Counted from the first letter of the stretch, positions 1 to 64,000 are shown. The stretch is DNA of 64,000 nucleotides from Deltaproteobacteria bacterium (GCA_026388695.1 JAPLJH010000062.1:1-64000), one strand, 5' to 3'. Notes: generated by a model not told the origin, from the sequence alone. Program-made: numbers and translations.

Positions 1-207
1 GTCGTATTCGATGGAAGCACAGCCGTAATACTCTCGCAGTCCAGAAAGAAGCGTCTCGCGCGCCACCCCGTATTCGGCATGGAGAATACGGGCCAGCGGC
101 ACCCCGCGCAATACCGCAGCTTGAGCTGCTTTAGCAAGCAAACCCGGCCGGAAAAGAGCAATCCCGGAGAAAGGCTGCATCAATGTCTCTGGATCAAGGT
201 GCGTCAT
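1..207 (-). CDS. GspE N-terminal-like protein (5' part only)
   Basis: This is the first 69 codons of a minus-strand gene that leaves the window at base 1. The ATG at 207 overlaps the end of the upstream triple-DUF202 gene by 14 bp, so the two are translationally linked. The visible protein resembles the MshEN/GspE N-terminal module: a helix-rich segment (PLARILHAEYG, then LLSGLREYYG) ends in the strand CASIEYD, like the 'YGxPxveyd' end of that module. The neighbouring DUF202 protein begins with the matching continuation (RYGCPWVEYQ), so the two are probably paralogues at their N-termini. The rest of the protein, and hence its function, cannot be seen. Confidence 0.6.
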   Translation of the reverse strand, partial: MTHLDPETLMQPFSGIALFRPGLLAKAAQAAVLRGVPLARILHAEYGVARETLLSGLREYYGCASIEYD

Positions 208-1735
208 GGCTGAACACCACGGTTTTCCAGAATCGGGCAGGCATGCCGTAATCGGGAAGGGTAATTTCCATCTCCCCATAACAATAGGGAAACTGGCGGC
301 GTGTCCGCTCGGCCGGAATGCTCCAAACAAAGCCGTCTCCCACAAGAAAGAGGCCTGACACTATCATCAGGTAGTTGAAAACCTCCCAGCCAATCCCGCC
401 GCTATCGTTAAAGAAAAGCACAAAGACCACCCCGATGGAAAAGAGGCTGAGTCCGGTGCGGATAAAGGCAAAACCGGTACGGGCCCGGGCCATGACCGTA
501 CGCAAACGGGCCATGACATTGCGGCGCTCGGCCAGTACGGTTCGCTCCAAGGCAACCCCGGTGGTCGCCCAGATTCCTGGAGCATGGGAGCTTTTCACCG
601 GCAGAATCATGGGGTTTATGACAACACCCGGCATGGCATGAGGGTGAGGGAAAAAATAATCCCAGATGGTGGGCATGCCGGTTTTTTGCCGCACCGACCT
701 CTGCCCTTCCACCCCGGCCCGCCGCCCGCGCAAATACCAGAAAAAGCCTTCCAAGGCCATAACCACGCCGATGCAGATGAGGCCAAGATCCAAGGCCAGC
801 CAGCGGCTCGCCTGAAATTGGCGCAGCAGACCAAGACCGAGGCTAATAAAAGCGAAGCCGGTGCGGGTAAACGCCAGGCCGGTCCGGACCTTGGCCATCC
901 TGGTTCTAAAACAGGCAAGCACCGTCCGCTCCTCGGCCAGATCGGTCCGGTCGCTGGCCAAATAACGCCGCCGCATCACTGGCGACAGAGCGGTCCAGCC
1001 TTGCCGTTGCGCTTCGGCTCCTGGCACCACCTGGCTCCGGCGAAACTCCGGGGCAATGTACTCGTTATATGCCTCGAGCACGCTGGTTCCACCGGTGGCG
1101 CCGGTATCGACGCAGGGAGGCAGCGTGGCGTAAATCGCCCGGGCCGGCAGATACCATTTGAGGCCGTCATAGACCATGATGAAGCCGCTTATCAGAAGGG
1201 GGATCTCCAAAAGCAGGTAATACCCGGCGCCAGCCAAACGAAGAAAGAGCAGCGCAATGGTGACAAAAGAAAGACCGGTCCGAATAAAAGCCAGGCCGGT
1301 ACGGCTCTTGGCCAGCAGAGTTCGGTAATGGGTAAACAGGGAACGACGCCCTGCCAGATAGGTACGGACCTTGGCCAGGGGGGTTCGCCCAGCTGTGGGC
1401 GGAAAGCCAGTGTTGAGATCCTGATTATGCTCGAAGATCCGAGTAAGATCGTCGGGCAAGGTGACCTGAAACTCGACCTCCTGCACCCCGAGCGTCTTGC
1501 GAACCTTGTCGGCCAAAATAGGACTGGGTGCGGTGGCAACCACAGTTGCCCGGCCATCAGTGACAATCCGCGGAAACCAGCCTTCCATTCGAAGCTGAGC
1601 CATATCGAGTTTCCACAAGAGCAACTGGGGACCAGTCACCGACTCCTGATACTCGACCCACGGGCAGCCATACCGATCACCAAGCGCCGCCAAGGCATGG
1701 AATTTTTCTAACCCTAAGGTCATACCATTGCTCAT
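194..1735 (-). CDS. Membrane protein with GspE-N-like head and three DUF202 units
   Basis: This 513-residue protein has an N-terminal soluble part (about 1-105) that looks like the GspE/PilB N-terminal domain. Three copies of a DUF202 (YidH-like) unit follow at about 117-200, 262-340 and 396-480. Each copy opens with arginine-rich heptad-like repeats (RTxLAxxRT, then RTGLAFIRTG) and continues into two hydrophobic helices, giving about six membrane segments. DUF202 proteins are small inner-membrane proteins of unknown function, usually with one unit; three in one chain behind a GspE-N head is unusual. Its ATG overlaps the stop of the dikinase-like gene upstream by 4 bp (ATGA), which places it in that operon. 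The function is unknown. Confidence 0.75.
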   Translation of the reverse strand: MSNGMTLGLEKFHALAALGDRYGCPWVEYQESVTGPQLLLWKLDMAQLRMEGWFPRIVTDGRATVVATAPSPILADKVRKTLGVQEVEFQVTLPDDLTRIFEHNQDLNTGFPPTAGRTPLAKVRTYLAGRRSLFTHYRTLLAKSRTGLAFIRTGLSFVTIALLFLRLAGAGYYLLLEIPLLISGFIMVYDGLKWYLPARAIYATLPPCVDTGATGGTSVLEAYNEYIAPEFRRSQVVPGAEAQRQGWTALSPVMRRRYLASDRTDLAEERTVLACFRTRMAKVRTGLAFTRTGFAFISLGLGLLRQFQASRWLALDLGLICIGVVMALEGFFWYLRGRRAGVEGQRSVRQKTGMPTIWDYFFPHPHAMPGVVINPMILPVKSSHAPGIWATTGVALERTVLAERRNVMARLRTVMARARTGFAFIRTGLSLFSIGVVFVLFFNDSGGIGWEVFNYLMIVSGLFLVGDGFVWSIPAERTRRQFPYCYGEMEITLPDYGMPARFWKTVVFSHDAP

Positions 1736-4335
1736 GTGGTGGCCTGCGCGACTTTTTCAATATTTATCAACCCGGAGAGAGCATAATCCCCCTCCATAAA
1801 GGCACGAGCCACGGCGGGAATCATCGCGTCAGTGCCCATGACCGCGTCGAGAAGACGGGTAAAGCCCAAAATCCTACCGACCATCACCAGCTTTTCCTCG
1901 ATGGCCTCCCTGTTAGCTCCTTGCAAAGAGGCGTTGACCAGATCCTCCTTGACATCAACAAAAAAACCATACTGTTCAAAAATTTCCCCGATGCACAGGG
2001 CCCGCCGCCGCCGCCGTTCAAGGCTGGTGCCGCCGCCCTTGAAGCGAAACTTGATGTGATTGCTGCGCGGCTCAGGGGAAGCCACCGCGTCGATCATAAT
2101 AAAGTGAAAATCCATGCGGGCATTCATGTTGCAATAATCGCGGCTAACCATGGCGTAATTGGGCATGCCGATGGGCCGCTCGGATTTCTGGTCGGTGATA
2201 AAGTTGGACATAACTGAACCCATGGGCGTTCCACCGGGCGGTGGCCCCCAGTGCAGACCAGGAGTGGTGATCCCCTGCCACAGCGCCTGGAAAGGCCGGG
2301 AGACCACAGATTCCGGCGAAATTCTGCGTCGTGGTGGCCCGGTTATGGCCAAGCCCCCGCCCATGTCGATGACGCTGACAAAGAAAGGCACCGGCGAATC
2401 GATGGCATGCACAATGCCAAGGTTTTCCTCCAACATCTCGTCGCCGGCGTGGAACATGGACAGCACCGCCTTTTCGTGGACAAAACGGACGATATCGTGG
2501 AGCGACTTGCATTCCATAATGGAGAAGGTTGGCCCGTAAGCGTCGGTGAGATGCAGCACCGTAACCAGCTCCTGCAATTCCCGATGTAATGGGGGCAGAG
2601 GCACACGCATCATGCGAAGCGATGGCGGACCATTCTGCCAGATCTTTTCCGTGGCAGCGATCTCTTCAGCGCTGGCCACATATACCCTGCCGTGGCTGCC
2701 GTCCACCGTGATCCACTGCCCATCGTGCACGATGTTGGACACATCTTGCAGACTGCAGACCATCGGAGTTTCCTGTTCACGAGCCACACAGGCCAGGTGA
2801 TCTGCCGGACTGCCCAGTTCCACCAGCACCGCCGCCACCTGACCCAAAAGGTTAGCCGCCTCGACAAAGCTCTGGTGCATGACCAACACCAAGGGCTCTT
2901 GAGGAATATTCTCAAAATCCCGCCGGCTTCTCACCACCAGCACCCGACCCGTGGCCCTGCCGCCTGAAGCGATTACCCCTTGAACCAAAAACGGGGCCTG
3001 CTCCTGCCAACGGTCACTTTCCTTTATACCTATGGTGGTCATGGGTCGCACCTGAAGGATGACTGCCACTCCCTTGCGATTCACCGCCCACTCCAGATCC
3101 AATGGCACGCCCTCGCGCCGTTCCAACTCCCTGCCCCAACCGGCAAGGGTATGCAGTTCCTCCTCGGTGAGCACAGGCTGAAGACAATCCTCTGGGGCAA
3201 GCTCTCGCCAGGCCACCCCGCCCGTTTCTTCGCAGACGAGGAATCTCTCTTTTCTGGCGATAGTGGAACGCTGCCAATCCACCCGGCCATCCATTCCGAC
3301 CAGATAGATATCCGTGGCAGCGCTGCCAGAAACCGCAGCCTCGCCCAGGCCCGGCACCGCGCTGATCAGCATCACACCACTTTCCGGCTCCTGGGGGGAG
3401 CGGGTCAGCAGGACACCCGCGGCGCGAGCCTCGACCATCTCAAGACAGAGCACCGCCATGTCGAAGCGCAAGGGGTCCAAGCCGGCATTGAGCCGGTAGG
3501 CAAGGCTGCGCGGATTGAAATTGCTGGCCACCACCTGTTTGAACGCCTCAAGAAACTGCGCCTCATCACGGACATTGAGCACCGAGCTGAATTGCCCAGC
3601 AAAGGAATGCTGGCTGCCATCCTCGCTAATGCTGCTGCTACGCACCGCCAGGGCCTTACCATTTTTAAAGTATGCACGGGCTGCAGTCGTGATTTCCTCG
3701 GCCAGGGTAGCGGGAATCACCGCTTGGTTGATCAAATCCTTTACCTGGGCAACGGTGGCAGCGGAAACGTGTTTTTCCTTGTCCGCCCCGAGGGAGGCCA
3801 ACAGGTGAACCAGTTCCAAAGAAAGCCCCGCATGTTCAAGAAAAAAGCGGCAGCCTGCCAGGGTAATCACAAAACCATCCGGCGACGGTAGAGCATTCTT
3901 GCGCAGTTCAGCCAAGGCCGCGGCCTTGTTGCCGGTTTGCCCCTTGAGGCCGCTGTGAATCTGGGCAAGTGGCAACACACAGGGAATATGCTCGGTGGAA
4001 ACGAGACTATTCAGCGTAGCCTGGAGGTGTTGGCTTATCGCTTGATGGGCGGCAAACAATCCTCTGTACTGACCGCTGGCCAGATTCTCCAATCGAGCGA
4101 TCATCTCGGCGGTTTCTTCGATCAGCCGGTGGACCAGTTGGGCCAAGCCCGTAGGATCACCTTGCATTCGCAGATGGATGCTGATTTCGGTAAGGCAATC
4201 CACAGCCCGATTGTTGCTGGCCAAAAGAGAACGAAACACATGGTAGCGTGCCTTGAGCAGTTGCTGCGAATCGATCTTCCGCTGCTGGCGAGCCTCCCGC
4301 AGTTTGGTAAATTGTTGGCCGAGCCAGCGCCGCAT
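1732..4335 (-). CDS. PEP/pyruvate-binding dikinase-like protein, paralogue 1
   Basis: This 867-residue protein has a helical N-terminus (1-120) and a PPDK/PPS-type ATP-grasp domain (about 125-435; AVRSSSISEDG, SFAGQ, ILQVRPM). A phosphohistidine swivel domain follows (about 450-555; the likely His is 513 in SPADHLACVARE). The last 280 residues match no domain I recognise and are shared with the two paralogues upstream. The PEP/pyruvate TIM barrel of PEP synthase is absent, so it should not be called ppsA. Family knowledge suggests ATP-dependent phosphorylation of the swivel His and transfer to an acceptor; the acceptor is unknown. The glycine-rich loop is divergent (TGNKAA where the others have VGGKNA or VGGKAA). 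The start directly abuts the stop of paralogue 2. Confidence 0.85.
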   Translation of the reverse strand: MRRWLGQQFTKLREARQQRKIDSQQLLKARYHVFRSLLASNNRAVDCLTEISIHLRMQGDPTGLAQLVHRLIEETAEMIARLENLASGQYRGLFAAHQAISQHLQATLNSLVSTEHIPCVLPLAQIHSGLKGQTGNKAAALAELRKNALPSPDGFVITLAGCRFFLEHAGLSLELVHLLASLGADKEKHVSAATVAQVKDLINQAVIPATLAEEITTAARAYFKNGKALAVRSSSISEDGSQHSFAGQFSSVLNVRDEAQFLEAFKQVVASNFNPRSLAYRLNAGLDPLRFDMAVLCLEMVEARAAGVLLTRSPQEPESGVMLISAVPGLGEAAVSGSAATDIYLVGMDGRVDWQRSTIARKERFLVCEETGGVAWRELAPEDCLQPVLTEEELHTLAGWGRELERREGVPLDLEWAVNRKGVAVILQVRPMTTIGIKESDRWQEQAPFLVQGVIASGGRATGRVLVVRSRRDFENIPQEPLVLVMHQSFVEAANLLGQVAAVLVELGSPADHLACVAREQETPMVCSLQDVSNIVHDGQWITVDGSHGRVYVASAEEIAATEKIWQNGPPSLRMMRVPLPPLHRELQELVTVLHLTDAYGPTFSIMECKSLHDIVRFVHEKAVLSMFHAGDEMLEENLGIVHAIDSPVPFFVSVIDMGGGLAITGPPRRRISPESVVSRPFQALWQGITTPGLHWGPPPGGTPMGSVMSNFITDQKSERPIGMPNYAMVSRDYCNMNARMDFHFIMIDAVASPEPRSNHIKFRFKGGGTSLERRRRRALCIGEIFEQYGFFVDVKEDLVNASLQGANREAIEEKLVMVGRILGFTRLLDAVMGTDAMIPAVARAFMEGDYALSGLINIEKVAQATT

Positions 4336-6882
4336 CTACCCTTCCTCCCCAACCTGATCCTGCTTGATGTTTAAAAGAAAACGCTGGAAGAACTCCTCGA
4401 TGGCTGCCTCGTCGCGCATCCGCACATCCAACTGGCGCGTAAAGGAGATCAACTCGCCCAGCCGACCCAGCACCCGTTCCATTCTGGGAATATCAAGGTT
4501 CCTGGCCTTGGCAATCACCAGATCGCCGGTGCGTTCCACCTTGAAATACATCCCGGAGAGAATGGCGCTGATCAACCGGGCCCGCCATTCACGTTTGGAC
4601 TTTTCAGCCATCCCGCCGGCAAAACGAAAATAGATGTAGTTGTTGTCCGGGTCCGGCGACATGTAGGCGTCCACCACGTTGAAATGGTAGCCCAGACGCA
4701 AACAGAGATTACAGTAATGCTCGGCGATGATTCCGAGGTTGTCGCCGGGATAGGCTGGCCCGGTGAGCAGGGCCAGCGGCTTGCTGATCCCGGAAAGAAT
4801 ATCCCTAAAACCCAACGACGCAGGCTCCTTGCCTCCCTGGTCATCTTTAAGAAAGCCATGTAAAATCGCGTTCAGCGGTCTGCTGTTCAGCATCTCCATG
4901 CTGATTGCTCCCTCGCCTGGCGCATCCGGCCTGATTCCCGCACCCAGGTCGATGACCCGCAGTTTGAGCGGGATCGGCAGGCGCACCGGCCTACTCAGTT
5001 CATCCTGGGAGCCGCTCTGGTCGGCGTGGAAATGGATCAGGGCGTCAATGGCCTTTTCGTGGGAAAAACGAAGGATATCGTGGAAGGTGCTGCAGTTTTC
5101 CGCTGTGAACTCCGCAGAGGTTGGATCGACCAAGGTGATGGGCGCCACCCAACGCAGGATGCGACGCAGGATGCGCAGTTCCTGGGAGGCGCGGTAGTCA
5201 TCCTCTTCCGAGGCGTGCAGCCGGACCAACCCCTCGATGATCCCCTGATAGACCTGCTTGTTTTCCACGTCCACCGTGACCTCCGCCCCGTCGGCAAGAA
5301 GCTTGGTGGCATCGCCGGTTCCAAACAGGGCCGGAGTCCGGTATTCACGGGCAATGGTAGCCAGATGTCCGGTGGGACCGCCGATCTCGGTGATGATGGC
5401 GGCAGCCCGCCAGACAATGGGGCTCAGTTGCGGGCTGGGGAAGCGCGCCACGGCAATGGCGCCCACCGGGAACTGCTCCGGGTCGGTGTTTTGATCCACA
5501 TGCACCACCCGACCCGCGGCAATGCCAAGATGGGCGACCTGCCCCTTGCCGGACATGAGCGGCGTGGCAGCAGCAAGCTCGGCAGCAAGTTCACCGGGAA
5601 GCGGCGGCGGCTTGGCGGGCAGGGACAGAGGACGACTCTGCAAAATCACCGGCTCATCCCCCAAGGCCCACTCAATATCCTGGGGGTCGCCAAAGGCTTT
5701 TTCCAACAACAGGGATTGCTCGGCGAGCCGGGCCAATTCCTTGGGCATCAAGGTTGCCGAACCACGCCGCAAACCGTTGGGCAACATAGCAAACGCTTCC
5801 TTGCCGCCGGAAAAGGAATCCGACATGGCGATCTCGCTGGTCAGCGGAGTGAAAGGCCAGACCCGGCTCATGACAAAACGGTCGGCCTGCCTGCGTCCGG
5901 AGACCAGATCGTGGGCCGCGCCGCGTAGGGCGGTGACGAGCAACTGATTCTTTTCCGGCGCTTCCGGGTCCCGACTGTAAGTGACTCCGGCAACGCGGGC
6001 GTGAATCATCGGCTGCACCCCGGCAGCCATGGGAATGTCTCGGCTGCTGGCCTTTGGGCCTAGATACTCCAGGGCCGCGACCGAAAAACGGGAGGCAATC
6101 ACCTGACGGTAAGCATCGAGCACCGAGGATAACTCAGGCCGCACCTCAAGCACAGAATGAAACTGCCCGGCAAAACTGCGGGTTTCGGCATCCTCACCCA
6201 CCCCGCTTGAGCGGACTGCCAGGGGCACTGCCCCCCCTGCCCGCTTAAGCAATTGCCGCAGCTCGTCTTGCACCGACGCCACCAGCGGCTCGGAGAAACG
6301 AGCCTGATCGAGCAAACGGGTAATGGCCTCGGAACGCTCTCGGTTGGTGCCAGGTCCGGCGCAGATGGCGTCGATGGCGACAAAAAGTCCGTTTGCCTCC
6401 ATAAATTCACGGTAGGCAGCAGCGGTGATGGCAAAACCATCCGGGGTCCTGAGATGCAAACGGTTGCGGATTTCACTCAAGGTGGCGTTTTTGCCGCCCA
6501 CCAGCTCTTCGAAATCGCTGTTGATCAGCGCATAGGCCAGGGTAATATTGCGGTCGTACGGCCCGGCATATTCCAAGGCCAGCCCGGAAAGTTTCCCGGC
6601 AATCTCCTCGTAACGGTCGTACAGAGCAAGATAACGATTGTTGGTCAGACTACCAAGGCAAGAGACTACCTCCCGCACCAGCTCGTTCAACTCAGCCACG
6701 GCCTCGCCTAAAAACTTCCGGTCAAAAACGTACTCTCCTGCCAGGGCTCCTTCCATGCGGCCAATCTTTTCCAGCACCGCGTTGTTCAAAGAAAGCAGTC
6801 GGCGGAACAGCCGAAAGGAGACGGCAAACGAGGAGGTTTCTCCCTGTGCCGCTTTGGAAAAAGGATTGGCGGGAAGATTCAT
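4336..6882 (-). CDS. PEP/pyruvate-binding dikinase-like protein, paralogue 2
   Basis: This 848-residue protein has the same layout as its neighbours. It has a helical head (1-120), an ATP-grasp domain (about 125-420; LVGGKNATLSEI, LAVRSSGVGEDAETRSFAGQ, DIEWALG, ILQSRPL) and a swivel domain with His506 in GGPTGHLATIARE. The unassigned C-terminal domain (about 570-848) contains CSTFHDILRFSHEKA, an IDLGAGI motif and YFRFAGG. There is no PEP-binding barrel. The ATG lies one base after the stop of the histidine kinase and its stop abuts the ATG of paralogue 1, so it sits mid-operon. The biochemical role of an ATP-dependent phosphotransferase is inferred from the domains; the substrate cannot be read from the sequence. 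Confidence 0.85.
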   Translation of the reverse strand: MNLPANPFSKAAQGETSSFAVSFRLFRRLLSLNNAVLEKIGRMEGALAGEYVFDRKFLGEAVAELNELVREVVSCLGSLTNNRYLALYDRYEEIAGKLSGLALEYAGPYDRNITLAYALINSDFEELVGGKNATLSEIRNRLHLRTPDGFAITAAAYREFMEANGLFVAIDAICAGPGTNRERSEAITRLLDQARFSEPLVASVQDELRQLLKRAGGAVPLAVRSSGVGEDAETRSFAGQFHSVLEVRPELSSVLDAYRQVIASRFSVAALEYLGPKASSRDIPMAAGVQPMIHARVAGVTYSRDPEAPEKNQLLVTALRGAAHDLVSGRRQADRFVMSRVWPFTPLTSEIAMSDSFSGGKEAFAMLPNGLRRGSATLMPKELARLAEQSLLLEKAFGDPQDIEWALGDEPVILQSRPLSLPAKPPPLPGELAAELAAATPLMSGKGQVAHLGIAAGRVVHVDQNTDPEQFPVGAIAVARFPSPQLSPIVWRAAAIITEIGGPTGHLATIAREYRTPALFGTGDATKLLADGAEVTVDVENKQVYQGIIEGLVRLHASEEDDYRASQELRILRRILRWVAPITLVDPTSAEFTAENCSTFHDILRFSHEKAIDALIHFHADQSGSQDELSRPVRLPIPLKLRVIDLGAGIRPDAPGEGAISMEMLNSRPLNAILHGFLKDDQGGKEPASLGFRDILSGISKPLALLTGPAYPGDNLGIIAEHYCNLCLRLGYHFNVVDAYMSPDPDNNYIYFRFAGGMAEKSKREWRARLISAILSGMYFKVERTGDLVIAKARNLDIPRMERVLGRLGELISFTRQLDVRMRDEAAIEEFFQRFLLNIKQDQVGEEG

Positions 6883-6883
6883 T

Positions 6884-8386
6884 TCAGGCGTCCCTGTGCA
6901 ACCGGGGCAAGATGATTCGGAAGGTCGTGCCTCTACCCGGCTCGCTGTCTACCTCGATATCGCCGCCGTGGTCCTTGACAATGGCGTAGCTCAAGGACAG
7001 GCCCAGGCCGGTGCCCTCATTCTTGGTGGTGAAAAACGGGTCAAAGATATGGGTCAAGGCCTCGGGGGTGATGCCTGCCCCGGTATCGCTGACCGCGATC
7101 CGCGCCTCTTTTTCCTGGACGCTCACGGCCAGATCAAGGCGACCATCGGGCTGCATGGCCTGAACCGCATTGAGCATCAGGTTGACCAGCACCTGCTGCA
7201 ATTGGTTGGGGTTGCCGCTGATCAGCACCGGCTGCGCGGGATGGTCGTAATGGTACGCAATACCACCCAAGCGGAACTGATTCTTCACCAGGGTAATGGA
7301 ATTTTCCACCAGCGCGACAAGATCCACCGTCTCCAGGGTGTTGCTTTTACGAGTCCGAGAAAATTCAAGCAAATGGTGCACCACCTCTCTGGCCCGGTCC
7401 GACTGAACCAGGATATCGCGCACCATGTCCATCCGTTCGCTGCACGCCAGGTTGGGAAGATCCTCCAGCAGCACCTCAGCGGTGAGCGAGATATTGTTCA
7501 GCGGGTTGTTGATCTCGTGGGCGATACCCGCCGTCACCTTGCCGATGGCGGCAAGCTTTTCCGACTGCACCAGTTGGTTCTGCTTGGCATTGAGGGCCTG
7601 GAGCATGAGGTTTAAGGAGTTGACCAGCTCGATCCCCTCCACCGAACAAAGAACCTCATCACTTATCGGAATGGAGCTCATCTCTCCCTGCATGATCCTG
7701 GCCGAAGCCTCGCGGATGGCCTTGAGGGGCAGCATGATCCAGCGCATCATGTACAGAATCAGAACGGCGCCAAGCCCCACCGCCAGAGCGAGAATAAGCA
7801 CCGCAGTTTTCTGGTAGCCCGCGACCTGGCGTTCCACCCGAACCCTCGCCCTGGCATCCATGTCGAAGATACTCTTGGTGATGTCCTGGCCGTGTTTGCG
7901 CAGGGCATTTTCCAGGGCTTGCTTGTTTCGTGGATTCAGGTCGTCTTGGAGAAGCTGGCGGGAAATAGCCTCGTACTGGCCAAGTTCCTTGTCATACAGG
8001 GATTCCAGCTCGCTTTTGTTTTCAAGGAGAACCGCCTTCACCGCAGCAATGGAGGCCCGGACTTGGTCCACATAGTCCAGAGCGTTGAGCAAATCCTTCC
8101 GGTCGTTGAACAGGAAATAATTCTTCTCGTAACGCCTGATTTCGAGCACCTTCTGGTTCAGCTCGTAAAACGATTCGATGATCCGAATCTTGTCTTCCAT
8201 CCGCCAAAGGGCAAAGGTGGCGGTAGCGATGGCTATGATGCTCAGGCCCGCGACAATGCCGATCATGACCAGAAGCTTCCCCCGGATGGAACGGATTCCA
8301 GGAAAAAGAAACCGGCAGGGAGGAGAACTTCCCGCCTGATTGGCTGTTTTCTGCGCCGCGTGGGGTGTGGGAAGATTGGGACTCAT
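6884..8386 (-). CDS. Membrane sensor histidine kinase
   Basis: This 500-residue kinase has TM1 at about 38-61, a periplasmic helical sensor at about 62-192 (four-helix-like, rich in charged heptads) and TM2 at about 193-214. HAMP, HisKA and HATPase_c domains follow. The phospho-acceptor is His290 in GIAHEINNPL, and the ATP lid shows DTGAGI and GTGLGLSLS. The ATG overlaps the stop of the receiver gene by 4 bp, and the next dikinase gene begins one base after its stop. Kinase and receiver therefore form a two-component pair embedded between dikinase-like genes. The signal is unknown. Confidence 0.9.
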   Translation of the reverse strand: MSPNLPTPHAAQKTANQAGSSPPCRFLFPGIRSIRGKLLVMIGIVAGLSIIAIATATFALWRMEDKIRIIESFYELNQKVLEIRRYEKNYFLFNDRKDLLNALDYVDQVRASIAAVKAVLLENKSELESLYDKELGQYEAISRQLLQDDLNPRNKQALENALRKHGQDITKSIFDMDARARVRVERQVAGYQKTAVLILALAVGLGAVLILYMMRWIMLPLKAIREASARIMQGEMSSIPISDEVLCSVEGIELVNSLNLMLQALNAKQNQLVQSEKLAAIGKVTAGIAHEINNPLNNISLTAEVLLEDLPNLACSERMDMVRDILVQSDRAREVVHHLLEFSRTRKSNTLETVDLVALVENSITLVKNQFRLGGIAYHYDHPAQPVLISGNPNQLQQVLVNLMLNAVQAMQPDGRLDLAVSVQEKEARIAVSDTGAGITPEALTHIFDPFFTTKNEGTGLGLSLSYAIVKDHGGDIEVDSEPGRGTTFRIILPRLHRDA

Positions 8387-8769
8387 TCTTTTGCTCTATC
8401 GGCTTCCATGGCGCGATAAATAACCTGTTTCAATTCGTCCAGCCGAAACGGCTTGGCCAGAAAGGCGAAAACCCCCTCCTGTTGCGCCAGTTCCGCTGTA
8501 TCCGGCGAGGCATAGCCGGTGATGATGATCACTCGGGTCTTGGGGTTCATGGCCCGGACCCTTTTGAGCACCTCGATGCCGTCAATCCCTTCCATCTTAA
8601 GATCGGTCACCACGATGTCAAAGGGTTTTTCTGCAATGGCCGCAAGGGCTGCGGCAGAATCGGTATAGGTCTCGATCTCAAAGCCGATCTTGCCGAATAC
8701 CTGCTTGAGCCGCTTGCCGACAATGGGTTCGTCATCCACCACCAGCAGTCGCATGTTTGTTTCGCTCAT
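8383..8769 (-). CDS. Single-domain response regulator
   Basis: This is a 128-residue receiver with no output domain: acidic pair Asp12-Asp13, phospho-acceptor Asp56 in VVTDLKM, and conserved Lys in FLAKPF. The open frame extends upstream to 8844, but the ATG at 8769 follows a clear GGGAGGAAGG Shine-Dalgarno and gives a normal receiver N-terminus, so it is preferred. It overlaps the kinase gene by ATGA. With no output domain it probably signals by protein contact, and the flanking dikinase-like proteins are the obvious candidate targets; that is inference. Confidence 0.9.
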   Translation of the reverse strand: MSETNMRLLVVDDEPIVGKRLKQVFGKIGFEIETYTDSAAALAAIAEKPFDIVVTDLKMEGIDGIEVLKRVRAMNPKTRVIIITGYASPDTAELAQQEGVFAFLAKPFRLDELKQVIYRAMEADRAKE

Positions 8770-8829
8770 TGTACCTTCCTCCCTGCTCTCAGTTATCGAC
8801 GACATAACGTAAAAAAAACTCAACAATCT

Positions 8830-8950
8830 GTAACTGTCCAGCAACGCCGCAGATGCGCGACAGAGGCCTGAGAGCTATACACTTGGTATGCGAACAGGCC
8901 GATAACAGCAGCGAAGCGGCGAAGCAGATGCGGTGTTGCTGGACTGTTAC
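8830..8950. repeat. Intergenic inverted-repeat element (MITE-like)
   Basis: The ends of this 121-bp stretch are imperfect inverted copies of each other. The left arm (8830-8855) begins GTAACTGTCCAGCAAC, and the right arm (8925-8950), read on the minus strand, begins GTAACAGTCCAGCAAC. The interior contains further short palindromes (AGGCCT; GGCCTG with CAGGCC). The right end contains the stop codon of dikinase paralogue 3, so the element lies exactly at the 3' end of that gene and fills the gap before the receiver gene. Whether it is a repeat family, an mRNA processing site or a terminator cannot be told from one copy. Confidence 0.55.
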
Positions 8951-11532
8951 CCGGCAACAATGCCGTAATCGCCCATAAGAAATGCCTCGGCATACCTGGC
9001 TACGGCCTGATCATCCGTCATCTGCACGTCCAACTGCCTGGTGAAGCCGATCAAGCGGCCCAGGATATCCAGGGTACGCTCCATTTCCGACTGCGACAGA
9101 TTGCTGGTCCGGGCAATGACAAGATCCCCCTTGGTCTGGATACTGAAATCAAAGGCCTCCAAGATGGTGGCGATGAGAGTCGCCCGCCGAGAACGCTTGG
9201 CAATATCGGTGGCCCCGCCCAAAAAGCGGAAATAAATATGATTGTCGCGCTCCACGTCGTGACAGAAGGCGTCGATAATATTGAAGTGATACCCAAACCG
9301 GAAGCACAGGTTCACATAGGTTTCGCTGATGATGGCAATGTTGTGCCCGGTGTACTGCCCGGAAAGGGTGTCCTGCGGGGTGGTCATCATGCTGTGCATC
9401 ATGTCGCGGAAACTCACCGACATGGCCTCCTGATGCCAAGCCCCGGGGAACATCATGCCCTGGAGGATGGCCCGGAAGGGAATCGAGCGGATGGCAGAAA
9501 ATGGAATTTGGTCTCGCGGGGCGTCCGGGGCAATGCCGCCGCCGATATCAATGGCAAGGATACCGGCTTGAATGGGCAAGTCCAGCCGTCTGGCCAAGCC
9601 GCCGGGCAGACAGCGGTCATCCCGCCCCAGTTCCACCAGATGCAGCACTGCGGTTTCATGGATGAAGCGCAACACGTCGTGGAAGGTTCGGCACCCTTCG
9701 GGTCTAAATTCTTGCATCAGCGGATCAACCAGATTTAAGCGGGAAACCTCCCGGAGAATGCGGCGCAGCATGCGAAACTCCGGGGCCATGTGCAAGTCCA
9801 TGGTGGTGGTCGCCTGATAGGTGAGGAGCTCCACTACTCTACCCCGATAAATCCGGCGATCCTCGGCGTCCACGGTTATTTCCTCGCCGGGAACCACCTT
9901 AACCATGATATCTGGAACCCCGACCAAGCAGGGAACCCGCAACTCACGGCACAATGTGGCCATGTGGCTCGCCGGGGTGCCCACCTCGGTGACAATGGCT
10001 GCGGCCCGGTGCATGACCTGAACAAATTGAGAGGAATCGCGATGGCTGATCAGTACCGCGCCCTCGGGAAAATCCTTGAGATCGGCCAGAGTTTCCACCC
10101 AGAAAGCCGGACCAGCGCCGATGCCCTGCTGGGCCACCCGTCCTGCATCCACCGCAATAAGTTCATAGCCTTCGAGTTTTTCAGAAAGCTTTGGTTTTCC
10201 TTTTTCGCTCTCCGTGATCAACAGAGGTCTGGACTGCAGAATATAGAGAGCACCCTGGGGGTCTAAGGTCCATTCGATGTCCTGGGGCCGTTTGAAAAAA
10301 GTTTCCAAGTGAATGGCGACTCCGGCAAGCTCCAAAAGGGTCTGCTCGTCGAGACAGGGAACCCCGCTCTGCCCGTTCGGCACCGCTCGCATCGTCAGCC
10401 CGCCATCGGCCGTCCCTGTTGAGCGCAGGGCTTCATGCTTTGCGGCAATTACCCGCTCAATGACCTGCGGCGGCTCACCCTTGCTGAGCCGGAAAAAATC
10501 CGTAGGCACCTGTCCCTCAACCACAGCCTGCCCTTGTCCAAGAGCGCCGACCGCTACCATACTCTGCGAACCGGGCTCCATGGGATCAATGGAATAGATA
10601 ATGCCGCTGGCTTGCGCCCGGATCATGCGCTGGCAGCAGGCAGCAATGGACATAGGACTGCCTTCGGGGAAAACCTGCCGCCGGTAGCGGATAGCCTTGG
10701 CGCCGAAGAGACTGGCCGCCACCAGCAGATAGGCGCGATACACCGCCTCGGCTTGAGGAGGAACCTGCAATTCGGAATGAAACTGCCCGGCAAAGGAGAA
10801 ATCCATATCCTCTTCCTGGGCACTGCTGCGGACCGCGAGAAAAAGCGGGGGTTCGCTGCTGGCCGCAAGCCTGGTAATCGCCTCGGTCAGGGTATCAAGA
10901 AAACCGGATGGCGGCTCAGCCCGAAGCACCTTTTCCTGGAGAATACGACGCAACGCCTCAAGCCCTTCCTCGTCGGGAAGATGCTCGGAAAGCAGCAGCT
11001 CAAACCGATCAAACTCCGGCCTTAGCCCGTTCAAATCAAGCAGATCGTGGAACAACCGGGTGGTGATGACAAACCCTTCCGGTACCCGAACCTTGGGGTT
11101 ATGGAGCAGCTCGGAAAGATGCGCGGCCTTGCCACCCACCAGGGGCCAATGCCGGGTCTCAACCTCGGTAAGCCAGAGCAGGGGCGGACCTTCCCGGTCA
11201 TCCCGTTTATTGAGGATCGCCCGGACCCGGGCCTCCATGGGGGTAAACACCTCATGCAGCGCCACACACTGGTTTTGGGTCAGGATGTTGATTGCGGTAA
11301 GGGCACGACGCATGGCGGCGATCATCTCCTCAACCGTGGCTTCCACATAGCGGAGATCAAAAAGATACTCACCGCTGAGTTTCTCCCCCATGTCGGCGAT
11401 GAGTTCCAGAGCCTGGTTGTTTGCCTTGAGCACCTCGCGGAACTGGGAGAATATCAGGGGGAGCGGCCGACAGGCCTTGGGCGTGAACCAGCCTGTGGCG
11501 GAGAAACCTTTCAGGAGATCACGGAGAGCCAT
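8947..11532 (-). CDS. PEP/pyruvate-binding dikinase-like protein, paralogue 3
   Basis: This 861-residue protein is the first gene of the dikinase operon. It has a helical head (1-125), an ATP-grasp domain (about 128-440; LVGGKAAHLSEL, LAVRSSAQEEDMDFSFAGQ, DIEWTL, ILQSRPL) and a swivel domain with His523 in GTPASHMATLCRE. The shared C-terminal domain (about 585-861) contains CRTFHDVLRFIHETA and YFRFLGGATD. No pyruvate/PEP barrel is present. The ATG at 11532 has only a weak upstream AGGAC. The gene follows an intrinsic-terminator-like structure at 11547-11598, so its own promoter or read-through is required. About 180 bp containing an inverted-repeat element separate it from the receiver gene, the loosest junction in the operon. 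Confidence 0.85.
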   Translation of the reverse strand: MALRDLLKGFSATGWFTPKACRPLPLIFSQFREVLKANNQALELIADMGEKLSGEYLFDLRYVEATVEEMIAAMRRALTAINILTQNQCVALHEVFTPMEARVRAILNKRDDREGPPLLWLTEVETRHWPLVGGKAAHLSELLHNPKVRVPEGFVITTRLFHDLLDLNGLRPEFDRFELLLSEHLPDEEGLEALRRILQEKVLRAEPPSGFLDTLTEAITRLAASSEPPLFLAVRSSAQEEDMDFSFAGQFHSELQVPPQAEAVYRAYLLVAASLFGAKAIRYRRQVFPEGSPMSIAACCQRMIRAQASGIIYSIDPMEPGSQSMVAVGALGQGQAVVEGQVPTDFFRLSKGEPPQVIERVIAAKHEALRSTGTADGGLTMRAVPNGQSGVPCLDEQTLLELAGVAIHLETFFKRPQDIEWTLDPQGALYILQSRPLLITESEKGKPKLSEKLEGYELIAVDAGRVAQQGIGAGPAFWVETLADLKDFPEGAVLISHRDSSQFVQVMHRAAAIVTEVGTPASHMATLCRELRVPCLVGVPDIMVKVVPGEEITVDAEDRRIYRGRVVELLTYQATTTMDLHMAPEFRMLRRILREVSRLNLVDPLMQEFRPEGCRTFHDVLRFIHETAVLHLVELGRDDRCLPGGLARRLDLPIQAGILAIDIGGGIAPDAPRDQIPFSAIRSIPFRAILQGMMFPGAWHQEAMSVSFRDMMHSMMTTPQDTLSGQYTGHNIAIISETYVNLCFRFGYHFNIIDAFCHDVERDNHIYFRFLGGATDIAKRSRRATLIATILEAFDFSIQTKGDLVIARTSNLSQSEMERTLDILGRLIGFTRQLDVQMTDDQAVARYAEAFLMGDYGIVAG

Positions 11533-11546
11533 GCGTTGCTGTCCTG

Positions 11547-11598
11547 AAAAAAAGAATCGGCGTGGGGCAGATCAGGTTCCCCTTTTCAGCCCCACGCC
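11547..11598 (-). terminator. Intrinsic terminator after the TIGR02186 gene
   Basis: On the minus strand a perfect 10-bp stem (GGCGTGGGGC at one arm, its complement at the other, 20-base loop) is followed within five bases by a run of seven T (plus-strand A-run 11547-11553). It lies 24 bp after the stop of the TIGR02186 gene and just before the dikinase operon, so it probably separates the two transcription units. Confidence 0.75.
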
Positions 11599-11621
11599 TC
11601 GGAAAAAAGCGAGAAATAAAA

Positions 11622-12416
11622 TCAGTGGCTCCCGCCACCCTTTTTGAAGATGGCACCAACAGCCAAGCCCGCGAGCAAAGCGATGACTACCGCCATTATG
11701 CCATACAATCCAGCCTGATCAAAGGCCATTTTTGACAGGGCCGCAACCATCCCGGTGCTCTTGACCTCAAAATGGGTCGAGGCCCGATCAACCACGTTCC
11801 CGTCTCTGGCGGCCAGCACCTCCACCGTGTATATGCCAGGAGGGGCCTGATACGGCCAGGCAACGTCCACTTTGTACGTGTTACCAGCCTCGCCATGCGT
11901 CCGGACAACGGTTCCTTCCTGGACGTTGTAAACATTTTCCTCTTTTTTGAACTTAAGGTATTCGTCGAACCATTTTCCATCCGCCGGATTCCCGGCGCTG
12001 TCTTCAATACGGATATGCCCGCGCAGGGCGTCATAGCCGAGCAGATACTGATTACGGTCAGCAGGACCAAGAATACGGTCCAGATCGGCGGTGCTGTGCA
12101 ACAAATACACACGGGGCGCATCCTTGAACTCAAGGGAGCCTTTTTTCATCCAGACCAGACCGCCGACCTTTTCCTTGTATTTCAAGGCAGTATCCGCCGG
12201 TTCGCTGGTAATGGTGACAACCAGGTCGTCGGTGCTGGCACTCTGGCCGGTGATGGAGAGCTGGGCGCCATGATAGGTGAAGGTTATGGGAATATTGTCC
12301 GGGGTGACCGAGCAGGTGAGAGCCTGGGCGGCAGGGACAGGCAAGATGGCAAGGCCAAGCAGAACAATGGCCGCCACGGCCAGATACCGGGGGGAATTCA
12401 TGAGGGTGCGTTTCAT
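11622..12416 (-). CDS. TIGR02186-family membrane-anchored protein
   Basis: This protein of 264 residues has a signal-anchor/secretion signal at about 8-33, a long extracytoplasmic beta-rich part, and one C-terminal membrane helix (about 235-256; VVIALLAGLAVGAIF) with a short positive tail. It matches my memory of the TIGR02186 (Alph_Pro_TM) family, which is usually found beside a TauE/SafE permease as here. The frame is open to 12434, but the ATG at 12416 sits behind GGGAGG and one base after the permease stop, so it is chosen. A role assisting sulfur-compound export or import is inferred only from the permease partnership. Confidence 0.75.
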   Translation of the reverse strand: MKRTLMNSPRYLAVAAIVLLGLAILPVPAAQALTCSVTPDNIPITFTYHGAQLSITGQSASTDDLVVTITSEPADTALKYKEKVGGLVWMKKGSLEFKDAPRVYLLHSTADLDRILGPADRNQYLLGYDALRGHIRIEDSAGNPADGKWFDEYLKFKKEENVYNVQEGTVVRTHGEAGNTYKVDVAWPYQAPPGIYTVEVLAARDGNVVDRASTHFEVKSTGMVAALSKMAFDQAGLYGIMAVVIALLAGLAVGAIFKKGGGSH

Positions 12417-12417
12417 C

Positions 12418-13347
12418 TTAGTGGCCTCCCGCATAGGAAAGAAGAATGGAAGGCTCCAGCACCAGTTCCAAGATAATCTTGACCGTTACGGCAAGAACAA
12501 TGATGGAAAGCAGAATCTTCAACTGATCGCCATGGAGCTTGCGCCCCAGAACGGTGCCAATCTGCGCGCCGAACACCGAACCTATCAGAAGAAGCAGGGC
12601 CAGCATAAAATCAACCGTGTGGTTGGAGTAGGCCTGGAGATAGGTAACCTCAATGCAGGTGAAGAGAATCTGGAAGAGGCTGGTCCCCACCACCACATGC
12701 ATGGGCATCCGCAACATGTAGATCATCACCGGCACCATGAGAAAACCACCACCTACCCCCATGATTGCGGCAAGAACCCCGACAAAGGTGCCCAGGAAAA
12801 GCGGAACCAGAGCAGAGTGGGTGACCCCGGATTTCTCGAAGTAGGTCTGCATGGGCAGGGCCGCGAAAAAGCCGCCCTTCTTTTGTTTCGGCGCGGCCGT
12901 CGGCGCGGTTGCCGCCGGGGCTTTCTTGTTTTTGTGCATAGCATTGAGGCTTTCAACGAACATGAAGCTGCCGACCAGGCCCAACATGACCACATAGGTC
13001 ATCTTGATAAGGAAATCCGCGCCGCCGGAGGCACGTAGAATCTTGATTACCTGTACCCCCGCCGCTCCGCCAGCAAAACCGCCGATCAGAAGATAAAGGC
13101 CCATCTTGAAATCCACGTTGCCGAGGCGCCAGTGGGAAATGGTTCCTGAAGCGGAAGCCGCCACAATCTGGTTGGCATCCGTTGCCGCCGCGATTGTCGG
13201 CGGAATGCCGATCATCATCAGAAGCGGGGTCATGAGAAACCCTCCGCCCACCCCAAAGAGGCCGGACAACAGTCCGACTCCAAGTCCCAGGCCCATCACC
13301 ACCAGATAATTCACGCTGGTGAGGGCTATTGGCAGATACATGTACAT
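12418..13347 (-). CDS. TauE/SafE-family sulfite/organosulfur permease
   Basis: This protein of 309 residues has about eight hydrophobic helices in two repeats. Each repeat carries the family signature GVGGGFLM (residues near 33-40 and again near 198-205). A cytoplasmic linker rich in Ala, Pro and Lys joins the halves. TauE/SafE proteins move sulfite, taurine-derived or other small sulfur anions across the inner membrane. The ATG at 13347 has an AGGAGG Shine-Dalgarno six bases upstream. It is the middle gene of a three-gene operon whose sigma-54-type promoter lies in front of the Usp-like gene. Confidence 0.85.
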   Translation of the reverse strand: MYMYLPIALTSVNYLVVMGLGLGVGLLSGLFGVGGGFLMTPLLMMIGIPPTIAAATDANQIVAASASGTISHWRLGNVDFKMGLYLLIGGFAGGAAGVQVIKILRASGGADFLIKMTYVVMLGLVGSFMFVESLNAMHKNKKAPAATAPTAAPKQKKGGFFAALPMQTYFEKSGVTHSALVPLFLGTFVGVLAAIMGVGGGFLMVPVMIYMLRMPMHVVVGTSLFQILFTCIEVTYLQAYSNHTVDFMLALLLLIGSVFGAQIGTVLGRKLHGDQLKILLSIIVLAVTVKIILELVLEPSILLSYAGGH

Positions 13348-13359
13348 CGTACTCCTCCT

Positions 13360-13917
13360 TTACTCATTTTTATTGTGTTGCAATACAGTTGAGAAAATGT
13401 CGGTCCTTTCACAGTCCGCCAGGGAAAATTCCCCCGGCTTCGAAGATTCAGATCCGGCTGTTAACTTCGGAATAGCACGTTCAAGGGTTGATGCATCCCA
13501 TGGGGTCATGATAACAGACCACAAGTCGGGCAGATACCAATTTTCGCTGGACTGAAGCTGCTTGCGGAGCAAATTTACCCAGACGGTCTTGCGATCGAAC
13601 CCTTTCCGGTCATTGACCCCAAGCACCAGACAGAATATCCGGTGCGCACACAGAAAGCGGATCAGGGGTTTGCCCGTCAATCTTTCCAAAATATGCGTAT
13701 GAACTCTTACCCCTTCCTGGTTGCCAAGCCTAGTTGCCAGAGAAACAAATTGTTCCTGTGTCTCTCGAGCCGCCGATCGCTTTCTGTCAGCCTTCTGATC
13801 CGCCCTACAAACGGTATGCAGAATTCCCGTAGTCCGCCGGGCAAGGGCAACGGCATGGATGGTGGCGGAAAGATCAACGCTGGCGCCAGTCAAGAGGAGT
13901 GCAATACCAGCTTCCAT
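13360..13917 (-). CDS. UspA-like small cytoplasmic protein
   Basis: A 185-residue protein with a hydrophobic first strand (GIALLLTG) followed by a helix (HAVALARRTTG). This resembles the start of universal stress proteins, but no nucleotide-binding GxxG motif is obvious, so the assignment is tentative. The open frame extends to 13968. The start at 13917 is preferred because TTAGGAG lies seven bases upstream and because the predicted sigma-54 transcription start (near 13953) falls inside the longer version. It is the first gene of the operon with the TauE permease and the TIGR02186 protein. Confidence 0.55.
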   Translation of the reverse strand: MEAGIALLLTGASVDLSATIHAVALARRTTGILHTVCRADQKADRKRSAARETQEQFVSLATRLGNQEGVRVHTHILERLTGKPLIRFLCAHRIFCLVLGVNDRKGFDRKTVWVNLLRKQLQSSENWYLPDLWSVIMTPWDASTLERAIPKLTAGSESSKPGEFSLADCERTDIFSTVLQHNKNE

Positions 13918-13963
13918 GGACGCTCCTAAGATGCCTTGTTCGGCAATCATTGCAGGAGCGTAA

Positions 13964-13979
13964 AGCATTTAGTGTGCCA
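13964..13979 (-). promoter_or_regulatory. Sigma-54 promoter of the Usp/TauE/TIGR02186 operon
   Basis: The minus strand reads TGGCACACTAAATGCT. It has the invariant GG (-24) and GC (-12) separated by exactly ten bases, with a full TGGCAC block. Transcription would begin near 13953, giving a 36-base leader before the ATG at 13917. Confidence 0.75.
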
Positions 13980-14045
13980 CCAAGACCATCTCGTTGTTTA
14001 CAGGTTGTTTTAACTAATTCACTGGCACAAAGTCAATGACTCGAC

Positions 14046-14129
14046 TGTTCAGTGTTGAAACAACTTTTTTGCAACTCATTGTAATTCAATGGTTTTTCAA
14101 AGTTGAAACAACTGTTTCCCGTTGAAACA
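14046..14129. promoter_or_regulatory. Three upstream activator sites for an NtrC-type regulator
   Basis: Three 17-bp sites end in GTTGAAACA: TGTTCAGTGTTGAAACA (14046-14062), TTTTCAAAGTTGAAACA (14094-14110) and TGTTTCCCGTTGAAACA (14113-14129). The last is a perfect 6-bp inverted repeat around five bases. They lie about 95-175 bp upstream of the predicted sigma-54 transcription start, the usual place for enhancer sites, and between that promoter and the NtrC-type activator gene. The activator that binds them is inferred. Confidence 0.7.
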
Positions 14130-14171
14130 ATAAGACTGCGGAGTCAGGAAAAATAGGGAGGAAAAAGAGGA

Positions 14172-15536
14172 TTACTTCTCGGAAAACAAATTAAGTTCCT
14201 TGAGACGCCGCCACAAGGTGGTGCGGGAGATGCCAAGCAAGCGAGCGGTTTTGGTCTGGTTGAAACCGGTGCGGCGATACACATCAGTGATGTGCTCCTG
14301 TTCCAAGACCTTTAGGTGGCTGGTGTTTTTTTCCGGAACTGGGGGCTGGATTTCCGCAAAGAAAATATCCGGGGGAAGATCACTGCCCGTGAGCACCGGC
14401 TCACGGGAAAGTGCGACCGCCCGTTCCACAATATTTTGCAGCTCCCGGACATTGCCGGGGAAGGTGTACGAAGAAAGCGCCGCCAGAAAATCCGCACCGA
14501 TTTCCGGCACGGGTTTGCCGAATTGGGTGGCAATGAGGGTGACAAAATGCTCCACAAGCAGCGGAATGTCCTCTTGTCGTTTGCGTAGCGGCGGGATATT
14601 GATCATCACCACCTTCAAACGATAGAAAAGATCCTGGCGAAACTCGCCTGCGGCGATCATCTTCTCAATATCCCGGTTGGTTGCGGCAATGAGCCGCACA
14701 TTGATACTGACCGGGGCAACTCCGCCCACCCGCAAGAGGGTCCGCTCCTGGATAACCCGAAGCAGCTTGATCTGCATGGGTATGGGCATCTCCCCAACCT
14801 CATCGAGAAAGACGGTGCCCCCGTTGGCTGCCTCAAGCAACCCAAGCTTGGTGCTCACCGCGCCGGTAAAGGCGCCCTTTTCGTGACCAAAAAGCTCGTT
14901 GGCCACCAGCTCTTCACTGAATGCCCCGCAATTAAAGGGGATAAAGGGGTGCTGGCCGCGACCGCTAGTACTGTGGAGGGCCTTGGCCACAAGCTCCTTG
15001 CCGGTGCCGCTTTCCCCCTGGATGAGCACGTTGCAGTTAAGCGGCGCGATCTGGCGGATGGTTTTGAAAATCTCTTGCATGGCCGGGGAGTTCCCGATGA
15101 TCCCGGCAAAACGATCGACAGGGCCTGGGTCCGTAAGATCAGGGGCGGATTTGCCGGAATAGCGCAAGGCATCGCTGATGGTGTTACGCAATTCCTCAAG
15201 CTTAAACGGCTTGGCCAGGTAGTGGAAAGCCCCGGCCTTCATGGCCTGGACCGCATGGTCAACAGCGGCATAGCCGGTCATCAGGATGACCTTGGTCTGG
15301 GGGGCCAGCATGGTGACCCGCTGGAGAATTTCCATGCCGTCCGCATCGGTAAGCCGGACATCCGTAACCAGCACCTCGGGCGGATGTTCGGCAATCCGGG
15401 GCATTGCTTCTCCCGCAGAGATAAAACCTTCCACCTCATAGCCGTCCTTGGCCAGGGCCTGAACAAGGCGCCGGACCGTGACGATTTCATCATCAAGGAT
15501 ATAGACGCGGGGCTTTGGCGGGGCGTTATCTGACAT
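14172..15536 (-). CDS. NtrC-family sigma-54-dependent response regulator
   Basis: This protein of 454 residues has three parts. A receiver (about 9-120) carries the Asp in VTDVRL. An AAA+ domain (about 145-370) has Walker A GESGTGKE, the sigma-54 contact loop GAFTGA, and an arginine-rich second region of homology. A Fis-type helix-turn-helix sits at the C-terminus (NQTKTARLLGISRTTLWRRL). The frame is open to 15752, but the upstream residues do not look like protein and the ATG at 15536 gives a normal receiver start. No kinase is directly adjacent; the nearest is at 17026-19095. It probably activates the sigma-54 promoter at 13964-13979 through the repeats at 14046-14129. Confidence 0.9.
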   Translation of the reverse strand: MSDNAPPKPRVYILDDEIVTVRRLVQALAKDGYEVEGFISAGEAMPRIAEHPPEVLVTDVRLTDADGMEILQRVTMLAPQTKVILMTGYAAVDHAVQAMKAGAFHYLAKPFKLEELRNTISDALRYSGKSAPDLTDPGPVDRFAGIIGNSPAMQEIFKTIRQIAPLNCNVLIQGESGTGKELVAKALHSTSGRGQHPFIPFNCGAFSEELVANELFGHEKGAFTGAVSTKLGLLEAANGGTVFLDEVGEMPIPMQIKLLRVIQERTLLRVGGVAPVSINVRLIAATNRDIEKMIAAGEFRQDLFYRLKVVMINIPPLRKRQEDIPLLVEHFVTLIATQFGKPVPEIGADFLAALSSYTFPGNVRELQNIVERAVALSREPVLTGSDLPPDIFFAEIQPPVPEKNTSHLKVLEQEHITDVYRRTGFNQTKTARLLGISRTTLWRRLKELNLFSEK

Positions 15537-15717
15537 GACAAAGATATTCCGAAAAAAGTTGGGGCCGAGGCTGCGGGAGTTTCTCCCCTGAGATGACCAT
15601 GCCAACCTAGCACGCTCCCCTTCACCTTGCAAATCGATTTTTTTCTTTAAAGCCAAGACAAGGGACAGACATCCCTCCCCTAACCCTGGTGAAAAAGCCC
15701 ATGGCAGACTTTGGAGG

Positions 15718-15746
15718 TTGACGATCCCCCCTGAAAGTTTCATATT
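15718..15746 (+). promoter_or_regulatory. Possible sigma-70-like promoter
   Basis: TTGACG (15718-15723), a 17-base spacer and CATATT (15741-15746) point rightwards at the interrupted small ORF starting at 15793. The -35 matches 5 of 6 and the -10 matches 4 of 6, so the support is moderate. Confidence 0.35.
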
Positions 15747-15792
15747 CAACAATTATACCTACACAACCATAAAAAATGGTCACAGTGAACCC

Positions 15793-16020
15793 ATGCCCCC
15801 AGCCAACCAATCGAACAACCCCACCGCAACCGATTGCCCGGAACTTCGCCTTGCCTGCCTCTTCTGCGGCGGCGAGGCGATCCTTTCCGGGCGCTGACAC
15901 AACGCCACAGTATTCTGCACGGCGTGCGGAATGGAATCTTCGGCAAGGCCTTATCGGGAGCAGATAGAGCGCTGGCAGGAGGGTGTCTGCCGCTGCCTGG
16001 ACCACAGGGAGAGGCCATAA
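15793..16020 (+). pseudogene. Lar-like zinc-ribbon ORF interrupted by in-frame TGA
   Basis: The frame from ATG 15793 runs to TAA 16018-16020 with a single TGA at 15895-15897. Read through, it gives a 75-residue protein with two CxxC knuckles (CLFC before the TGA and CTAC after it). The pattern 'CxFCGGEA ... FCTACG ... IERW' resembles the small Lar (restriction alleviation) zinc ribbons. Coding character continues on both sides of the TGA. Three explanations fit: a nonsense change of a Trp codon (TGG to TGA), selenocysteine, or read-through. A hairpin with a 5-bp outer stem (ACGCC 15902-15906, GGCGT 15921-15925) follows the TGA but is weak SECIS evidence. Otherwise the stretch 15537-16104 shows no credible gene. 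Confidence 0.5.
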
Positions 16021-16104
16021 CCTGGGCAAACGCCCGGCAAGAAGATCGGGGGAGAGAACTAACTTAGAACTAAAAAGAGACGAGACAGAACTCGGCGGGG
16101 GATG

Positions 16105-16323
16105 TCAGATTTTATACCGCTGATAAATTTCCAGACGTATCGGGCAATCACAGGTATGCAGGCTGCCGTATTTTTTCTTGTAAGGGCACTCTTCATCCCC
16201 CTGGCCGACAAAATAAAAATTATCCCCATCGATGGGAAAAGCCGGGCGGCAATAGGTATGGTCCTCGCGGCAGGCATAGGCCCTTTTGCACAGCGGGGCC
16301 AAGGATTTCATCTTGTCAGTCAT
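16105..16323 (-). CDS. Small cysteine-rich hypothetical protein
   Basis: This is a 72-residue protein with six Cys at 12, 18, 25, 46, 58 and 60 (the last two as CDC) and several His, suggesting a metal site or disulfide-stabilised small fold. The open frame extends upstream to 16533, but the ATG at 16323 has AGGAAAAG upstream and the residues before it are a translation of intergenic DNA. It lies about 95 bp downstream of the receiver/Cys-cluster gene and on the same strand. I do not recognise the family. Confidence 0.6.
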   Translation of the reverse strand: MTDKMKSLAPLCKRAYACREDHTYCRPAFPIDGDNFYFVGQGDEECPYKKKYGSLHTCDCPIRLEIYQRYKI

Positions 16324-16417
16324 TGTACTTTTCCTGCCATTCGGGTTATAAGAAAAGAACCCTATCACATAGCAGGCACACAACACAATACGGAAAAAAT
16401 ACGGGGCTGCGCGCGAC

Positions 16418-17029
16418 CTATCCCTTGCTTGCAGGAGTGAAATTTTCCATATTCTGCATAAACTTCTCGTAACAGTTCGGACAATAGCCATGCGACAGCC
16501 GCAACCCTCCCGCTCTGCGCATATATTCATCAATACTCATCCAATCCCCGTTGCCAGGCTCCTGCCCCTTATCGTTTCTGATTTTTTTACATACCGAGCA
16601 GATGGAGAGAATGTCCTCATAGACCTTCAGCCGTTTTTTTAACTCCTGTTTTTCAAGACAATTCCTGAGGCGCAAGGCCAAATCCTCATAGGCATAAGGC
16701 TTGAGCAGATAATCATCGGCGCCGTTGCGCAAGGCCTCAATGGCGGAAGAGATGTCCCCAAATCCGGTGAGGATGATAACCCCAATATCCGGGCTTCTCG
16801 CCTTTGCCCCTTTCAGTACTTCTATTCCAGAAATCCCTTCCATGCGTAGATCCGTCAGCACCAGGTCGTAATAATGCTCCTGCAAGACGGCAAGCGCGGT
16901 CTCCCCATCGGCGACAGCGGTGGCGCTATACCCTATTTCCTCGATATCCCGGCGCAGGGTACGCCGGATAAGCTCTTCATCATCGACTAAGAGTATACTT
17001 TTGCGCCATTGGCCCGCCTCTGCCATCAT
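16418..17029 (-). CDS. Response regulator with C-terminal cysteine cluster
   Basis: This 203-residue protein has an N-terminal receiver (about 10-125; phospho-acceptor in VLTDLRM, Lys in LLKPY). A helical linker joins it to a short module with CSVCKKIR near the middle and HGYCPNCYEKF at the end. The CxxC plus HxxCxxC arrangement looks like a small metal site seen at the C-terminus of some deltaproteobacterial regulators; its role is not known to me. The ATG overlaps the stop of the hybrid kinase by 4 bp, so the two form a cognate pair. No DNA-binding domain is present. Confidence 0.85.
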   Translation of the reverse strand: MMAEAGQWRKSILLVDDEELIRRTLRRDIEEIGYSATAVADGETALAVLQEHYYDLVLTDLRMEGISGIEVLKGAKARSPDIGVIILTGFGDISSAIEALRNGADDYLLKPYAYEDLALRLRNCLEKQELKKRLKVYEDILSICSVCKKIRNDKGQEPGNGDWMSIDEYMRRAGGLRLSHGYCPNCYEKFMQNMENFTPASKG

Positions 17030-19095
17030 GTCCGTCCCTCCACCGGCAGAAGAACCGTAAAGGTGGAGCCGATGCCGGGTGTGCTCTCCACCTCGATTGT
17101 GCCGCCATGCCTGGTCACGATACCGTAGCTTACCGACAGACCAAGACCCGTGCCCTTGGCCGCTGATTTTGTGGAAAAGAACGGCTCAAAAATCCTTTCC
17201 TTATTCTCCGGCTCAATCCCATAACCGCTGTCTTGAAATTGCACCGCGACATATCCCCGCCTCACCTCTGTCCGCACGGTTATTGTCCCGGTCTCTGCAA
17301 TAATCGCCTCCTCGGCATTGGTGAGAAGATTGAGAAAAACCTGTTTGAGCTGATCCTCCACCGCCTGTATCCCTGGCAATGACGGAGCGAATTCCTTAAC
17401 CAGGGAAATCTTCTTATTTTTCAAATTCTTTCGGCAGAGCAGCAGAATATCCTCCAAGGCGGCGTGTACATCAACCTGCGCCTCTTTGCCAGTGGTCGGA
17501 CGATTAAAACTTTGCAAATCCTTGGTAAGCCTGGCAATGCGCCCACACTCGCGGATGGCAAGCTCAACCATCTGGAGATCCTCGCCCCCCAGAGTAGCCC
17601 GCCGTTTCAGACCATCCAGCACATTGCGGATGCCGCAGATCGGATTATTGAATTCATGGGCGATGGAGGCGGCCAGTTTGCCAACCGCGCTCAATTTTTC
17701 CGAATGTAGCAGCTGCCGATGAATCTTCTCCACCTCCATCGTGCGCTGGCTGACCCGAAGCTCCAGAATTTCCCGTGCTTCCCGTTCCAGTGCTTCCTCG
17801 TTTTTGCGTTCCGTGATATCCGTGGCGATACTGAGCTTTGCCCAAACATCCCCCATCCACTTAATGGCCCGGTCATGGTGTTCATACCATTTCTGGGTCA
17901 CAGTGTTCTGATTTTCCCAAACATACACGTCGCCCCGACCTCGCTTGGCCGCATTGTTGGCCAGCACCTTTTCATTGCTGCAAAAAGTGCAGGGGCCATC
18001 CTGACCGCACTGCATAACCGTCCAGCATATCCGGCCAGCGTCATCCCCAAAAATCTCCCGGGCATGACGATTCATAAAAAGGATCTCATAGCTGGCCATG
18101 TTGACCACATAAATAATCGCATCAAGACTGTCGAGCACCATGAGCAGACGCCGGTGCGCCCTGGCCAGACTCCTTTCGACCTTGGCCCGCTCGGCAATCT
18201 CCTTGTGCAGCTGCAGGTTTGCCGTGGTCAGGCTCTGGGTCCGCTCCTCAACAAGGTTAGAGAGATGCTCACCATGCTCCCGCATCCGCGCTTCATCCTC
18301 CTTACGCTTGGTAATATCGCGAACCAAGGCGAGGATGGTGCCGCTCTCGTCTTCCGGGATGGAAAGAAAATTGAACAACAGCCGCTTTTCACCAAAAAAA
18401 ATCGCCTCTTCTTCCCCAGCGCACACGGGTTGCTGCGGGTTAACCGCCTCGACAAGAAGGCGCACTTGGGAGGCATAGGGTTCCTGAAAAAGGCTGGAAA
18501 AAAAATTCGCCCCCAAAAGTTTCTCTTCGGGTTGACCGAACAAGGCAATGGCGCTGGCATTCACATAGATGATCTTCTGGGTGCGGGTAAAATGCACCAC
18601 CCCTTCGGACATGTGGTCAAGAACCAGCTCAAGATGCCTTTGCGAGCGCAACAGCTCTTTGGTGACTTCTCGCTGATAGATACCGTCAAGCCCAAAAATC
18701 CGGGGCTCCCACTCGCGCGTTGCCCGTTTGTAGGATTCGGCGATAAGCTCTTGGGCATGGAGAAAGATATTTTTAACTGAACCCTTGGCAATGCAGGCAT
18801 CGGCACCGTAAGAAAGAAAATCGATTTCGCCTTCGCTGGCGATGGCGGAAAGAATTACGATAAACACCTCGCGCAGGTGGGGCATGCTGCGGACAATGCG
18901 GCACAGCTTATCCCCGCTGATATTGGGCATGACCAAGTCGACAAACATGATATCCGGGAGAAACCCCTCAATGACATCAAGGGCGGAAAGGCCGTCCTGG
19001 GCGACGCGCACCACATGCCCATCCTTTTCCAGGAAGCTGGACATAAGCTCAAGGATAAGCGGCTGGTTATCCACCAACAGAATCTTTTTGGGCAT
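17026..19095 (-). CDS. Hybrid sensor kinase: REC-PAS-PAS-HisKA-HATPase
   Basis: This protein of 689 residues begins with a receiver (about 4-120, Asp53 in FVDLVMP). Two PAS domains follow (about 150-265 and 310-430), then HisKA with His480 in SIAHEFNNPI and HATPase_c ending in GTGLGLSVS. It has no membrane helix, so it is cytoplasmic. The second PAS carries four Cys (357, 363, 369, 372; pattern Cx5Cx5CxxC), a cluster common in PAS domains of anaerobes and possibly redox- or metal-sensing. An N-terminal receiver suggests input from another kinase. The start has GGAAG upstream. It pairs with the Cys-cluster regulator downstream. Confidence 0.9.
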   Translation of the reverse strand: MPKKILLVDNQPLILELMSSFLEKDGHVVRVAQDGLSALDVIEGFLPDIMFVDLVMPNISGDKLCRIVRSMPHLREVFIVILSAIASEGEIDFLSYGADACIAKGSVKNIFLHAQELIAESYKRATREWEPRIFGLDGIYQREVTKELLRSQRHLELVLDHMSEGVVHFTRTQKIIYVNASAIALFGQPEEKLLGANFFSSLFQEPYASQVRLLVEAVNPQQPVCAGEEEAIFFGEKRLLFNFLSIPEDESGTILALVRDITKRKEDEARMREHGEHLSNLVEERTQSLTTANLQLHKEIAERAKVERSLARAHRRLLMVLDSLDAIIYVVNMASYEILFMNRHAREIFGDDAGRICWTVMQCGQDGPCTFCSNEKVLANNAAKRGRGDVYVWENQNTVTQKWYEHHDRAIKWMGDVWAKLSIATDITERKNEEALEREAREILELRVSQRTMEVEKIHRQLLHSEKLSAVGKLAASIAHEFNNPICGIRNVLDGLKRRATLGGEDLQMVELAIRECGRIARLTKDLQSFNRPTTGKEAQVDVHAALEDILLLCRKNLKNKKISLVKEFAPSLPGIQAVEDQLKQVFLNLLTNAEEAIIAETGTITVRTEVRRGYVAVQFQDSGYGIEPENKERIFEPFFSTKSAAKGTGLGLSVSYGIVTRHGGTIEVESTPGIGSTFTVLLPVEGRT

Positions 19096-19181
19096 GGGTG
19101 CTTCCTTATTCTGAAAAAATTAAAGAATGAAGACTTCTATAATTTATCGCAGATTCCAAATGAAAGCGCAACGCATCAACA

Positions 19182-20963
19182 TCACTGCTCCCCGGAGGCA
19201 GCAGACACCGGCCCGCTCCGCTCACTAATCCCCCGCCGGATTACCTCTTTGTTGTAGGCAGCGATGGCCTCCCGGCGCTTAAGCATCCCCACCACCCAAC
19301 GGTCATCCTCCGCCTCCACCACCGGAATCTCTTCCAGGCCTTTGGCATCAAAAAGGGCCATGGCGGTATGGAGATTGTCTTCCGGGGTGAGCACCACGAC
19401 TTTGCGGGTGCAGATGTTCCCCACCCTGGCGGAAAGCCGCAGTTCCTCGTCATGGAGAATGCTTTTCACGTCTTGTAGCGAAACAACCCCGGTCATCCTG
19501 CCGCTTTCATCCACCACGGGAAAATAAAAACTGTCCCTGGCCATGCTGAAGATGGTCAGCAGCTGGTCCACGTTGGCCTGCTCGCTGACAAAATCCACAT
19601 CTTCGCTGACAACCCTGCCGACCTTGATGGACTTCATCACCGAGACTTCTCGGCCCTCGTGAAGATCAATGCCATCCCGGCTGAAATCCACGGTGTCGAT
19701 GGAATCAGGATTCAAGCGGGCGGCCACCACCGTGCCGATGATGCTGGAAAGCATGATCGGGATGATGATGAGATAATTACCGGTCATTTCAAAAAGAAGG
19801 AAGATGGCAGTAAGGGGCGCATGGGTGGCGGCGGCAAGAAAGGCCCCAATACCCACCGCCGCATAGGCACCAGGATTGGCGGTATGCTGGGGCAACAGGG
19901 AATGAGCCACGCTGCCGAACGCCCCACCGGTCACCGCGCCAATAAAAAGCGCCGGGGCAAACACCCCGCCCGCGCCACCGGAGCCTAAGGTAAGGGCGGT
20001 TGCCGCGATTTTGAAGAAAATCAGGGCAGCCATTACCCAAAGTACGCCACGCCCGGTCAAAACCTCGTCCAAATAATGATAACCGTCACCCATGATCTGG
20101 GGAAACCCTATGGCCAGGAGGCCAAGCGCCAGGGCGCCAAGCAAGGGCTTTAGCTGCGGATGTAGGCCGAGGGCGGTAAAACGATCACGGATCGTATAAA
20201 ATACATAAATATGCAGCACCGCCACCAGGCCCATAACCACGCCCATCAGAGAATAGAGTGGAATTTCGACCAGGGAATTGACCATCTCATAGGCCGGGAT
20301 GGGAAAGGCCGGAGAAACGCCATAATATCCCCGAGAGACCACGGTGGCCATAGCCGAGGAAACCACCAGCGCGGCGAAGGAGCCGATTTCGTAGGTGCCC
20401 AACAGGACGATCTCGGCGGCGAAAAAGACCCCGGCAATGGGGGCATTGAACATCGCCGCCACCCCACCGGCACACCCTGCGGCAATAAAAATCTTCATTC
20501 GGCTGCCGGAAACCCGGAAAAACTGCCCGAACTGCGAGCCCACAGCCCCGCCCACCTGGGCAATAGGCCCCTCGACCCCGGCAGAACCGCCGGTGCCGAT
20601 AGTCAGGGCGCAGGAAATAATCTTGAGCAAGATGGTGCGAAAGCGGATGATCCCGCCTTCCAGATTGACTTGGCGCAGGAATTTAGGGAAACCATAGCCG
20701 TTGATCTCGCCTGGAAAAAGCAGCGAAAGGGGGATAAGCAACACCATGCCGCCGATGGGGATCAAGGGCAAAAGCAGGAGATGCAGCCCGCCCTGGGCCA
20801 AACCGATAAAGGCAGCGCCGCCGACAAAAAAATAGTCATGCACCAGAGCGACAATGGTGCGAAAGAGGATGTTCGCCGCCCCAGCCATCAAACCGATACA
20901 GGCGGCAATGGCGATCACCCGAAAACTCTCCCCCGGCAGGATTCTTCTGATCTTGGTCTTCAT
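19182..20963 (-). CDS. ClC-family chloride channel/antiporter with CBS pair
   Basis: This is a 593-residue protein. The ClC membrane domain occupies about 15-430, with the selectivity motif GSAGVEGP (gating Glu131) and the second anion-site motif GGVFAP. Two CBS domains fill the C-terminal 150 residues. The conserved gating Glu suggests H+/Cl- exchange rather than a pure channel, but the distal proton Glu was not verified. CBS domains in ClC proteins bind adenine nucleotides and control gating. The ATG overlaps the stop of the dGTPase gene by 4 bp. Confidence 0.9.
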   Translation of the reverse strand: MKTKIRRILPGESFRVIAIAACIGLMAGAANILFRTIVALVHDYFFVGGAAFIGLAQGGLHLLLLPLIPIGGMVLLIPLSLLFPGEINGYGFPKFLRQVNLEGGIIRFRTILLKIISCALTIGTGGSAGVEGPIAQVGGAVGSQFGQFFRVSGSRMKIFIAAGCAGGVAAMFNAPIAGVFFAAEIVLLGTYEIGSFAALVVSSAMATVVSRGYYGVSPAFPIPAYEMVNSLVEIPLYSLMGVVMGLVAVLHIYVFYTIRDRFTALGLHPQLKPLLGALALGLLAIGFPQIMGDGYHYLDEVLTGRGVLWVMAALIFFKIAATALTLGSGGAGGVFAPALFIGAVTGGAFGSVAHSLLPQHTANPGAYAAVGIGAFLAAATHAPLTAIFLLFEMTGNYLIIIPIMLSSIIGTVVAARLNPDSIDTVDFSRDGIDLHEGREVSVMKSIKVGRVVSEDVDFVSEQANVDQLLTIFSMARDSFYFPVVDESGRMTGVVSLQDVKSILHDEELRLSARVGNICTRKVVVLTPEDNLHTAMALFDAKGLEEIPVVEAEDDRWVVGMLKRREAIAAYNKEVIRRGISERSGPVSAASGEQ

Positions 20964-22129
20964 ATTTTCTCCGGGGTCTCGCAGCCCAACAACTTTGCCT
21001 GGCGCAGAAAATAGGCATCGGTCATCCCGGCGATAAAATCACGGGCCATCTCAGCAGGCTGCTGGCCCGCGACATATTCCCTGCCTTGTTCCTGCACAAA
21101 ATTTGCGTACATTTCCGCCTGGGCCTGCTGCCTGGAAAACTGATCAAGGCAGGCGGCGAACAGAACCCGGTAACAATCGGTAATCTTGACAAGCCCCTTT
21201 TTGATGGCCGGGTTCAGATAAATCCGTTCATAATTGAAGGCCTTCAGCTCCTTAAGCCCCTCGGAAACCTCCTCGCTGAAGGCGATGGCCCCCTCTTCAA
21301 GGCCACCCGCGATCAGGTCGGTCACCAAACGGTAGACTATACTGCCGTTGGTCCGGCCAAAGATCTCCTGACAACGAGCAGGGATCTCATCCCGGCTGAT
21401 AAGCTTCAGCTCAATGGCATCCTCGATATCCCTGCCGACATAGGCAATGGTGTCTGCGAAGCGGACCACGCAGCCCTCCACGGTCATGGGGACCAATTCC
21501 TTCCTCCGGTCAAGACCCTTGGCCACCGCCTCACGGTCAAAATCGGCAAAGGTTTTGCCGGGCAGGGGTGCAAGTCTGCGGTTGTGGATCTCCCCGTCAT
21601 GGCACATGATGCCGTCCAGGGTTTGTAGGGTCAGGTTCCAACCCCTTCCTTGCCGCTCGATGCCTTCCAGAAACCGGACACTTTGCAGATTATGCTGGAA
21701 CGAGGGAAGCCCATGCCCGCGACAAAGTGCGTCCAAGACCTTTTCCCCGTCATGACCAAAGGGCGGATGCCCGATATCGTGGCCCAGGGCGATAGCCTCG
21801 ATGAGATCCTCGTTCAGCCGCAGATAGCGGCCAATGGTCCGGGCGATCTTTGCCACCAGCTGTACATGCAAAACCCGGTGGGTGATGTGGTCATTCTCGA
21901 CCATGTAAAACACCTGGGTTTTGTCGATGTAGCGCGTATAGGCCCGCGAATGCAAAACCCGATCGCCATCCACGGCAAAGGACTGACGATGATCCTCGTC
22001 ATCCCCCTCCTCCGGTTGCCGCCGAACTCCCTCCCGGCTCAGGCTGGCAAGCGGCGACAAACGCTCGGCCTCAAGGGCGTCCAGCTGGTCTTTTAAGGCG
22101 AGTAAACCGGGGTTGGTGAGATGGCGCAT
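20960..22129 (-). CDS. dgt: dGTPase-type HD-domain triphosphohydrolase
   Basis: This protein of 389 residues contains the HD signature of dGTP triphosphohydrolases: THRVLHVQLVAKIAR, then ALGHDIGHPPFGHDGE. That supplies the metal-binding His/Asp set, with an upstream HSRAYTRYIDKTQV motif typical of the family. Such enzymes cleave dNTPs to nucleoside and tripolyphosphate and so control dNTP pools. The frame opens earlier with a TTG, but the ATG at 22129 is the natural start. The stop overlaps the ClC start. The assignment to the dgt family is firm; the preferred nucleotide is not visible. Confidence 0.85.
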   Translation of the reverse strand: MRHLTNPGLLALKDQLDALEAERLSPLASLSREGVRRQPEEGDDEDHRQSFAVDGDRVLHSRAYTRYIDKTQVFYMVENDHITHRVLHVQLVAKIARTIGRYLRLNEDLIEAIALGHDIGHPPFGHDGEKVLDALCRGHGLPSFQHNLQSVRFLEGIERQGRGWNLTLQTLDGIMCHDGEIHNRRLAPLPGKTFADFDREAVAKGLDRRKELVPMTVEGCVVRFADTIAYVGRDIEDAIELKLISRDEIPARCQEIFGRTNGSIVYRLVTDLIAGGLEEGAIAFSEEVSEGLKELKAFNYERIYLNPAIKKGLVKITDCYRVLFAACLDQFSRQQAQAEMYANFVQEQGREYVAGQQPAEMARDFIAGMTDAYFLRQAKLLGCETPEKI

Positions 22130-22276
22130 GGCGTTCTGGTCCAATGGTGTCGTGGGTGACAAGATATTAAAGTATATCCCAGCAATCCCTTCCGCACAAT
22201 GCCCTGTCGTATTTCTGCAAGAATCTATCTGCCAGTTCCCAGCATATCATTTTCCCCGTGCGATTTTTATATATTT

Positions 22277-22295
22277 AGGTAACAATACCTATAAT
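22277..22295 (+). promoter_or_regulatory. Palindromic operator-like site touching a TATAAT box
   Basis: AGGTAACAATACCT (22277-22290) is a 5-bp inverted repeat around four bases and runs directly into TATAAT (22290-22295). No good -35 hexamer is visible. It lies between the dgt gene and the acetate operon and could control either. Support is modest. Confidence 0.3.
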
Positions 22296-22316
22296 ACGTA
22301 CCGCGTTGCTTTGCGC

Positions 22317-22437
22317 AAAAAGCTCCCCCTCCCTCGACGGGAGGGGGCTGGGGGGCTGGATGAACATGCCAACACCGCAAATCATCCAACTTCCCCCCTA
22401 CCCTAACCCTCCCCCGCGAGGGGGGAGGGAACTTTTC
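22317..22437. repeat. Pair of GC-rich palindromes forming an intergenic repeat
   Basis: Two hairpins flank about 60 bases: CCCCCTCCC-TCGAC-GGGAGGGGG near 22326, and CCCTCCCCC with GGGGGGAGGG near 22408. The outermost sequences (AAAAGCTCCC on the left, GGGAACTTTT on the right) are also roughly complementary, so the whole 120 bp could fold as one structure. This is the look of a dispersed palindromic repeat. The rest of the 22130-22451 gap holds no gene that I can support. Confidence 0.5.
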
Positions 22438-22451
22438 GGTAAGGATGCCAG

Positions 22452-23423
22452 GTGCCTCTCTCCCGCCCGATAACCATTGTCACCCATCCCCACTGTCTTG
22501 CCCACGACACGGGCGGCGGTGAGCATCCAGAAGCACCAGGCCGCCTCACCGCCTTGCTGGCAAGGCTACAGGCCTCACCGCTCAAGGACCGGCTCACCAT
22601 TATTGAGCCCCGCAAGGCGGAACGGCAATGGCTGACTACCTTTCATGACGAGCATTACCTTTTTCGCCTGGAAGAATGTGCCCTTTCAGGAAAAACCCAT
22701 CTCGACCATCCAGACAACCAGCTCTGCTTTGATTCCTACGAGGCAGCCCTGCTCTCGGCGGGCGCTGGGCTTACAGGCATCGACCTATTGGAAGGCGAAG
22801 AAAATCTGGTATTCTGCGCGGTGCGGCCGCCTGGGCATCACGCCGAAAGCAACCTGGCTCTGGGATTTTGTTTTTTAAACAACTGCGTGCTGGCGGCCCG
22901 GTACTGGCAGCAGCAGTATGGCCGTAGGAAGATTCTGGTCCTCGATTTCGACGCCCATCACGGCAACGGCATCCAGAGCGCCTTTGAGGAAGACCCGGAG
23001 GTCTTTTACCTCAGTCTACACGAGCATCCCACCTTCAGCTTCCCCGGCAGCGGCTATGCGGAAGAGAGCGGCACCGGCCCAGGGCGGGGGGCCACCCTGA
23101 ATATTCCCTTGCCCCCCGGAGCGGACGACCAGATGGTGCTCAACGCCTGGATCAAAAGGGTTGAACCGGCCCTTGCCGCCTTTGCCCCAGAACGGATCAT
23201 CGTCGCCGCAGGCTTTGACGCACACCGCGATGATGATATGTCCGGCCTTGCCTATTCCACGGAGATCTACGGCAAGTTTGGCGAATACCTGGCTGCCTGG
23301 GCGGACCAATTCTGCCAGGGCAAGCTGTTGTCCATTCTTGAAGGCGGCTATCATTTAGAAAGCATGGCCGACAGCGCGGCCACCTATCTCACTGCTTTAA
23401 GCAATTACAGTACAGAGGATTAA
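22452..23423 (+). CDS. Histone-deacetylase-family (AcuC-like) deacetylase
   Basis: This protein of 323 residues is a class I/II HDAC-fold enzyme. Motifs include PPGHHAES (active-site His pair), LDFDAHHGNG (Zn-binding Asp and His) and AGFDAHRDDDMSG (second Zn Asp). These enzymes remove acetyl groups from lysines or polyamines. The first codon is GTG with AAGGA six bases upstream. It heads a four-gene operon with a CBS-ACT protein and two acetyl-CoA/acetate enzymes, which favours an AcuC-like role in deacetylating a metabolic enzyme over polyamine metabolism. That preference is from context. Confidence 0.85.
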   Translation: MPLSRPITIVTHPHCLAHDTGGGEHPEAPGRLTALLARLQASPLKDRLTIIEPRKAERQWLTTFHDEHYLFRLEECALSGKTHLDHPDNQLCFDSYEAALLSAGAGLTGIDLLEGEENLVFCAVRPPGHHAESNLALGFCFLNNCVLAARYWQQQYGRRKILVLDFDAHHGNGIQSAFEEDPEVFYLSLHEHPTFSFPGSGYAEESGTGPGRGATLNIPLPPGADDQMVLNAWIKRVEPALAAFAPERIIVAAGFDAHRDDDMSGLAYSTEIYGKFGEYLAAWADQFCQGKLLSILEGGYHLESMADSAATYLTALSNYSTED

Positions 23424-23425
23424 TT

Positions 23426-24091
23426 ATGTTCATCACCCAACACATGACCAGAAACCCGGTGACCGTTTCCCCGGAAACCCTCCTCCCCGCCGTGCGGGAT
23501 ATCCTCCAAGGCGGGAAATTCCGCCACCTCCCGGTGGTGGATGGAGAGAACCACCTGGTCGGCATTGTCACCGACCGGGATCTGCGCTCGGCTTCCCCTT
23601 CCTCGGTGCTCTCCGAAGAGCGGATCAAGTCCTGCCATGCGGATTTCGACCAAACCCAGGTCAGCGCCATCATGAGCCGCGCCTTTTTCACCTTAAACCC
23701 CATGTCCACCCTGGACGACGCCCTGATCCTCCTTGACCGGGAAAAAATCGGCGCCCTGCCCGTGGTGGACGAAGAGCAGCGGGTCATCGGCATGTTTTCC
23801 ATGCGCGACCTCATGGCCGCTTATCGCAGGCTTTTCGGCCTTGGCGAACGCGGGAGCGCCATGATCGTAGTGGAGCATGACGGCAAGCGCAAGCCGCTTT
23901 CCCGCATTGCCAAGGTGCTCGAAGAGCACAACATCCGCTTCACCCGCCTCATCCGCACCGAAGCAGAAGAGACCATGCCGGAGCGCATCTATCTGCGGGT
24001 CAACACTTACAATATCAGCGCCGTACACCAGGCCCTCAAGGAGGCAGGCTTTGCCCTTGTTCTGCCGGAACTTCCCGAATTTTTTGGGTAA
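23426..24091 (+). CDS. AcuB-like CBS-pair plus ACT-domain protein
   Basis: A 221-residue protein with two CBS domains (about 1-60 and 75-135; each begins MTRNPVTV or MSRAFFTL) and a C-terminal ACT-like region (about 140-215). This is the layout of Bacillus AcuB, a protein linked to control of acetate utilisation. CBS pairs usually sense adenine nucleotides. The ATG lies two bases after the deacetylase stop, so the two are co-translated. A role as adenylate or amino-acid-type sensor for the neighbouring synthetase is inferred. Confidence 0.8.
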   Translation: MFITQHMTRNPVTVSPETLLPAVRDILQGGKFRHLPVVDGENHLVGIVTDRDLRSASPSSVLSEERIKSCHADFDQTQVSAIMSRAFFTLNPMSTLDDALILLDREKIGALPVVDEEQRVIGMFSMRDLMAAYRRLFGLGERGSAMIVVEHDGKRKPLSRIAKVLEEHNIRFTRLIRTEAEETMPERIYLRVNTYNISAVHQALKEAGFALVLPELPEFFG

Positions 24092-24121
24092 CAGACCTTC
24101 ACTCCCGTACAGGAAGACACC

Positions 24122-26227
24122 ATGCTCACCCCCCTTTTCTTCCCGAAATCCATCGCCGTGCTCGGCGCTTCCCGCACTCCGGGCAAGGTCGGCCACGATA
24201 TTGTCGCCAACCTGCTGGCCAGCGGCTATGCCGGGCGGATCATCCCGGTAAATCCAGCGGCCCCGGAAGTACTGGGCCTACCCTGCCTGGCCGAAATCAA
24301 AAAAGCGAAAGAAAAAATCGATCTTTGCATCATCGCGCTTCCCAGCGCCTTGGTTCTGGAAGCGGTACGGGATTGTCTCGAGGCCCAGGCCAGGGCCATC
24401 ACCGTGATCAGTTCCGGCTTCAAGGAAACGGGGAAGGAAGGTGCAGACATCGAACACCGGATCGCCGAGCTCTGCCAGAGCCACAAAGTGCCCCTGCTTG
24501 GCCCCAACTGCCTGGGACTGATCAACACCGAAAACAAAATGAACGCCTCCTTTGCCAGCCACATGCCGCAACCGGGCTGCATCTCGGTGATCTCCCAATC
24601 AGGGGCCATCTGCACCGCCCTGCTGGACCTGGCCGCCGCCCGTCACACCGGCATCGCCAAAATGATAAGCATGGGCAACAAGGCAGACCTCAACGAGGGA
24701 GACCTGTTGGTTGCCCTAGCCGCCGACCCGCAGACCAAGGTGATTGTCGCCTATCTGGAAGACATTGCCTGCGGAGACGAGTTTGTCAAAGCCGCCACCG
24801 AAGCTTCGAGCAAAAAACCGGTGATCATCCTCAAAGCCGGCACCACCGTGGCCGGACAGAAGGCGGCCTCCTCCCACACCGGGGTCCTGGCCGGAGCGGA
24901 GATCGCCTACGGCGCTGCCTTCATGCGCTCTGGTGTCATCCGGGCCGACAACTTCGAGGCCCTGGCCGATTATGCCGCCCTCTTTTCCATGCAGCCCCTG
25001 CCCAAAGGCAAACGGGTGCTGATCATCACCAATGCCGGGGGGCCCGGCACCATGGCCGCCGACGCCGTGGAAAAATCCGGGATGATTGTGGCCACCCTGG
25101 ACCGCAACACCGCCTCGGCCCTGCGCCAAAAACTGCCCGTTGCGGCCAGCATCGGCAATCCCATCGACGTACTGGGCGACGCCGAGCCGGACCGCTATGT
25201 GGCTGCCTTGGAAGCAGCCCAGGAAGACGAGGCCGTGGACGCAGTGGTGATCATCCTCACCCCCCAGGCCATGACCAAACCGGCGGAAACCGCCCGGGCC
25301 ATTGCCGCCTGCCACAAGGGCGATAAGCCCGTGGTCGTCGCCTTCATGGGCGGGGCTGATGTCATGCCGGGCCGGGATGAGCTGGTGGCTGCGGGTCTGC
25401 CCGATTACCCTTCGCCGGAACGGGCCGTGGCCGCGCTCAAGGCCCTGGTGGAATACGCGGCCTGGCGCAAACGTCCGCCCCGAATGGTGGCCCGTTTCCC
25501 CGTAAACCGGCGGCGGGTGGAACGCATCATCACCAGGCGCTTGCGGACCAACCGGTTGCAGATCGGCGAGGTCAAGGCAAAGAGCATCCTCCAGGCCTAC
25601 GGCTTTCAGATTCCCCAGGGCTATCTGGCCACCAATGTGGGCGAGGCCGTGGAAATCGCCGAGCGCATCGGCTATCCCGTGGCCATGAAGATCGTTTCCC
25701 CGGACATCATCCACAAATCCGATCTGGGCGGGGTCCGGCTCAACGTGACCAGCGGCGAGGCCGTGGAAGACGCCTACGATCTGATGATGCTCCGCATTGC
25801 CCAGCGGGCGCCGGAGGCCTGGATCGAGGGAATCTACGTGGAAAAAATGCTCTCCCGCGGCCTGGAGGTAATCATCGGCATGAGCCGCGACCCGCAGTTC
25901 GGGCCCATGCTGATGTTCGGCCTGGGCGGCATCTTTGTCGAGGTCATGAAAGACGTCACCTTTTATCTCGCGCCCATCACCAATGACGAGGCCGTCCAGA
26001 TGCTGATGAGCACCCGCTCTTATGAAATCCTCAAAGGGAAACGGGGGCACAAGGGCGTCGACCTGGCGGGCATTGCCAACGGGTTGCAGCGGATCAGCCA
26101 GTTGACCACCGATTTCCCGCAGATTGCCGAGTTGGACATCAACCCCTTCATTGTTGGGGAGACAGGCACCGAGCCGGTGGTGGCGGACGCAAGAATGACC
26201 TTACAGATCATAGGGGAGCCGCGATGA
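24122..26227 (+). CDS. ADP-forming acyl/acetyl-CoA synthetase (fused alpha-beta)
   Basis: This protein of 701 residues begins with a CoA-binding Rossmann domain (about 1-140; VLGASRTPGKVG). Two succinyl-CoA-ligase-like domains follow (about 150-460), including SQSGAI and the likely phospho-His in SSHTGVL. The C-terminal ATP-grasp domain (about 485-700) has VAMKIVSPDIIHKSDLGGV. Such enzymes convert acetyl- or acyl-CoA, ADP and phosphate to acid, CoA and ATP, which conserves energy in fermentative metabolism. No GNAT domain is attached, unlike the Pat proteins of enterobacteria. The stop overlaps the start of the CoA-transferase gene by 4 bp. Confidence 0.88.
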   Translation: MLTPLFFPKSIAVLGASRTPGKVGHDIVANLLASGYAGRIIPVNPAAPEVLGLPCLAEIKKAKEKIDLCIIALPSALVLEAVRDCLEAQARAITVISSGFKETGKEGADIEHRIAELCQSHKVPLLGPNCLGLINTENKMNASFASHMPQPGCISVISQSGAICTALLDLAAARHTGIAKMISMGNKADLNEGDLLVALAADPQTKVIVAYLEDIACGDEFVKAATEASSKKPVIILKAGTTVAGQKAASSHTGVLAGAEIAYGAAFMRSGVIRADNFEALADYAALFSMQPLPKGKRVLIITNAGGPGTMAADAVEKSGMIVATLDRNTASALRQKLPVAASIGNPIDVLGDAEPDRYVAALEAAQEDEAVDAVVIILTPQAMTKPAETARAIAACHKGDKPVVVAFMGGADVMPGRDELVAAGLPDYPSPERAVAALKALVEYAAWRKRPPRMVARFPVNRRRVERIITRRLRTNRLQIGEVKAKSILQAYGFQIPQGYLATNVGEAVEIAERIGYPVAMKIVSPDIIHKSDLGGVRLNVTSGEAVEDAYDLMMLRIAQRAPEAWIEGIYVEKMLSRGLEVIIGMSRDPQFGPMLMFGLGGIFVEVMKDVTFYLAPITNDEAVQMLMSTRSYEILKGKRGHKGVDLAGIANGLQRISQLTTDFPQIAELDINPFIVGETGTEPVVADARMTLQIIGEPR

Positions 26228-28095
26228 GCAACCCAGCATCCTACGATCCCGACTGGCAGGAAAAATACAGCGACATGATCGCCACGCCTTACCAGGCCGC
26301 GGCCAAAATCAAACCCGGGCAGCGAGTCTTCATCGGCACGGCCTGCGCCGAACCGGTGCTGCTGGTCAAGGCCCTTACCGAGCGGGCCAGCGAGTTGGCC
26401 GACGTGGAGATCATCCAGCTGCTCACCAAGGGCGATGCCCCTTACGCCAGCCGTAGCCTGGCCGACTGTTTTTCGGTGAACAGCTTTTTCATCGGGGCCA
26501 ACATCCGGGAACATATCCAACAGGGGCTAGGCAACTACACCCCCACCCTGCTCTCCGATATCCCCATGCTGTTCAACTCCGGCCAGCTTCCCATCGATGT
26601 GGCCCTCATCCAGGTAACGCCGCCAGACGAGCGCGGCAAGGTGAGCCTGGGGGTTTCGGTGGACATCGTGAAAAGTGCGGCGGAAAACGCCTCGCTGGTG
26701 ATCGCCCAGGTGAATCCGCTGATGCCCAAGACTCTGGGCGACAGCTTTCTCGACATCTACGACCTTGATATTCTGGTGCCAGCGGCAAGCCCTATCATCG
26801 AACGGGAATCCACGCCGGTGTCTGCGGATACCCGACGCATCGGGGAGCACATCGCCGCCCTGATCGAAGACGGGTCCACAATCGAATTTGGCATCGGCCG
26901 CATCCCCCACGCCCTGGTGGAATTTTTGCACCACAAAAAAGACCTGGGCATCCATACGGAGATGCTCACCGACTCCATCATCGACTTAGTGGAATCTGGC
27001 GCAGTCACCGGCAACCGCAAAACCACAGACAAGGGAAGGATTGTGGCCAGCTTCTGCATGGGCACCCAGCGCCTCTACGACTACATCGACAACAATCCCA
27101 CCTTCTGTTTCAGGCCCACGGAATATGTCAACGACACCCATATCATCGGCAGGCAGCACAAAATGGTGGCCATCAACATGGCCTTGGAGATCGACCTCAC
27201 CGGCCAGGTTTGCGCCGACTCTCTGGGCTCCCTCTTCTATTCCGGCATCGGCGGCCAGGTGGATTTCAACAGAGGCGCAGCCCGCTCCATCGGCGGCAAG
27301 CCCATTATCGCCATGGAGTCAACGGCCAAGGATAAAACCATCTCCCGCATCGTCACCCGTCTGACCCCGGGGGCCGGGGTGGTCACCACCCGGGGCGAGG
27401 TGCATTACGTGGCTACTGAGTACGGCATCGCCTACCTGCACGGCAAGAGTGTCCAGGAACGAGCCCTGGCCCTGATCAGCATAGCTCATCCCAAGTTCCG
27501 GGAGCAGCTATTCAAGGAAGCCATCGAGGCTAAGTATCTCCGCCAGGATCTCGGCGATGTGGAGGGCCGCTTCATGATCGCTTCCAAGGAAATGAACACC
27601 ACCATGCTGCTAGAAGACGGCACCCAGATCAATTTCCGGCCCGTCCATCTCACCGATGAGCCCCGGATGCGGGACATCCTCTACGCCCTTTCCCAGGAAA
27701 CCCTGTACTACCGGTTCATGACCCACAGCCAGCGCTTCGGCCACAAGCAGATTCAGAACTTCGTCTACCTCGACCACCGCAAGGACGCCTCCATTGTCGG
27801 GACCCTGCCGGAGGCGCACGGCGAGGAGATCATCGCCATTGGCCGCTACTATCTCGACGAAAAAACCAACCGGGCCGAGGTGGCCTTTATCGTCCGCGAC
27901 GAGTGGCAGAACAAGCGGATCGGCTCCTTTCTGTTCAAACACCTGGTCACCATCGCCAAGAAAAACGGGATCGCCGGTTTTTCCGCCGAGGTGCTGCGGG
28001 AGAACAAACGCATGCAAGCCATCTTCCTCCATTGCGGCTTCACCGTAAAGAGCAGCCTGGAGGAAGACGTTTACAGCTTCCAGATTGACTTCTAA
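26224..28095 (+). CDS. Acetyl-CoA hydrolase/CoA-transferase fused to GNAT domain
   Basis: This is a 623-residue protein. Residues about 1-450 form an acetyl-CoA hydrolase/transferase of the 4-hydroxybutyrate/acetate CoA-transferase type, with FGIGRIPHALVEFL and the late motif TTRGEVHYVATEYGIAYLHG. Residues about 460-620 form a GNAT N-acetyltransferase, with the acetyl-CoA-binding segment DEWQNKRIGSFLF and a C-terminal GFTVKSS strand. CoA-transferases move CoA between acetate and other acids. A GNAT on the same chain would use the same acetyl-CoA to acetylate a protein or small molecule. It is the last gene of the operon. Confidence 0.88.
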   Translation: MSNPASYDPDWQEKYSDMIATPYQAAAKIKPGQRVFIGTACAEPVLLVKALTERASELADVEIIQLLTKGDAPYASRSLADCFSVNSFFIGANIREHIQQGLGNYTPTLLSDIPMLFNSGQLPIDVALIQVTPPDERGKVSLGVSVDIVKSAAENASLVIAQVNPLMPKTLGDSFLDIYDLDILVPAASPIIERESTPVSADTRRIGEHIAALIEDGSTIEFGIGRIPHALVEFLHHKKDLGIHTEMLTDSIIDLVESGAVTGNRKTTDKGRIVASFCMGTQRLYDYIDNNPTFCFRPTEYVNDTHIIGRQHKMVAINMALEIDLTGQVCADSLGSLFYSGIGGQVDFNRGAARSIGGKPIIAMESTAKDKTISRIVTRLTPGAGVVTTRGEVHYVATEYGIAYLHGKSVQERALALISIAHPKFREQLFKEAIEAKYLRQDLGDVEGRFMIASKEMNTTMLLEDGTQINFRPVHLTDEPRMRDILYALSQETLYYRFMTHSQRFGHKQIQNFVYLDHRKDASIVGTLPEAHGEEIIAIGRYYLDEKTNRAEVAFIVRDEWQNKRIGSFLFKHLVTIAKKNGIAGFSAEVLRENKRMQAIFLHCGFTVKSSLEEDVYSFQIDF

Positions 28096-28145
28096 TCTGC
28101 TATCCTCTCCGTGGGGGGTAAAATAAGCAGGCTACGGAGGAAGGG

Positions 28146-28946
28146 ATGGTTTCCCCAGTTGTAAACGATGTTGCCCAAAAATCTGTCAGAATCATGGTGG
28201 TCGAGGATGTGGATTTCAATCTGGCCATCCTCACCGACATCCTTGCCGAGCGGGGCTGGCAGACTGTTGCTGCCACCAGCGGCGAAGCCGCACTGGATAT
28301 CCTTGCCCAGGACACCGATTTCCAAATAATTCTGATGGATATCGGCCTACCCGGCATTGACGGCGTGGAGACCACACGCAGGATCAAAGAAAACCCGGCT
28401 TGTCGCGCCATACCGGTCATCGCCCTTACAGCCGACACCGCAAGCGAGCGGGAACGTCTTTTAGCCGCAGGACTTGACGGGTATGCGGAGAAAAACTTCG
28501 ACCCAGACCAACTTTTTGCCGCCATTGACAAGCATCTTTTCCCTGCCTGCAAAAAACAACAACCATCGGAACCAGCCTTGGCAGCTCCAGGGGAACATCT
28601 CGACCTGGATTTCAAGGCCCTATTCACCACCTACGCTGACGAAGAAACCCTCTGCCGGATAGCCAAGGCTTTTTTTGCCGATACCGACAAACAGATCATC
28701 CTGCTCGGCGCAGCAATGGCCGCAGGCGATCAGACTAAAACACTGGCCTGTTGCCATAGCCTCCGAGGCTCATCTGCGATTTTCACCGCAAAAAAATTGG
28801 GCGCGGCGGCAAAGGAGCTGGATGCCTTGATCCGCCTGGGGAAAAAAGATGAAGCCGATTCCGCCTGGCACAGGGTGTTGGCCGCCCATGAATCGTTGCG
28901 CGGAGCTGTGACCAGCCGACTCAACCTGTCGCTGCAAAACGAATAG
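28146..28946 (+). CDS. REC-Hpt phosphotransfer protein
   Basis: This protein of 266 residues has a receiver (about 15-130; Asp in LMDIGLPGIDG) and a C-terminal Hpt domain (about 155-255; His in CCHSLRGSSAIF). The usual receiver Lys is in AEKNF. It has no kinase or DNA-binding domain, so it works as a relay between hybrid kinases and other receivers. The ATG at 28146 is preceded by GGAGGAAGGG. It starts a run of three plus-strand receiver genes next to the chemotaxis-type cluster, whose kinases are its likely partners. Confidence 0.88.
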   Translation: MVSPVVNDVAQKSVRIMVVEDVDFNLAILTDILAERGWQTVAATSGEAALDILAQDTDFQIILMDIGLPGIDGVETTRRIKENPACRAIPVIALTADTASERERLLAAGLDGYAEKNFDPDQLFAAIDKHLFPACKKQQPSEPALAAPGEHLDLDFKALFTTYADEETLCRIAKAFFADTDKQIILLGAAMAAGDQTKTLACCHSLRGSSAIFTAKKLGAAAKELDALIRLGKKDEADSAWHRVLAAHESLRGAVTSRLNLSLQNE

Positions 28947-29019
28947 GCCGCAGCGGCCAACCCCAATTTTCACCTAAGATTTTCTTGCTTCCGGCAACGG
29001 AAGAATACAGAAAGCATAT

Positions 29020-29445
29020 ATGCCCCCTGACTATTCAACCATTCTGATTGTCGATAATGCGGAATTCATCCGTATGGTTGTCCGCTTGCGCCTGGAGGGG
29101 GCCGGAGTGGCGCCTAAAAATATTTACGAGGCGGAAAACGGGCAGGAGGCTTACGAGCTTCTGGTCGCCAAAGGGATAGCCAACATCCTGTGCGATTATG
29201 AAATGGGGGTTATGGATGGAATAGAGCTTGCGACCAAACTCCTCATTGTGGAGCAGCGTCGGGATCTCCGATTTATCCTGTTCAGCGGCACCCCCCTGGT
29301 AAAGATCACGGCCGCACTGGCCGAGACCGGGCTGGACATCCCGGTTGTTTCCAAAACCAGGCTCAGAGAAAGCTGGACCCAGGCAGAAACTCTCAGCACC
29401 TGGTTTCCAGAACTGGCCATCAACTTGGCCCAACAACAAAAATAA
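29020..29445 (+). CDS. Single-domain receiver, divergent
   Basis: This protein of 141 residues is a CheY-like fold: hydrophobic strand TILIVDN, phospho-acceptor Asp in ILCDYEMGVMDG, Thr/Ser in LFSGTP, and Lys in VSKTRL. The first acidic position is VDN instead of the usual VDD, so Mg2+ binding may be altered. A 20-residue C-terminal tail follows the fold. It has no output domain and its spacing from neighbours is loose. Confidence 0.8.
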   Translation: MPPDYSTILIVDNAEFIRMVVRLRLEGAGVAPKNIYEAENGQEAYELLVAKGIANILCDYEMGVMDGIELATKLLIVEQRRDLRFILFSGTPLVKITAALAETGLDIPVVSKTRLRESWTQAETLSTWFPELAINLAQQQK

Positions 29446-29550
29446 CACTGCACATTTAAAAAACTGCCGATATGTATTATAGTGCCAGCTGAAACGGATC
29501 AAATTCCCGCATGCGCACCACTGATTATGATTCCCTCGGGGGGGAAATGA

Positions 29551-29925
29551 ATGAAGATACTCATTGTCGATGATGAACTAACAGCCAGAACCATTCTCAA
29601 GAATCACCTCACAAAGAGTGTGCCGGGATGCGAGCTCTTTGAAGCGGCAAACGGCACCGAGGCTATTTTCCGCTACCTAAAATACCAGCCGGATGTCGTT
29701 CTCCTCGATCTTATCATGCCGGTGGTGGATGGAGAGACCTTTCTCAACATCATTGAAGATGCCTTCCAAAAAGGTTTTCTCAAAAAAGAGCCAAAGGTCA
29801 TCGTCATCACCAGCTTTGATGACCCGGGCAAACTCCTTGAGGTGTCAGGCAGGCCATCGGTGGAAACAGTCATCCCCAAGCCCATCACCCAGGCCACCAT
29901 CGAACGGCTGAAAGTCCTGCTGTAA
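29551..29925 (+). CDS. CheY-like single-domain receiver
   Basis: This protein of 124 residues has all receiver landmarks: VDDE, Asp in LLDLIMPVVDG, Thr in VITSF, and Lys in IPKPI. GGGGGG lies just before the ATG. It is convergent with the minus-strand receiver at 30040-30408. The partner kinase cannot be told from sequence. Confidence 0.88.
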   Translation: MKILIVDDELTARTILKNHLTKSVPGCELFEAANGTEAIFRYLKYQPDVVLLDLIMPVVDGETFLNIIEDAFQKGFLKKEPKVIVITSFDDPGKLLEVSGRPSVETVIPKPITQATIERLKVLL

Positions 29926-30039
29926 CTTGATTCTGCCACACGCGAATGGGGCAACGGTAATAGCGGGAAACAATGATGGGGTGAAGATCTGCGGCGAATA
30001 AGCAGCCTGAATCTCCCGGAGGGAACAAATTGGTGAAAC

Positions 30040-30408
30040 TCAGGGAGAAAGGACTTCCTCTATTCTGGAAAGAAGCTCCTGGTTGGCAAAAGGCTTGGCA
30101 ATGGTCGAGGAAACCCCAAGAACCCCGGCAATTTCCAGGTAATCCTGCGGAGAACATCTCCCGCCCCCGGAAATAGCAATGATCTTCACCTGGGGATAAC
30201 GCTGCTTCATCTCTTGAATCAACTCCAGCCCATCCATTTCCGGCATGACAATATCGGTGATGACCAGATCAAAAACCAACGACTGATACAGCTGCAAAGC
30301 AAGTCTGCCGTTCTCGGCAGTGCGCACCTCATGCCCGGCTTTTGTCAGCAGCATTGTCAACGACTCCCGCACCATGTAATTGTCGTCAATAAGAAGAATT
30401 CGCGCCAT
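30040..30408 (-). CDS. CheY-like single-domain receiver
   Basis: This protein of 122 residues has IDDN, Asp in VITDIVMPEMDG, Ser in AISGGG and Lys in IAKPF. The frame opens earlier with TTG at 30420; the ATG at 30408 with upstream GGAAAAACGG is preferred. It is the distal gene of the minus-strand chemotaxis-type cluster, 78 bp after the CheX-like gene, so it may be co-transcribed. Confidence 0.85.
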   Translation of the reverse strand: MARILLIDDNYMVRESLTMLLTKAGHEVRTAENGRLALQLYQSLVFDLVITDIVMPEMDGLELIQEMKQRYPQVKIIAISGGGRCSPQDYLEIAGVLGVSSTIAKPFANQELLSRIEEVLSP

Positions 30409-30486
30409 CCGTTTTTCCAACCGCCACTCTGTTTGCCAGCTTATTATTGAGCCTGAAAAAATCCCCTAAACAACAGAACATACACT

Positions 30487-30960
30487 TCATCTATTTTCAA
30501 GCGCCACCAACGACTCACCTGTGGCAAGCAGAGTAAAACACATGCCTTCGATCACAAAACTCCAGCTCGATACAGGCGGGGCTGGCACGTTGAACGGACC
30601 GCAGAACCTTTCTGGAATTCCCAGGGTGAAGCTTTTGTCCTCAGGCAAGATTGCACTCAAAAATCTCCCGGCAATAGTGTTCAGCAATTCATCGAGAAAA
30701 TCCCCTTCGCTCTGCTCGTTCAATTCGCCCGCCATTGACCCATACACAATACTGGCCAGATACTTCAACAGGCTATTCTCCATAATCAGCTGAAACTCCC
30801 CCTGAACAGGATCATGCACCAACAATGACGCCCCACAAGCCGCTAAATCATACTGCGGAGTCGTCTCGCTGGGCATCACCTCGGTAAAGGCCGTGTTCTC
30901 GATGATCTCGGAAATGAGCGGGACCATGATCCCGGTCCAGTTGCTTTCTTCACTGGTCAC
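30487..30960 (-). CDS. CheX/CheC-like phosphatase or receiver-binding protein
   Basis: This protein of 157 residues contains the CheX-type helix ELLNTIAGRFLSAIL, with the Glu and Asn that in CheX/CheC attack the aspartyl phosphate of CheY. The start is a GTG with GGAGGG upstream and overlaps the stop of the receiver gene by 11 bp. This suggests it acts on that very receiver. CheX proteins dephosphorylate CheY-P; the assignment rests on the signature helix and context. Confidence 0.75.
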   Translation of the reverse strand: MTSEESNWTGIMVPLISEIIENTAFTEVMPSETTPQYDLAACGASLLVHDPVQGEFQLIMENSLLKYLASIVYGSMAGELNEQSEGDFLDELLNTIAGRFLSAILPEDKSFTLGIPERFCGPFNVPAPPVSSWSFVIEGMCFTLLATGESLVALENR

Positions 30961-31342
30961 CTGCCTGCCCTCCTTTTTCCAGAAAATCGCGCAGCAGCAT
31001 ATTGAGTTTCGCCGGCGAAACAGGTTTATCCAAAACGCCCATGGCGCCCAAGGCCTTCAGCTCAATTTCCTTTGCAGGGTTCCCGGCGCTGGAGATGACC
31101 AGCACCGGCAATGCGGACAATTTCGGATTCGCCTTGATCCATTTCAGCAGGGTGGTGCCGTCCATAACCGGCATGGTCAGGTCGGTGAGCAACAGGTCAA
31201 CCGGAGCATTTCTGATCTTTTCCAGGGCGTCCTTGCCGTTTTCCGCCTCGATAATTTCAGCCCCCTGAAACCCGGCAATCTCAAGACACCGCCGAATAAA
31301 CATCCGGGCCGTACCTGAATCGTCCACAATGGCTATGCGCAT
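30950..31342 (-). CDS. CheY-like single-domain receiver
   Basis: This protein of 130 residues has VDDS, Asp in LLTDLTMPVMDG, Ser in VISSAG and Lys in LDKPV, all as in CheY. The frame opens at 31369, but the ATG at 31342 follows GAGGAGG and is preferred. It overlaps the HDOD gene upstream by 10 bp and the CheX-like gene downstream by 11 bp, a very compact coupling that suggests fixed stoichiometry with the CheX-like partner. Confidence 0.88.
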   Translation of the reverse strand: MRIAIVDDSGTARMFIRRCLEIAGFQGAEIIEAENGKDALEKIRNAPVDLLLTDLTMPVMDGTTLLKWIKANPKLSALPVLVISSAGNPAKEIELKALGAMGVLDKPVSPAKLNMLLRDFLEKGGQAGDQ

Positions 31343-32223
31343 TCCGGTGCCTCCTCTTCTTTGCCCCAAAACACTCCGGCAACCTTGGAATATTCCTGCT
31401 CTACACCAAGCATCACCGCAGCCAGTTCATCGCTGCTTAAGGCAATATACGATTCGTAGGCTGTATCCAACAAATATTGCAGCGCATCCGAACCGGTCCC
31501 TACCCCGGACATCATGGCTACGATATCAGCCAAATGGATGGTGTAGACCAGAGGCTTCAACGCCTCGTCCGCCAAGGCCGGTTGATGATGAAACCGTATT
31601 GCCTGTGGCAAGGGTGCAGGCAGATTCCAGTTCAAACTCAACTCATAACCGGCCTCGGCATGGTCAAGGCCGAGGATAGCACGCTCGGCTGCGGCATAAT
31701 CCGGAAACTTCTTTTGTTCCATGGCCTGCTGAATCTTCTGCGGGGTCTTCTTTAAAAAATCAGACACCACCCCTTTACCAAGATCGTGGAGCAGGCCACA
31801 GGTAAAGGCCAGATCGCCGTTGACCTCGGTTCGCGCGTGTCCGGCAATTATTTTTGCGGCAATGGCAGTTTTTAAATCATGCCGCCAAAGCGAACCGGCC
31901 TCTGCGGCGTAGCCTTCCAGTTTTTTGTCAAAAAGCAACCCTGCCGCCTCAGACATGGCAATACCCACCACCATGTCTTCCCCAAGCAACGACACGGCAT
32001 GATCAATGGAATAGACTTCTGCCTTTCGGGCAAAGGCGGCGGAATTCACCACCTTGAGTATCTGGGCGGTGAGCACCGCATCATATTTGACAATATTGAC
32101 GATCTCAGCAATGCCGTGTTCCGACTCCCCGCTCAACTCAAGCAGCCTGGCCACGGCGCTGGAAATAAGCGGCACATTCTTGATGGCCTGGCGAACTGCA
32201 ATCTCTTTTTCCTGCCTGTTCAT
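31333..32223 (-). CDS. HDOD-domain signalling protein
   Basis: This protein of 296 residues has an HDOD domain (about 15-215: VVNSAAFARKAEVYSIDHAV, GLLHDLGKGVV). HDOD proteins resemble HD hydrolases and often sit beside chemotaxis or c-di-GMP modules as scaffolds or output proteins. A GTG lies nine bases earlier, but the ATG at 32223 has GGGAG upstream and overlaps the CheD stop as ATGA. Enzyme activity is not claimed, since most HDODs are thought to be non-catalytic. Confidence 0.85.
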   Translation of the reverse strand: MNRQEKEIAVRQAIKNVPLISSAVARLLELSGESEHGIAEIVNIVKYDAVLTAQILKVVNSAAFARKAEVYSIDHAVSLLGEDMVVGIAMSEAAGLLFDKKLEGYAAEAGSLWRHDLKTAIAAKIIAGHARTEVNGDLAFTCGLLHDLGKGVVSDFLKKTPQKIQQAMEQKKFPDYAAAERAILGLDHAEAGYELSLNWNLPAPLPQAIRFHHQPALADEALKPLVYTIHLADIVAMMSGVGTGSDALQYLLDTAYESYIALSSDELAAVMLGVEQEYSKVAGVFWGKEEEAPECA

Positions 32224-32717
32224 ATCTCCCACTCGCCCTTCGTTGGTGAAGACAAGACAATCTTCCCCGTCCCCACCGACACCGATACGGTCCGGCTAAT
32301 ATTGCCACCCACGTCTTCCGTTACCGGCCCCATGCCCAGTGGCCAGAGAATTTTTTTCAAGGCCAGCACATTCCGCTTGCCGATGTTAAAGGTGTTATTC
32401 GTATCCATAACATTCGCCCCTCCGGCAATTTTCACCACCATGCCCTGGGCAAGGCTTCCGGGCGGCATGGCGATAGCCGCCATTTTTTGCAGGATGGCGT
32501 GGATGCCGGTATCGGCGAAATAGCCGGGCCGATCCCGGACAATTTCGGGGCTGATGCTGGACTCCGGCAAAGCCACATGAATCAGGCCCACCGTTCTGGT
32601 CGGCTTATGCAGAAAAATCACAGCAACACAGGAACCCAGGGCAAAGGTTTTTATTACCTCTTCCGGATCCTTGGAAACTGCAAATTCGCCGACCCCTACA
32701 ATCTTTGTTTTTGCCAT
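32220..32717 (-). CDS. cheD: CheD receptor glutamine deamidase
   Basis: This protein of 165 residues has the CheD catalytic Cys in FALGSCVAV, the His in GLIHVALPES, and the KIAGGANVM motif. CheD deamidates glutamines in receptor helices and in some species binds CheC/CheX. GGAAG precedes the ATG at 32717. It lies between a receiver gene and the HDOD gene, in a cluster that also has an MCP, CheB and CheR, so a full adaptation set is present. Confidence 0.9.
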   Translation of the reverse strand: MAKTKIVGVGEFAVSKDPEEVIKTFALGSCVAVIFLHKPTRTVGLIHVALPESSISPEIVRDRPGYFADTGIHAILQKMAAIAMPPGSLAQGMVVKIAGGANVMDTNNTFNIGKRNVLALKKILWPLGMGPVTEDVGGNISRTVSVSVGTGKIVLSSPTKGEWEI

Positions 32718-32759
32718 GATCTTCCATCGTAGAACAATCAGCAGTTCAAAGCAGGCGGG

Positions 32760-33158
32760 CTAAGCCACAAGCCCCATTCTTTTTATTTCGGCAAACAACT
32801 TGTCACGGTCAATTGGCTTCACCAGGTAAGCATCACATGAGCCTTTCATCAGGGCAGCCATAATATTTTTTGCATCATTCAGCGCTGTGACCATGATAAT
32901 TTTGCTCATATCAGACCCCCAGATGCCCCGCTCTTTTTCAATATCCCGAATCTGTCTGAGCACCTCCTGACCATTAAGATTTGGCATCATGATGTCAAGA
33001 CAGACAAGATCATAGGGCTCTTTCATTTCCAGGGCCTGCTTGTAGGCAGCCATGGCCTCCAGCCCATCCATGGCCACATGACAAATCCCCAGGGGGGAAA
33101 GCATCTCCTGCAAAAGTGTGCGACTGATAAAATCATCTTCGGCTATCAGAATTTTCAT
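32760..33158 (-). CDS. CheY-like receiver
   Basis: This protein of 132 residues has AEDD, Asp in VCLDIMMPNLNG, Thr in VTALN and Lys in LVKPI. It is closely similar to the receiver half of the Hpt-REC protein at 40569-41465 (shared features FISR, SPLGxCH, YDLxCLDIMMP), so the two are recent paralogues. AGGAG lies upstream of the ATG. It lies between the small Hpt gene and cheD. Confidence 0.88.
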   Translation of the reverse strand: MKILIAEDDFISRTLLQEMLSPLGICHVAMDGLEAMAAYKQALEMKEPYDLVCLDIMMPNLNGQEVLRQIRDIEKERGIWGSDMSKIIMVTALNDAKNIMAALMKGSCDAYLVKPIDRDKLFAEIKRMGLVA

Positions 33159-33214
33159 GGAGCTTTTCTCCTGTCAGGAACTCAACTTATCGACATGATC
33201 CAGGTTTTCTGGGG

Positions 33215-33589
33215 CTATACCTTGTCCAACCAATCAGGGCCTGAAAAAAAGACGACGATCCTCTCAATATGCTGCTCAAGCTGGGGCAGCAGTGCCTCAG
33301 CTTGAGCCAGTTCACCCGTAGACCCGCAAACCTCCAGGGCTCTAGCAATGTCTCTGGCTTCTGCCGCGCCAAAACTGGCCAAGGAGCTTTTTAGGGTATG
33401 GGCTATGATCCGAACCTGACCGGCATCACCGACTGCCAATCCATGTCGAAGCTGCCGCAATTTCTCTGGGAAATCCACCAGGACATGATCCACCAGAACC
33501 CGGATCACCTCGATCTTCCCCCCGACAGTCTTCTTCATCTCGGTCAGGTCAACGGGGAAATCGGGAATGGTCTGGGGCTGCTCAGTCAT
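33215..33589 (-). CDS. Stand-alone Hpt phosphotransfer protein
   Basis: This protein of 124 residues is one Hpt domain; the phospho-His is in IIAHTLKSSLASFGA. The open frame extends to 33655 inside cheA, but the ATG at 33589, one base after the cheA stop, gives a normal domain. With no other domain, it is a relay protein that could connect hybrid kinases with the many receivers around it. Confidence 0.85.
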   Translation of the reverse strand: MTEQPQTIPDFPVDLTEMKKTVGGKIEVIRVLVDHVLVDFPEKLRQLRHGLAVGDAGQVRIIAHTLKSSLASFGAAEARDIARALEVCGSTGELAQAEALLPQLEQHIERIVVFFSGPDWLDKV

Positions 33590-33590
33590 T

Positions 33591-35909
33591 TCAGTCAGCT
33601 CCCTCGGCAATATCGGTGAGACCCCGGACTTCGAGAATAAGGCACACCTCGCCATCGCTCAAAATGGTACAGCCGGATACGCAACGGACCTGTCCGATCT
33701 TGCCGATATATTCGGAAAGGCCCTTGATCACCGTCTGCTGTTGCCCTAAAATCTCATCAACAAAAAGGCAGACATTCCGACCCTGATTTTCGAGCAAAAC
33801 CAATATCCCCTCGTCCAGAAGCTCACTTGCCGGTGTAATTTTATGCAGGCGATGGAGCCGCAATACAGGGAAAAGCCTGTCGCGCACCCGCACCAGCTCC
33901 TGTCCCTCCGGGGAAACGGTGATAGCCTTAGCTGCCGGCCGAAACGATTCCCGGATCGAGAGAATGGGAATAATGTAGCGGACATCACCAACCCGGACCA
34001 GCATGCCATCGATGATGGCCATGGTCAGAGGAATCCGAAGAACAATCTTGGTGCCGATTCCCGGCTTGCTGTCGATGTCGATCTTGCCGTCTATCTGGTT
34101 CAGATTCTGCTTGACCACATCCATTCCAACGCCTCGGCCGGAAACATCGGTGACCTTGTCCGCCGTTGAAAACCCGGGGAGGAAAATCAGGGCAGAGACA
34201 TCCTTGTCGCTGAGTTCGGAGCCATCTCCTTGGACAAGCCCCTTTTCCTTCGCTTTTTTCAGGATTTTTTCCCGGTTGAGTCCCCGACCGTCGTCATCGA
34301 TCCTGATCCAGACCTCCCCTTCCTCATGACTGGCTGCCAACCGCACTATCCCTGTTTCCTTTTTGCCCGCAGCCAACCGCTCCTCCGGGTTTTCCAGGGC
34401 ATGATCCATGGAATTACGGATGAGATGCACCAACGGATCGGTGATCTTTTCAATCACAGTTTTATCCAACTCGGTTTCCATGCCCACCAGGACAAGGTCA
34501 GCCTTTTTTCCGGACTTTCGGGCAAGGTCGTGCACCAGGCGGGTCATCCGGTTGAACAACCCGGCCACCGGAATCATCCGAATGGTCATGGCCACCTCCT
34601 GCAACTCCTTGACCAGCTTGCTCATCTGTTGAGAGGCCTTGCTGAAATTCTCCAACACCAGTCCTGCCAGATCAGGACTATGAATCAGCATATTTTCGGC
34701 GATCACCATCTCGCCGATCAGGTCGATGAGCGTATCGATCTTATCCAGATCAACCCGAATATCCGGCCGCTTTAAAGAGGCTGCAGGGTGGGCCTGCTCA
34801 CCTCCAGAAATGCCCTTGAATTTCTCTTGTTCAACCAAGGCGCTGTCAACCTGTTCAAGCGAAGCCGCACCCATGCCCACCAGCACCTCGCCCAGGGGTT
34901 TTTTCTGGATATCAAGGGCCTCAAAAAGGGTTTCCGGGGTAATCACCCCGCTATCCACTAAAATCTCACCCACCCGTGGCGTCTGGACGGAAGAGTCATT
35001 ATCCTGGCCGCCAGGGATGAAATCAGCCAGCAGCTCCAGATAGAGATCCAGCCCGTCAATCTGGCCTTGGCCTTTTTGGGAGATATCTGCCAACGAGTTT
35101 TTCAAAACATCGCAGAGGTTGAGCAGGGCATCCGCCGGTTTAGCATTGGCTGGCGCGATCCCGGACTTCATCGCGTCAAGCACGGTTTCCATGCGATGGC
35201 TCAACCGTTCGAGATCGCGGAACCCGAGAAAACCGCAGTTACCTTTAAAGCTATGGATTTTGCGGAACAGCTCAGCCACAACCTCCTTATTTTCCGAATC
35301 CTTGCTCCAGACCAGCAGCCCCTCTTCCACCTCTTGCAACTGCTCGGTTGCTTCCTGCAAAAAGGCGTTCACCAGTTCCGGGGTAATAGCAAGATCAGGA
35401 ACCGAGATGACCGGTTCTGCCACCGCCGCCGGTGCCTTAGCAGGTGCCTGCCCAGCGACAGACCCACCAGAACTGCCGCCGCCAATCTCTGCTTGGAGTT
35501 GGCTGGCAAGCACACGGGCTGGTTCCTCCATGCCACGATCGTTCAGATTGGCAGCAACATAGCCCAAGACCTCCCGCATGAAATCAATGGTTTGGCAAAA
35601 GAGATCGACATGCTCATTGGTCATGGGCTGCTGCCCTTTGCGAATCTGGTCCAGCAGATTTTCCGCCGCATGGGCGGTGCTGGCCATAAACGAAAAGTTC
35701 AGAAACCCGGCGCTGCCCTTGACGGAATGGAACAGCCGAAACACTTCGTCCATGACCGGCACACTTTCCAGGGTTGGCAGGAAAGGCCCTTGTTTCGTAA
35801 ATTCCTCAAAGCCGATGATTGTTGGCTCAAGATGATCCAGCAGATCGATGCATTCCTGAATAAATTCCTGAATTATCTCTTTCTGTTCACTGGAAAGTTT
35901 TTCAGCCAT
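33591..35909 (-). CDS. cheA: CheA kinase with two Hpt domains and a MshEN insert
   Basis: This protein of 772 residues has two Hpt domains (His61 in FHSVKGSAGF; His219 in IHSFKGNCGF) and then, at 312-361, two 24-residue repeats of the MshEN type. After the insert come dimerisation helices (about 383-445), HATPase_c (HLIRNSMDHALE; GRGVGMDVV) and a CheW-like domain. The MshEN repeats keep the R-x-G, G, L, L and Q positions. MshEN domains in known proteins bind cyclic di-GMP, so this kinase may be tuned by that messenger; that is inference. A separate P2 domain is not visible. The ATG has a GGGACGGG upstream. Confidence 0.9.
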   Translation of the reverse strand: MAEKLSSEQKEIIQEFIQECIDLLDHLEPTIIGFEEFTKQGPFLPTLESVPVMDEVFRLFHSVKGSAGFLNFSFMASTAHAAENLLDQIRKGQQPMTNEHVDLFCQTIDFMREVLGYVAANLNDRGMEEPARVLASQLQAEIGGGSSGGSVAGQAPAKAPAAVAEPVISVPDLAITPELVNAFLQEATEQLQEVEEGLLVWSKDSENKEVVAELFRKIHSFKGNCGFLGFRDLERLSHRMETVLDAMKSGIAPANAKPADALLNLCDVLKNSLADISQKGQGQIDGLDLYLELLADFIPGGQDNDSSVQTPRVGEILVDSGVITPETLFEALDIQKKPLGEVLVGMGAASLEQVDSALVEQEKFKGISGGEQAHPAASLKRPDIRVDLDKIDTLIDLIGEMVIAENMLIHSPDLAGLVLENFSKASQQMSKLVKELQEVAMTIRMIPVAGLFNRMTRLVHDLARKSGKKADLVLVGMETELDKTVIEKITDPLVHLIRNSMDHALENPEERLAAGKKETGIVRLAASHEEGEVWIRIDDDGRGLNREKILKKAKEKGLVQGDGSELSDKDVSALIFLPGFSTADKVTDVSGRGVGMDVVKQNLNQIDGKIDIDSKPGIGTKIVLRIPLTMAIIDGMLVRVGDVRYIIPILSIRESFRPAAKAITVSPEGQELVRVRDRLFPVLRLHRLHKITPASELLDEGILVLLENQGRNVCLFVDEILGQQQTVIKGLSEYIGKIGQVRCVSGCTILSDGEVCLILEVRGLTDIAEGAD

Positions 35910-35969
35910 GTTCCCGTCCCATATGGATTAAAAATTAACTGCTCAACATAATCCGTATTATGAATTCTT

Positions 35970-37031
35970 TTATTTGCTCAACATGGACAACGAAGCCTCG
36001 GCGATCTTCTCCAACGGCACCAGACATTCCGCCCCGCCATTTTCAAAGGCCTCTTTGGGCATGCCAAACACCACGCAGCTGCGCTCATCCTGGGCCAGAT
36101 TCCTGGCGCCGGCCTTGCGCATGGCCAGCATGCCCTCGGCCCCGTCTCGCCCCATACCTGTGAGCATCACCCCCACGGCATTGCGTCCGACATGCTGGGC
36201 CACGGAGTGCATGAGCACATCCACGGAGGGGCAATGCCCAGAAACCTTTTCCCCTGCCTTGCAGACTACCTCGTAAATTCCCCCGGAACGCACCACCTGC
36301 ATGTGCTTTTCTCCTGGAGCGATAAGAATCCGCCCGGGCATCACCCGATCTCCGGTTTCCGCCTCTTTCACCTGCATAGCGCACAGCTCGTTGCACCGGT
36401 CAGCAAACATCTTGGTAAAACCGCTGGGCATATGCTGGACGATGACAACCCCTGGGGTGTTGACCGGATACCGGGTGATCACCTCCCGGATCGCCTCGGT
36501 GCCTCCGGTGGAAGCACCAATGGCAATGATTTTGTCCGTGGATTCGTGCAGGGATTTTGGCGCAGTCAGCACCTTGCTGGCAAACAGGGCCTCCCGCCGC
36601 TCCTTGAAATTGGAGACATTGGCGGTGGAGGCGATCTTCACCTTGGTCCGCAACTCCATGAGCATGTCGGTCAGACCCCGGGCCACATCAGTGCTCGGCT
36701 TGGTGACAAAATCCACGGCCCCAGCCTCCAATGCATCCAAGGTGATCTGTTTGCCCCGTTGGGTAAGGGCACTGACCATGACCACCGGCAAGGGATATTG
36801 CGGCATGAATCTACGCAGAAATTCAACCCCGTCCATCCTCGGCATTTCCACATCCAAGGTCATAACATCGGGTTTGAGATTCACAATCATGTCGCGGGCC
36901 ACATAGGGGTCGGGCGCACTGCCTACCACCTCGATCCCTGGGTCCTGGGCCAGCCCCTGGGAAAGGATGGTCCGCACCAGCGAAGAATCATCCACGACCA
37001 GCACCCGTATTTTTCTACCGCCTTGAATCAT
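35970..37031 (-). CDS. cheB: CheB protein-glutamate methylesterase
   Basis: This protein of 353 residues has an N-terminal receiver (Asp in VMTLDVEMPRMDG) and a C-terminal esterase with the Ser-His-Asp triad in GASTGG, VQHMP and GMGRDGAEG. It removes methyl groups from, and deamidates, receptor glutamates after phosphorylation by CheA. AGGAGA precedes the ATG. It lies between cheA and cheR in the operon. Confidence 0.95.
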   Translation of the reverse strand: MIQGGRKIRVLVVDDSSLVRTILSQGLAQDPGIEVVGSAPDPYVARDMIVNLKPDVMTLDVEMPRMDGVEFLRRFMPQYPLPVVMVSALTQRGKQITLDALEAGAVDFVTKPSTDVARGLTDMLMELRTKVKIASTANVSNFKERREALFASKVLTAPKSLHESTDKIIAIGASTGGTEAIREVITRYPVNTPGVVIVQHMPSGFTKMFADRCNELCAMQVKEAETGDRVMPGRILIAPGEKHMQVVRSGGIYEVVCKAGEKVSGHCPSVDVLMHSVAQHVGRNAVGVMLTGMGRDGAEGMLAMRKAGARNLAQDERSCVVFGMPKEAFENGGAECLVPLEKIAEASLSMLSK

Positions 37032-37124
37032 GTGCTCTCCTGAATGGGGAGGACTTTACTTGTTTTTGGGCACAAAGCTCGCCTGTTAGTCTTTTCTTTC
37101 GCTACAGACTCAACACCTGAATAC

Positions 37125-37958
37125 CTAAATCCTTTTATACACCGCAGGCATCACATACTGAAACAACTCCTGCTGCCGACCAAGGGTTTCGGAATGACCG
37201 ATAAAAAGATAGCCCCCGGGCTCCAGGCACTGGTGATACCTTTGCACCAGGGCATCCCTGGTTTCCGAGTCAAAATAGATCATCACGTTCCGGCAAAAGA
37301 TCACCTGAAAAGGACTTTTAAATGGGAACTGCTTGTTCATGAGGTTGAAACGCCTAAAAGTCACCTGTTTCTTGAGCGCCTCATTGACAAGCCAGCTGCC
37401 CTCCTTCTGCCGGCTGAAATACTTGTGTTTACTCTGGGGGGGAATCCGTTCAACCTGCTCATCCCCGTACATTCCGAGCTTGGCCTTACCCAGTACCTGA
37501 TCCGAAATATCCGTGGCCAGAACCCCGCCATTCCAAAGGCCATATTCGTTGCCCAGATATTCCATCATAAGGAGAGCCAGCATATATGGCTCCTCGCCAG
37601 AGGAGCAACCCGCGCTCCAGATTCGCAGATCGCGAGTATTCCGTTTTTTCAGCCGCTCAATCAGAGGGGGCAACACCTCCTGAACAAAGAAATCAAAATG
37701 GGCATGCTCCCGGTTAAAATAGGTGTAATTGGTGGAGATCCGGTTGACCAGCTTATCCAGGGCCGAACCGGAGGTCTCCCGGATAACGCATTCATAATAG
37801 TCTCGGAAGGAAGCAAACCCTTCGTCCCGCAACAGCTTTTGCAGACGGCCCACCACCAGGGAGCGTTTCTGATCCGTAAGATTGATCCCAAAACGGTCGT
37901 AGACCAGGGTTCGGATAAGATGAAACTCCTGGTCGTTGATGGTGAGGGTTGTATCCAT
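37125..37958 (-). CDS. cheR: CheR protein-glutamate methyltransferase
   Basis: This protein of 277 residues has the CheR N-terminal helical domain and a SAM-binding domain with RIWSAGCSSGEEPY, ATDIS, and CRNVMIYFD. It methylates receptor glutamates with S-adenosylmethionine. A TTG start at 37979 is possible; ATG 37958 is preferred for domain length. No TPR extension is present. The receptor downstream lacks an NWETF-type tether, so CheR must reach the receptor without it. Confidence 0.92.
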   Translation of the reverse strand: MDTTLTINDQEFHLIRTLVYDRFGINLTDQKRSLVVGRLQKLLRDEGFASFRDYYECVIRETSGSALDKLVNRISTNYTYFNREHAHFDFFVQEVLPPLIERLKKRNTRDLRIWSAGCSSGEEPYMLALLMMEYLGNEYGLWNGGVLATDISDQVLGKAKLGMYGDEQVERIPPQSKHKYFSRQKEGSWLVNEALKKQVTFRRFNLMNKQFPFKSPFQVIFCRNVMIYFDSETRDALVQRYHQCLEPGGYLFIGHSETLGRQQELFQYVMPAVYKRI

Positions 37959-37984
37959 AGAAAATGCGCGGCTTCTCAAGCAAC

Positions 37985-38014
37985 CTGGTGGGCAGCCAAG
38001 CGACTGCCCACCAG
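37985..38014. terminator. Perfect 11-bp hairpin between mcp and cheR
   Basis: CTGGTGGGCAG (37985-37995) and its exact complement (38004-38014) flank eight bases. On the plus strand a run of six T follows, as in an intrinsic terminator; on the minus strand, the direction of the che genes, there is no T-run afterwards. It may protect the 3' end of the mcp message or stop antisense transcripts. Confidence 0.5.
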
Positions 38015-38027
38015 AATTTTTTATCGG

Positions 38028-39860
38028 TTAATACTTACCAAACTCCTTATCATCCAAGGCGATAACGCTGCTCGGCTTGACCTTGGCTCCGCCGCCCCCG
38101 CCCCAGCCGCCGTAATCAAGCTGCGGCCGATTGGCAGCCATCTGCTGCGGCTGCATCGGGGCAAACTGTTGCTGATTGCCGCTGGACATTTTCAGCTTGA
38201 ACCTTGCCAGCATCTGCCGCAACTGCCCGGCCTGGCTGGAAAGCTCTTCCGCCGCTGCGGCGCATTCCTCGGCGCTGGCCGTGTTTTGTTGGGTGACCTG
38301 GTCGATCTGGCCCAACCCCTCGTTTACCTGGGAGATACCCTGGGCCTGTTCGTTAGAGGCGGCAGCAATCTCGCCCACCAGATCCGTGACCTTGCCAACC
38401 GAGGTGACAATCTCGCCCAAGGCCTCAGCAGTTTTGTCGGCAATCTGCGTGCCTTTTTCGGTCTTGCGCACCGAGCCTTCGATCAACTCAGCGGTTTCCC
38501 CAGCGGCCTTGGCGCTACGAGCCGCCAGGTTGCGGACCTCTTCGGCTACCACGGCAAAGCCCTTACCGTGTCGGCCGGCTCGGGCCGCTTCCACTGCGGC
38601 ATTGAGAGCCAGCAGGTTGGTTTGAAAGGCAATCTCATCGATGACCTTGATGATCTTGGAGATGTTCTGGGCCGACTCGCTGATATCGTTCATGGCGCCA
38701 ACCATTTCTTTCATCTGCGAGTTGCCGTTCTGGGCCGCATCCCTGGCCTGACCGGCCAACTGATTGGCCTGGGTGGCATTGCCGGCGTTGAGCTTGGTTT
38801 GCGAGCCCATCTCGGTCATGGAGCTGGTGATCTCTTCCAGCGAGCTGGCCGATTCGGTGGCCCCCTGGGAGAGCGACTGGCTAGCGGAAGAAACCTGGGC
38901 TGCTGCCGAGTTGACCTGCTCGCCTGCCAGGTAGATCTGGCTTAAGGTAGCATTCATATCTTCCAAGGTTTTGGCCAAAGCCGCGCCAATGGCATCCTTG
39001 GCATCCACCTGGTGGGCGTCAAAGGCAAAGTTGCCGTCGGCGATCTTTTCCAGGGCCACGACAAAGTTGGTCTGCAGGTTGTCGGCAAAATCGTCCATGG
39101 CCTTGGCCATCTGGCCGATCTCGTCCTTTCTCTGCATGCGCAGCCGCTGGTCGAGATGGCCCTTGCTCAACTCATTCAACATCTCCATTCCCTGCTTGAG
39201 CGGCCCTTCGATGCCCTTGGCCAGGATGAATCCCAGAAAAACGGCAAAGGCTACACCGGCAACAGCACAACCAATCATGGTCCGGCTGGCGTTATTGGCA
39301 ATCTCGCCATTTTTTTCGGCTGTCTCTTTGGCGAGTTTGAGTTTTGCATTTACCATCGCATACATGGATTCGTTCGCCTCAAATGCCGCCCTTTTCATAT
39401 CGCCTTTCACTATGGCATCGGCTTCCGCCACTTTCCCGGCCTGAACCAAGGCCGTTATCTCATCAGTATACTTGTTGTAGGCCTTGCGCTTCTCGACAAA
39501 GGTCTCAAACAGCTTCCGACCAGAATCGGTATATATGGTTTTTTCATACTCATCGCACAGTGCTCTAATCTCTTCGCGCAACTGCTTGGTCGTCTCCATC
39601 GCCTTTTGACGACCTGCCGCCGTATTGGTCGGATCCGTAAGTTCACGGTTGTTGATTCGTATCCGCTGAAATTTGATGCCGATTTCACCCATCTGCCCGA
39701 TGGGTACGGTCATCTTTTCATAGAGCATAGTGTCGGCATCATCCACCGTTTTAATCCCCCTAACCCCGATAAAGCCGATAACGGCAGCAATACAGGCAAC
39801 CAGCAGGAACGCGGACAGGAGCTTCTTAAACATCTTCATATCATTGATGAAATCTTTCAT
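38028..39860 (-). CDS. Methyl-accepting chemotaxis protein
   Basis: This protein of 610 residues has TM1 at about 11-33, a periplasmic four-helix-bundle sensor (about 34-192), TM2 at about 195-217 and HAMP. A long signalling hairpin follows with the tip motif [20 protein letters not shown] and the stretch [14 protein letters not shown] glycine-rich stretch precedes the C-terminal end DDKEFGKY; no NWETF-type pentapeptide is present. It is the only receptor in the window and sits between cheW and cheR, so it is probably the dedicated input of this cluster. GGAG precedes the ATG. Confidence 0.93.
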
Positions 39861-39887
39861 ACCATGCTCTCCTCGTAGGTTATCCGG

Positions 39888-40409
39888 TTACGCCGCCGGG
39901 GCGATTTCTTCCAACTGGGCCAGCTCTTCTTCATAAAGCAGCTGTTCCACATTGAGCAAAATCTTCACCTCGTCATTGACCTTGCCCATGCCCTGTAAAA
40001 AGCGACTCCGCTTGCCCCTGGCCTTTTCCGGCGCCGCCTCCACCTGCGACTCGGGGATGTCCACCACCTCCTGCACCTTGTCAACCACCAGGCCGATGGA
40101 GGTGTTGTTGATGTTGACCACGATGATACAGGTCCGCTCGTCATACTCCCGCGCCTCCATATGAAAACGGGAACGGACATCCATCACCGGAATCACCTTG
40201 CCGCGCAGGTTGATAACCCCTTTCAAGAAATCCGGCATGTCCGGCACCTCGGTGATTCGTTGGATACCGATAATCTCGGTGACGAACCGGATTTCGATGC
40301 CGTAATCCTCCTTGGCCAGATGAAAGGTCAGATACTTGTCCTTCTGGGTATCCTCGTTGTCATCCGCCCAATCGTCTTCTGTTTCCTCCCGATACTTTTC
40401 TTCCGCCAT
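39888..40409 (-). CDS. cheW: CheW coupling protein
   Basis: This protein of 173 residues has an acidic N-terminal extension (EETEDDWADDNEDTQ) and then the CheW SH3-like fold (YLTFHLAKEDYGIEI, GVINLRGKVIPVMDV, IGLVVDKVQEVV). It couples the MCP to CheA. The ATG at 40409 has GGAGG upstream; the frame extends to 40436 without support. It is the first gene of the minus-strand chemotaxis-type operon. Confidence 0.92.
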   Translation of the reverse strand: MAEEKYREETEDDWADDNEDTQKDKYLTFHLAKEDYGIEIRFVTEIIGIQRITEVPDMPDFLKGVINLRGKVIPVMDVRSRFHMEAREYDERTCIIVVNINNTSIGLVVDKVQEVVDIPESQVEAAPEKARGKRSRFLQGMGKVNDEVKILLNVEQLLYEEELAQLEEIAPAA

Positions 40410-40452
40410 AGACAAGTCCTCCGCTGTTGTTGCCAAGCAACTCCCTTGAACG

Positions 40453-40473
40453 AAAAAAACACCGCGCCCGGTG
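40453..40473 (-). terminator. Short hairpin plus T-run upstream of cheW
   Basis: On the minus strand CACCG-GGCG-CGGTG is followed at once by seven T. It lies between the presumed start region and cheW with no minus-strand gene before it, so it would act as an attenuator or leader terminator. The stem is only 5 bp, so support is limited. Confidence 0.35.
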
Positions 40474-40506
40474 CTAAAAAAATAACGTTTCCTTAATCAT
40501 CTCATG

Positions 40507-40522
40507 TACAATTTCTATTGTA
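40507..40522. promoter_or_regulatory. Palindrome in the divergent cheW / Hpt-REC promoter region
   Basis: TACAAT-TTCT-ATTGTA is a perfect 6-bp inverted repeat in the 159-bp gap between two divergent genes. Each arm also resembles a -10 hexamer (TACAAT) on either strand, so it could be overlapping divergent -10 boxes, an operator, or both. Confidence 0.4.
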
Positions 40523-40568
40523 TAGATGATTTTCTTGCGGCCACTTTCTTTGCTCAAAAGGGGATTGT

Positions 40569-41465
40569 ATGGAGAACGAAATTTTTAAAGAAGAGGCTTT
40601 TGAACTTCTCGACGACATCGAAGAAACCCTACTGCTACTCCGCGCCGACCTGGCAAACGCCGACCATATCAACCGAATATTCAGGGCAGTGCACACGGTC
40701 AAAGGCTCCGGCGCCATGTTTGGTTTCAACGAAGTGGCGGATTTTGCCCACAAGTTTGAAAACGCCATCGACGCCATCCGCAAAAGCGAGGCCGCACTCA
40801 ACGAAGAATGCCTCAATGTTTTTCTTGCCGCACGGGACCAGATCAAAGTCATCCTTGAGGCAGAAAACCCTGCGGCCCCGGAGATAACCCAGGAATCACA
40901 ACAACTCATTCAGCAGCTCATCGCGGCGGTGGGCGCGCCCGCCTCGGTGCCGCCACAGCCCCCACAACCCGTGACGTCCAAGAGTACCGCTCCGGCCCCT
41001 GAGCCGCCTCACCCAAATACCGGCCAGCCCACCGCCGTGGACCTGCTGCAACTCCCCCGGCTCACCGCTCTGATTGTGGAAGACGAATTCATCAGCCGCT
41101 ACATCATCCAGGAGTTCCTCTCCCCTCTGGGTACCTGTCATATCGCGGTGAACGGCTTTGAGGCCATCCTCGCTTTCAAAAGCGCCCTGGTGGAAAAACG
41201 GCCCTACGACCTGATCTGCCTGGATATCATGATGCCGGGCATGACCGGTACTGAGGTGGCCAGGGAGATGCGGAGACTGGAAGCGGAAATGGGGGGAGGC
41301 AACTCCAGCAAGATCGTGATGACCACTGCGGTCAGCGACAAAGAAGTCATTGTCGGAATGTTTCAGGAAAAGCTCTGCGACGCCTATCTGCTCAAGCCTC
41401 TCCACAAAGAAAAGCTCTATGAACTCATCCAAACTTTTTTCAGCGCGCCAGGGGCACAGAACTGA
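40569..41465 (+). CDS. Hpt-REC phosphotransfer protein
   Basis: This protein of 298 residues has an N-terminal Hpt domain (about 1-105; His in VHTVKGSGAMFGF), a Pro-rich linker (about 120-155) and a receiver (about 165-290; Asp in ICLDIMMPGMTG, Lys in LLKPL). The receiver is paralogous to the one at 32760-33158. The reversed order relative to the REC-Hpt protein at 28146 suggests different relay positions. AAAGGGGA lies before the ATG. It is followed by two hybrid kinases on the same strand. Confidence 0.9.
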   Translation: MENEIFKEEAFELLDDIEETLLLLRADLANADHINRIFRAVHTVKGSGAMFGFNEVADFAHKFENAIDAIRKSEAALNEECLNVFLAARDQIKVILEAENPAAPEITQESQQLIQQLIAAVGAPASVPPQPPQPVTSKSTAPAPEPPHPNTGQPTAVDLLQLPRLTALIVEDEFISRYIIQEFLSPLGTCHIAVNGFEAILAFKSALVEKRPYDLICLDIMMPGMTGTEVAREMRRLEAEMGGGNSSKIVMTTAVSDKEVIVGMFQEKLCDAYLLKPLHKEKLYELIQTFFSAPGAQN

Positions 41466-41498
41466 ACACCACCGACGAGCCATAAAGGATCAGCGCCC

Positions 41499-44952
<3,454 letters not shown>

Positions 44953-44972
<20 letters not shown>

Positions 44973-47394
44973 CGAACAAGCCCCAAGGCAAGACAACCAT
45001 CGAGAGGAACCGCTCCCGGAGAACGGGGCCATCTGCCGGTCGGTGGTCGAGGAGCAGACCGAGTTCATCTGCCGCTATCGGCCGGATGGCCGCCTCTCCT
45101 TTGTCAACGGGGCATATGCCCGCTACTACGGAAAAACCAAAGAAGAACTGATCGGCAAAAACTTTATCCCCCATATCCCGGATCAGGATCTGGCCCTCAT
45201 CCAAGAACGCACGGCCTCAATCACCAGGGAAAATCCTCTGGCCAGGTTCGAGCACCACATCATAACCCCCCTTGGGGAGATACGCTGGCAGGGCTGGACC
45301 CACCAGGGGATTTATGGGACGGACGGCAACCTCATCGAATACCAGGCAGTGGGCAACGACATCACTGACCGCAAGCAGGCGGAGGAAGCATTAGAACTCG
45401 AACGCGCCAACCTCCAGGCCATCTTCGATACTGCCCAAGTGGGCATGCTGCTTCTCGATGAAAAGGCGAATGTGGTGCGGATCAACAAGGAAATGCTCTC
45501 CCTGATGGGCAGGGACACGTCCGATGACATCCTTGGTCACCAACCGGGCGACATTCTCCACTGCGTAAAGGCGGTAAACGATGCCAGGGGCTGTGGCTTT
45601 ACCGATGCCTGCCCAAAATGCCCCATCCGAAACACCATTGAGCACACACTGAATACCGGAGAGGAAGTTCGCGGAACCGAAACCAAGCAGCGATTCGTCA
45701 TCGGTGGCGAAGAATGGGAATTCTTTTTCTCCCTCAACGCCTCGCCCCTGGAAATCGGGGGCAAAAGACATGTGCTCCTTGCCCTCTACGATATCTCCTC
45801 CGGCAAACGAACAGAGGAGGCTCTTCGAAAAGCAAAACAGGTGGCGGAAATAGCCAACATCGCCAAAAGCGCCTTTTTGGCCAACATGAGCCATGAGATC
45901 CGCACCCCCATGAACGGGGTGATCGGCATGGCCGGTCTGCTGTTGGGCATGAATCTTGATGAAGACCAACGCCATTACGCCGAACTTATCCAGGCAAGCG
46001 GCCAGAACCTGCTCGACCTGATCAACGACATCCTGGACTTTTCCAAAATCGAGGCCAACCATCTGGAGCTGGAAGAACTGGACTTCGATCTGCGCAACGC
46101 CCTGGAGCAGTGCGCCGAACTCCATGCCATCACCACCCGAAGCAAAGGACTCACCCTCAGCCTCAGTGTCGCCCCAAAGGTGCCTACCCTGCTCACTGGG
46201 GATCTCGGCCACCTGCGCCAAATCCTCATCAATCTGGTGGGCAATGCCATCAAATTCACTGCCACGGGCGAGGTAACCGTTAACGCTTCCTTGATCGGTG
46301 AGCGCGAGACCCAAGTAACCCTGCGCTTTACCGTACGCGATACCGGCATCGGGATCCCCCAAGACAAAATCCCCCTGCTCTTCAACGCCTTCCAACAGGT
46401 GGACGCCTCAACCACCCGCAAGTTCGGCGGCACGGGGCTGGGCCTGGCCATCTGCAAGCGGTTGGTCGCCTTCATGGGCGGTGAGATCGGGGTCGAAAGC
46501 GAAGAGGGTAAAGGCTCGACCTTCTGGTTCACGGTGGTTCTGAAAAAACAGGCCCAGACCGGAGGACAGCCCCAGCCTGTCACAATAAAGAAGGCCCCCA
46601 TCCGCCCCACAATCCAGCAGAAGGAAGAACGCGCCCGGTTCCGGATTCTCCTGGCCGAAGACAATATCACCAACCAGAAGGTGGCACTGGGCATCCTCGG
46701 CAACCTTGGGTTCAGCGCCGATGTTGCCGCCAACGGGAAAGAGGTGATCACCCTGCTGGAAACGCTGCCCTACGATCTGATCCTGATGGATGTGCAGATG
46801 CCGGAGATGGACGGCTTTGCGGCAACCCAGCTGATCCGCTCAGGACAGACCAAGGCCAGCAATGCAAACCTGCCGATCATCGCCCTGACCGCCCATGCCA
46901 TAAACGGCTATCGCGAACACTGCCTTGAGGCCGGGATGAGCGACTACCTCACCAAGCCCATCGAGCCGCAGGTCTTGGAGGAGACACTGGTGAGATGGCT
47001 GACCAGTCCGGGCCAACCAGGCAGACCGGCAAGTCAATGCCAAAGGGAAAACGATTCAGCCGCGCCTCCCCCTGTTTTTGATCTCCAGGCCCTGACAGAC
47101 CGCCTGGGCACAGAGCTGTCGGAAAAAATTATCGCCATCTTTCTCGAGGATATGCCCAGCCAACTCACGATCCTCAAGGAATATATCGACCAAGCCAAGC
47201 TGGAAGAGGCCGGAAGCCAGGCCCACAAAATCAAGGGCGCGGCGCTTACCGTGTGCGGCATGGCTTTTGGCGCCGTGGCTTTTAGCATGGAAACGGCGGC
47301 AAAGGCAGGCCGCCTGGAGGAGCTTCCCGCACTTTTGCCTGAATTAGACCGGCAATTCGCGCTGCTGACTGTGCAGATGCGGGCAGACAGGTGA
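44953..47394 (+). CDS. Cytoplasmic hybrid kinase PAS-PAS-HisKA-HATPase-REC-Hpt
   Basis: This protein of 813 residues has no membrane helix. PAS domains lie at about 25-140 and 150-285; HisKA has His314 in [10 protein letters not shown]. HATPase_c, a receiver (Asp in [12 protein letters not shown]) and a C-terminal Hpt ([12 protein letters not shown]) follow. The second PAS contains Cx8-9C and CxxC residues ([23 protein letters not shown]), like the Cys-rich PAS of other kinases here. It is a complete phosphorelay (His-Asp-His) awaiting a final receiver. The gene overlaps the preceding kinase by 20 bp, so the two kinases are made together. Confidence 0.92.
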
Positions 47395-47430
47395 GACAGA
47401 GATAAATCCCAGACCACTCTCTTGTTTTTT

Positions 47431-47461
47431 TTGATGACTCCGTCCTTGTATCCACTATAAT
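47431..47461 (+). promoter_or_regulatory. Sigma-70-type promoter of the aldolase gene
   Basis: TTGATG (47431-47436) and a perfect TATAAT (47456-47461) with a 19-base spacer lie 49 bp before the aldolase ATG. The spacer is longer than ideal. A strong AAGGAGG Shine-Dalgarno at 47497-47503 follows. Confidence 0.45.
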
Positions 47462-47509
47462 AGCGCCAGACAACCCAACAGATCACCCGCACACCAAGGA
47501 GGTTCCATC

Positions 47510-48793
47510 ATGTGTGTCCCCCATACGGATTTTGAAAAAGCTCTCGCCGTAGGCCGACCCCCCAATATTGTCAAACTTTTCCCGAACTCCAAAGCCCTGA
47601 TCGTCAGCGGTAAGGTAATCGACCGGGCCTTACGGGCCAAGGGCAAGGCCATGACCATCGCTGCCAACGGCCGCAACAACTTCATCATCCGCGGAGCCCT
47701 GCTGGCCGCGCAGCGGGCCAATGCCCCAATCATCATCGAAATAGCCCGCTCCGAGGGCGGGGCCAGCGCCTACTGCCCAACGAATTACTGGAACATGGCC
47801 ATGCAGGTGGACCAGGCCATGAACGAACTTGGCATCACCGTGCCGGTGGCCATCCATGCCGACCACTACGGAATCAAAAAAGAAGCGGATCTTGATTTCG
47901 CCAAGGTGGAGATTCCCACCATCTTCGAGGCAGGCATCACCTCCATCGCCATCGACGCTTCCCATATGCCGGACGACAAGAATCTGCTCACCAACCTAGC
48001 CTTGACGCAACTGGTGCCCGCCTGGGCCGGCCTGGAAACGGAGATCGGCGAGATCAAGGGCGACCAGGGGCTTTCCACCCCGGCAGAGGCGCTCTTCCTC
48101 ATCCAGGGCCTCAATGCCCACAACATCTTCCCCGACTGGATCGCCTTGAACAACGGCACCACCCACGGCATCGAAGACAGCGGCCAGGGCATCCAGGTGG
48201 GGCTCACCGCCGAGGTTCACGCCGGACTGGCCCCGTACCATGTCTCCGGCGCCCAGCACGGCACCTCGGGCAACAGTTCGGAGCGGTTGCGGGAGATCGC
48301 CGCGCAAACCTCCACCACCAAGGCCAATGTGGCCACGGCCCTACAAATGGTTTCCTGGGGCTTGCAGGTAAACGACTACGGCAACGCCATCCTCGACGCA
48401 GACGGCAACTTCATCAAGGTAAAAGACGCCGGAGTCACCGAAGGCATGTGGCAGCAGATGGTGGCTTACGCCGAGGCAAACGGATGGAAAAAAGGCAACT
48501 ACAAGAGTCTGAACCTGCCCTTTGAGCCAAAACTGATGGGACAGCCCAAGGCGATCCGGGAGCGGATGGTAACGCGGGTGGAAGAATTTGTCTACAATCT
48601 GCTGGTCAATGTGTTCAACGCCCAGGACAGCGCGCCCTTGGGGATCAAGGCCATCCTCGACAAAGGCTCCTACGACATGGGGCCAAAGGTGGGCCGCATT
48701 GAAGATCCGGCCCAGTGGACCGGAGAAAAGATCGCCAAGAGGGCAGTCAGCCTCGGCACCGACAAAGGCCCAGCCGGTGATTTTGACGATTGA
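47510..48793 (+). CDS. Class II fructose-1,6-bisphosphate aldolase
   Basis: This protein of 427 residues carries the class II aldolase signatures: AIHADHYG (catalytic Asp and Zn His), LETEIGEIKGDQG, and HVSGAQHGTSGNS (Zn His and phosphate loop). It cleaves fructose-1,6-bisphosphate to DHAP and glyceraldehyde-3-phosphate, or forms it in gluconeogenesis. It is longer than the common 340-360-residue forms and belongs to a longer subgroup. The ATG follows AAGGAGG at -7, and an intrinsic terminator follows the stop, so it is a single-gene unit. Confidence 0.92.
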   Translation: MCVPHTDFEKALAVGRPPNIVKLFPNSKALIVSGKVIDRALRAKGKAMTIAANGRNNFIIRGALLAAQRANAPIIIEIARSEGGASAYCPTNYWNMAMQVDQAMNELGITVPVAIHADHYGIKKEADLDFAKVEIPTIFEAGITSIAIDASHMPDDKNLLTNLALTQLVPAWAGLETEIGEIKGDQGLSTPAEALFLIQGLNAHNIFPDWIALNNGTTHGIEDSGQGIQVGLTAEVHAGLAPYHVSGAQHGTSGNSSERLREIAAQTSTTKANVATALQMVSWGLQVNDYGNAILDADGNFIKVKDAGVTEGMWQQMVAYAEANGWKKGNYKSLNLPFEPKLMGQPKAIRERMVTRVEEFVYNLLVNVFNAQDSAPLGIKAILDKGSYDMGPKVGRIEDPAQWTGEKIAKRAVSLGTDKGPAGDFDD

Positions 48794-48852
48794 ACCGCCT
48801 GGGTATGGTTTATCCAAACCCCAGTTTTTCTGCCATTGCTTGTAATTGAGTC

Positions 48853-48884
48853 CGCCGCTGGTCTTGTGACCGGCGGCGTTTTTT
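48853..48884 (+). terminator. Intrinsic terminator of the aldolase gene
   Basis: An 11-bp stem (CGCCGCTGGTC with GACCGGCGGCG, one G-U pair) and tetraloop TTGT are followed directly by six T. It lies 60 bp after the aldolase stop. Confidence 0.92.
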
Positions 48885-48896
48885 ATTGAGGACCAG

Positions 48897-49370
48897 CTAC
48901 CCGATCAGACCACTGCCCCAGAACACCGACAGACAGAGGAAAGGAAGGACGCTGAAAGAGAGCAGCACCTCCTTGATCGGATGGTTGAAATCAAAGACCC
49001 GCAGGCTGAAAGCTGCGGCATAGAGCCAGGCGTACAGAACGACCGCCAAGGCCCCTCCACCCTCCAGCCAGAGATTGGCCCCAAGATCGAACCAGAACAC
49101 AAGAGAGGCAACGGCCATGGCGCAGAGAAACATCTGGGCCAGCTCATAAACAACCTTGGCCATCACATAGAGGATATTGAAAAAACCAATCCCGCCAAAA
49201 AGCAGTGAGGCGCAGACCAGAGCGAGGGCCCCGAGCAGGCCTGAAGTCAGAAGCGCTCCCCGGTTGGCGGCAAGAAAATCGAGCAGCGAAGCCATCACCT
49301 CGCCGGAGGTAAACCCGCCAAGATGCATCGCCGCAACCGCGCAGCCGAAAAAAAATAAATATCGGCCCAT
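48897..49370 (-). CDS. Unknown small membrane protein
   Basis: This protein of 157 residues is hydrophobic throughout, with about four or five membrane helices and few charges (one HPIKE loop near the C-terminus). I do not recognise the family. It lies 41 bp after the PII-like gene on the same strand, so the PII-like protein may regulate it, as PII proteins do with ammonium and other transporters; that is inference. The ATG at 49370 has only a weak Shine-Dalgarno. Confidence 0.6.
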   Translation of the reverse strand: MGRYLFFFGCAVAAMHLGGFTSGEVMASLLDFLAANRGALLTSGLLGALALVCASLLFGGIGFFNILYVMAKVVYELAQMFLCAMAVASLVFWFDLGANLWLEGGGALAVVLYAWLYAAAFSLRVFDFNHPIKEVLLSFSVLPFLCLSVFWGSGLIG

Positions 49371-49411
49371 CTATGCAGGTCCCATATGCGAAGATCCCGT
49401 TGACCAGGGAA

Positions 49412-49729
49412 TCATTTGGTCACAAAACCGATGGCGCGATCAAGCTTATGCAAAAAGGCGAAGCCCTGCCCCTTTTTCTCAAGCTTGGCCGCCTTGACCA
49501 CCGCGTCAAACACCGCATCGGTCTGTTCATTCTTGGTGATAATCAGAATGATCTCTTTTTGCGGTTTGATGAACATCCCGGCAAAACCAAGTTTTTCGCG
49601 CACCCCGGTACCCCGCCCATAATAGAGGGTCGCGCCCTCCGCCCCGGCCTGCATCGCCGCCTCCACCACCCGGTCTGCCTCGCCTCGCTGGACGACACAG
49701 GTTATCAGGTTCGGATTTACCTGTTCCAT
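49412..49729 (-). CDS. PII-like regulatory protein
   Basis: This protein of 105 residues has the PII fold pattern: an N-terminal strand and helix (LITCVVQRGEADRVVEAAMQAG), a short T-loop with GATLYYGRGTG, and the strand KEIILIITKNEQTDAVFDAVV. It lacks the long uridylylated T-loop of GlnB/GlnK, so it belongs to the divergent PII-like proteins. The frame extends to 49768, but the ATG at 49729 with GGGGGG upstream is preferred. A good sigma-70 promoter lies about 130 bp upstream. Confidence 0.8.
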   Translation of the reverse strand: MEQVNPNLITCVVQRGEADRVVEAAMQAGAEGATLYYGRGTGVREKLGFAGMFIKPQKEIILIITKNEQTDAVFDAVVKAAKLEKKGQGFAFLHKLDRAIGFVTK

Positions 49730-49855
49730 ACCCCCCCCTTCTTCTGAACTGAAACATCGTCCGGACATATCCGCCAGCGCCTGAAAACAATCAGCTATTC
49801 GATGTGAATACAGTCAGCCACCGCCAAGCTTTCCTTGGTAGTTTCCTTAAGAGGG

Positions 49856-49884
49856 ATTATCGAACCAGGGCTGTCTATTGTCAA
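49856..49884 (-). promoter_or_regulatory. Sigma-70 promoter of the PII-like gene
   Basis: On the minus strand TTGACA (49884-49879), a 17-base spacer and GATAAT (49861-49856) form a near-consensus promoter. Transcription would begin near 49849 and give a leader of about 120 bases before the ATG at 49729. The remainder of the gap 49885-50104 shows no gene I can support. Confidence 0.8.
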
Positions 49885-50104
49885 GCTTTCAATGGTGACA
49901 ATAATCTTTTCTCCTTACAAGCTTTCGTTAAGGGTGGACTGACAACAATCCTTGGTTTGACGGCACCCATCCAATCTGTTTTCAGCAAACACAACCTGCC
50001 ACCAGAGCCGGCAGACCCTGCCATATTACGTTAGATTTCCCAAACAGTTTCTGCTAACCTTAAAATAGAACGACCCAGAGACTCACCGCACACAGGGGCG
50101 ATCC

Positions 50105-50281
50105 ATGGACCATTCGAACCGAATGCTGAAGACCATACCCTTGCTGGTGGCGGCGCTATCCGTTTTCGCCGGGGGACTCGTGCTCGTGGGTTGGGCTTTT
50201 GATATAAGGAGCTTGTCTTGCAGATTTTGGCTTTCAGCCGCAAGGCAGAACAGCAGCAACAGCCCCTACAGATCTCACTGA
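50105..50281 (+). pseudogene. N-terminal fragment of a deleted membrane sensor kinase
   Basis: ATG 50105 opens a 58-codon frame. Its first 36 residues (PLLVAALSVFAGGLVLVGWAFDI) match the start of a family of membrane sensor kinases whose first helix is followed by a conserved 'WxFDI' turn. After about base 50210 the sequence jumps to the end of the HisKA domain of a kinase in another frame. The periplasmic/PAS part and the phospho-acceptor His are missing, so this is an internal deletion and not a split gene. Confidence 0.6.
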
Positions 50282-51165
50282 TCGTCAAGGAAGCCCTCAA
50301 GATGCTGCGCGCCTCCATCCCGACCACCATCGAGATCAAGCAAAATATCGCCTCCACTGAATTGGTAATGGCCGATCCCACTCAGATTCACCAAGTCATC
50401 ATGAATCTCTGCACCAACGCCTACCACGCCATGCGAGAGACAGGGGGAACCCTTGCCGTCTCTCTCGAAGAAGTGACAATTGGGGCGGAAGACTACGGCT
50501 ATGCCTCGCTCACCCCTGGAAACTATCTGAAGCTTGAAGTAAGCGATACTGGTTGCGGCATTGAACCGGAGATACAGGAGAAGATCTTTGAGCCCTACTT
50601 CACGACCAAAAAGCCAGGGGAAGGAACCGGAATGGGTCTTGCCGTGGTCCACGGCATTGTAAAAAGCCACCATGGCCATATTACGGTGTACAGCGAACAG
50701 GGAAAAGGCACGAGCTTTCATGTCTATCTGCCGCTGACCGAACAGCTTGCCGTAGCCTTGCCGCTCGAAACCGTTCCCCAAGAGCTTCGGGGAAAGGGAG
50801 AACAGGTTCTGTTTGTTGATGACGAAGAGCCAATCCGTGCGGTCGTTGATGCTATTTTGTCAAAGAACGGCTATCAGGTGGCAACCTTTGCCGATGGGAG
50901 ACAGGCCTGGGCGGAATTTCAGAAAAATCCGGAGCAATTTGATCTGGTAATTACCGACATGACCATGCCTTCCATGACCGGAGCTGAACTAGCACAAAAA
51001 ATCCTGGCCTCACGTCCTCAAATCCCGATCATTCTCTGCACGGGCCAGAGTGAACTCATCAACAAAGAAAAAGCCTTGGCCATGGGGATTTGCGTTTACC
51101 TGAATAAACCAATCCGGATGGAAACACTGCTTGGAGCAGCAAGGAACGCCCTGGAGAAAAAATAG
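50218..51165 (+). CDS. Truncated kinase: HATPase_c plus receiver, no phospho-His
   Basis: This protein of 315 residues begins inside the last HisKA helix (QILAFSRKAEQ). It then has a complete HATPase_c (NLCTNAYHAM, DTGCGI, GTGMGLAVVHG) and a receiver (Asp in VITDMTMP). The corresponding part of the kinase at 59242-62310 is closely similar and shows what is missing: the H-box and everything before it. AAGGAG (50206-50211) sits six bases before a TTG at 50218, so a truncated protein could still be made. It is the 3' part of the deleted kinase gene beginning at 50105. Confidence 0.7.
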   Translation: MQILAFSRKAEQQQQPLQISLIVKEALKMLRASIPTTIEIKQNIASTELVMADPTQIHQVIMNLCTNAYHAMRETGGTLAVSLEEVTIGAEDYGYASLTPGNYLKLEVSDTGCGIEPEIQEKIFEPYFTTKKPGEGTGMGLAVVHGIVKSHHGHITVYSEQGKGTSFHVYLPLTEQLAVALPLETVPQELRGKGEQVLFVDDEEPIRAVVDAILSKNGYQVATFADGRQAWAEFQKNPEQFDLVITDMTMPSMTGAELAQKILASRPQIPIILCTGQSELINKEKALAMGICVYLNKPIRMETLLGAARNALEKK

Positions 51166-51195
51166 GCGACCTTCCCCAAGTGCAGTACCGCTTTT

Positions 51196-54024
51196 ATGTC
51201 GGTTACCCAGGAGATACCTTTGAGTACTACACTATCCACCAACACCGCTGAAACCACTAAATATAGAACCACCCTCTTCTTGACCCTGATCGCCGCCGGT
51301 CTGGCGGGCAACTATTTCAACTTCCCGATCTTCCTCAATATCAACTTCCTGTTCGGCAGCATCTTTGCCATGCTGGCCTTGCAGTTCTTTGGGCTGGGTA
51401 GGGGCATTGTCGCAGCCGCCGCCATCGCCGGCTACACCTATTTTCTCTGGAATCACCCCTATGCCATCATTATCATGACCACCGAAGTGGCAGCGGTCGG
51501 CTGGCTGATGAGCCGCCGCAAGGTTGGGATGGTGCTGGCTGATACGCTTTACTGGCTCATCATTGGCATGCCACTGGTCTACCTTTTCTATCACTTGGTC
51601 ATGCATGTTCCTTTCAGTAATACCACTATTGTCATGAGCAAACAGGCGATAAATGGCATCGCCAACGCCCTGGTCGCCCGACTGCTCTTTACCGGTTATA
51701 CCCTCCGGTCGTGTTCGTCGCGGACCTCATACCGTGAGATTATCTACAACCTGCTAGCCTTTTTCGTGTTATGTCCGGCGCTGATTTTGCTGGCGGTTGG
51801 TAGCAGAACCGATTTTTCCGAAACCGACCGCCATATCCGGACAACACTCATGCAGGAAAGTCGCCGGGTGACTGACAGGGTGGAAACATGGGTGGTGAAC
51901 AGAAAATCGGCCATTATCAATTTGGCGGAGATGGCTGCTTCACTCTCGCCACAGCAGATACAACCCTATCTCGAACAGACAAAAAAATCGGATGTCAATT
52001 TTAAGCGCATCGGGCTGCTGGACAAAGAAGCCACTATCATCGCCTACTTTCCTCTGCTCGACGAACTGGGGCAAAAAAACATCGGCAAAAATTTCGCTGA
52101 TCGTCCCTACATTCCGACGCTCAAGCGGACACTCAAGCCGATGCTCTCGGAAGTGGTCATGGGCAGGATCGGCATCCCCAAGCCAATGGTCACGATGCTT
52201 GCGCCGGTGGTCATTGGTGGAGAATACAACGGCTACGTCACCGGCATCCTGAGTTTGGAGCAGATATGGCAACACCTCGACAAGAGTACAGATATAAATG
52301 CCACGCTCTTCACCCTACTGGATAAAAACGACAACGTCATTATGACCAACCGCACCGATCAAACGGTAATGACCCCCTTTGTGCGCGGCAAAGGGGTGCT
52401 CACCCCTCTTGAGAAAGGTCTCAGTCAGTGGGTGCCGATCCTTCCTGCGAATACCCCGCCGACAGAACGGTGGCAAAAATCGTTCTATATCGAAGAAACC
52501 TCAATCGGCGACCTGGCAGAGTGGAAACTGATTCTGGAGCAGCCGGTGGCGCCCTTCCAGAAAACGCTTTACGATAACTTTACTGGTAAGCTGAGCCTAC
52601 TGTTCCTGATTTTGCTCGGGGCGCTGGCGCTGGCTGAATTATTGAGCCACCGGATTGTTGTCACCCTTGAGAAACTGCGAATGATCACCCATGACCTTCC
52701 GCTGAGGCTTGCGACCGAGAGTAAAGAGATTGTCTGGCCCGAAAGCAGGATTCAAGAGGCAAATCACCTAATCAATAATTTCAAGAGGATGGGGGATACG
52801 CTGTCAGAGCAGTTCAATGAGATCCGAGAGATCAATGAATCGCTGGAGCAGCGGGTGGAAGAGCGGACCCGAGAACTGCGAGAGAGCGAGGAGAAGTTCC
52901 GCACTGTGGCGGACTACACCTACGGATGGGAAGTATGGGAGGACTCAAAGGGCTACTGCCTCTATTGTTCGCCCTTCTGCGAACGTGTCACAGGATATTC
53001 ACCCGAAGCCTTCAAGGCTGATGCTGGATTGCTGGAACGTTTGATTCATCCCGAGGATCTGCCGAGATGGAAGGCCCACCACGCGAGCGTGCATTACGAG
53101 CCAAAGACGCAGGCAGCCCTAGATGAATCCGCAAACGAACTTGAGTTTAGAATTCTTCATCGCAACGGCGAGGTTCGCTGGCTCAATCATCTCTGTTACC
53201 ACGTCTACGACCTGGAAGGACACGATCTGGGTCATCGGATCTCGAACCGGGACATCACCGAGCACAAACGCCTGGAGGCCGAGGTCGTGAAAAACAGAAA
53301 TCTTGAGGCCCTTGGCATCCTGGCTGGCGGCATCGCCCACGATTTCAATAATCTGCTTCAGGGGCTTCTCGGCAATCTGGAACTTGCCAAAATGAACACC
53401 GAGGAATCAAGCAAGGCCTTTCCGTATCTGGAGACCGCAGGGCAGCTGTACGGAACAGCCACCAAACTTACCGGCCAGCTTATTGCTTTCTCTCCCGGCG
53501 GCAACTTACTCCCGATAAACATCCAGCCAGCAAGCCACCTCAAGGAAGAGGTCGTTTCCACCCTGGAAGGTTCTGACTTGGTGGTCGAATTTGACTTGGC
53601 CGAAGACCTCTGGCCCATCACGGTTGATCCTTCCCAATTCCGTAACGTCATAAAACATTTGGTGCTGAATGCCCGAGAGGCCATGCCCAAAGAATCAGGC
53701 GGCACACTCACAATAAAGGCCGTTAATGAATCCTTACCGGAGCATCATGGGAAGCACCCTACCCTTCCCCCGGGCAGTTATGTGAAGATTTCGATTCAGG
53801 ATCATGGATGTGGGATCAGCAAAGAAAACCTGCCCCGCATCTTTGATCCTTATTTCTCCACCAAGCAACTTGGCTCCCAGAAGGGGATGGGGCTGGGGCT
53901 TACCCTGTGCGAGGCGATCATCAAGAAGCACGGCGGAGTGATAACTGTGGAGTCGGAACTCGGCCACGGGACAACCTTTCATCTCTATCTCCCTGCCGTT
54001 GCTAAGGAGGGTGGATCGGAATAA
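51196..54024 (+). CDS. Large membrane sensor histidine kinase
   Basis: This protein of 942 residues has an N-terminal multi-helix membrane region (about 25-215, five to seven helices, MASE-like). A further extracytoplasmic Cache-type sensor (about 220-465) and another helix (about 470-490) follow. A coiled coil, a PAS domain, HisKA (His in [11 protein letters not shown]) and HATPase_c (NAREAM, DHGCGI, GMGLGLTL) complete it. It has no receiver. It starts 30 bp after the truncated kinase/receiver gene, whose receiver may be its partner. The signal is unknown. Confidence 0.88.
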   Translation: MSVTQEIPLSTTLSTNTAETTKYRTTLFLTLIAAGLAGNYFNFPIFLNINFLFGSIFAMLALQFFGLGRGIVAAAAIAGYTYFLWNHPYAIIIMTTEVAAVGWLMSRRKVGMVLADTLYWLIIGMPLVYLFYHLVMHVPFSNTTIVMSKQAINGIANALVARLLFTGYTLRSCSSRTSYREIIYNLLAFFVLCPALILLAVGSRTDFSETDRHIRTTLMQESRRVTDRVETWVVNRKSAIINLAEMAASLSPQQIQPYLEQTKKSDVNFKRIGLLDKEATIIAYFPLLDELGQKNIGKNFADRPYIPTLKRTLKPMLSEVVMGRIGIPKPMVTMLAPVVIGGEYNGYVTGILSLEQIWQHLDKSTDINATLFTLLDKNDNVIMTNRTDQTVMTPFVRGKGVLTPLEKGLSQWVPILPANTPPTERWQKSFYIEETSIGDLAEWKLILEQPVAPFQKTLYDNFTGKLSLLFLILLGALALAELLSHRIVVTLEKLRMITHDLPLRLATESKEIVWPESRIQEANHLINNFKRMGDTLSEQFNEIREINESLEQRVEERTRELRESEEKFRTVADYTYGWEVWEDSKGYCLYCSPFCERVTGYSPEAFKADAGLLERLIHPEDLPRWKAHHASVHYEPKTQAALDESANELEFRILHRNGEVRWLNHLCYHVYDLEGHDLGHRISNRDITEHKRLEAEVVKNRNLEALGILAGGIAHDFNNLLQGLLGNLELAKMNTEESSKAFPYLETAGQLYGTATKLTGQLIAFSPGGNLLPINIQPASHLKEEVVSTLEGSDLVVEFDLAEDLWPITVDPSQFRNVIKHLVLNAREAMPKESGGTLTIKAVNESLPEHHGKHPTLPPGSYVKISIQDHGCGISKENLPRIFDPYFSTKQLGSQKGMGLGLTLCEAIIKKHGGVITVESELGHGTTFHLYLPAVAKEGGSE

Positions 54025-54052
54025 AGGGGCTCATATCTATTCCCCGCCACGC

Positions 54053-55224
54053 TCACCCCTTGATTACCGCCAGGGGGCGTAGCTCCACCAGCACCTCCAC
54101 CAGATCCAGCTGGTTGTCGATCACCTGATCAATGTCTTTGTAGGCCCCGGCCGCCTCTTCCAGATCCCCCACCGAACGAATGGCATGGATGATCCCCTGG
54201 TCGTCCAGCCGTTTCTTTTCCTGGTCCAGGTTCAGCTGCCGCTGGGCCTGCTTGCGTCCCATCTTCCTGCCAGCGCCATGGGCACAGGATTCAAAGCTCT
54301 CCTTGTTGCCCTTGCCCCGCACGATATAGCTGGGAGTCCCTTGGGAACCTGGGATAATGCCGATCTCCCCGGCTTGGGCCCGGGTTGCCCCTTTGCGATG
54401 AACCATGACATTCTTTTTAAAATGCGTCTCCATGGCCGCGTAATTGTGGGCAATATTGAGCATCGGTTCAAAAAATACCGGCGGCGCCACAACCAACAGG
54501 GCGTCCTTGATCCGCTCCATCATCATCTTCCGGTTGGCATAGGCAAAATCGACACAGTAGCGCATCTCGTGCAGGTAGGTTTGGCCTGCTTCGCTGTCAA
54601 TGGGGAGAAAGGCCAACTGCCAGTTTGAAGGAATTTTCGAACCCCACCGTTTGTTCAACTCCATGGCCAAGCGATTATAGTGATTGGCAACCTTGAAGCC
54701 AAGATTGCGGCTGCCGGAATGGACCATCAGCCAGACATGGCCGTCGTTGCCTTTTTGAATCTCGATGAAATGGTTGCCTCCCCCCAGGGTGCCCAACTGG
54801 GTCAAGGCACTTTGATACTCATGGCTAACCATGGGCAGATCGGCCAAAGGAACATCCGTGTGCGGCATGAGGTTTTCTTTCTGCTTGTGCTGGTGGTGCT
54901 TGAAACCCAGGGGAACGGTCCTTCTGATCTCGGCAAGCACCATTTTCAACTTTTCCGGCGGGATGTCGGCCAACGAAGTCCGCACGGCGCACATGCCGCA
55001 ACCGATATCAACGCCAACCGCATTGGGGATCACCATCTCTTCCGAGGCCATGACCCCGCCAATGGGCATGCCATAGCCCTGATGAGCATCGGGCATCACT
55101 GCGAGACATGCTTGAAGACAAAGGGAAGATTGGCGAGATTCTTGGCCTGGGCAAGGGCACCGGCCTCGATATCGTCCAGCCAGAGCTTGATCGGCTGTTT
55201 TTCGGTGGTGATGACCTGTTTCAT
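54053..55224 (-). pseudogene. rtcB: RtcB RNA ligase gene with a frameshift near codon 42
   Basis: The coding sequence begins MKQVITTEKQPIKLWLDD at ATG 55224 and runs in one frame to FVFKHVSQ, then stop. The rest (VMPDAHQGYGMPIGG onward, to 54053) continues in another frame, with all RtcB motifs: VGVDIGCGMC (metal Cys), GGGNHFIEI, HSGSRNLG and CAHGAGR (guanylylated His). Two extra bases (55100-55101) restore the family order HVS-VMPDAH if removed. RtcB joins RNA 2',3'-cyclic phosphate to 5'-OH ends using GTP. Whether this is a true mutation, sequencing error or frameshifting cannot be told. The overlap of frames leaves translation from an internal start possible. Confidence 0.85.
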
Positions 55225-55263
55225 GGGAATTGACACCGAGCAATTTTCAAAATATGCTTGGCC

Positions 55264-56160
55264 ATGGAAAACTTCATTCTCACCATCTCCTTTCTCCTCA
55301 TGGGCATGGGCTTGCGGCGTCTGGCCAATTTCCCCAGGGAAACCTCGCAGGCGCTCAACCTGTTTGCCATCTACCTTTCCCTTCCGGCCCTGGTCCTGCT
55401 CAAGGTGCCGCAACTACATTTTTCCGCAGAGATTCTTGTGCCGGTCATCATGGCCTGGGCCATGCTCGCGGTTTCCGCCCTGATAATCATTATCCTGGGC
55501 AAGATTCTTGACTGGCAGAGAGAAATCATCGGCGTCCTGCTGCTCCTTATCCCCTTGGGCAACACCTCTTTTTTCGGCATCCCCATGGTGCAGGCCTTTT
55601 TCGGGGAGAGCGGCATCCCGTACGCGGTGCTCTACGACCAGTTGGGTTCGTTCCTGGCCCTGGCCACCTATGGGGCCGTCGTGCTTGCCTTGTACGGCAA
55701 CGGGGCCAAGCCGACCATGCGATCGGTGCTCAGCAAAGTTGTCAGTTTTCCGCCCTTCATCACCCTGATTCTGGCCCTTGCTTGTCGGTCCCTGACCTTT
55801 CCCCCGTCGCTGCTGGCCCTGCTCAATGCCCTGGCCGCGACCCTGGTCCCGGTGGTCATGGTCGCGGTTGGCTTTCAACTCAGCCTGCGCCTCAGCCCGG
55901 AGGTTTTAAAGCCCCTGGGCGCAGGGCTCATGATCAAGCTGGCCGTTGCCCCGCTCATCGCTCTGCTTTGCTGCCGCCTTCTTGGCCTGGGTAGCCTTGC
56001 CGCAAAGGTGGCTGTGTTTGAGGCAGGGATGCCGCCCATGGTTTCCGCAGGCGCCTTGGCCATCATGGCCGGGTTATCTCCGAGGCTTACTGCGGCCCTG
56101 ATTGGCCTTGGCATCGTGCTTTCCTTTCTTACCCTGCCGCTGCTCGCCCGGCTTCTCTGA
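55264..56160 (+). CDS. AEC-family transporter
   Basis: This protein of 298 residues has about ten membrane helices in two five-helix halves with GNTSFFGIPM in the first and EAGMPPMVSA in the second. Both are features of auxin-efflux-carrier/YfdV-type permeases that move small organic acids. A TTG lies six bases before the ATG at 55264. It is divergent from the RtcB gene (40 bp apart) and its 3' end overlaps the YgiQ gene end by 87 bp on the other strand. The substrate is unknown. Confidence 0.85.
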   Translation: MENFILTISFLLMGMGLRRLANFPRETSQALNLFAIYLSLPALVLLKVPQLHFSAEILVPVIMAWAMLAVSALIIIILGKILDWQREIIGVLLLLIPLGNTSFFGIPMVQAFFGESGIPYAVLYDQLGSFLALATYGAVVLALYGNGAKPTMRSVLSKVVSFPPFITLILALACRSLTFPPSLLALLNALAATLVPVVMVAVGFQLSLRLSPEVLKPLGAGLMIKLAVAPLIALLCCRLLGLGSLAAKVAVFEAGMPPMVSAGALAIMAGLSPRLTAALIGLGIVLSFLTLPLLARLL

Positions 56161-57957
56161 GCGGCTTCGGCAGACTCCTTTCCGCCCGCAATCCGCATCT
56201 TGCTCCTTACCCTTGCGTCTCGGCGTTTCCGGACCAACAGTCCTATGGTCCAGAACCTGACGCTGGGCCCGCCGCTCGCTGTCCTTCTTGGCCACGAAAA
56301 GCCGCTCTTTTTTCTCGCGATCCAATTCCGTGACATACATGGCTGTGGAGATCGTCCCCGGCGTGGGGGTGAAATCCTGAAACTGCCGGACCGCAAGCCC
56401 CAACGCGCCGAGGTGCGCCGCCATCTTCTCCATGTCGGTTAGGGTACAGCCTGGGTGCGAAGCAATCAGGTAGGGGGTGAAATGAAAATTCTTCCCCGCC
56501 TTTTTGCCGATCTCCCGGCACAGGGCGAGAAACTCCGTGAGCACCCCCACGCCTGGTTTGTGCATGAGATGCAGCACCTTGTCCTCGGTATGCTCCGGCG
56601 CAATTTTCATCGCTCCAGGAGTATGGTACAGCAGGAGTTTGCGCAGCAGCAGCGGGGTTCTGGTCAACAGCTCCATCCGCAGCCCGGAGGAGACGAACAG
56701 ATGCTTGACCCCGGCTTGGTCCGCCACCGCCGTAAGCAAACCGAGCATGGCCTGCTCGTCGATCTTGAAAAATTTGCACACCTTGGGATACAGGCAATCA
56801 TGGCGGGTGCAGGGCTTTGGGCTGGCGCAGCCCGTGCCGTACAAGTTGGCGGTGGGGCCGCCCAGATCGCTGATGGTGCCGGAAAAATCCTGCTGCCCGG
56901 CAAGGCGCTGCGCCTCCTGAACCACGGACTCGCGGCTCCGGCTGATGATCTTTGGCCCCTGGTGCCGGGAGATGGCGCAGAAGGAACAATTGCCGCAACA
57001 GCCGCGAACAATGGTAATCGAATCCTTAATCATCCGGCAGGCAGGGACATCGCCGCAGGCCGGATGGGGCTTGCGGGTAAAGGGCAGGCTGTACAGGGCA
57101 TCCAGCTCCGCGGTATTGAGCGGCGCGGCGGGCTGATGCTGCACGACCCAGGCTGCCTGCTGGCACTGGAGCAAGGCCTCGGGGGCATAGGCCCTGGCCT
57201 GGCGGTCCACCGTGAGTTCGGCCTCCAAAAACAGGGGCAGATCGGCCTGAATCTCCGCCCAGGAAGGCAGAACCGTGGGCGCGGAAATCCCCCGCGTCTC
57301 CAGTTCCTTTTCCGTCAGGCGTTCGCAGGTGCCGGGAATCCCAGCCAGGCCCTGGCCCTTGGCAAGCCGGGCCGCAATCTCCAGCACCGCCCGCTCGCCC
57401 ATGCCATAGATCAACAGATCGGCCTTGGCGTCGGTCAACACCGAGCCCCGCAACCGCTGCTGCTGATAATCATAATGCACGAACCGGCGCAGGGACGCTT
57501 CCAGCCCGCCCAAAACTACCGGAGTCGCCGGATAGGCAGCGTGCGCAAGATTGCTGTAGAGGATAGTGGCCCGGTCCGGCCTGCGCCGCAGCTTCTTCTC
57601 CGCCTGATCACCGAAATAGGGATTGCCGCCGGGAGAATAGTCGTCGCGGTCCCGAACCTTGGCGTTGCCGCTGTAATTGGCCACGATGGAGTCCAGGTTG
57701 CCTGCGGTGATACCGAAAAAAAGACGCGGTGCACCGAACTGCCGAAAATCGTCCGGGGCATGATGACGGGGCTGGGAGAGTACGGCCACCCGGTAGCCGT
57801 TGGCCTCAAGCAGGCGGCCGATCAGAGCTACGCCAAAGGAGGGATGATCCACATAGGCATCCCCGGTAACCAGCACCACATCAACATATTTCCAGCCTCG
57901 TGCAGCCATCTCCGCTCTGGAGGCTGGGAGGAAGTATCCGTTTTTTTCATGGGCCAA
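56074..57957 (-). CDS. YgiQ-family radical SAM protein
   Basis: This protein is about 627 residues long. It has the N-terminal B12-binding-like part (VTGDAYVDHPSFG, GNLDSIV, GGLEASLRR) and a radical SAM core with Cx3CxxC in RGCCGNCSFC. A SAM-binding strand (ISDLGGPTANLYG) and the downstream CxxPxxCxxxxC motif (ASPKPCTRHDC) follow. A basic, low-complexity tail of about 60 residues follows the conserved domain and partly overlaps the AEC gene on the other strand. TTG 57957 is preferred because AGAGGAG lies eight bases before it. Function in the family is unsettled. Confidence 0.85.
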   Translation of the reverse strand: MAHEKNGYFLPASRAEMAARGWKYVDVVLVTGDAYVDHPSFGVALIGRLLEANGYRVAVLSQPRHHAPDDFRQFGAPRLFFGITAGNLDSIVANYSGNAKVRDRDDYSPGGNPYFGDQAEKKLRRRPDRATILYSNLAHAAYPATPVVLGGLEASLRRFVHYDYQQQRLRGSVLTDAKADLLIYGMGERAVLEIAARLAKGQGLAGIPGTCERLTEKELETRGISAPTVLPSWAEIQADLPLFLEAELTVDRQARAYAPEALLQCQQAAWVVQHQPAAPLNTAELDALYSLPFTRKPHPACGDVPACRMIKDSITIVRGCCGNCSFCAISRHQGPKIISRSRESVVQEAQRLAGQQDFSGTISDLGGPTANLYGTGCASPKPCTRHDCLYPKVCKFFKIDEQAMLGLLTAVADQAGVKHLFVSSGLRMELLTRTPLLLRKLLLYHTPGAMKIAPEHTEDKVLHLMHKPGVGVLTEFLALCREIGKKAGKNFHFTPYLIASHPGCTLTDMEKMAAHLGALGLAVRQFQDFTPTPGTISTAMYVTELDREKKERLFVAKKDSERRAQRQVLDHRTVGPETPRRKGKEQDADCGRKGVCRSRSEKPGEQRQGKKGKHDAKANQGRSKPRR

Positions 57958-58182
57958 GGGTTTTTCTCCTCTTAACAAACAAAACGACGTACTGGCATCT
58001 ATCCTGGCTTATAATCGAATCACGATATGGTATAAAGCAGGAATCTCCGACATCGCCCTGTTCCTTGCAGATTGTCAAGGCGACGCTCCAGGCAATAAAC
58101 AGATTGCTTTTCCTGGGCGAGCGGATTTATTAGTATCAGCATTTTTAATAGTAGCAGAAACTCAACGAGCAGGACACCCGGT

Positions 58183-59199
58183 ATGGATTCAGAAAAACCC
58201 TTGGCTGGCGGCATCCCCATGGTCAACATAGACGGCGCCAAAATCCGCCGGATCAGGGAAGAAAAAAGCCTGACCCAGCTCTATGTCGCCACGGTGGTCG
58301 GGGTCACCACCGACACCATTTCCCGCTGGGAAAACCGCCGCTACCCCACTATCAAAAAAGAGAACGCCGTCAAACTCGCCGAAGCCCTGGAGTCCCTGAT
58401 GACGGATATTATTGACCACGGCCAGCCCACTTCCCCGGCAGAGCCGCAATCTCCCCTGGCCTGTGCGCCGCCCGAGCAGGAACAACCGACCCCGCCGCCA
58501 GACACGGCAGACGAGCCAGCCGGGCAAGAACCCCCACCTGCGCACGAACCAACCGCGCCGCCGACGCCCCGCCTTAGACCACGGCCCGTCGGCCTCCTGC
58601 TCCTCGCCCTTGTCGGTCTGGCCCTGCCCTGGTGGTATCTTGGCAACGGCGAAGACGGCCAAGTGACAGCCGTCAGAACCCTGCCCGTACACGCAACCCC
58701 CGGCATCCCTTTCCCGGTGGTCATTGAAGTAACAACCACCGCCTCCAGGCCATTCTCCTTGATCCTTAAGGAAACCCTGCCCCCGGACTGCATCCCGGCC
58801 CAAGGCAAGCCGCAGTTTACCAACCAGGAAACCGACCCTCCGGTACTCAAGTGGATTGGCAAGATCACCGGCGGACATGCCGTGTACAGCTATCTCGCCA
58901 AGCTTAAGCCCGAGGCAAATATGGAAACAGTTCATCAATTCAGCGGCGGCGTCACGGTGCGCTCGGACGACAACCCCAGCATCCCAGTGTCCGGCAACGA
59001 CTCCCTGCAAGCAAGCCCCTTCCATTGGGCGGACAGCAACAGCGACGGTCGGATAGACGATGAGGAGCTGCTTTTCGTCAACGAAACTTACGGGAGTATT
59101 GAAGGCCTGCATTTCGGCAAGAAGCTGATCGAAGAGATCTGGGCGGCCAAGGGCTACCGCTGGAATCCAGGGACGCGCAGCTATGATATTTTGCAGTAA
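58183..59199 (+). CDS. XRE helix-turn-helix membrane protein with EF-hand
   Basis: This protein of 338 residues has an N-terminal XRE/HTH_3 DNA-binding domain (about 15-75; LTQLYVATVVGVTTDTISRWE), a long Pro/Glu-rich linker (about 80-130) and one membrane helix (about 135-152). An extracytoplasmic beta-rich domain (about 160-275) is followed by a DxNxDGxIDDEE calcium-type EF-hand (near 289-300). The layout is like RodZ (HTH, membrane helix, periplasmic domain), though the outer domain differs. The arrangement suggests direct coupling of an external, possibly Ca2+-dependent, event to DNA binding; that is inference. AGGAC precedes the ATG. Confidence 0.75.
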   Translation: MDSEKPLAGGIPMVNIDGAKIRRIREEKSLTQLYVATVVGVTTDTISRWENRRYPTIKKENAVKLAEALESLMTDIIDHGQPTSPAEPQSPLACAPPEQEQPTPPPDTADEPAGQEPPPAHEPTAPPTPRLRPRPVGLLLLALVGLALPWWYLGNGEDGQVTAVRTLPVHATPGIPFPVVIEVTTTASRPFSLILKETLPPDCIPAQGKPQFTNQETDPPVLKWIGKITGGHAVYSYLAKLKPEANMETVHQFSGGVTVRSDDNPSIPVSGNDSLQASPFHWADSNSDGRIDDEELLFVNETYGSIEGLHFGKKLIEEIWAAKGYRWNPGTRSYDILQ

Positions 59200-59241
59200 C
59201 GAGCAAAGAGCGGAAGCAAAAATGGCTGCTGAGACACGCGG

Positions 59242-62200
59242 TTATGTGCCTGCCTGATCAAGCACTTTTCGGCAGATATTGGCAAGATCATGGATGGAGA
59301 TGGGCTTCATAACATAGCTCTGAATCCCCAAGGCCTGGGCCTTCTCCTCGGTGAACACCTCGCTAAAACCCGTGCAAAGCACAATCGGCATCCCCGGCCG
59401 TATGGCAAGGATGTGCTTGGCCAGTTCACCGCCGGTCAGATTGGGCATGGTGTAATCGGTGATAACCAGATCAAAGGCATCCGGGTTGGCGCGGAACAGC
59501 TCCAGCGCCTCGACGCTGCTGGTTCGGGTGGTCACCTGATAGCCGAGGTAGACAAGAATCCTCTCACCCAGTTCGATCAGGGCGAGCTCGTCATCAACAA
59601 ACAGCACGCGTTCCTTGCCGGTTGGCGGGGCGACAGAAACCGCAGCCTCCACAATTTCCGAAACGCTCTCCAGCACAGGAAAATAGAGCGCGAAGCGCGT
59701 TCCCTGCCCCGGTAGGCTCTGCACTTCGATGGCCCCGCCATGACTGATGACAATGCCGTGAACCACGGACAGGCCCAAGCCCGTGCCTTCGCCCCGATTC
59801 TTGGTGGTGAAAAACGGATCAAAGATTCTATCAATGATTTTAGAATCAATGCCTTGCCCGGTATCACGCACCGTGAGCCTGAGGTAATTGCCAGGCGCAA
59901 TGGCAAAGGTGCGCAAAACCGGCTCCTCATGCAGATGCACCTGGGAAAGCCCGATCTCAAGCACGCCCCCGACCTCCCGCATGGCATGGGCCGCGTTGGT
60001 GCAGAGATTCATCAGCACCTGATGAATCTGGGTGGGGTCGGCCAGGATCTTACCGATATCCTGTTCCATGGCCTGTTTGATCTCAATGGTCGTCGGCAGG
60101 GAGGCCCGTAACATCTTGAGGGTCTCCTTGATGATGGGCACCACATTGACCGGCGTCCTGGCCATCTCCCCCTGTCTGCTGAAGGCAAGGATATGGGCGA
60201 CCAGATCCTTGGCCCTGCCGCTGGCCCTGCGCACCTCGATGAGCGTATCCCGAAGACTTCCTTCCTTGACTTCAAGCAGGGCAAGCTCCGTGTAGCCCAT
60301 GATGGCGGCGAGGATATTGTTGAAATCGTGGGCAATCCCGCCCGCCAGAGTACCGATGGCCTCCATCTTTTGGGAGTGGCGTAGTTGGACCTGTAAAGCC
60401 TCCATCTCCGTCTTTTCTTGCACCCGTTCCGAAATATCTCGGACAATACCAACAGCCCACCAACCCTCTTCCTGATGCAGGGCGGAAATAGCAAGTTCCA
60501 CGGGAAACTCCTTGCCTCCCTTGCGGATGGCGGTCATCTCCAGGACCTTGCCGATGGCGTTTCCCTCACCGCTGGCCCAAAACCGCGCCAGCCCTTTTTT
60601 AAACTCAGGAGCAAACCGGGTCGGGATGAGCAGCGCATGGAGATCACAGCCCAGCACCTCACCTTCGCTATAGCCGAAGATTCGCTCGGCAGCAGGGTTC
60701 CAATAGACAATCCGGCCATGGTCGTCCATGAGGATAATGGCGTCCTGGGCAGTGCTGGCAATGGTCCGGTACCGGTCTTCACTGGCGACAAGATCGCGGA
60801 GGGCCTTCTTCTTGTCGGAGATATCCTTGAAGCTGACCACGGCCCCGGCCAGCCGCCCTTCTTCCATGATGGGGGTACAGGTGTATTCAACGGGAAAGCC
60901 CGTGCCGTCCTTGCGCCAGAAAAAATCGTCCTCAATGTGATGGATATTGCCGTCGCGCAGGGTCTGGTAGATTGGACACTCAACATCCGGGAAATGGGCG
61001 CCATTGGAGCGGCTATGGTGCCAGATGGCATGGCTGGGATGGCCGACAAGCTCTTCGGGCGCATAGCCCAGCATTTTCGCGGCCTGCGGGTTGACAAAGG
61101 TATGATTGCCCTGGGCATCAAGACCGAAAATCCCCTCGCCCACGGCATCGAGGATCAACTGATTCTGGCGGCTGACCCTGGCAAACTCGCGCTCCATTTC
61201 TTCGCGTTGGGCAATGTCTCGCTGGAGAGAAATTGAGGTGTGGGACAAGGCAACATCTTTACTGGCAATAACATCCCGGAGATTTTCATGCTTCGTGGCC
61301 AGCCTGCGGTCAAGCCGGGCAATGTAAAAGTAAAAAAACAGAAAAAACAAGACCGCGATGCCGAGACCAACTCCCCCAAGATAGAAAGCCATAGCCCAAA
61401 TGGAAACCACCTCGCTGGTGACATCCTTCAGCATCACCAAGGCGCCGATGTTCTGCTGCGCCGGATCAAGAAGATCGATAAAACCGCCACGGAAATGGCG
61501 ATCTCCCACCTTGAAATCAAGGGTTCTGACAAATCCCTGGGGAGAGCCGGCAATGAGAGTCGCGCATAACTTCCCCGGCAAAACGGGCATGGTCCGCGCC
61601 AGAACCACACACTGATCCAACTCCTGCCAGCTTCCGGCCCTGTGGCCTGCCGCCGCTTCCACATCCCACTGTTTCTGGTCAATTCCGGCCTTTTGCGCCG
61701 TGATGAATATCTCGTAGCCAAGAACCTCTTTCAGCTTGGGCGCCAACAGGCCTATATCCTGAGCCATCTCCACATAACCCGCGCCACCGCTGGAAATACT
61801 CCAAGGCACAGCCACCCGCAAGAAAAACCGGCCATCCCGTTCGAGTTCCAGACCATAGGCCATCTCATGGGTTCGGGAAGCCTGCTCAAGCGTATGGTGT
61901 TCCAGCACCTCCCCCGGAATCACATGGTTGTCCGCGGAGAAAACAAGCCTTCTCTCCGCATCCACGAAAAACAACTGTCCCATGCCAGAGGCGGCCACCA
62001 ACTTGGGACTGGGTTGGGAAAGAACCTTTTGCAGCCGCGAAGGGTCCCTGGCAATAAAGGCTTCCTGCAAGGCCGAATCCGCTTGGAGGATTTCAATCCG
62101 CTTCTGCAACTGTTTCACTTGCGTCGCCAACAAAGAGCGGAACAACTGCTGCCCACTGAGTGCATTATCATACAGCTGCCGATTGGTGTTCTGCTGCTGC

Positions 62201-62310
62201 ACCCAGCGCATCCCGTACAACGAGGCGGCAAGACTGAGAAAAAAAGCAAGCGCCAGGGGAAAGACCAGCGGCCGGGTTATACTTTCTCTATTTTTCTGCA
62301 TTTGGGCCAT
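59242..62310 (-). CDS. Membrane hybrid sensor kinase with PAS pair and receiver
   Basis: This protein of 1022 residues has TM1 at about 14-34, a Cache-like periplasmic sensor (about 35-300) and TM2 at about 310-332. Two PAS domains (about 385-505 and 520-640), HisKA (His in [11 protein letters not shown]) and HATPase_c ([21 protein letters not shown]) follow. A C-terminal receiver carries the Asp in [13 protein letters not shown] and Lys in VMKPI. It is the intact relative of the truncated kinase at 50105-51165. No gene for a downstream regulator is adjacent; it faces the XRE membrane protein gene tail to tail. Confidence 0.9.
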
Positions 62311-62494
62311 GGTATAATCTGCGTTGAAAACGGTGTCACTCCCTGTACTTCAGAGATTATTCCAGGAACACTTCCTGAAAATTCCGACGAAATCAGGGTG
62401 GAGCGTATGCATATTTTGACATTTTCATTGCATACAATCAGCCCGCCAATGTCAAGGGCAAAACACTCCGGACCCCTTGGGAGATCACGGAAAA

Positions 62495-62977
62495 ATGCAA
62501 AATATGCCGCCTGACTATTTGCTGAACCGGCGAAAATTTCTCTCCGACTCAGGAAGACTGCTGGTTATGATCTCCTCCTTTGGTGCTTTGGCCTGCGCCT
62601 GCGAAAAAGAAGGGGGAAGTCGCCTCGTCGAACTTGTGATTGAACAGGGCAGGCTTGTGCTTGACCTAAGCGAGAGCCGCTACCAAACGCTCAACACCGT
62701 TGGCAACGGCTTAAAAATCGAGATTACCCGGCAGGAAAAACCACTCATCGTCACCAGGGTTTCGGAAACAACAGTCGCAGCCTTTTCCTCGCAATGCACC
62801 CATGCTGGCTACGAGATTCTGTTGCCGGAACAGGGGGTGCTGGCCTGCTCAAGTGGCCACGGCGGAGCCTTTGACCTCACGGGGCGATTGCTGGCTGGGC
62901 CGCCCAAGAGCAATCTCCCAAGCTATCCCGCCCAACTGATAGCCAACCGGGTTCATATCGACTACCCCTTGCGCTGA
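62495..62977 (+). CDS. Tat-exported Rieske-like [2Fe-2S] protein
   Basis: This protein of 160 residues begins with a twin-arginine signal (NRRKFLSDSGRLLVM) followed by a possible lipobox (LACAC). It then has a Rieske-like pattern: CTHAG near residue 100 and C-x3-HGGAFD with GPP further on. The second half-site has three residues between Cys and His (CSSGH), where Rieske proteins normally have two (CxxH), so the cluster may be atypical or absent. A start at 62504 or TTG 62477 is possible. It lies alone, 134 bp before leuB. Confidence 0.7.
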   Translation: MQNMPPDYLLNRRKFLSDSGRLLVMISSFGALACACEKEGGSRLVELVIEQGRLVLDLSESRYQTLNTVGNGLKIEITRQEKPLIVTRVSETTVAAFSSQCTHAGYEILLPEQGVLACSSGHGGAFDLTGRLLAGPPKSNLPSYPAQLIANRVHIDYPLR

Positions 62978-63036
62978 CCGCGCCAAAAATGGTTGAGGAG
63001 GAACAACCATATTGATCTTGCGCATCTTTGCCCTGA

Positions 63037-64000
<964 letters not shown>

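Follow-up and report, generated by a model that had tools for sequence, protein, structure and literature searches.

Characterized relatives within the dikinase superfamily, such as RPH, HpeHI, and PpsAB, phosphorylate small molecules, splitting ATP to AMP through a phosphohistidine relay (PMC12167813). In PEP synthase and PPDK, an ATP-grasp domain followed by a swivel phosphohistidine domain is accompanied by a PEP/pyruvate barrel, and in Enzyme I of the phosphotransferase system (PTS) a swivel of the same fold is fed by PEP via the barrel. The closest described gene cluster is that of Desulfovibrio (DVU0251-DVU0245; Dde_0597-0605), where DVU0246 encodes a protein with PPDK_N and swivel domains, DVU0247 is a 360-bp receiver gene, and DVU0251 encodes TauE (Korte 2014, PMC4001038). 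D. vulgaris transposon mutants in DVU0246, DVU0247, DVU0250, and DVU0251 grew similarly whether or not 100 mM nitrate was present and showed no gain in nitrite; Korte et al. proposed a leaky thiosulfate transporter, the thiosulfate link being an unpublished remark in that work (PMC4001038). In a separate study, Ddes_1643 (a sigma54 protein) and Ddes_1644 (a dikinase) changed together under NO (PMC5701242). A search of open-access literature found nothing on TIGR02186, nor on these dikinases beyond Korte 2014.

The window analyzed here is a 64,000-nucleotide stretch from a Deltaproteobacteria bacterium (GCA_026388695.1, JAPLJH010000062.1:1-64000), which carries three dikinase-like paralogues (A, B, and C). 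Paralogue A shares the order of ATP-grasp then swivel with PEP synthase and PPDK, and PEP synthase matches its residues 117 to 573 at 3.7e-115. In the window dikinases, however, a different C-terminal domain takes the place of the barrel, and a helical domain is added at the N terminus. Paralogue A scored below the PEP synthase/PPDK equivalog cut-offs, with 271 bits where the cut-off was 598 and 257 bits where it was 739.75. With RPH, HpeHI, and PpsAB, the window proteins share the ATP-grasp domain (Z score of 33.6 to 5hv6), the swivel histidine, and the presumed ATP-to-AMP chemistry. In RPH the order is ATP-grasp, substrate domain, and swivel last, whereas in the window proteins the swivel comes directly after the ATP-grasp and the C-terminal domain is last. 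The small-molecule dikinases apparently also have another acceptor domain; the window proteins reached at most 205 bits against the cut-off of 999 of the rifampin phosphotransferase NCBIfam. The swivel also resembles that of Enzyme I (2wqd; Z score, 17.5; 1.9 Å over 123 residues) but is fed by an ATP-grasp domain rather than by PEP. Judged by sequence and against the open-access literature, these proteins constitute a new family of the dikinase superfamily.

Gene organization of the window

The genes and elements of the unit, with the evidence for each in brackets, are as follows.

1..207, minus strand: second MshEN/DUF202 protein, 5′ start only (full homologue at L050:9343-10611)
194..1735, minus strand: membrane protein with an MshEN-type domain and three DUF202 units (Pfam)
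1732..4335, minus strand: dikinase-like paralogue C, 867 aa (Pfam, motifs, tree)
4336..6882, minus strand: dikinase-like paralogue B, 848 aa (Pfam, motifs, tree)
6884..8386, minus strand: membrane histidine kinase (Pfam HisKA and HATPase_c; H-box AHEINNP in the translation)
8383..8769, minus strand: stand-alone receiver, 128 aa, ATG at 8769 (Pfam Response_reg)
8830..8950, no strand: palindromic dispersed repeat between paralogue A and the receiver (27-nt arms; 41 genome matches)
8947..11532, minus strand: dikinase-like paralogue A, 861 aa (PPDK_N and PEP-utilizers; clade A; model pLDDT of 87.8)
11622..12434, minus strand: TIGR02186/Alph_Pro_TM membrane protein, overlapping the TauE gene (Pfam PF09608, 3.3e-51)
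12418..13347, minus strand: TauE/TSUP anion transporter (Pfam TauE, 2.3e-49)
13360..13917, minus strand: degenerate universal-stress-protein (Usp)-like gene, putative operon gene 1 (Usp-like proteins at this place in relatives)
14172..15752, minus strand: NtrC-type sigma54 activator with a receiver domain, next gene upstream (Pfam Response_reg, Sigma54_activat, and HTH_8)

All six complete minus-strand genes described at 194-11532 in the initial annotation were recovered as ORFs at those places, and Pfam confirmed the membrane kinase, the receiver without an output domain, and the triple-DUF202 protein among them. Their junctions, in order from 194 to 11532, are a 4-bp overlap, 0 bp, 1 bp, a 4-bp overlap, and 177 bp, and are thus tight with the single exception already annotated. 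A seventh gene does start at 207 and continues beyond the window; as base 1 of the window is also base 1 of contig C53, this gene is truncated by the assembly. In the close relative L050, the corresponding gene encodes a second MshEN/DUF202 protein, and after it comes another set of kinase, receiver, and dikinase genes, the last encoding paralogue D. The 177-bp gap beside paralogue A is occupied by the dispersed palindromic repeat, present in approximately 40 copies in the genome, while the receiver-dikinase junction in relatives mostly lies within ∼50 bp or overlaps. An operon break at this gap was therefore ruled out in favor of repeat insertion. The Usp-like gene at 13360..13917 had no Pfam match.

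Architecture of the dikinase-like proteins

The three large proteins had been described as ATP-grasp plus phosphohistidine proteins devoid of a PEP barrel, and all three indeed matched Pfam PPDK_N (4.5e-65, 2e-57, and 2.2e-68) together with PEP-utilizers. In each, an N-terminal helical stretch, the ATP-grasp domain, the swivel, and a C-terminal domain follow in that order, located in paralogue A as follows.

11197..11463, minus strand: N-terminal helical domain, residues 24-112 (helices 24-51, 60-84, and 91-107 in the model)
10186..11145, minus strand: ATP-grasp domain, residues 130-449 (Pfam PPDK_N; RSS, SFAGQ, QDIEW, and LQxRP motifs kept)
9862..10071, minus strand: swivel domain, residues 488-557 (Pfam PEP-utilizers)
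9964..9966, minus strand: codon of the phosphohistidine, His523 (His in 186/189 sequences)
8974..9783, minus strand: C-terminal domain, residues 584-853, the presumed acceptor site (invariant residues)

The ATP-grasp motifs were kept across 190 aligned family members, and the half of the dikinase that loads the phosphohistidine looks intact, with a new acceptor half. Solved relatives found by sequence span only residues ∼106 to 588 of A; as they begin near residues 106 to 117, the N-terminal helical domain lies outside them, and it is a candidate docking site for the receiver.

In the place of the PEP barrel, all three proteins share a C-terminal domain of ∼270 residues, which, when modelled alone, gave a pLDDT of 81.6. 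Seven of its residues (D619, H625, H749, G772, G773, R783, and G825) were invariant in all 190 aligned sequences, and H618, R622, E626, N764, F770, D803, and D835 were kept in ∼98% or more of these. The domain was not a recognizable PEP barrel, as an hhalign comparison with the barrel of the PEP synthase encoded in the same genome returned a probability of 0.2% and no Pfam barrel was found. Comparison with PDB sequences gave no relative (best E value, 0.56), a Foldseek structure search yielded nothing convincing (best E value, 0.034), and VIA-align reached a best Z score of 6.0, a value that unrelated folds also attain. The fold of the rifampin-binding domain was absent among the matches listed for the C-terminal domain model, and a Pfam search of 66 members found no family that matched the domain in more than one. 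The C-terminal domain thus appears to be new, and no Pfam model covers it. Given that this near-invariant site recurs in many paralogues, most of which have signalling genes of their own, the acceptor is probably common to all, as would be expected of one signal or carrier used in common and not of a range of catabolic substrates.

Distribution of the family and conservation of its neighborhood

The C-terminal domain was present in 107/297 genomes sampled from the phylum of the window, many with several copies, and in 41/59 genomes from the family of a Desulfovibrio MAG, with up to 9 copies each. Named matches also occurred in Nitrospirota, Abyssobacteria, Zixibacteria, and Latescibacterota; the family hence spans several phyla, and many of its carriers are sulfate reducers. 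The dikinase tree resolved clades A, A2, B, C, D, E, F, and N. L118, a Desulfovibrio MAG, also had the A-B-C set, and an Abyssobacteria locus (L095) had B plus C, which marks the three as distinct paralogues of old origin; all three look active from their sequences.

Neighborhoods were scored, with profiles built for this analysis, at the 80 loci nearest to A and at a wider set of 60, the latter hand-picked among other families of the phylum and the family to which L118 belongs. A two-component gene lay within 3.5 kb of 108/119 dikinase copies in the nearest set and 66/73 in the wider set (174/192 overall), so that the synteny of dikinase, receiver, and kinase proved to be conserved across genera and in several phyla. 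The receiver was the gene most often adjoining the dikinase (70/80 loci). TauE was encoded within 3.5 kb at 44/80 nearest and 28/60 wider loci, TIGR02186 nearby at 42/80 and 15/60, and a sigma54 activator within 3.5 kb at 33/80 and 19/60. The 2.58-Mb genome of the window has 120 matches to the receiver, of which ∼26 lie in short frames, and 10 to TauE, which corresponds to ∼0.1 stand-alone receivers and ∼0.04 TauE genes expected per 9.6 kb of sequence, these chance densities being those of the window genome, from which other genomes differ somewhat. The association of both receiver and TauE with the dikinase is far above chance. The initial annotation had also counted the DUF202 gene among the partners, but this did not hold generally: DUF202 was found nearby at 30/80 nearest loci and at only 1/60 of the wider set. 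DUF202 was therefore rejected as a general partner and is bound to particular sub-lineages. The recurrent membrane partner is instead the TauE/TSUP transporter, whose gene lies outside the 194-11532 region first annotated.

Putative control elements upstream of the operon

Between the NtrC-type and Usp-like genes, a putative sigma54 promoter element and three enhancer-like palindromes were located.

13965..13979, minus strand: sigma54 -24/-12 promoter element TGGCACACTAAATGC, one mismatch
14046..14062, minus strand: enhancer-like palindrome 3, weaker (3 mismatches; TGTTTCA-N3-TGAAACA-like)
14094..14110, minus strand: enhancer-like palindrome 2, weaker (3 mismatches; TGTTTCA-N3-TGAAACA-like)
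14113..14129, minus strand: enhancer-like palindrome 1, TGTTTCAACGGGAAACA (1 mismatch to TGTTTCA-N3-TGAAACA)

Palindrome 1 was the only match with up to one mismatch in the 2.58-Mb genome. Across 62 loci led by TauE, a sigma54 element was found within 1050 bp upstream in 30 (0.45/kb, compared with 0.024/kb elsewhere) and a palindrome within 1100 bp upstream in 46 (1.32/kb versus 0.073/kb). Both are thus enriched ∼18-fold upstream of TauE genes, although the enrichment of the palindrome is partly circular, since its motif was derived from a subset of the same 62 loci. Palindromes accompanied 45 of the 52 loci with TIGR02186 compared with 1 of the 10 without it. Predicted sigma54-type control elements therefore precede the operon, which on their position would begin near 13,917; the Usp-like, TauE, and TIGR02186 genes are part of the same operon, and the unit exceeds 194-11532. 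The NtrC-type gene (14172..15752) would be its controlling activator. In the D. vulgaris sigma54 regulome paper, there was no mention of this unit or of the palindrome.

Probable coupling of the receiver to the dikinase

Receivers adjacent to dikinases have kept D12, D13, D56, T84, and K106, with Asp in 105/105 at the three acidic positions, T/S in 104/105, and K in 104/105. When the receiver tree was labelled by the clade of the partner dikinase, 6 changes were required, the minimum for 7 labels, compared with a mean of 47.5 and a lowest value of 41 across 200 label shuffles. Within the window's own family, receivers of A and D were split by 1 change (shuffled mean, 5.4). As the receivers sort by dikinase clade, the pairs have been together since before the lineages split. 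This supports a working receiver-dikinase pair, although sorting by clade is a sign of co-inheritance, for which an operon left intact would be enough. No fusions of receiver or kinase to dikinase, of the Rosetta-stone kind, were present among the dikinase copies scanned.

Control of one or more of the dikinases by the receiver had been proposed in the initial annotation. Synteny, clade sorting, the kept residues, and the shared phenotype of the D. vulgaris mutants all point in that direction, making the coupling a well-supported inference; direct contact between the two proteins is a further step that we infer.

Some dikinases were located inside frames of 1087 to 1833 aa with no other Pfam domain, which look like spurious upstream extensions.

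Relation to the Desulfovibrio nitrate cluster

Like the window, the nitrate cluster encodes TauE, a histidine kinase, a stand-alone receiver, and a protein that combines PPDK_N with a swivel. The gene order at locus L182 (TauE, unknown, PtxB-type binding protein, kinase, receiver, dikinase, and phosphatase) equals the published layout of the nitrate cluster, and at L200 the receiver gene measures 360 bp and a small gene matches as well. At both loci the dikinase has the N- and C-terminal domains seen in the window proteins, and these dikinases make up clade N. Based on gene order, gene size, and Pfam content, the nitrate cluster appears to be the same system as that of the window. There are also differences: the nitrate-cluster dikinases fall in clade N, whereas A, B, and C of the window are in other supported clades, and PtxB and the dual-specificity phosphatase are not among the window operon genes, which include TIGR02186, three dikinases, and DUF202 proteins in their place. 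By the shared nitrate phenotype, dikinase and receiver belong to the same pathway as the transporter, although that phenotype is one of clade N and not of the clades of the window. DVU0246 is annotated as 744 aa, compared with 817 to 834 aa for the genes that occupy this position in the loci analyzed here.

Proposed mechanism and alternatives

With moderate confidence, we propose that the unit is an operon driven by sigma54 and encoding a phosphotransferase module under two-component control, which runs from histidine kinase to receiver to dikinase and is tied to a TSUP anion transporter. The membrane histidine kinase would phosphorylate the stand-alone receiver, as suggested by its canonical residues, and the receiver would then act by contact on the dikinase, probably at the N-terminal helical domain. 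Given the intact motifs and the chemistry of the superfamily, the dikinase is predicted to split ATP to AMP and place the beta-phosphate onto His523 of the swivel, from where it would be passed to an acceptor that the new C-terminal domain binds. The output may support either the uptake of an oxyanion that TauE and the TIGR02186 protein handle or a response to it, the best guess for this anion being a sulfur oxyanion such as thiosulfate; the output could possibly be PTS-like or second-messenger-like. More tentatively, the receivers could switch paralogous dikinases that all make one shared phosphorylated product (a small signal or protein carrier), much as diguanylate cyclases do, with this product gating TSUP transport.

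A purely metabolic role, in which TauE imports a sulfonate, sulfur oxyanion, or phenolic that the dikinases phosphorylate first and the two-component genes set only expression, would agree with the transporter gene adjoining the kinase and with RPH, HpeHI, and PpsAB acting on small molecules, in the case of HpeHI and PpsAB phenolics (PMC12167813). Such a role seems unlikely, as up to nine copies per genome share the near-invariant acceptor site, unlike enzymes for different substrates. Expression control is already supplied by the sigma54 activator and enhancer sites, which fits this explanation; yet the gene most often adjacent is a receiver that, having no output domain, cannot act on DNA. 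Moreover, loss of the dikinase equals loss of the transporter in nitrate resistance, which would be unexpected if the enzyme handled only the imported molecule. The common phenotype of transporter, dikinase, and receiver mutants would suit a dikinase that is the ATP-fed counterpart of Enzyme I and whose phosphate is passed to a protein (TauE, Usp, or DUF202) to gate or energize transport, as would the match of the swivel to Enzyme I (2wqd) and the conservation of the C-terminal site across paralogues. No HPr-like or EII-like carrier was recognized among the neighboring families, however, nor did Pfam recognize the PEP barrel of Enzyme I in the window dikinases, and we consider this arrangement distinctly unlikely.

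Single-domain receivers often are phosphate sinks or relays, and with kinase and sigma54-activator genes close by, the receiver could serve the kinases as a sink, or as a relay to the activator, sharing with the dikinase a condition of expression only. This is quite improbable, because receivers adjoin dikinases also where no sigma54 activator is nearby, and because they sort by dikinase clade. Should receivers control these enzymes, as in the module that we favor, two-component signalling would gain an enzymatic output, in which phosphate from ATP is passed via a phosphohistidine, and the coupling, if real, would be a new kind of two-component output. It would also offer a mechanism for the unexplained nitrate-resistance cluster of Desulfovibrio and so bear on the nitrate treatment of oil-field souring.

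MshEN/DUF202 proteins

The DUF202 proteins begin with an MshEN/GSPII-type domain. The 24-residue RLG motif for c-di-GMP (PMC5013675) was searched for in strict and relaxed forms and was present in neither form in any of 41 DUF202 proteins; control by c-di-GMP via MshEN was rejected on this basis. MshEN-type domains were found on DUF202 proteins in both the phylum of the window and Nitrospirota, and in the latter the components occur in a single run of TauE-TIGR02186-Usp-Usp-DUF202-DUF202-HK-REC-dikinase.

Regulatory and repeat sequences of the dikinase operon

A sigma54 promoter and palindromes resembling TGTTTCA-N3-TGAAACA are kept phylum-wide upstream of the TauE-TIGR02186-dikinase operons, named for their anion transporter, membrane protein and dikinase genes. 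These operons probably form one regulon, of which no account was found in the open-access literature searched. Loci lacking TIGR02186 seldom carried the palindrome (1/10). Within the operon, the gap separating the dikinase A gene from the receiver gene carries an inserted MITE-like repeat, with ∼40 copies in the window's genome.

Features of the window and of sampled dikinase loci (L-numbers)
Window 13965-14129: sigma54 promoter, preceded by three palindromes that resemble TGTTTCA-N3-TGAAACA
Window 8830-8950: MITE-like palindromic dispersed repeat, arms of 27 nt
L046:7349-12428 (G000:C74, same genome as the window): second dikinase locus, clade E of the dikinase tree
L182:8221-9369: gene for a dual-specificity phosphatase, overlapping that of the dikinase, nitrate-cluster layout
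L217:3147-4433: 428-aa protein matching only the dikinase N-terminal helical domain
L078:1-375: contig-end frame joining a dikinase C-terminal-domain piece to a DUF202 piece

Other dikinase loci

The clade E locus encodes a kinase, a receiver, a TauE-like protein, a 232-aa protein, the dikinase and a receiver. The L182 phosphatase is possibly a counter-enzyme. In L217, a complete dikinase adjoins the 428-aa protein, which may serve as a separate partner for docking or regulation. The joined L078 frame probably reflects misassembly or deletion. The dikinase of L122, titled Thermoleophilia bacterium in its record, clusters in the tree with Desulfobacterota members of clade D; this contig was probably misbinned or the gene transferred.
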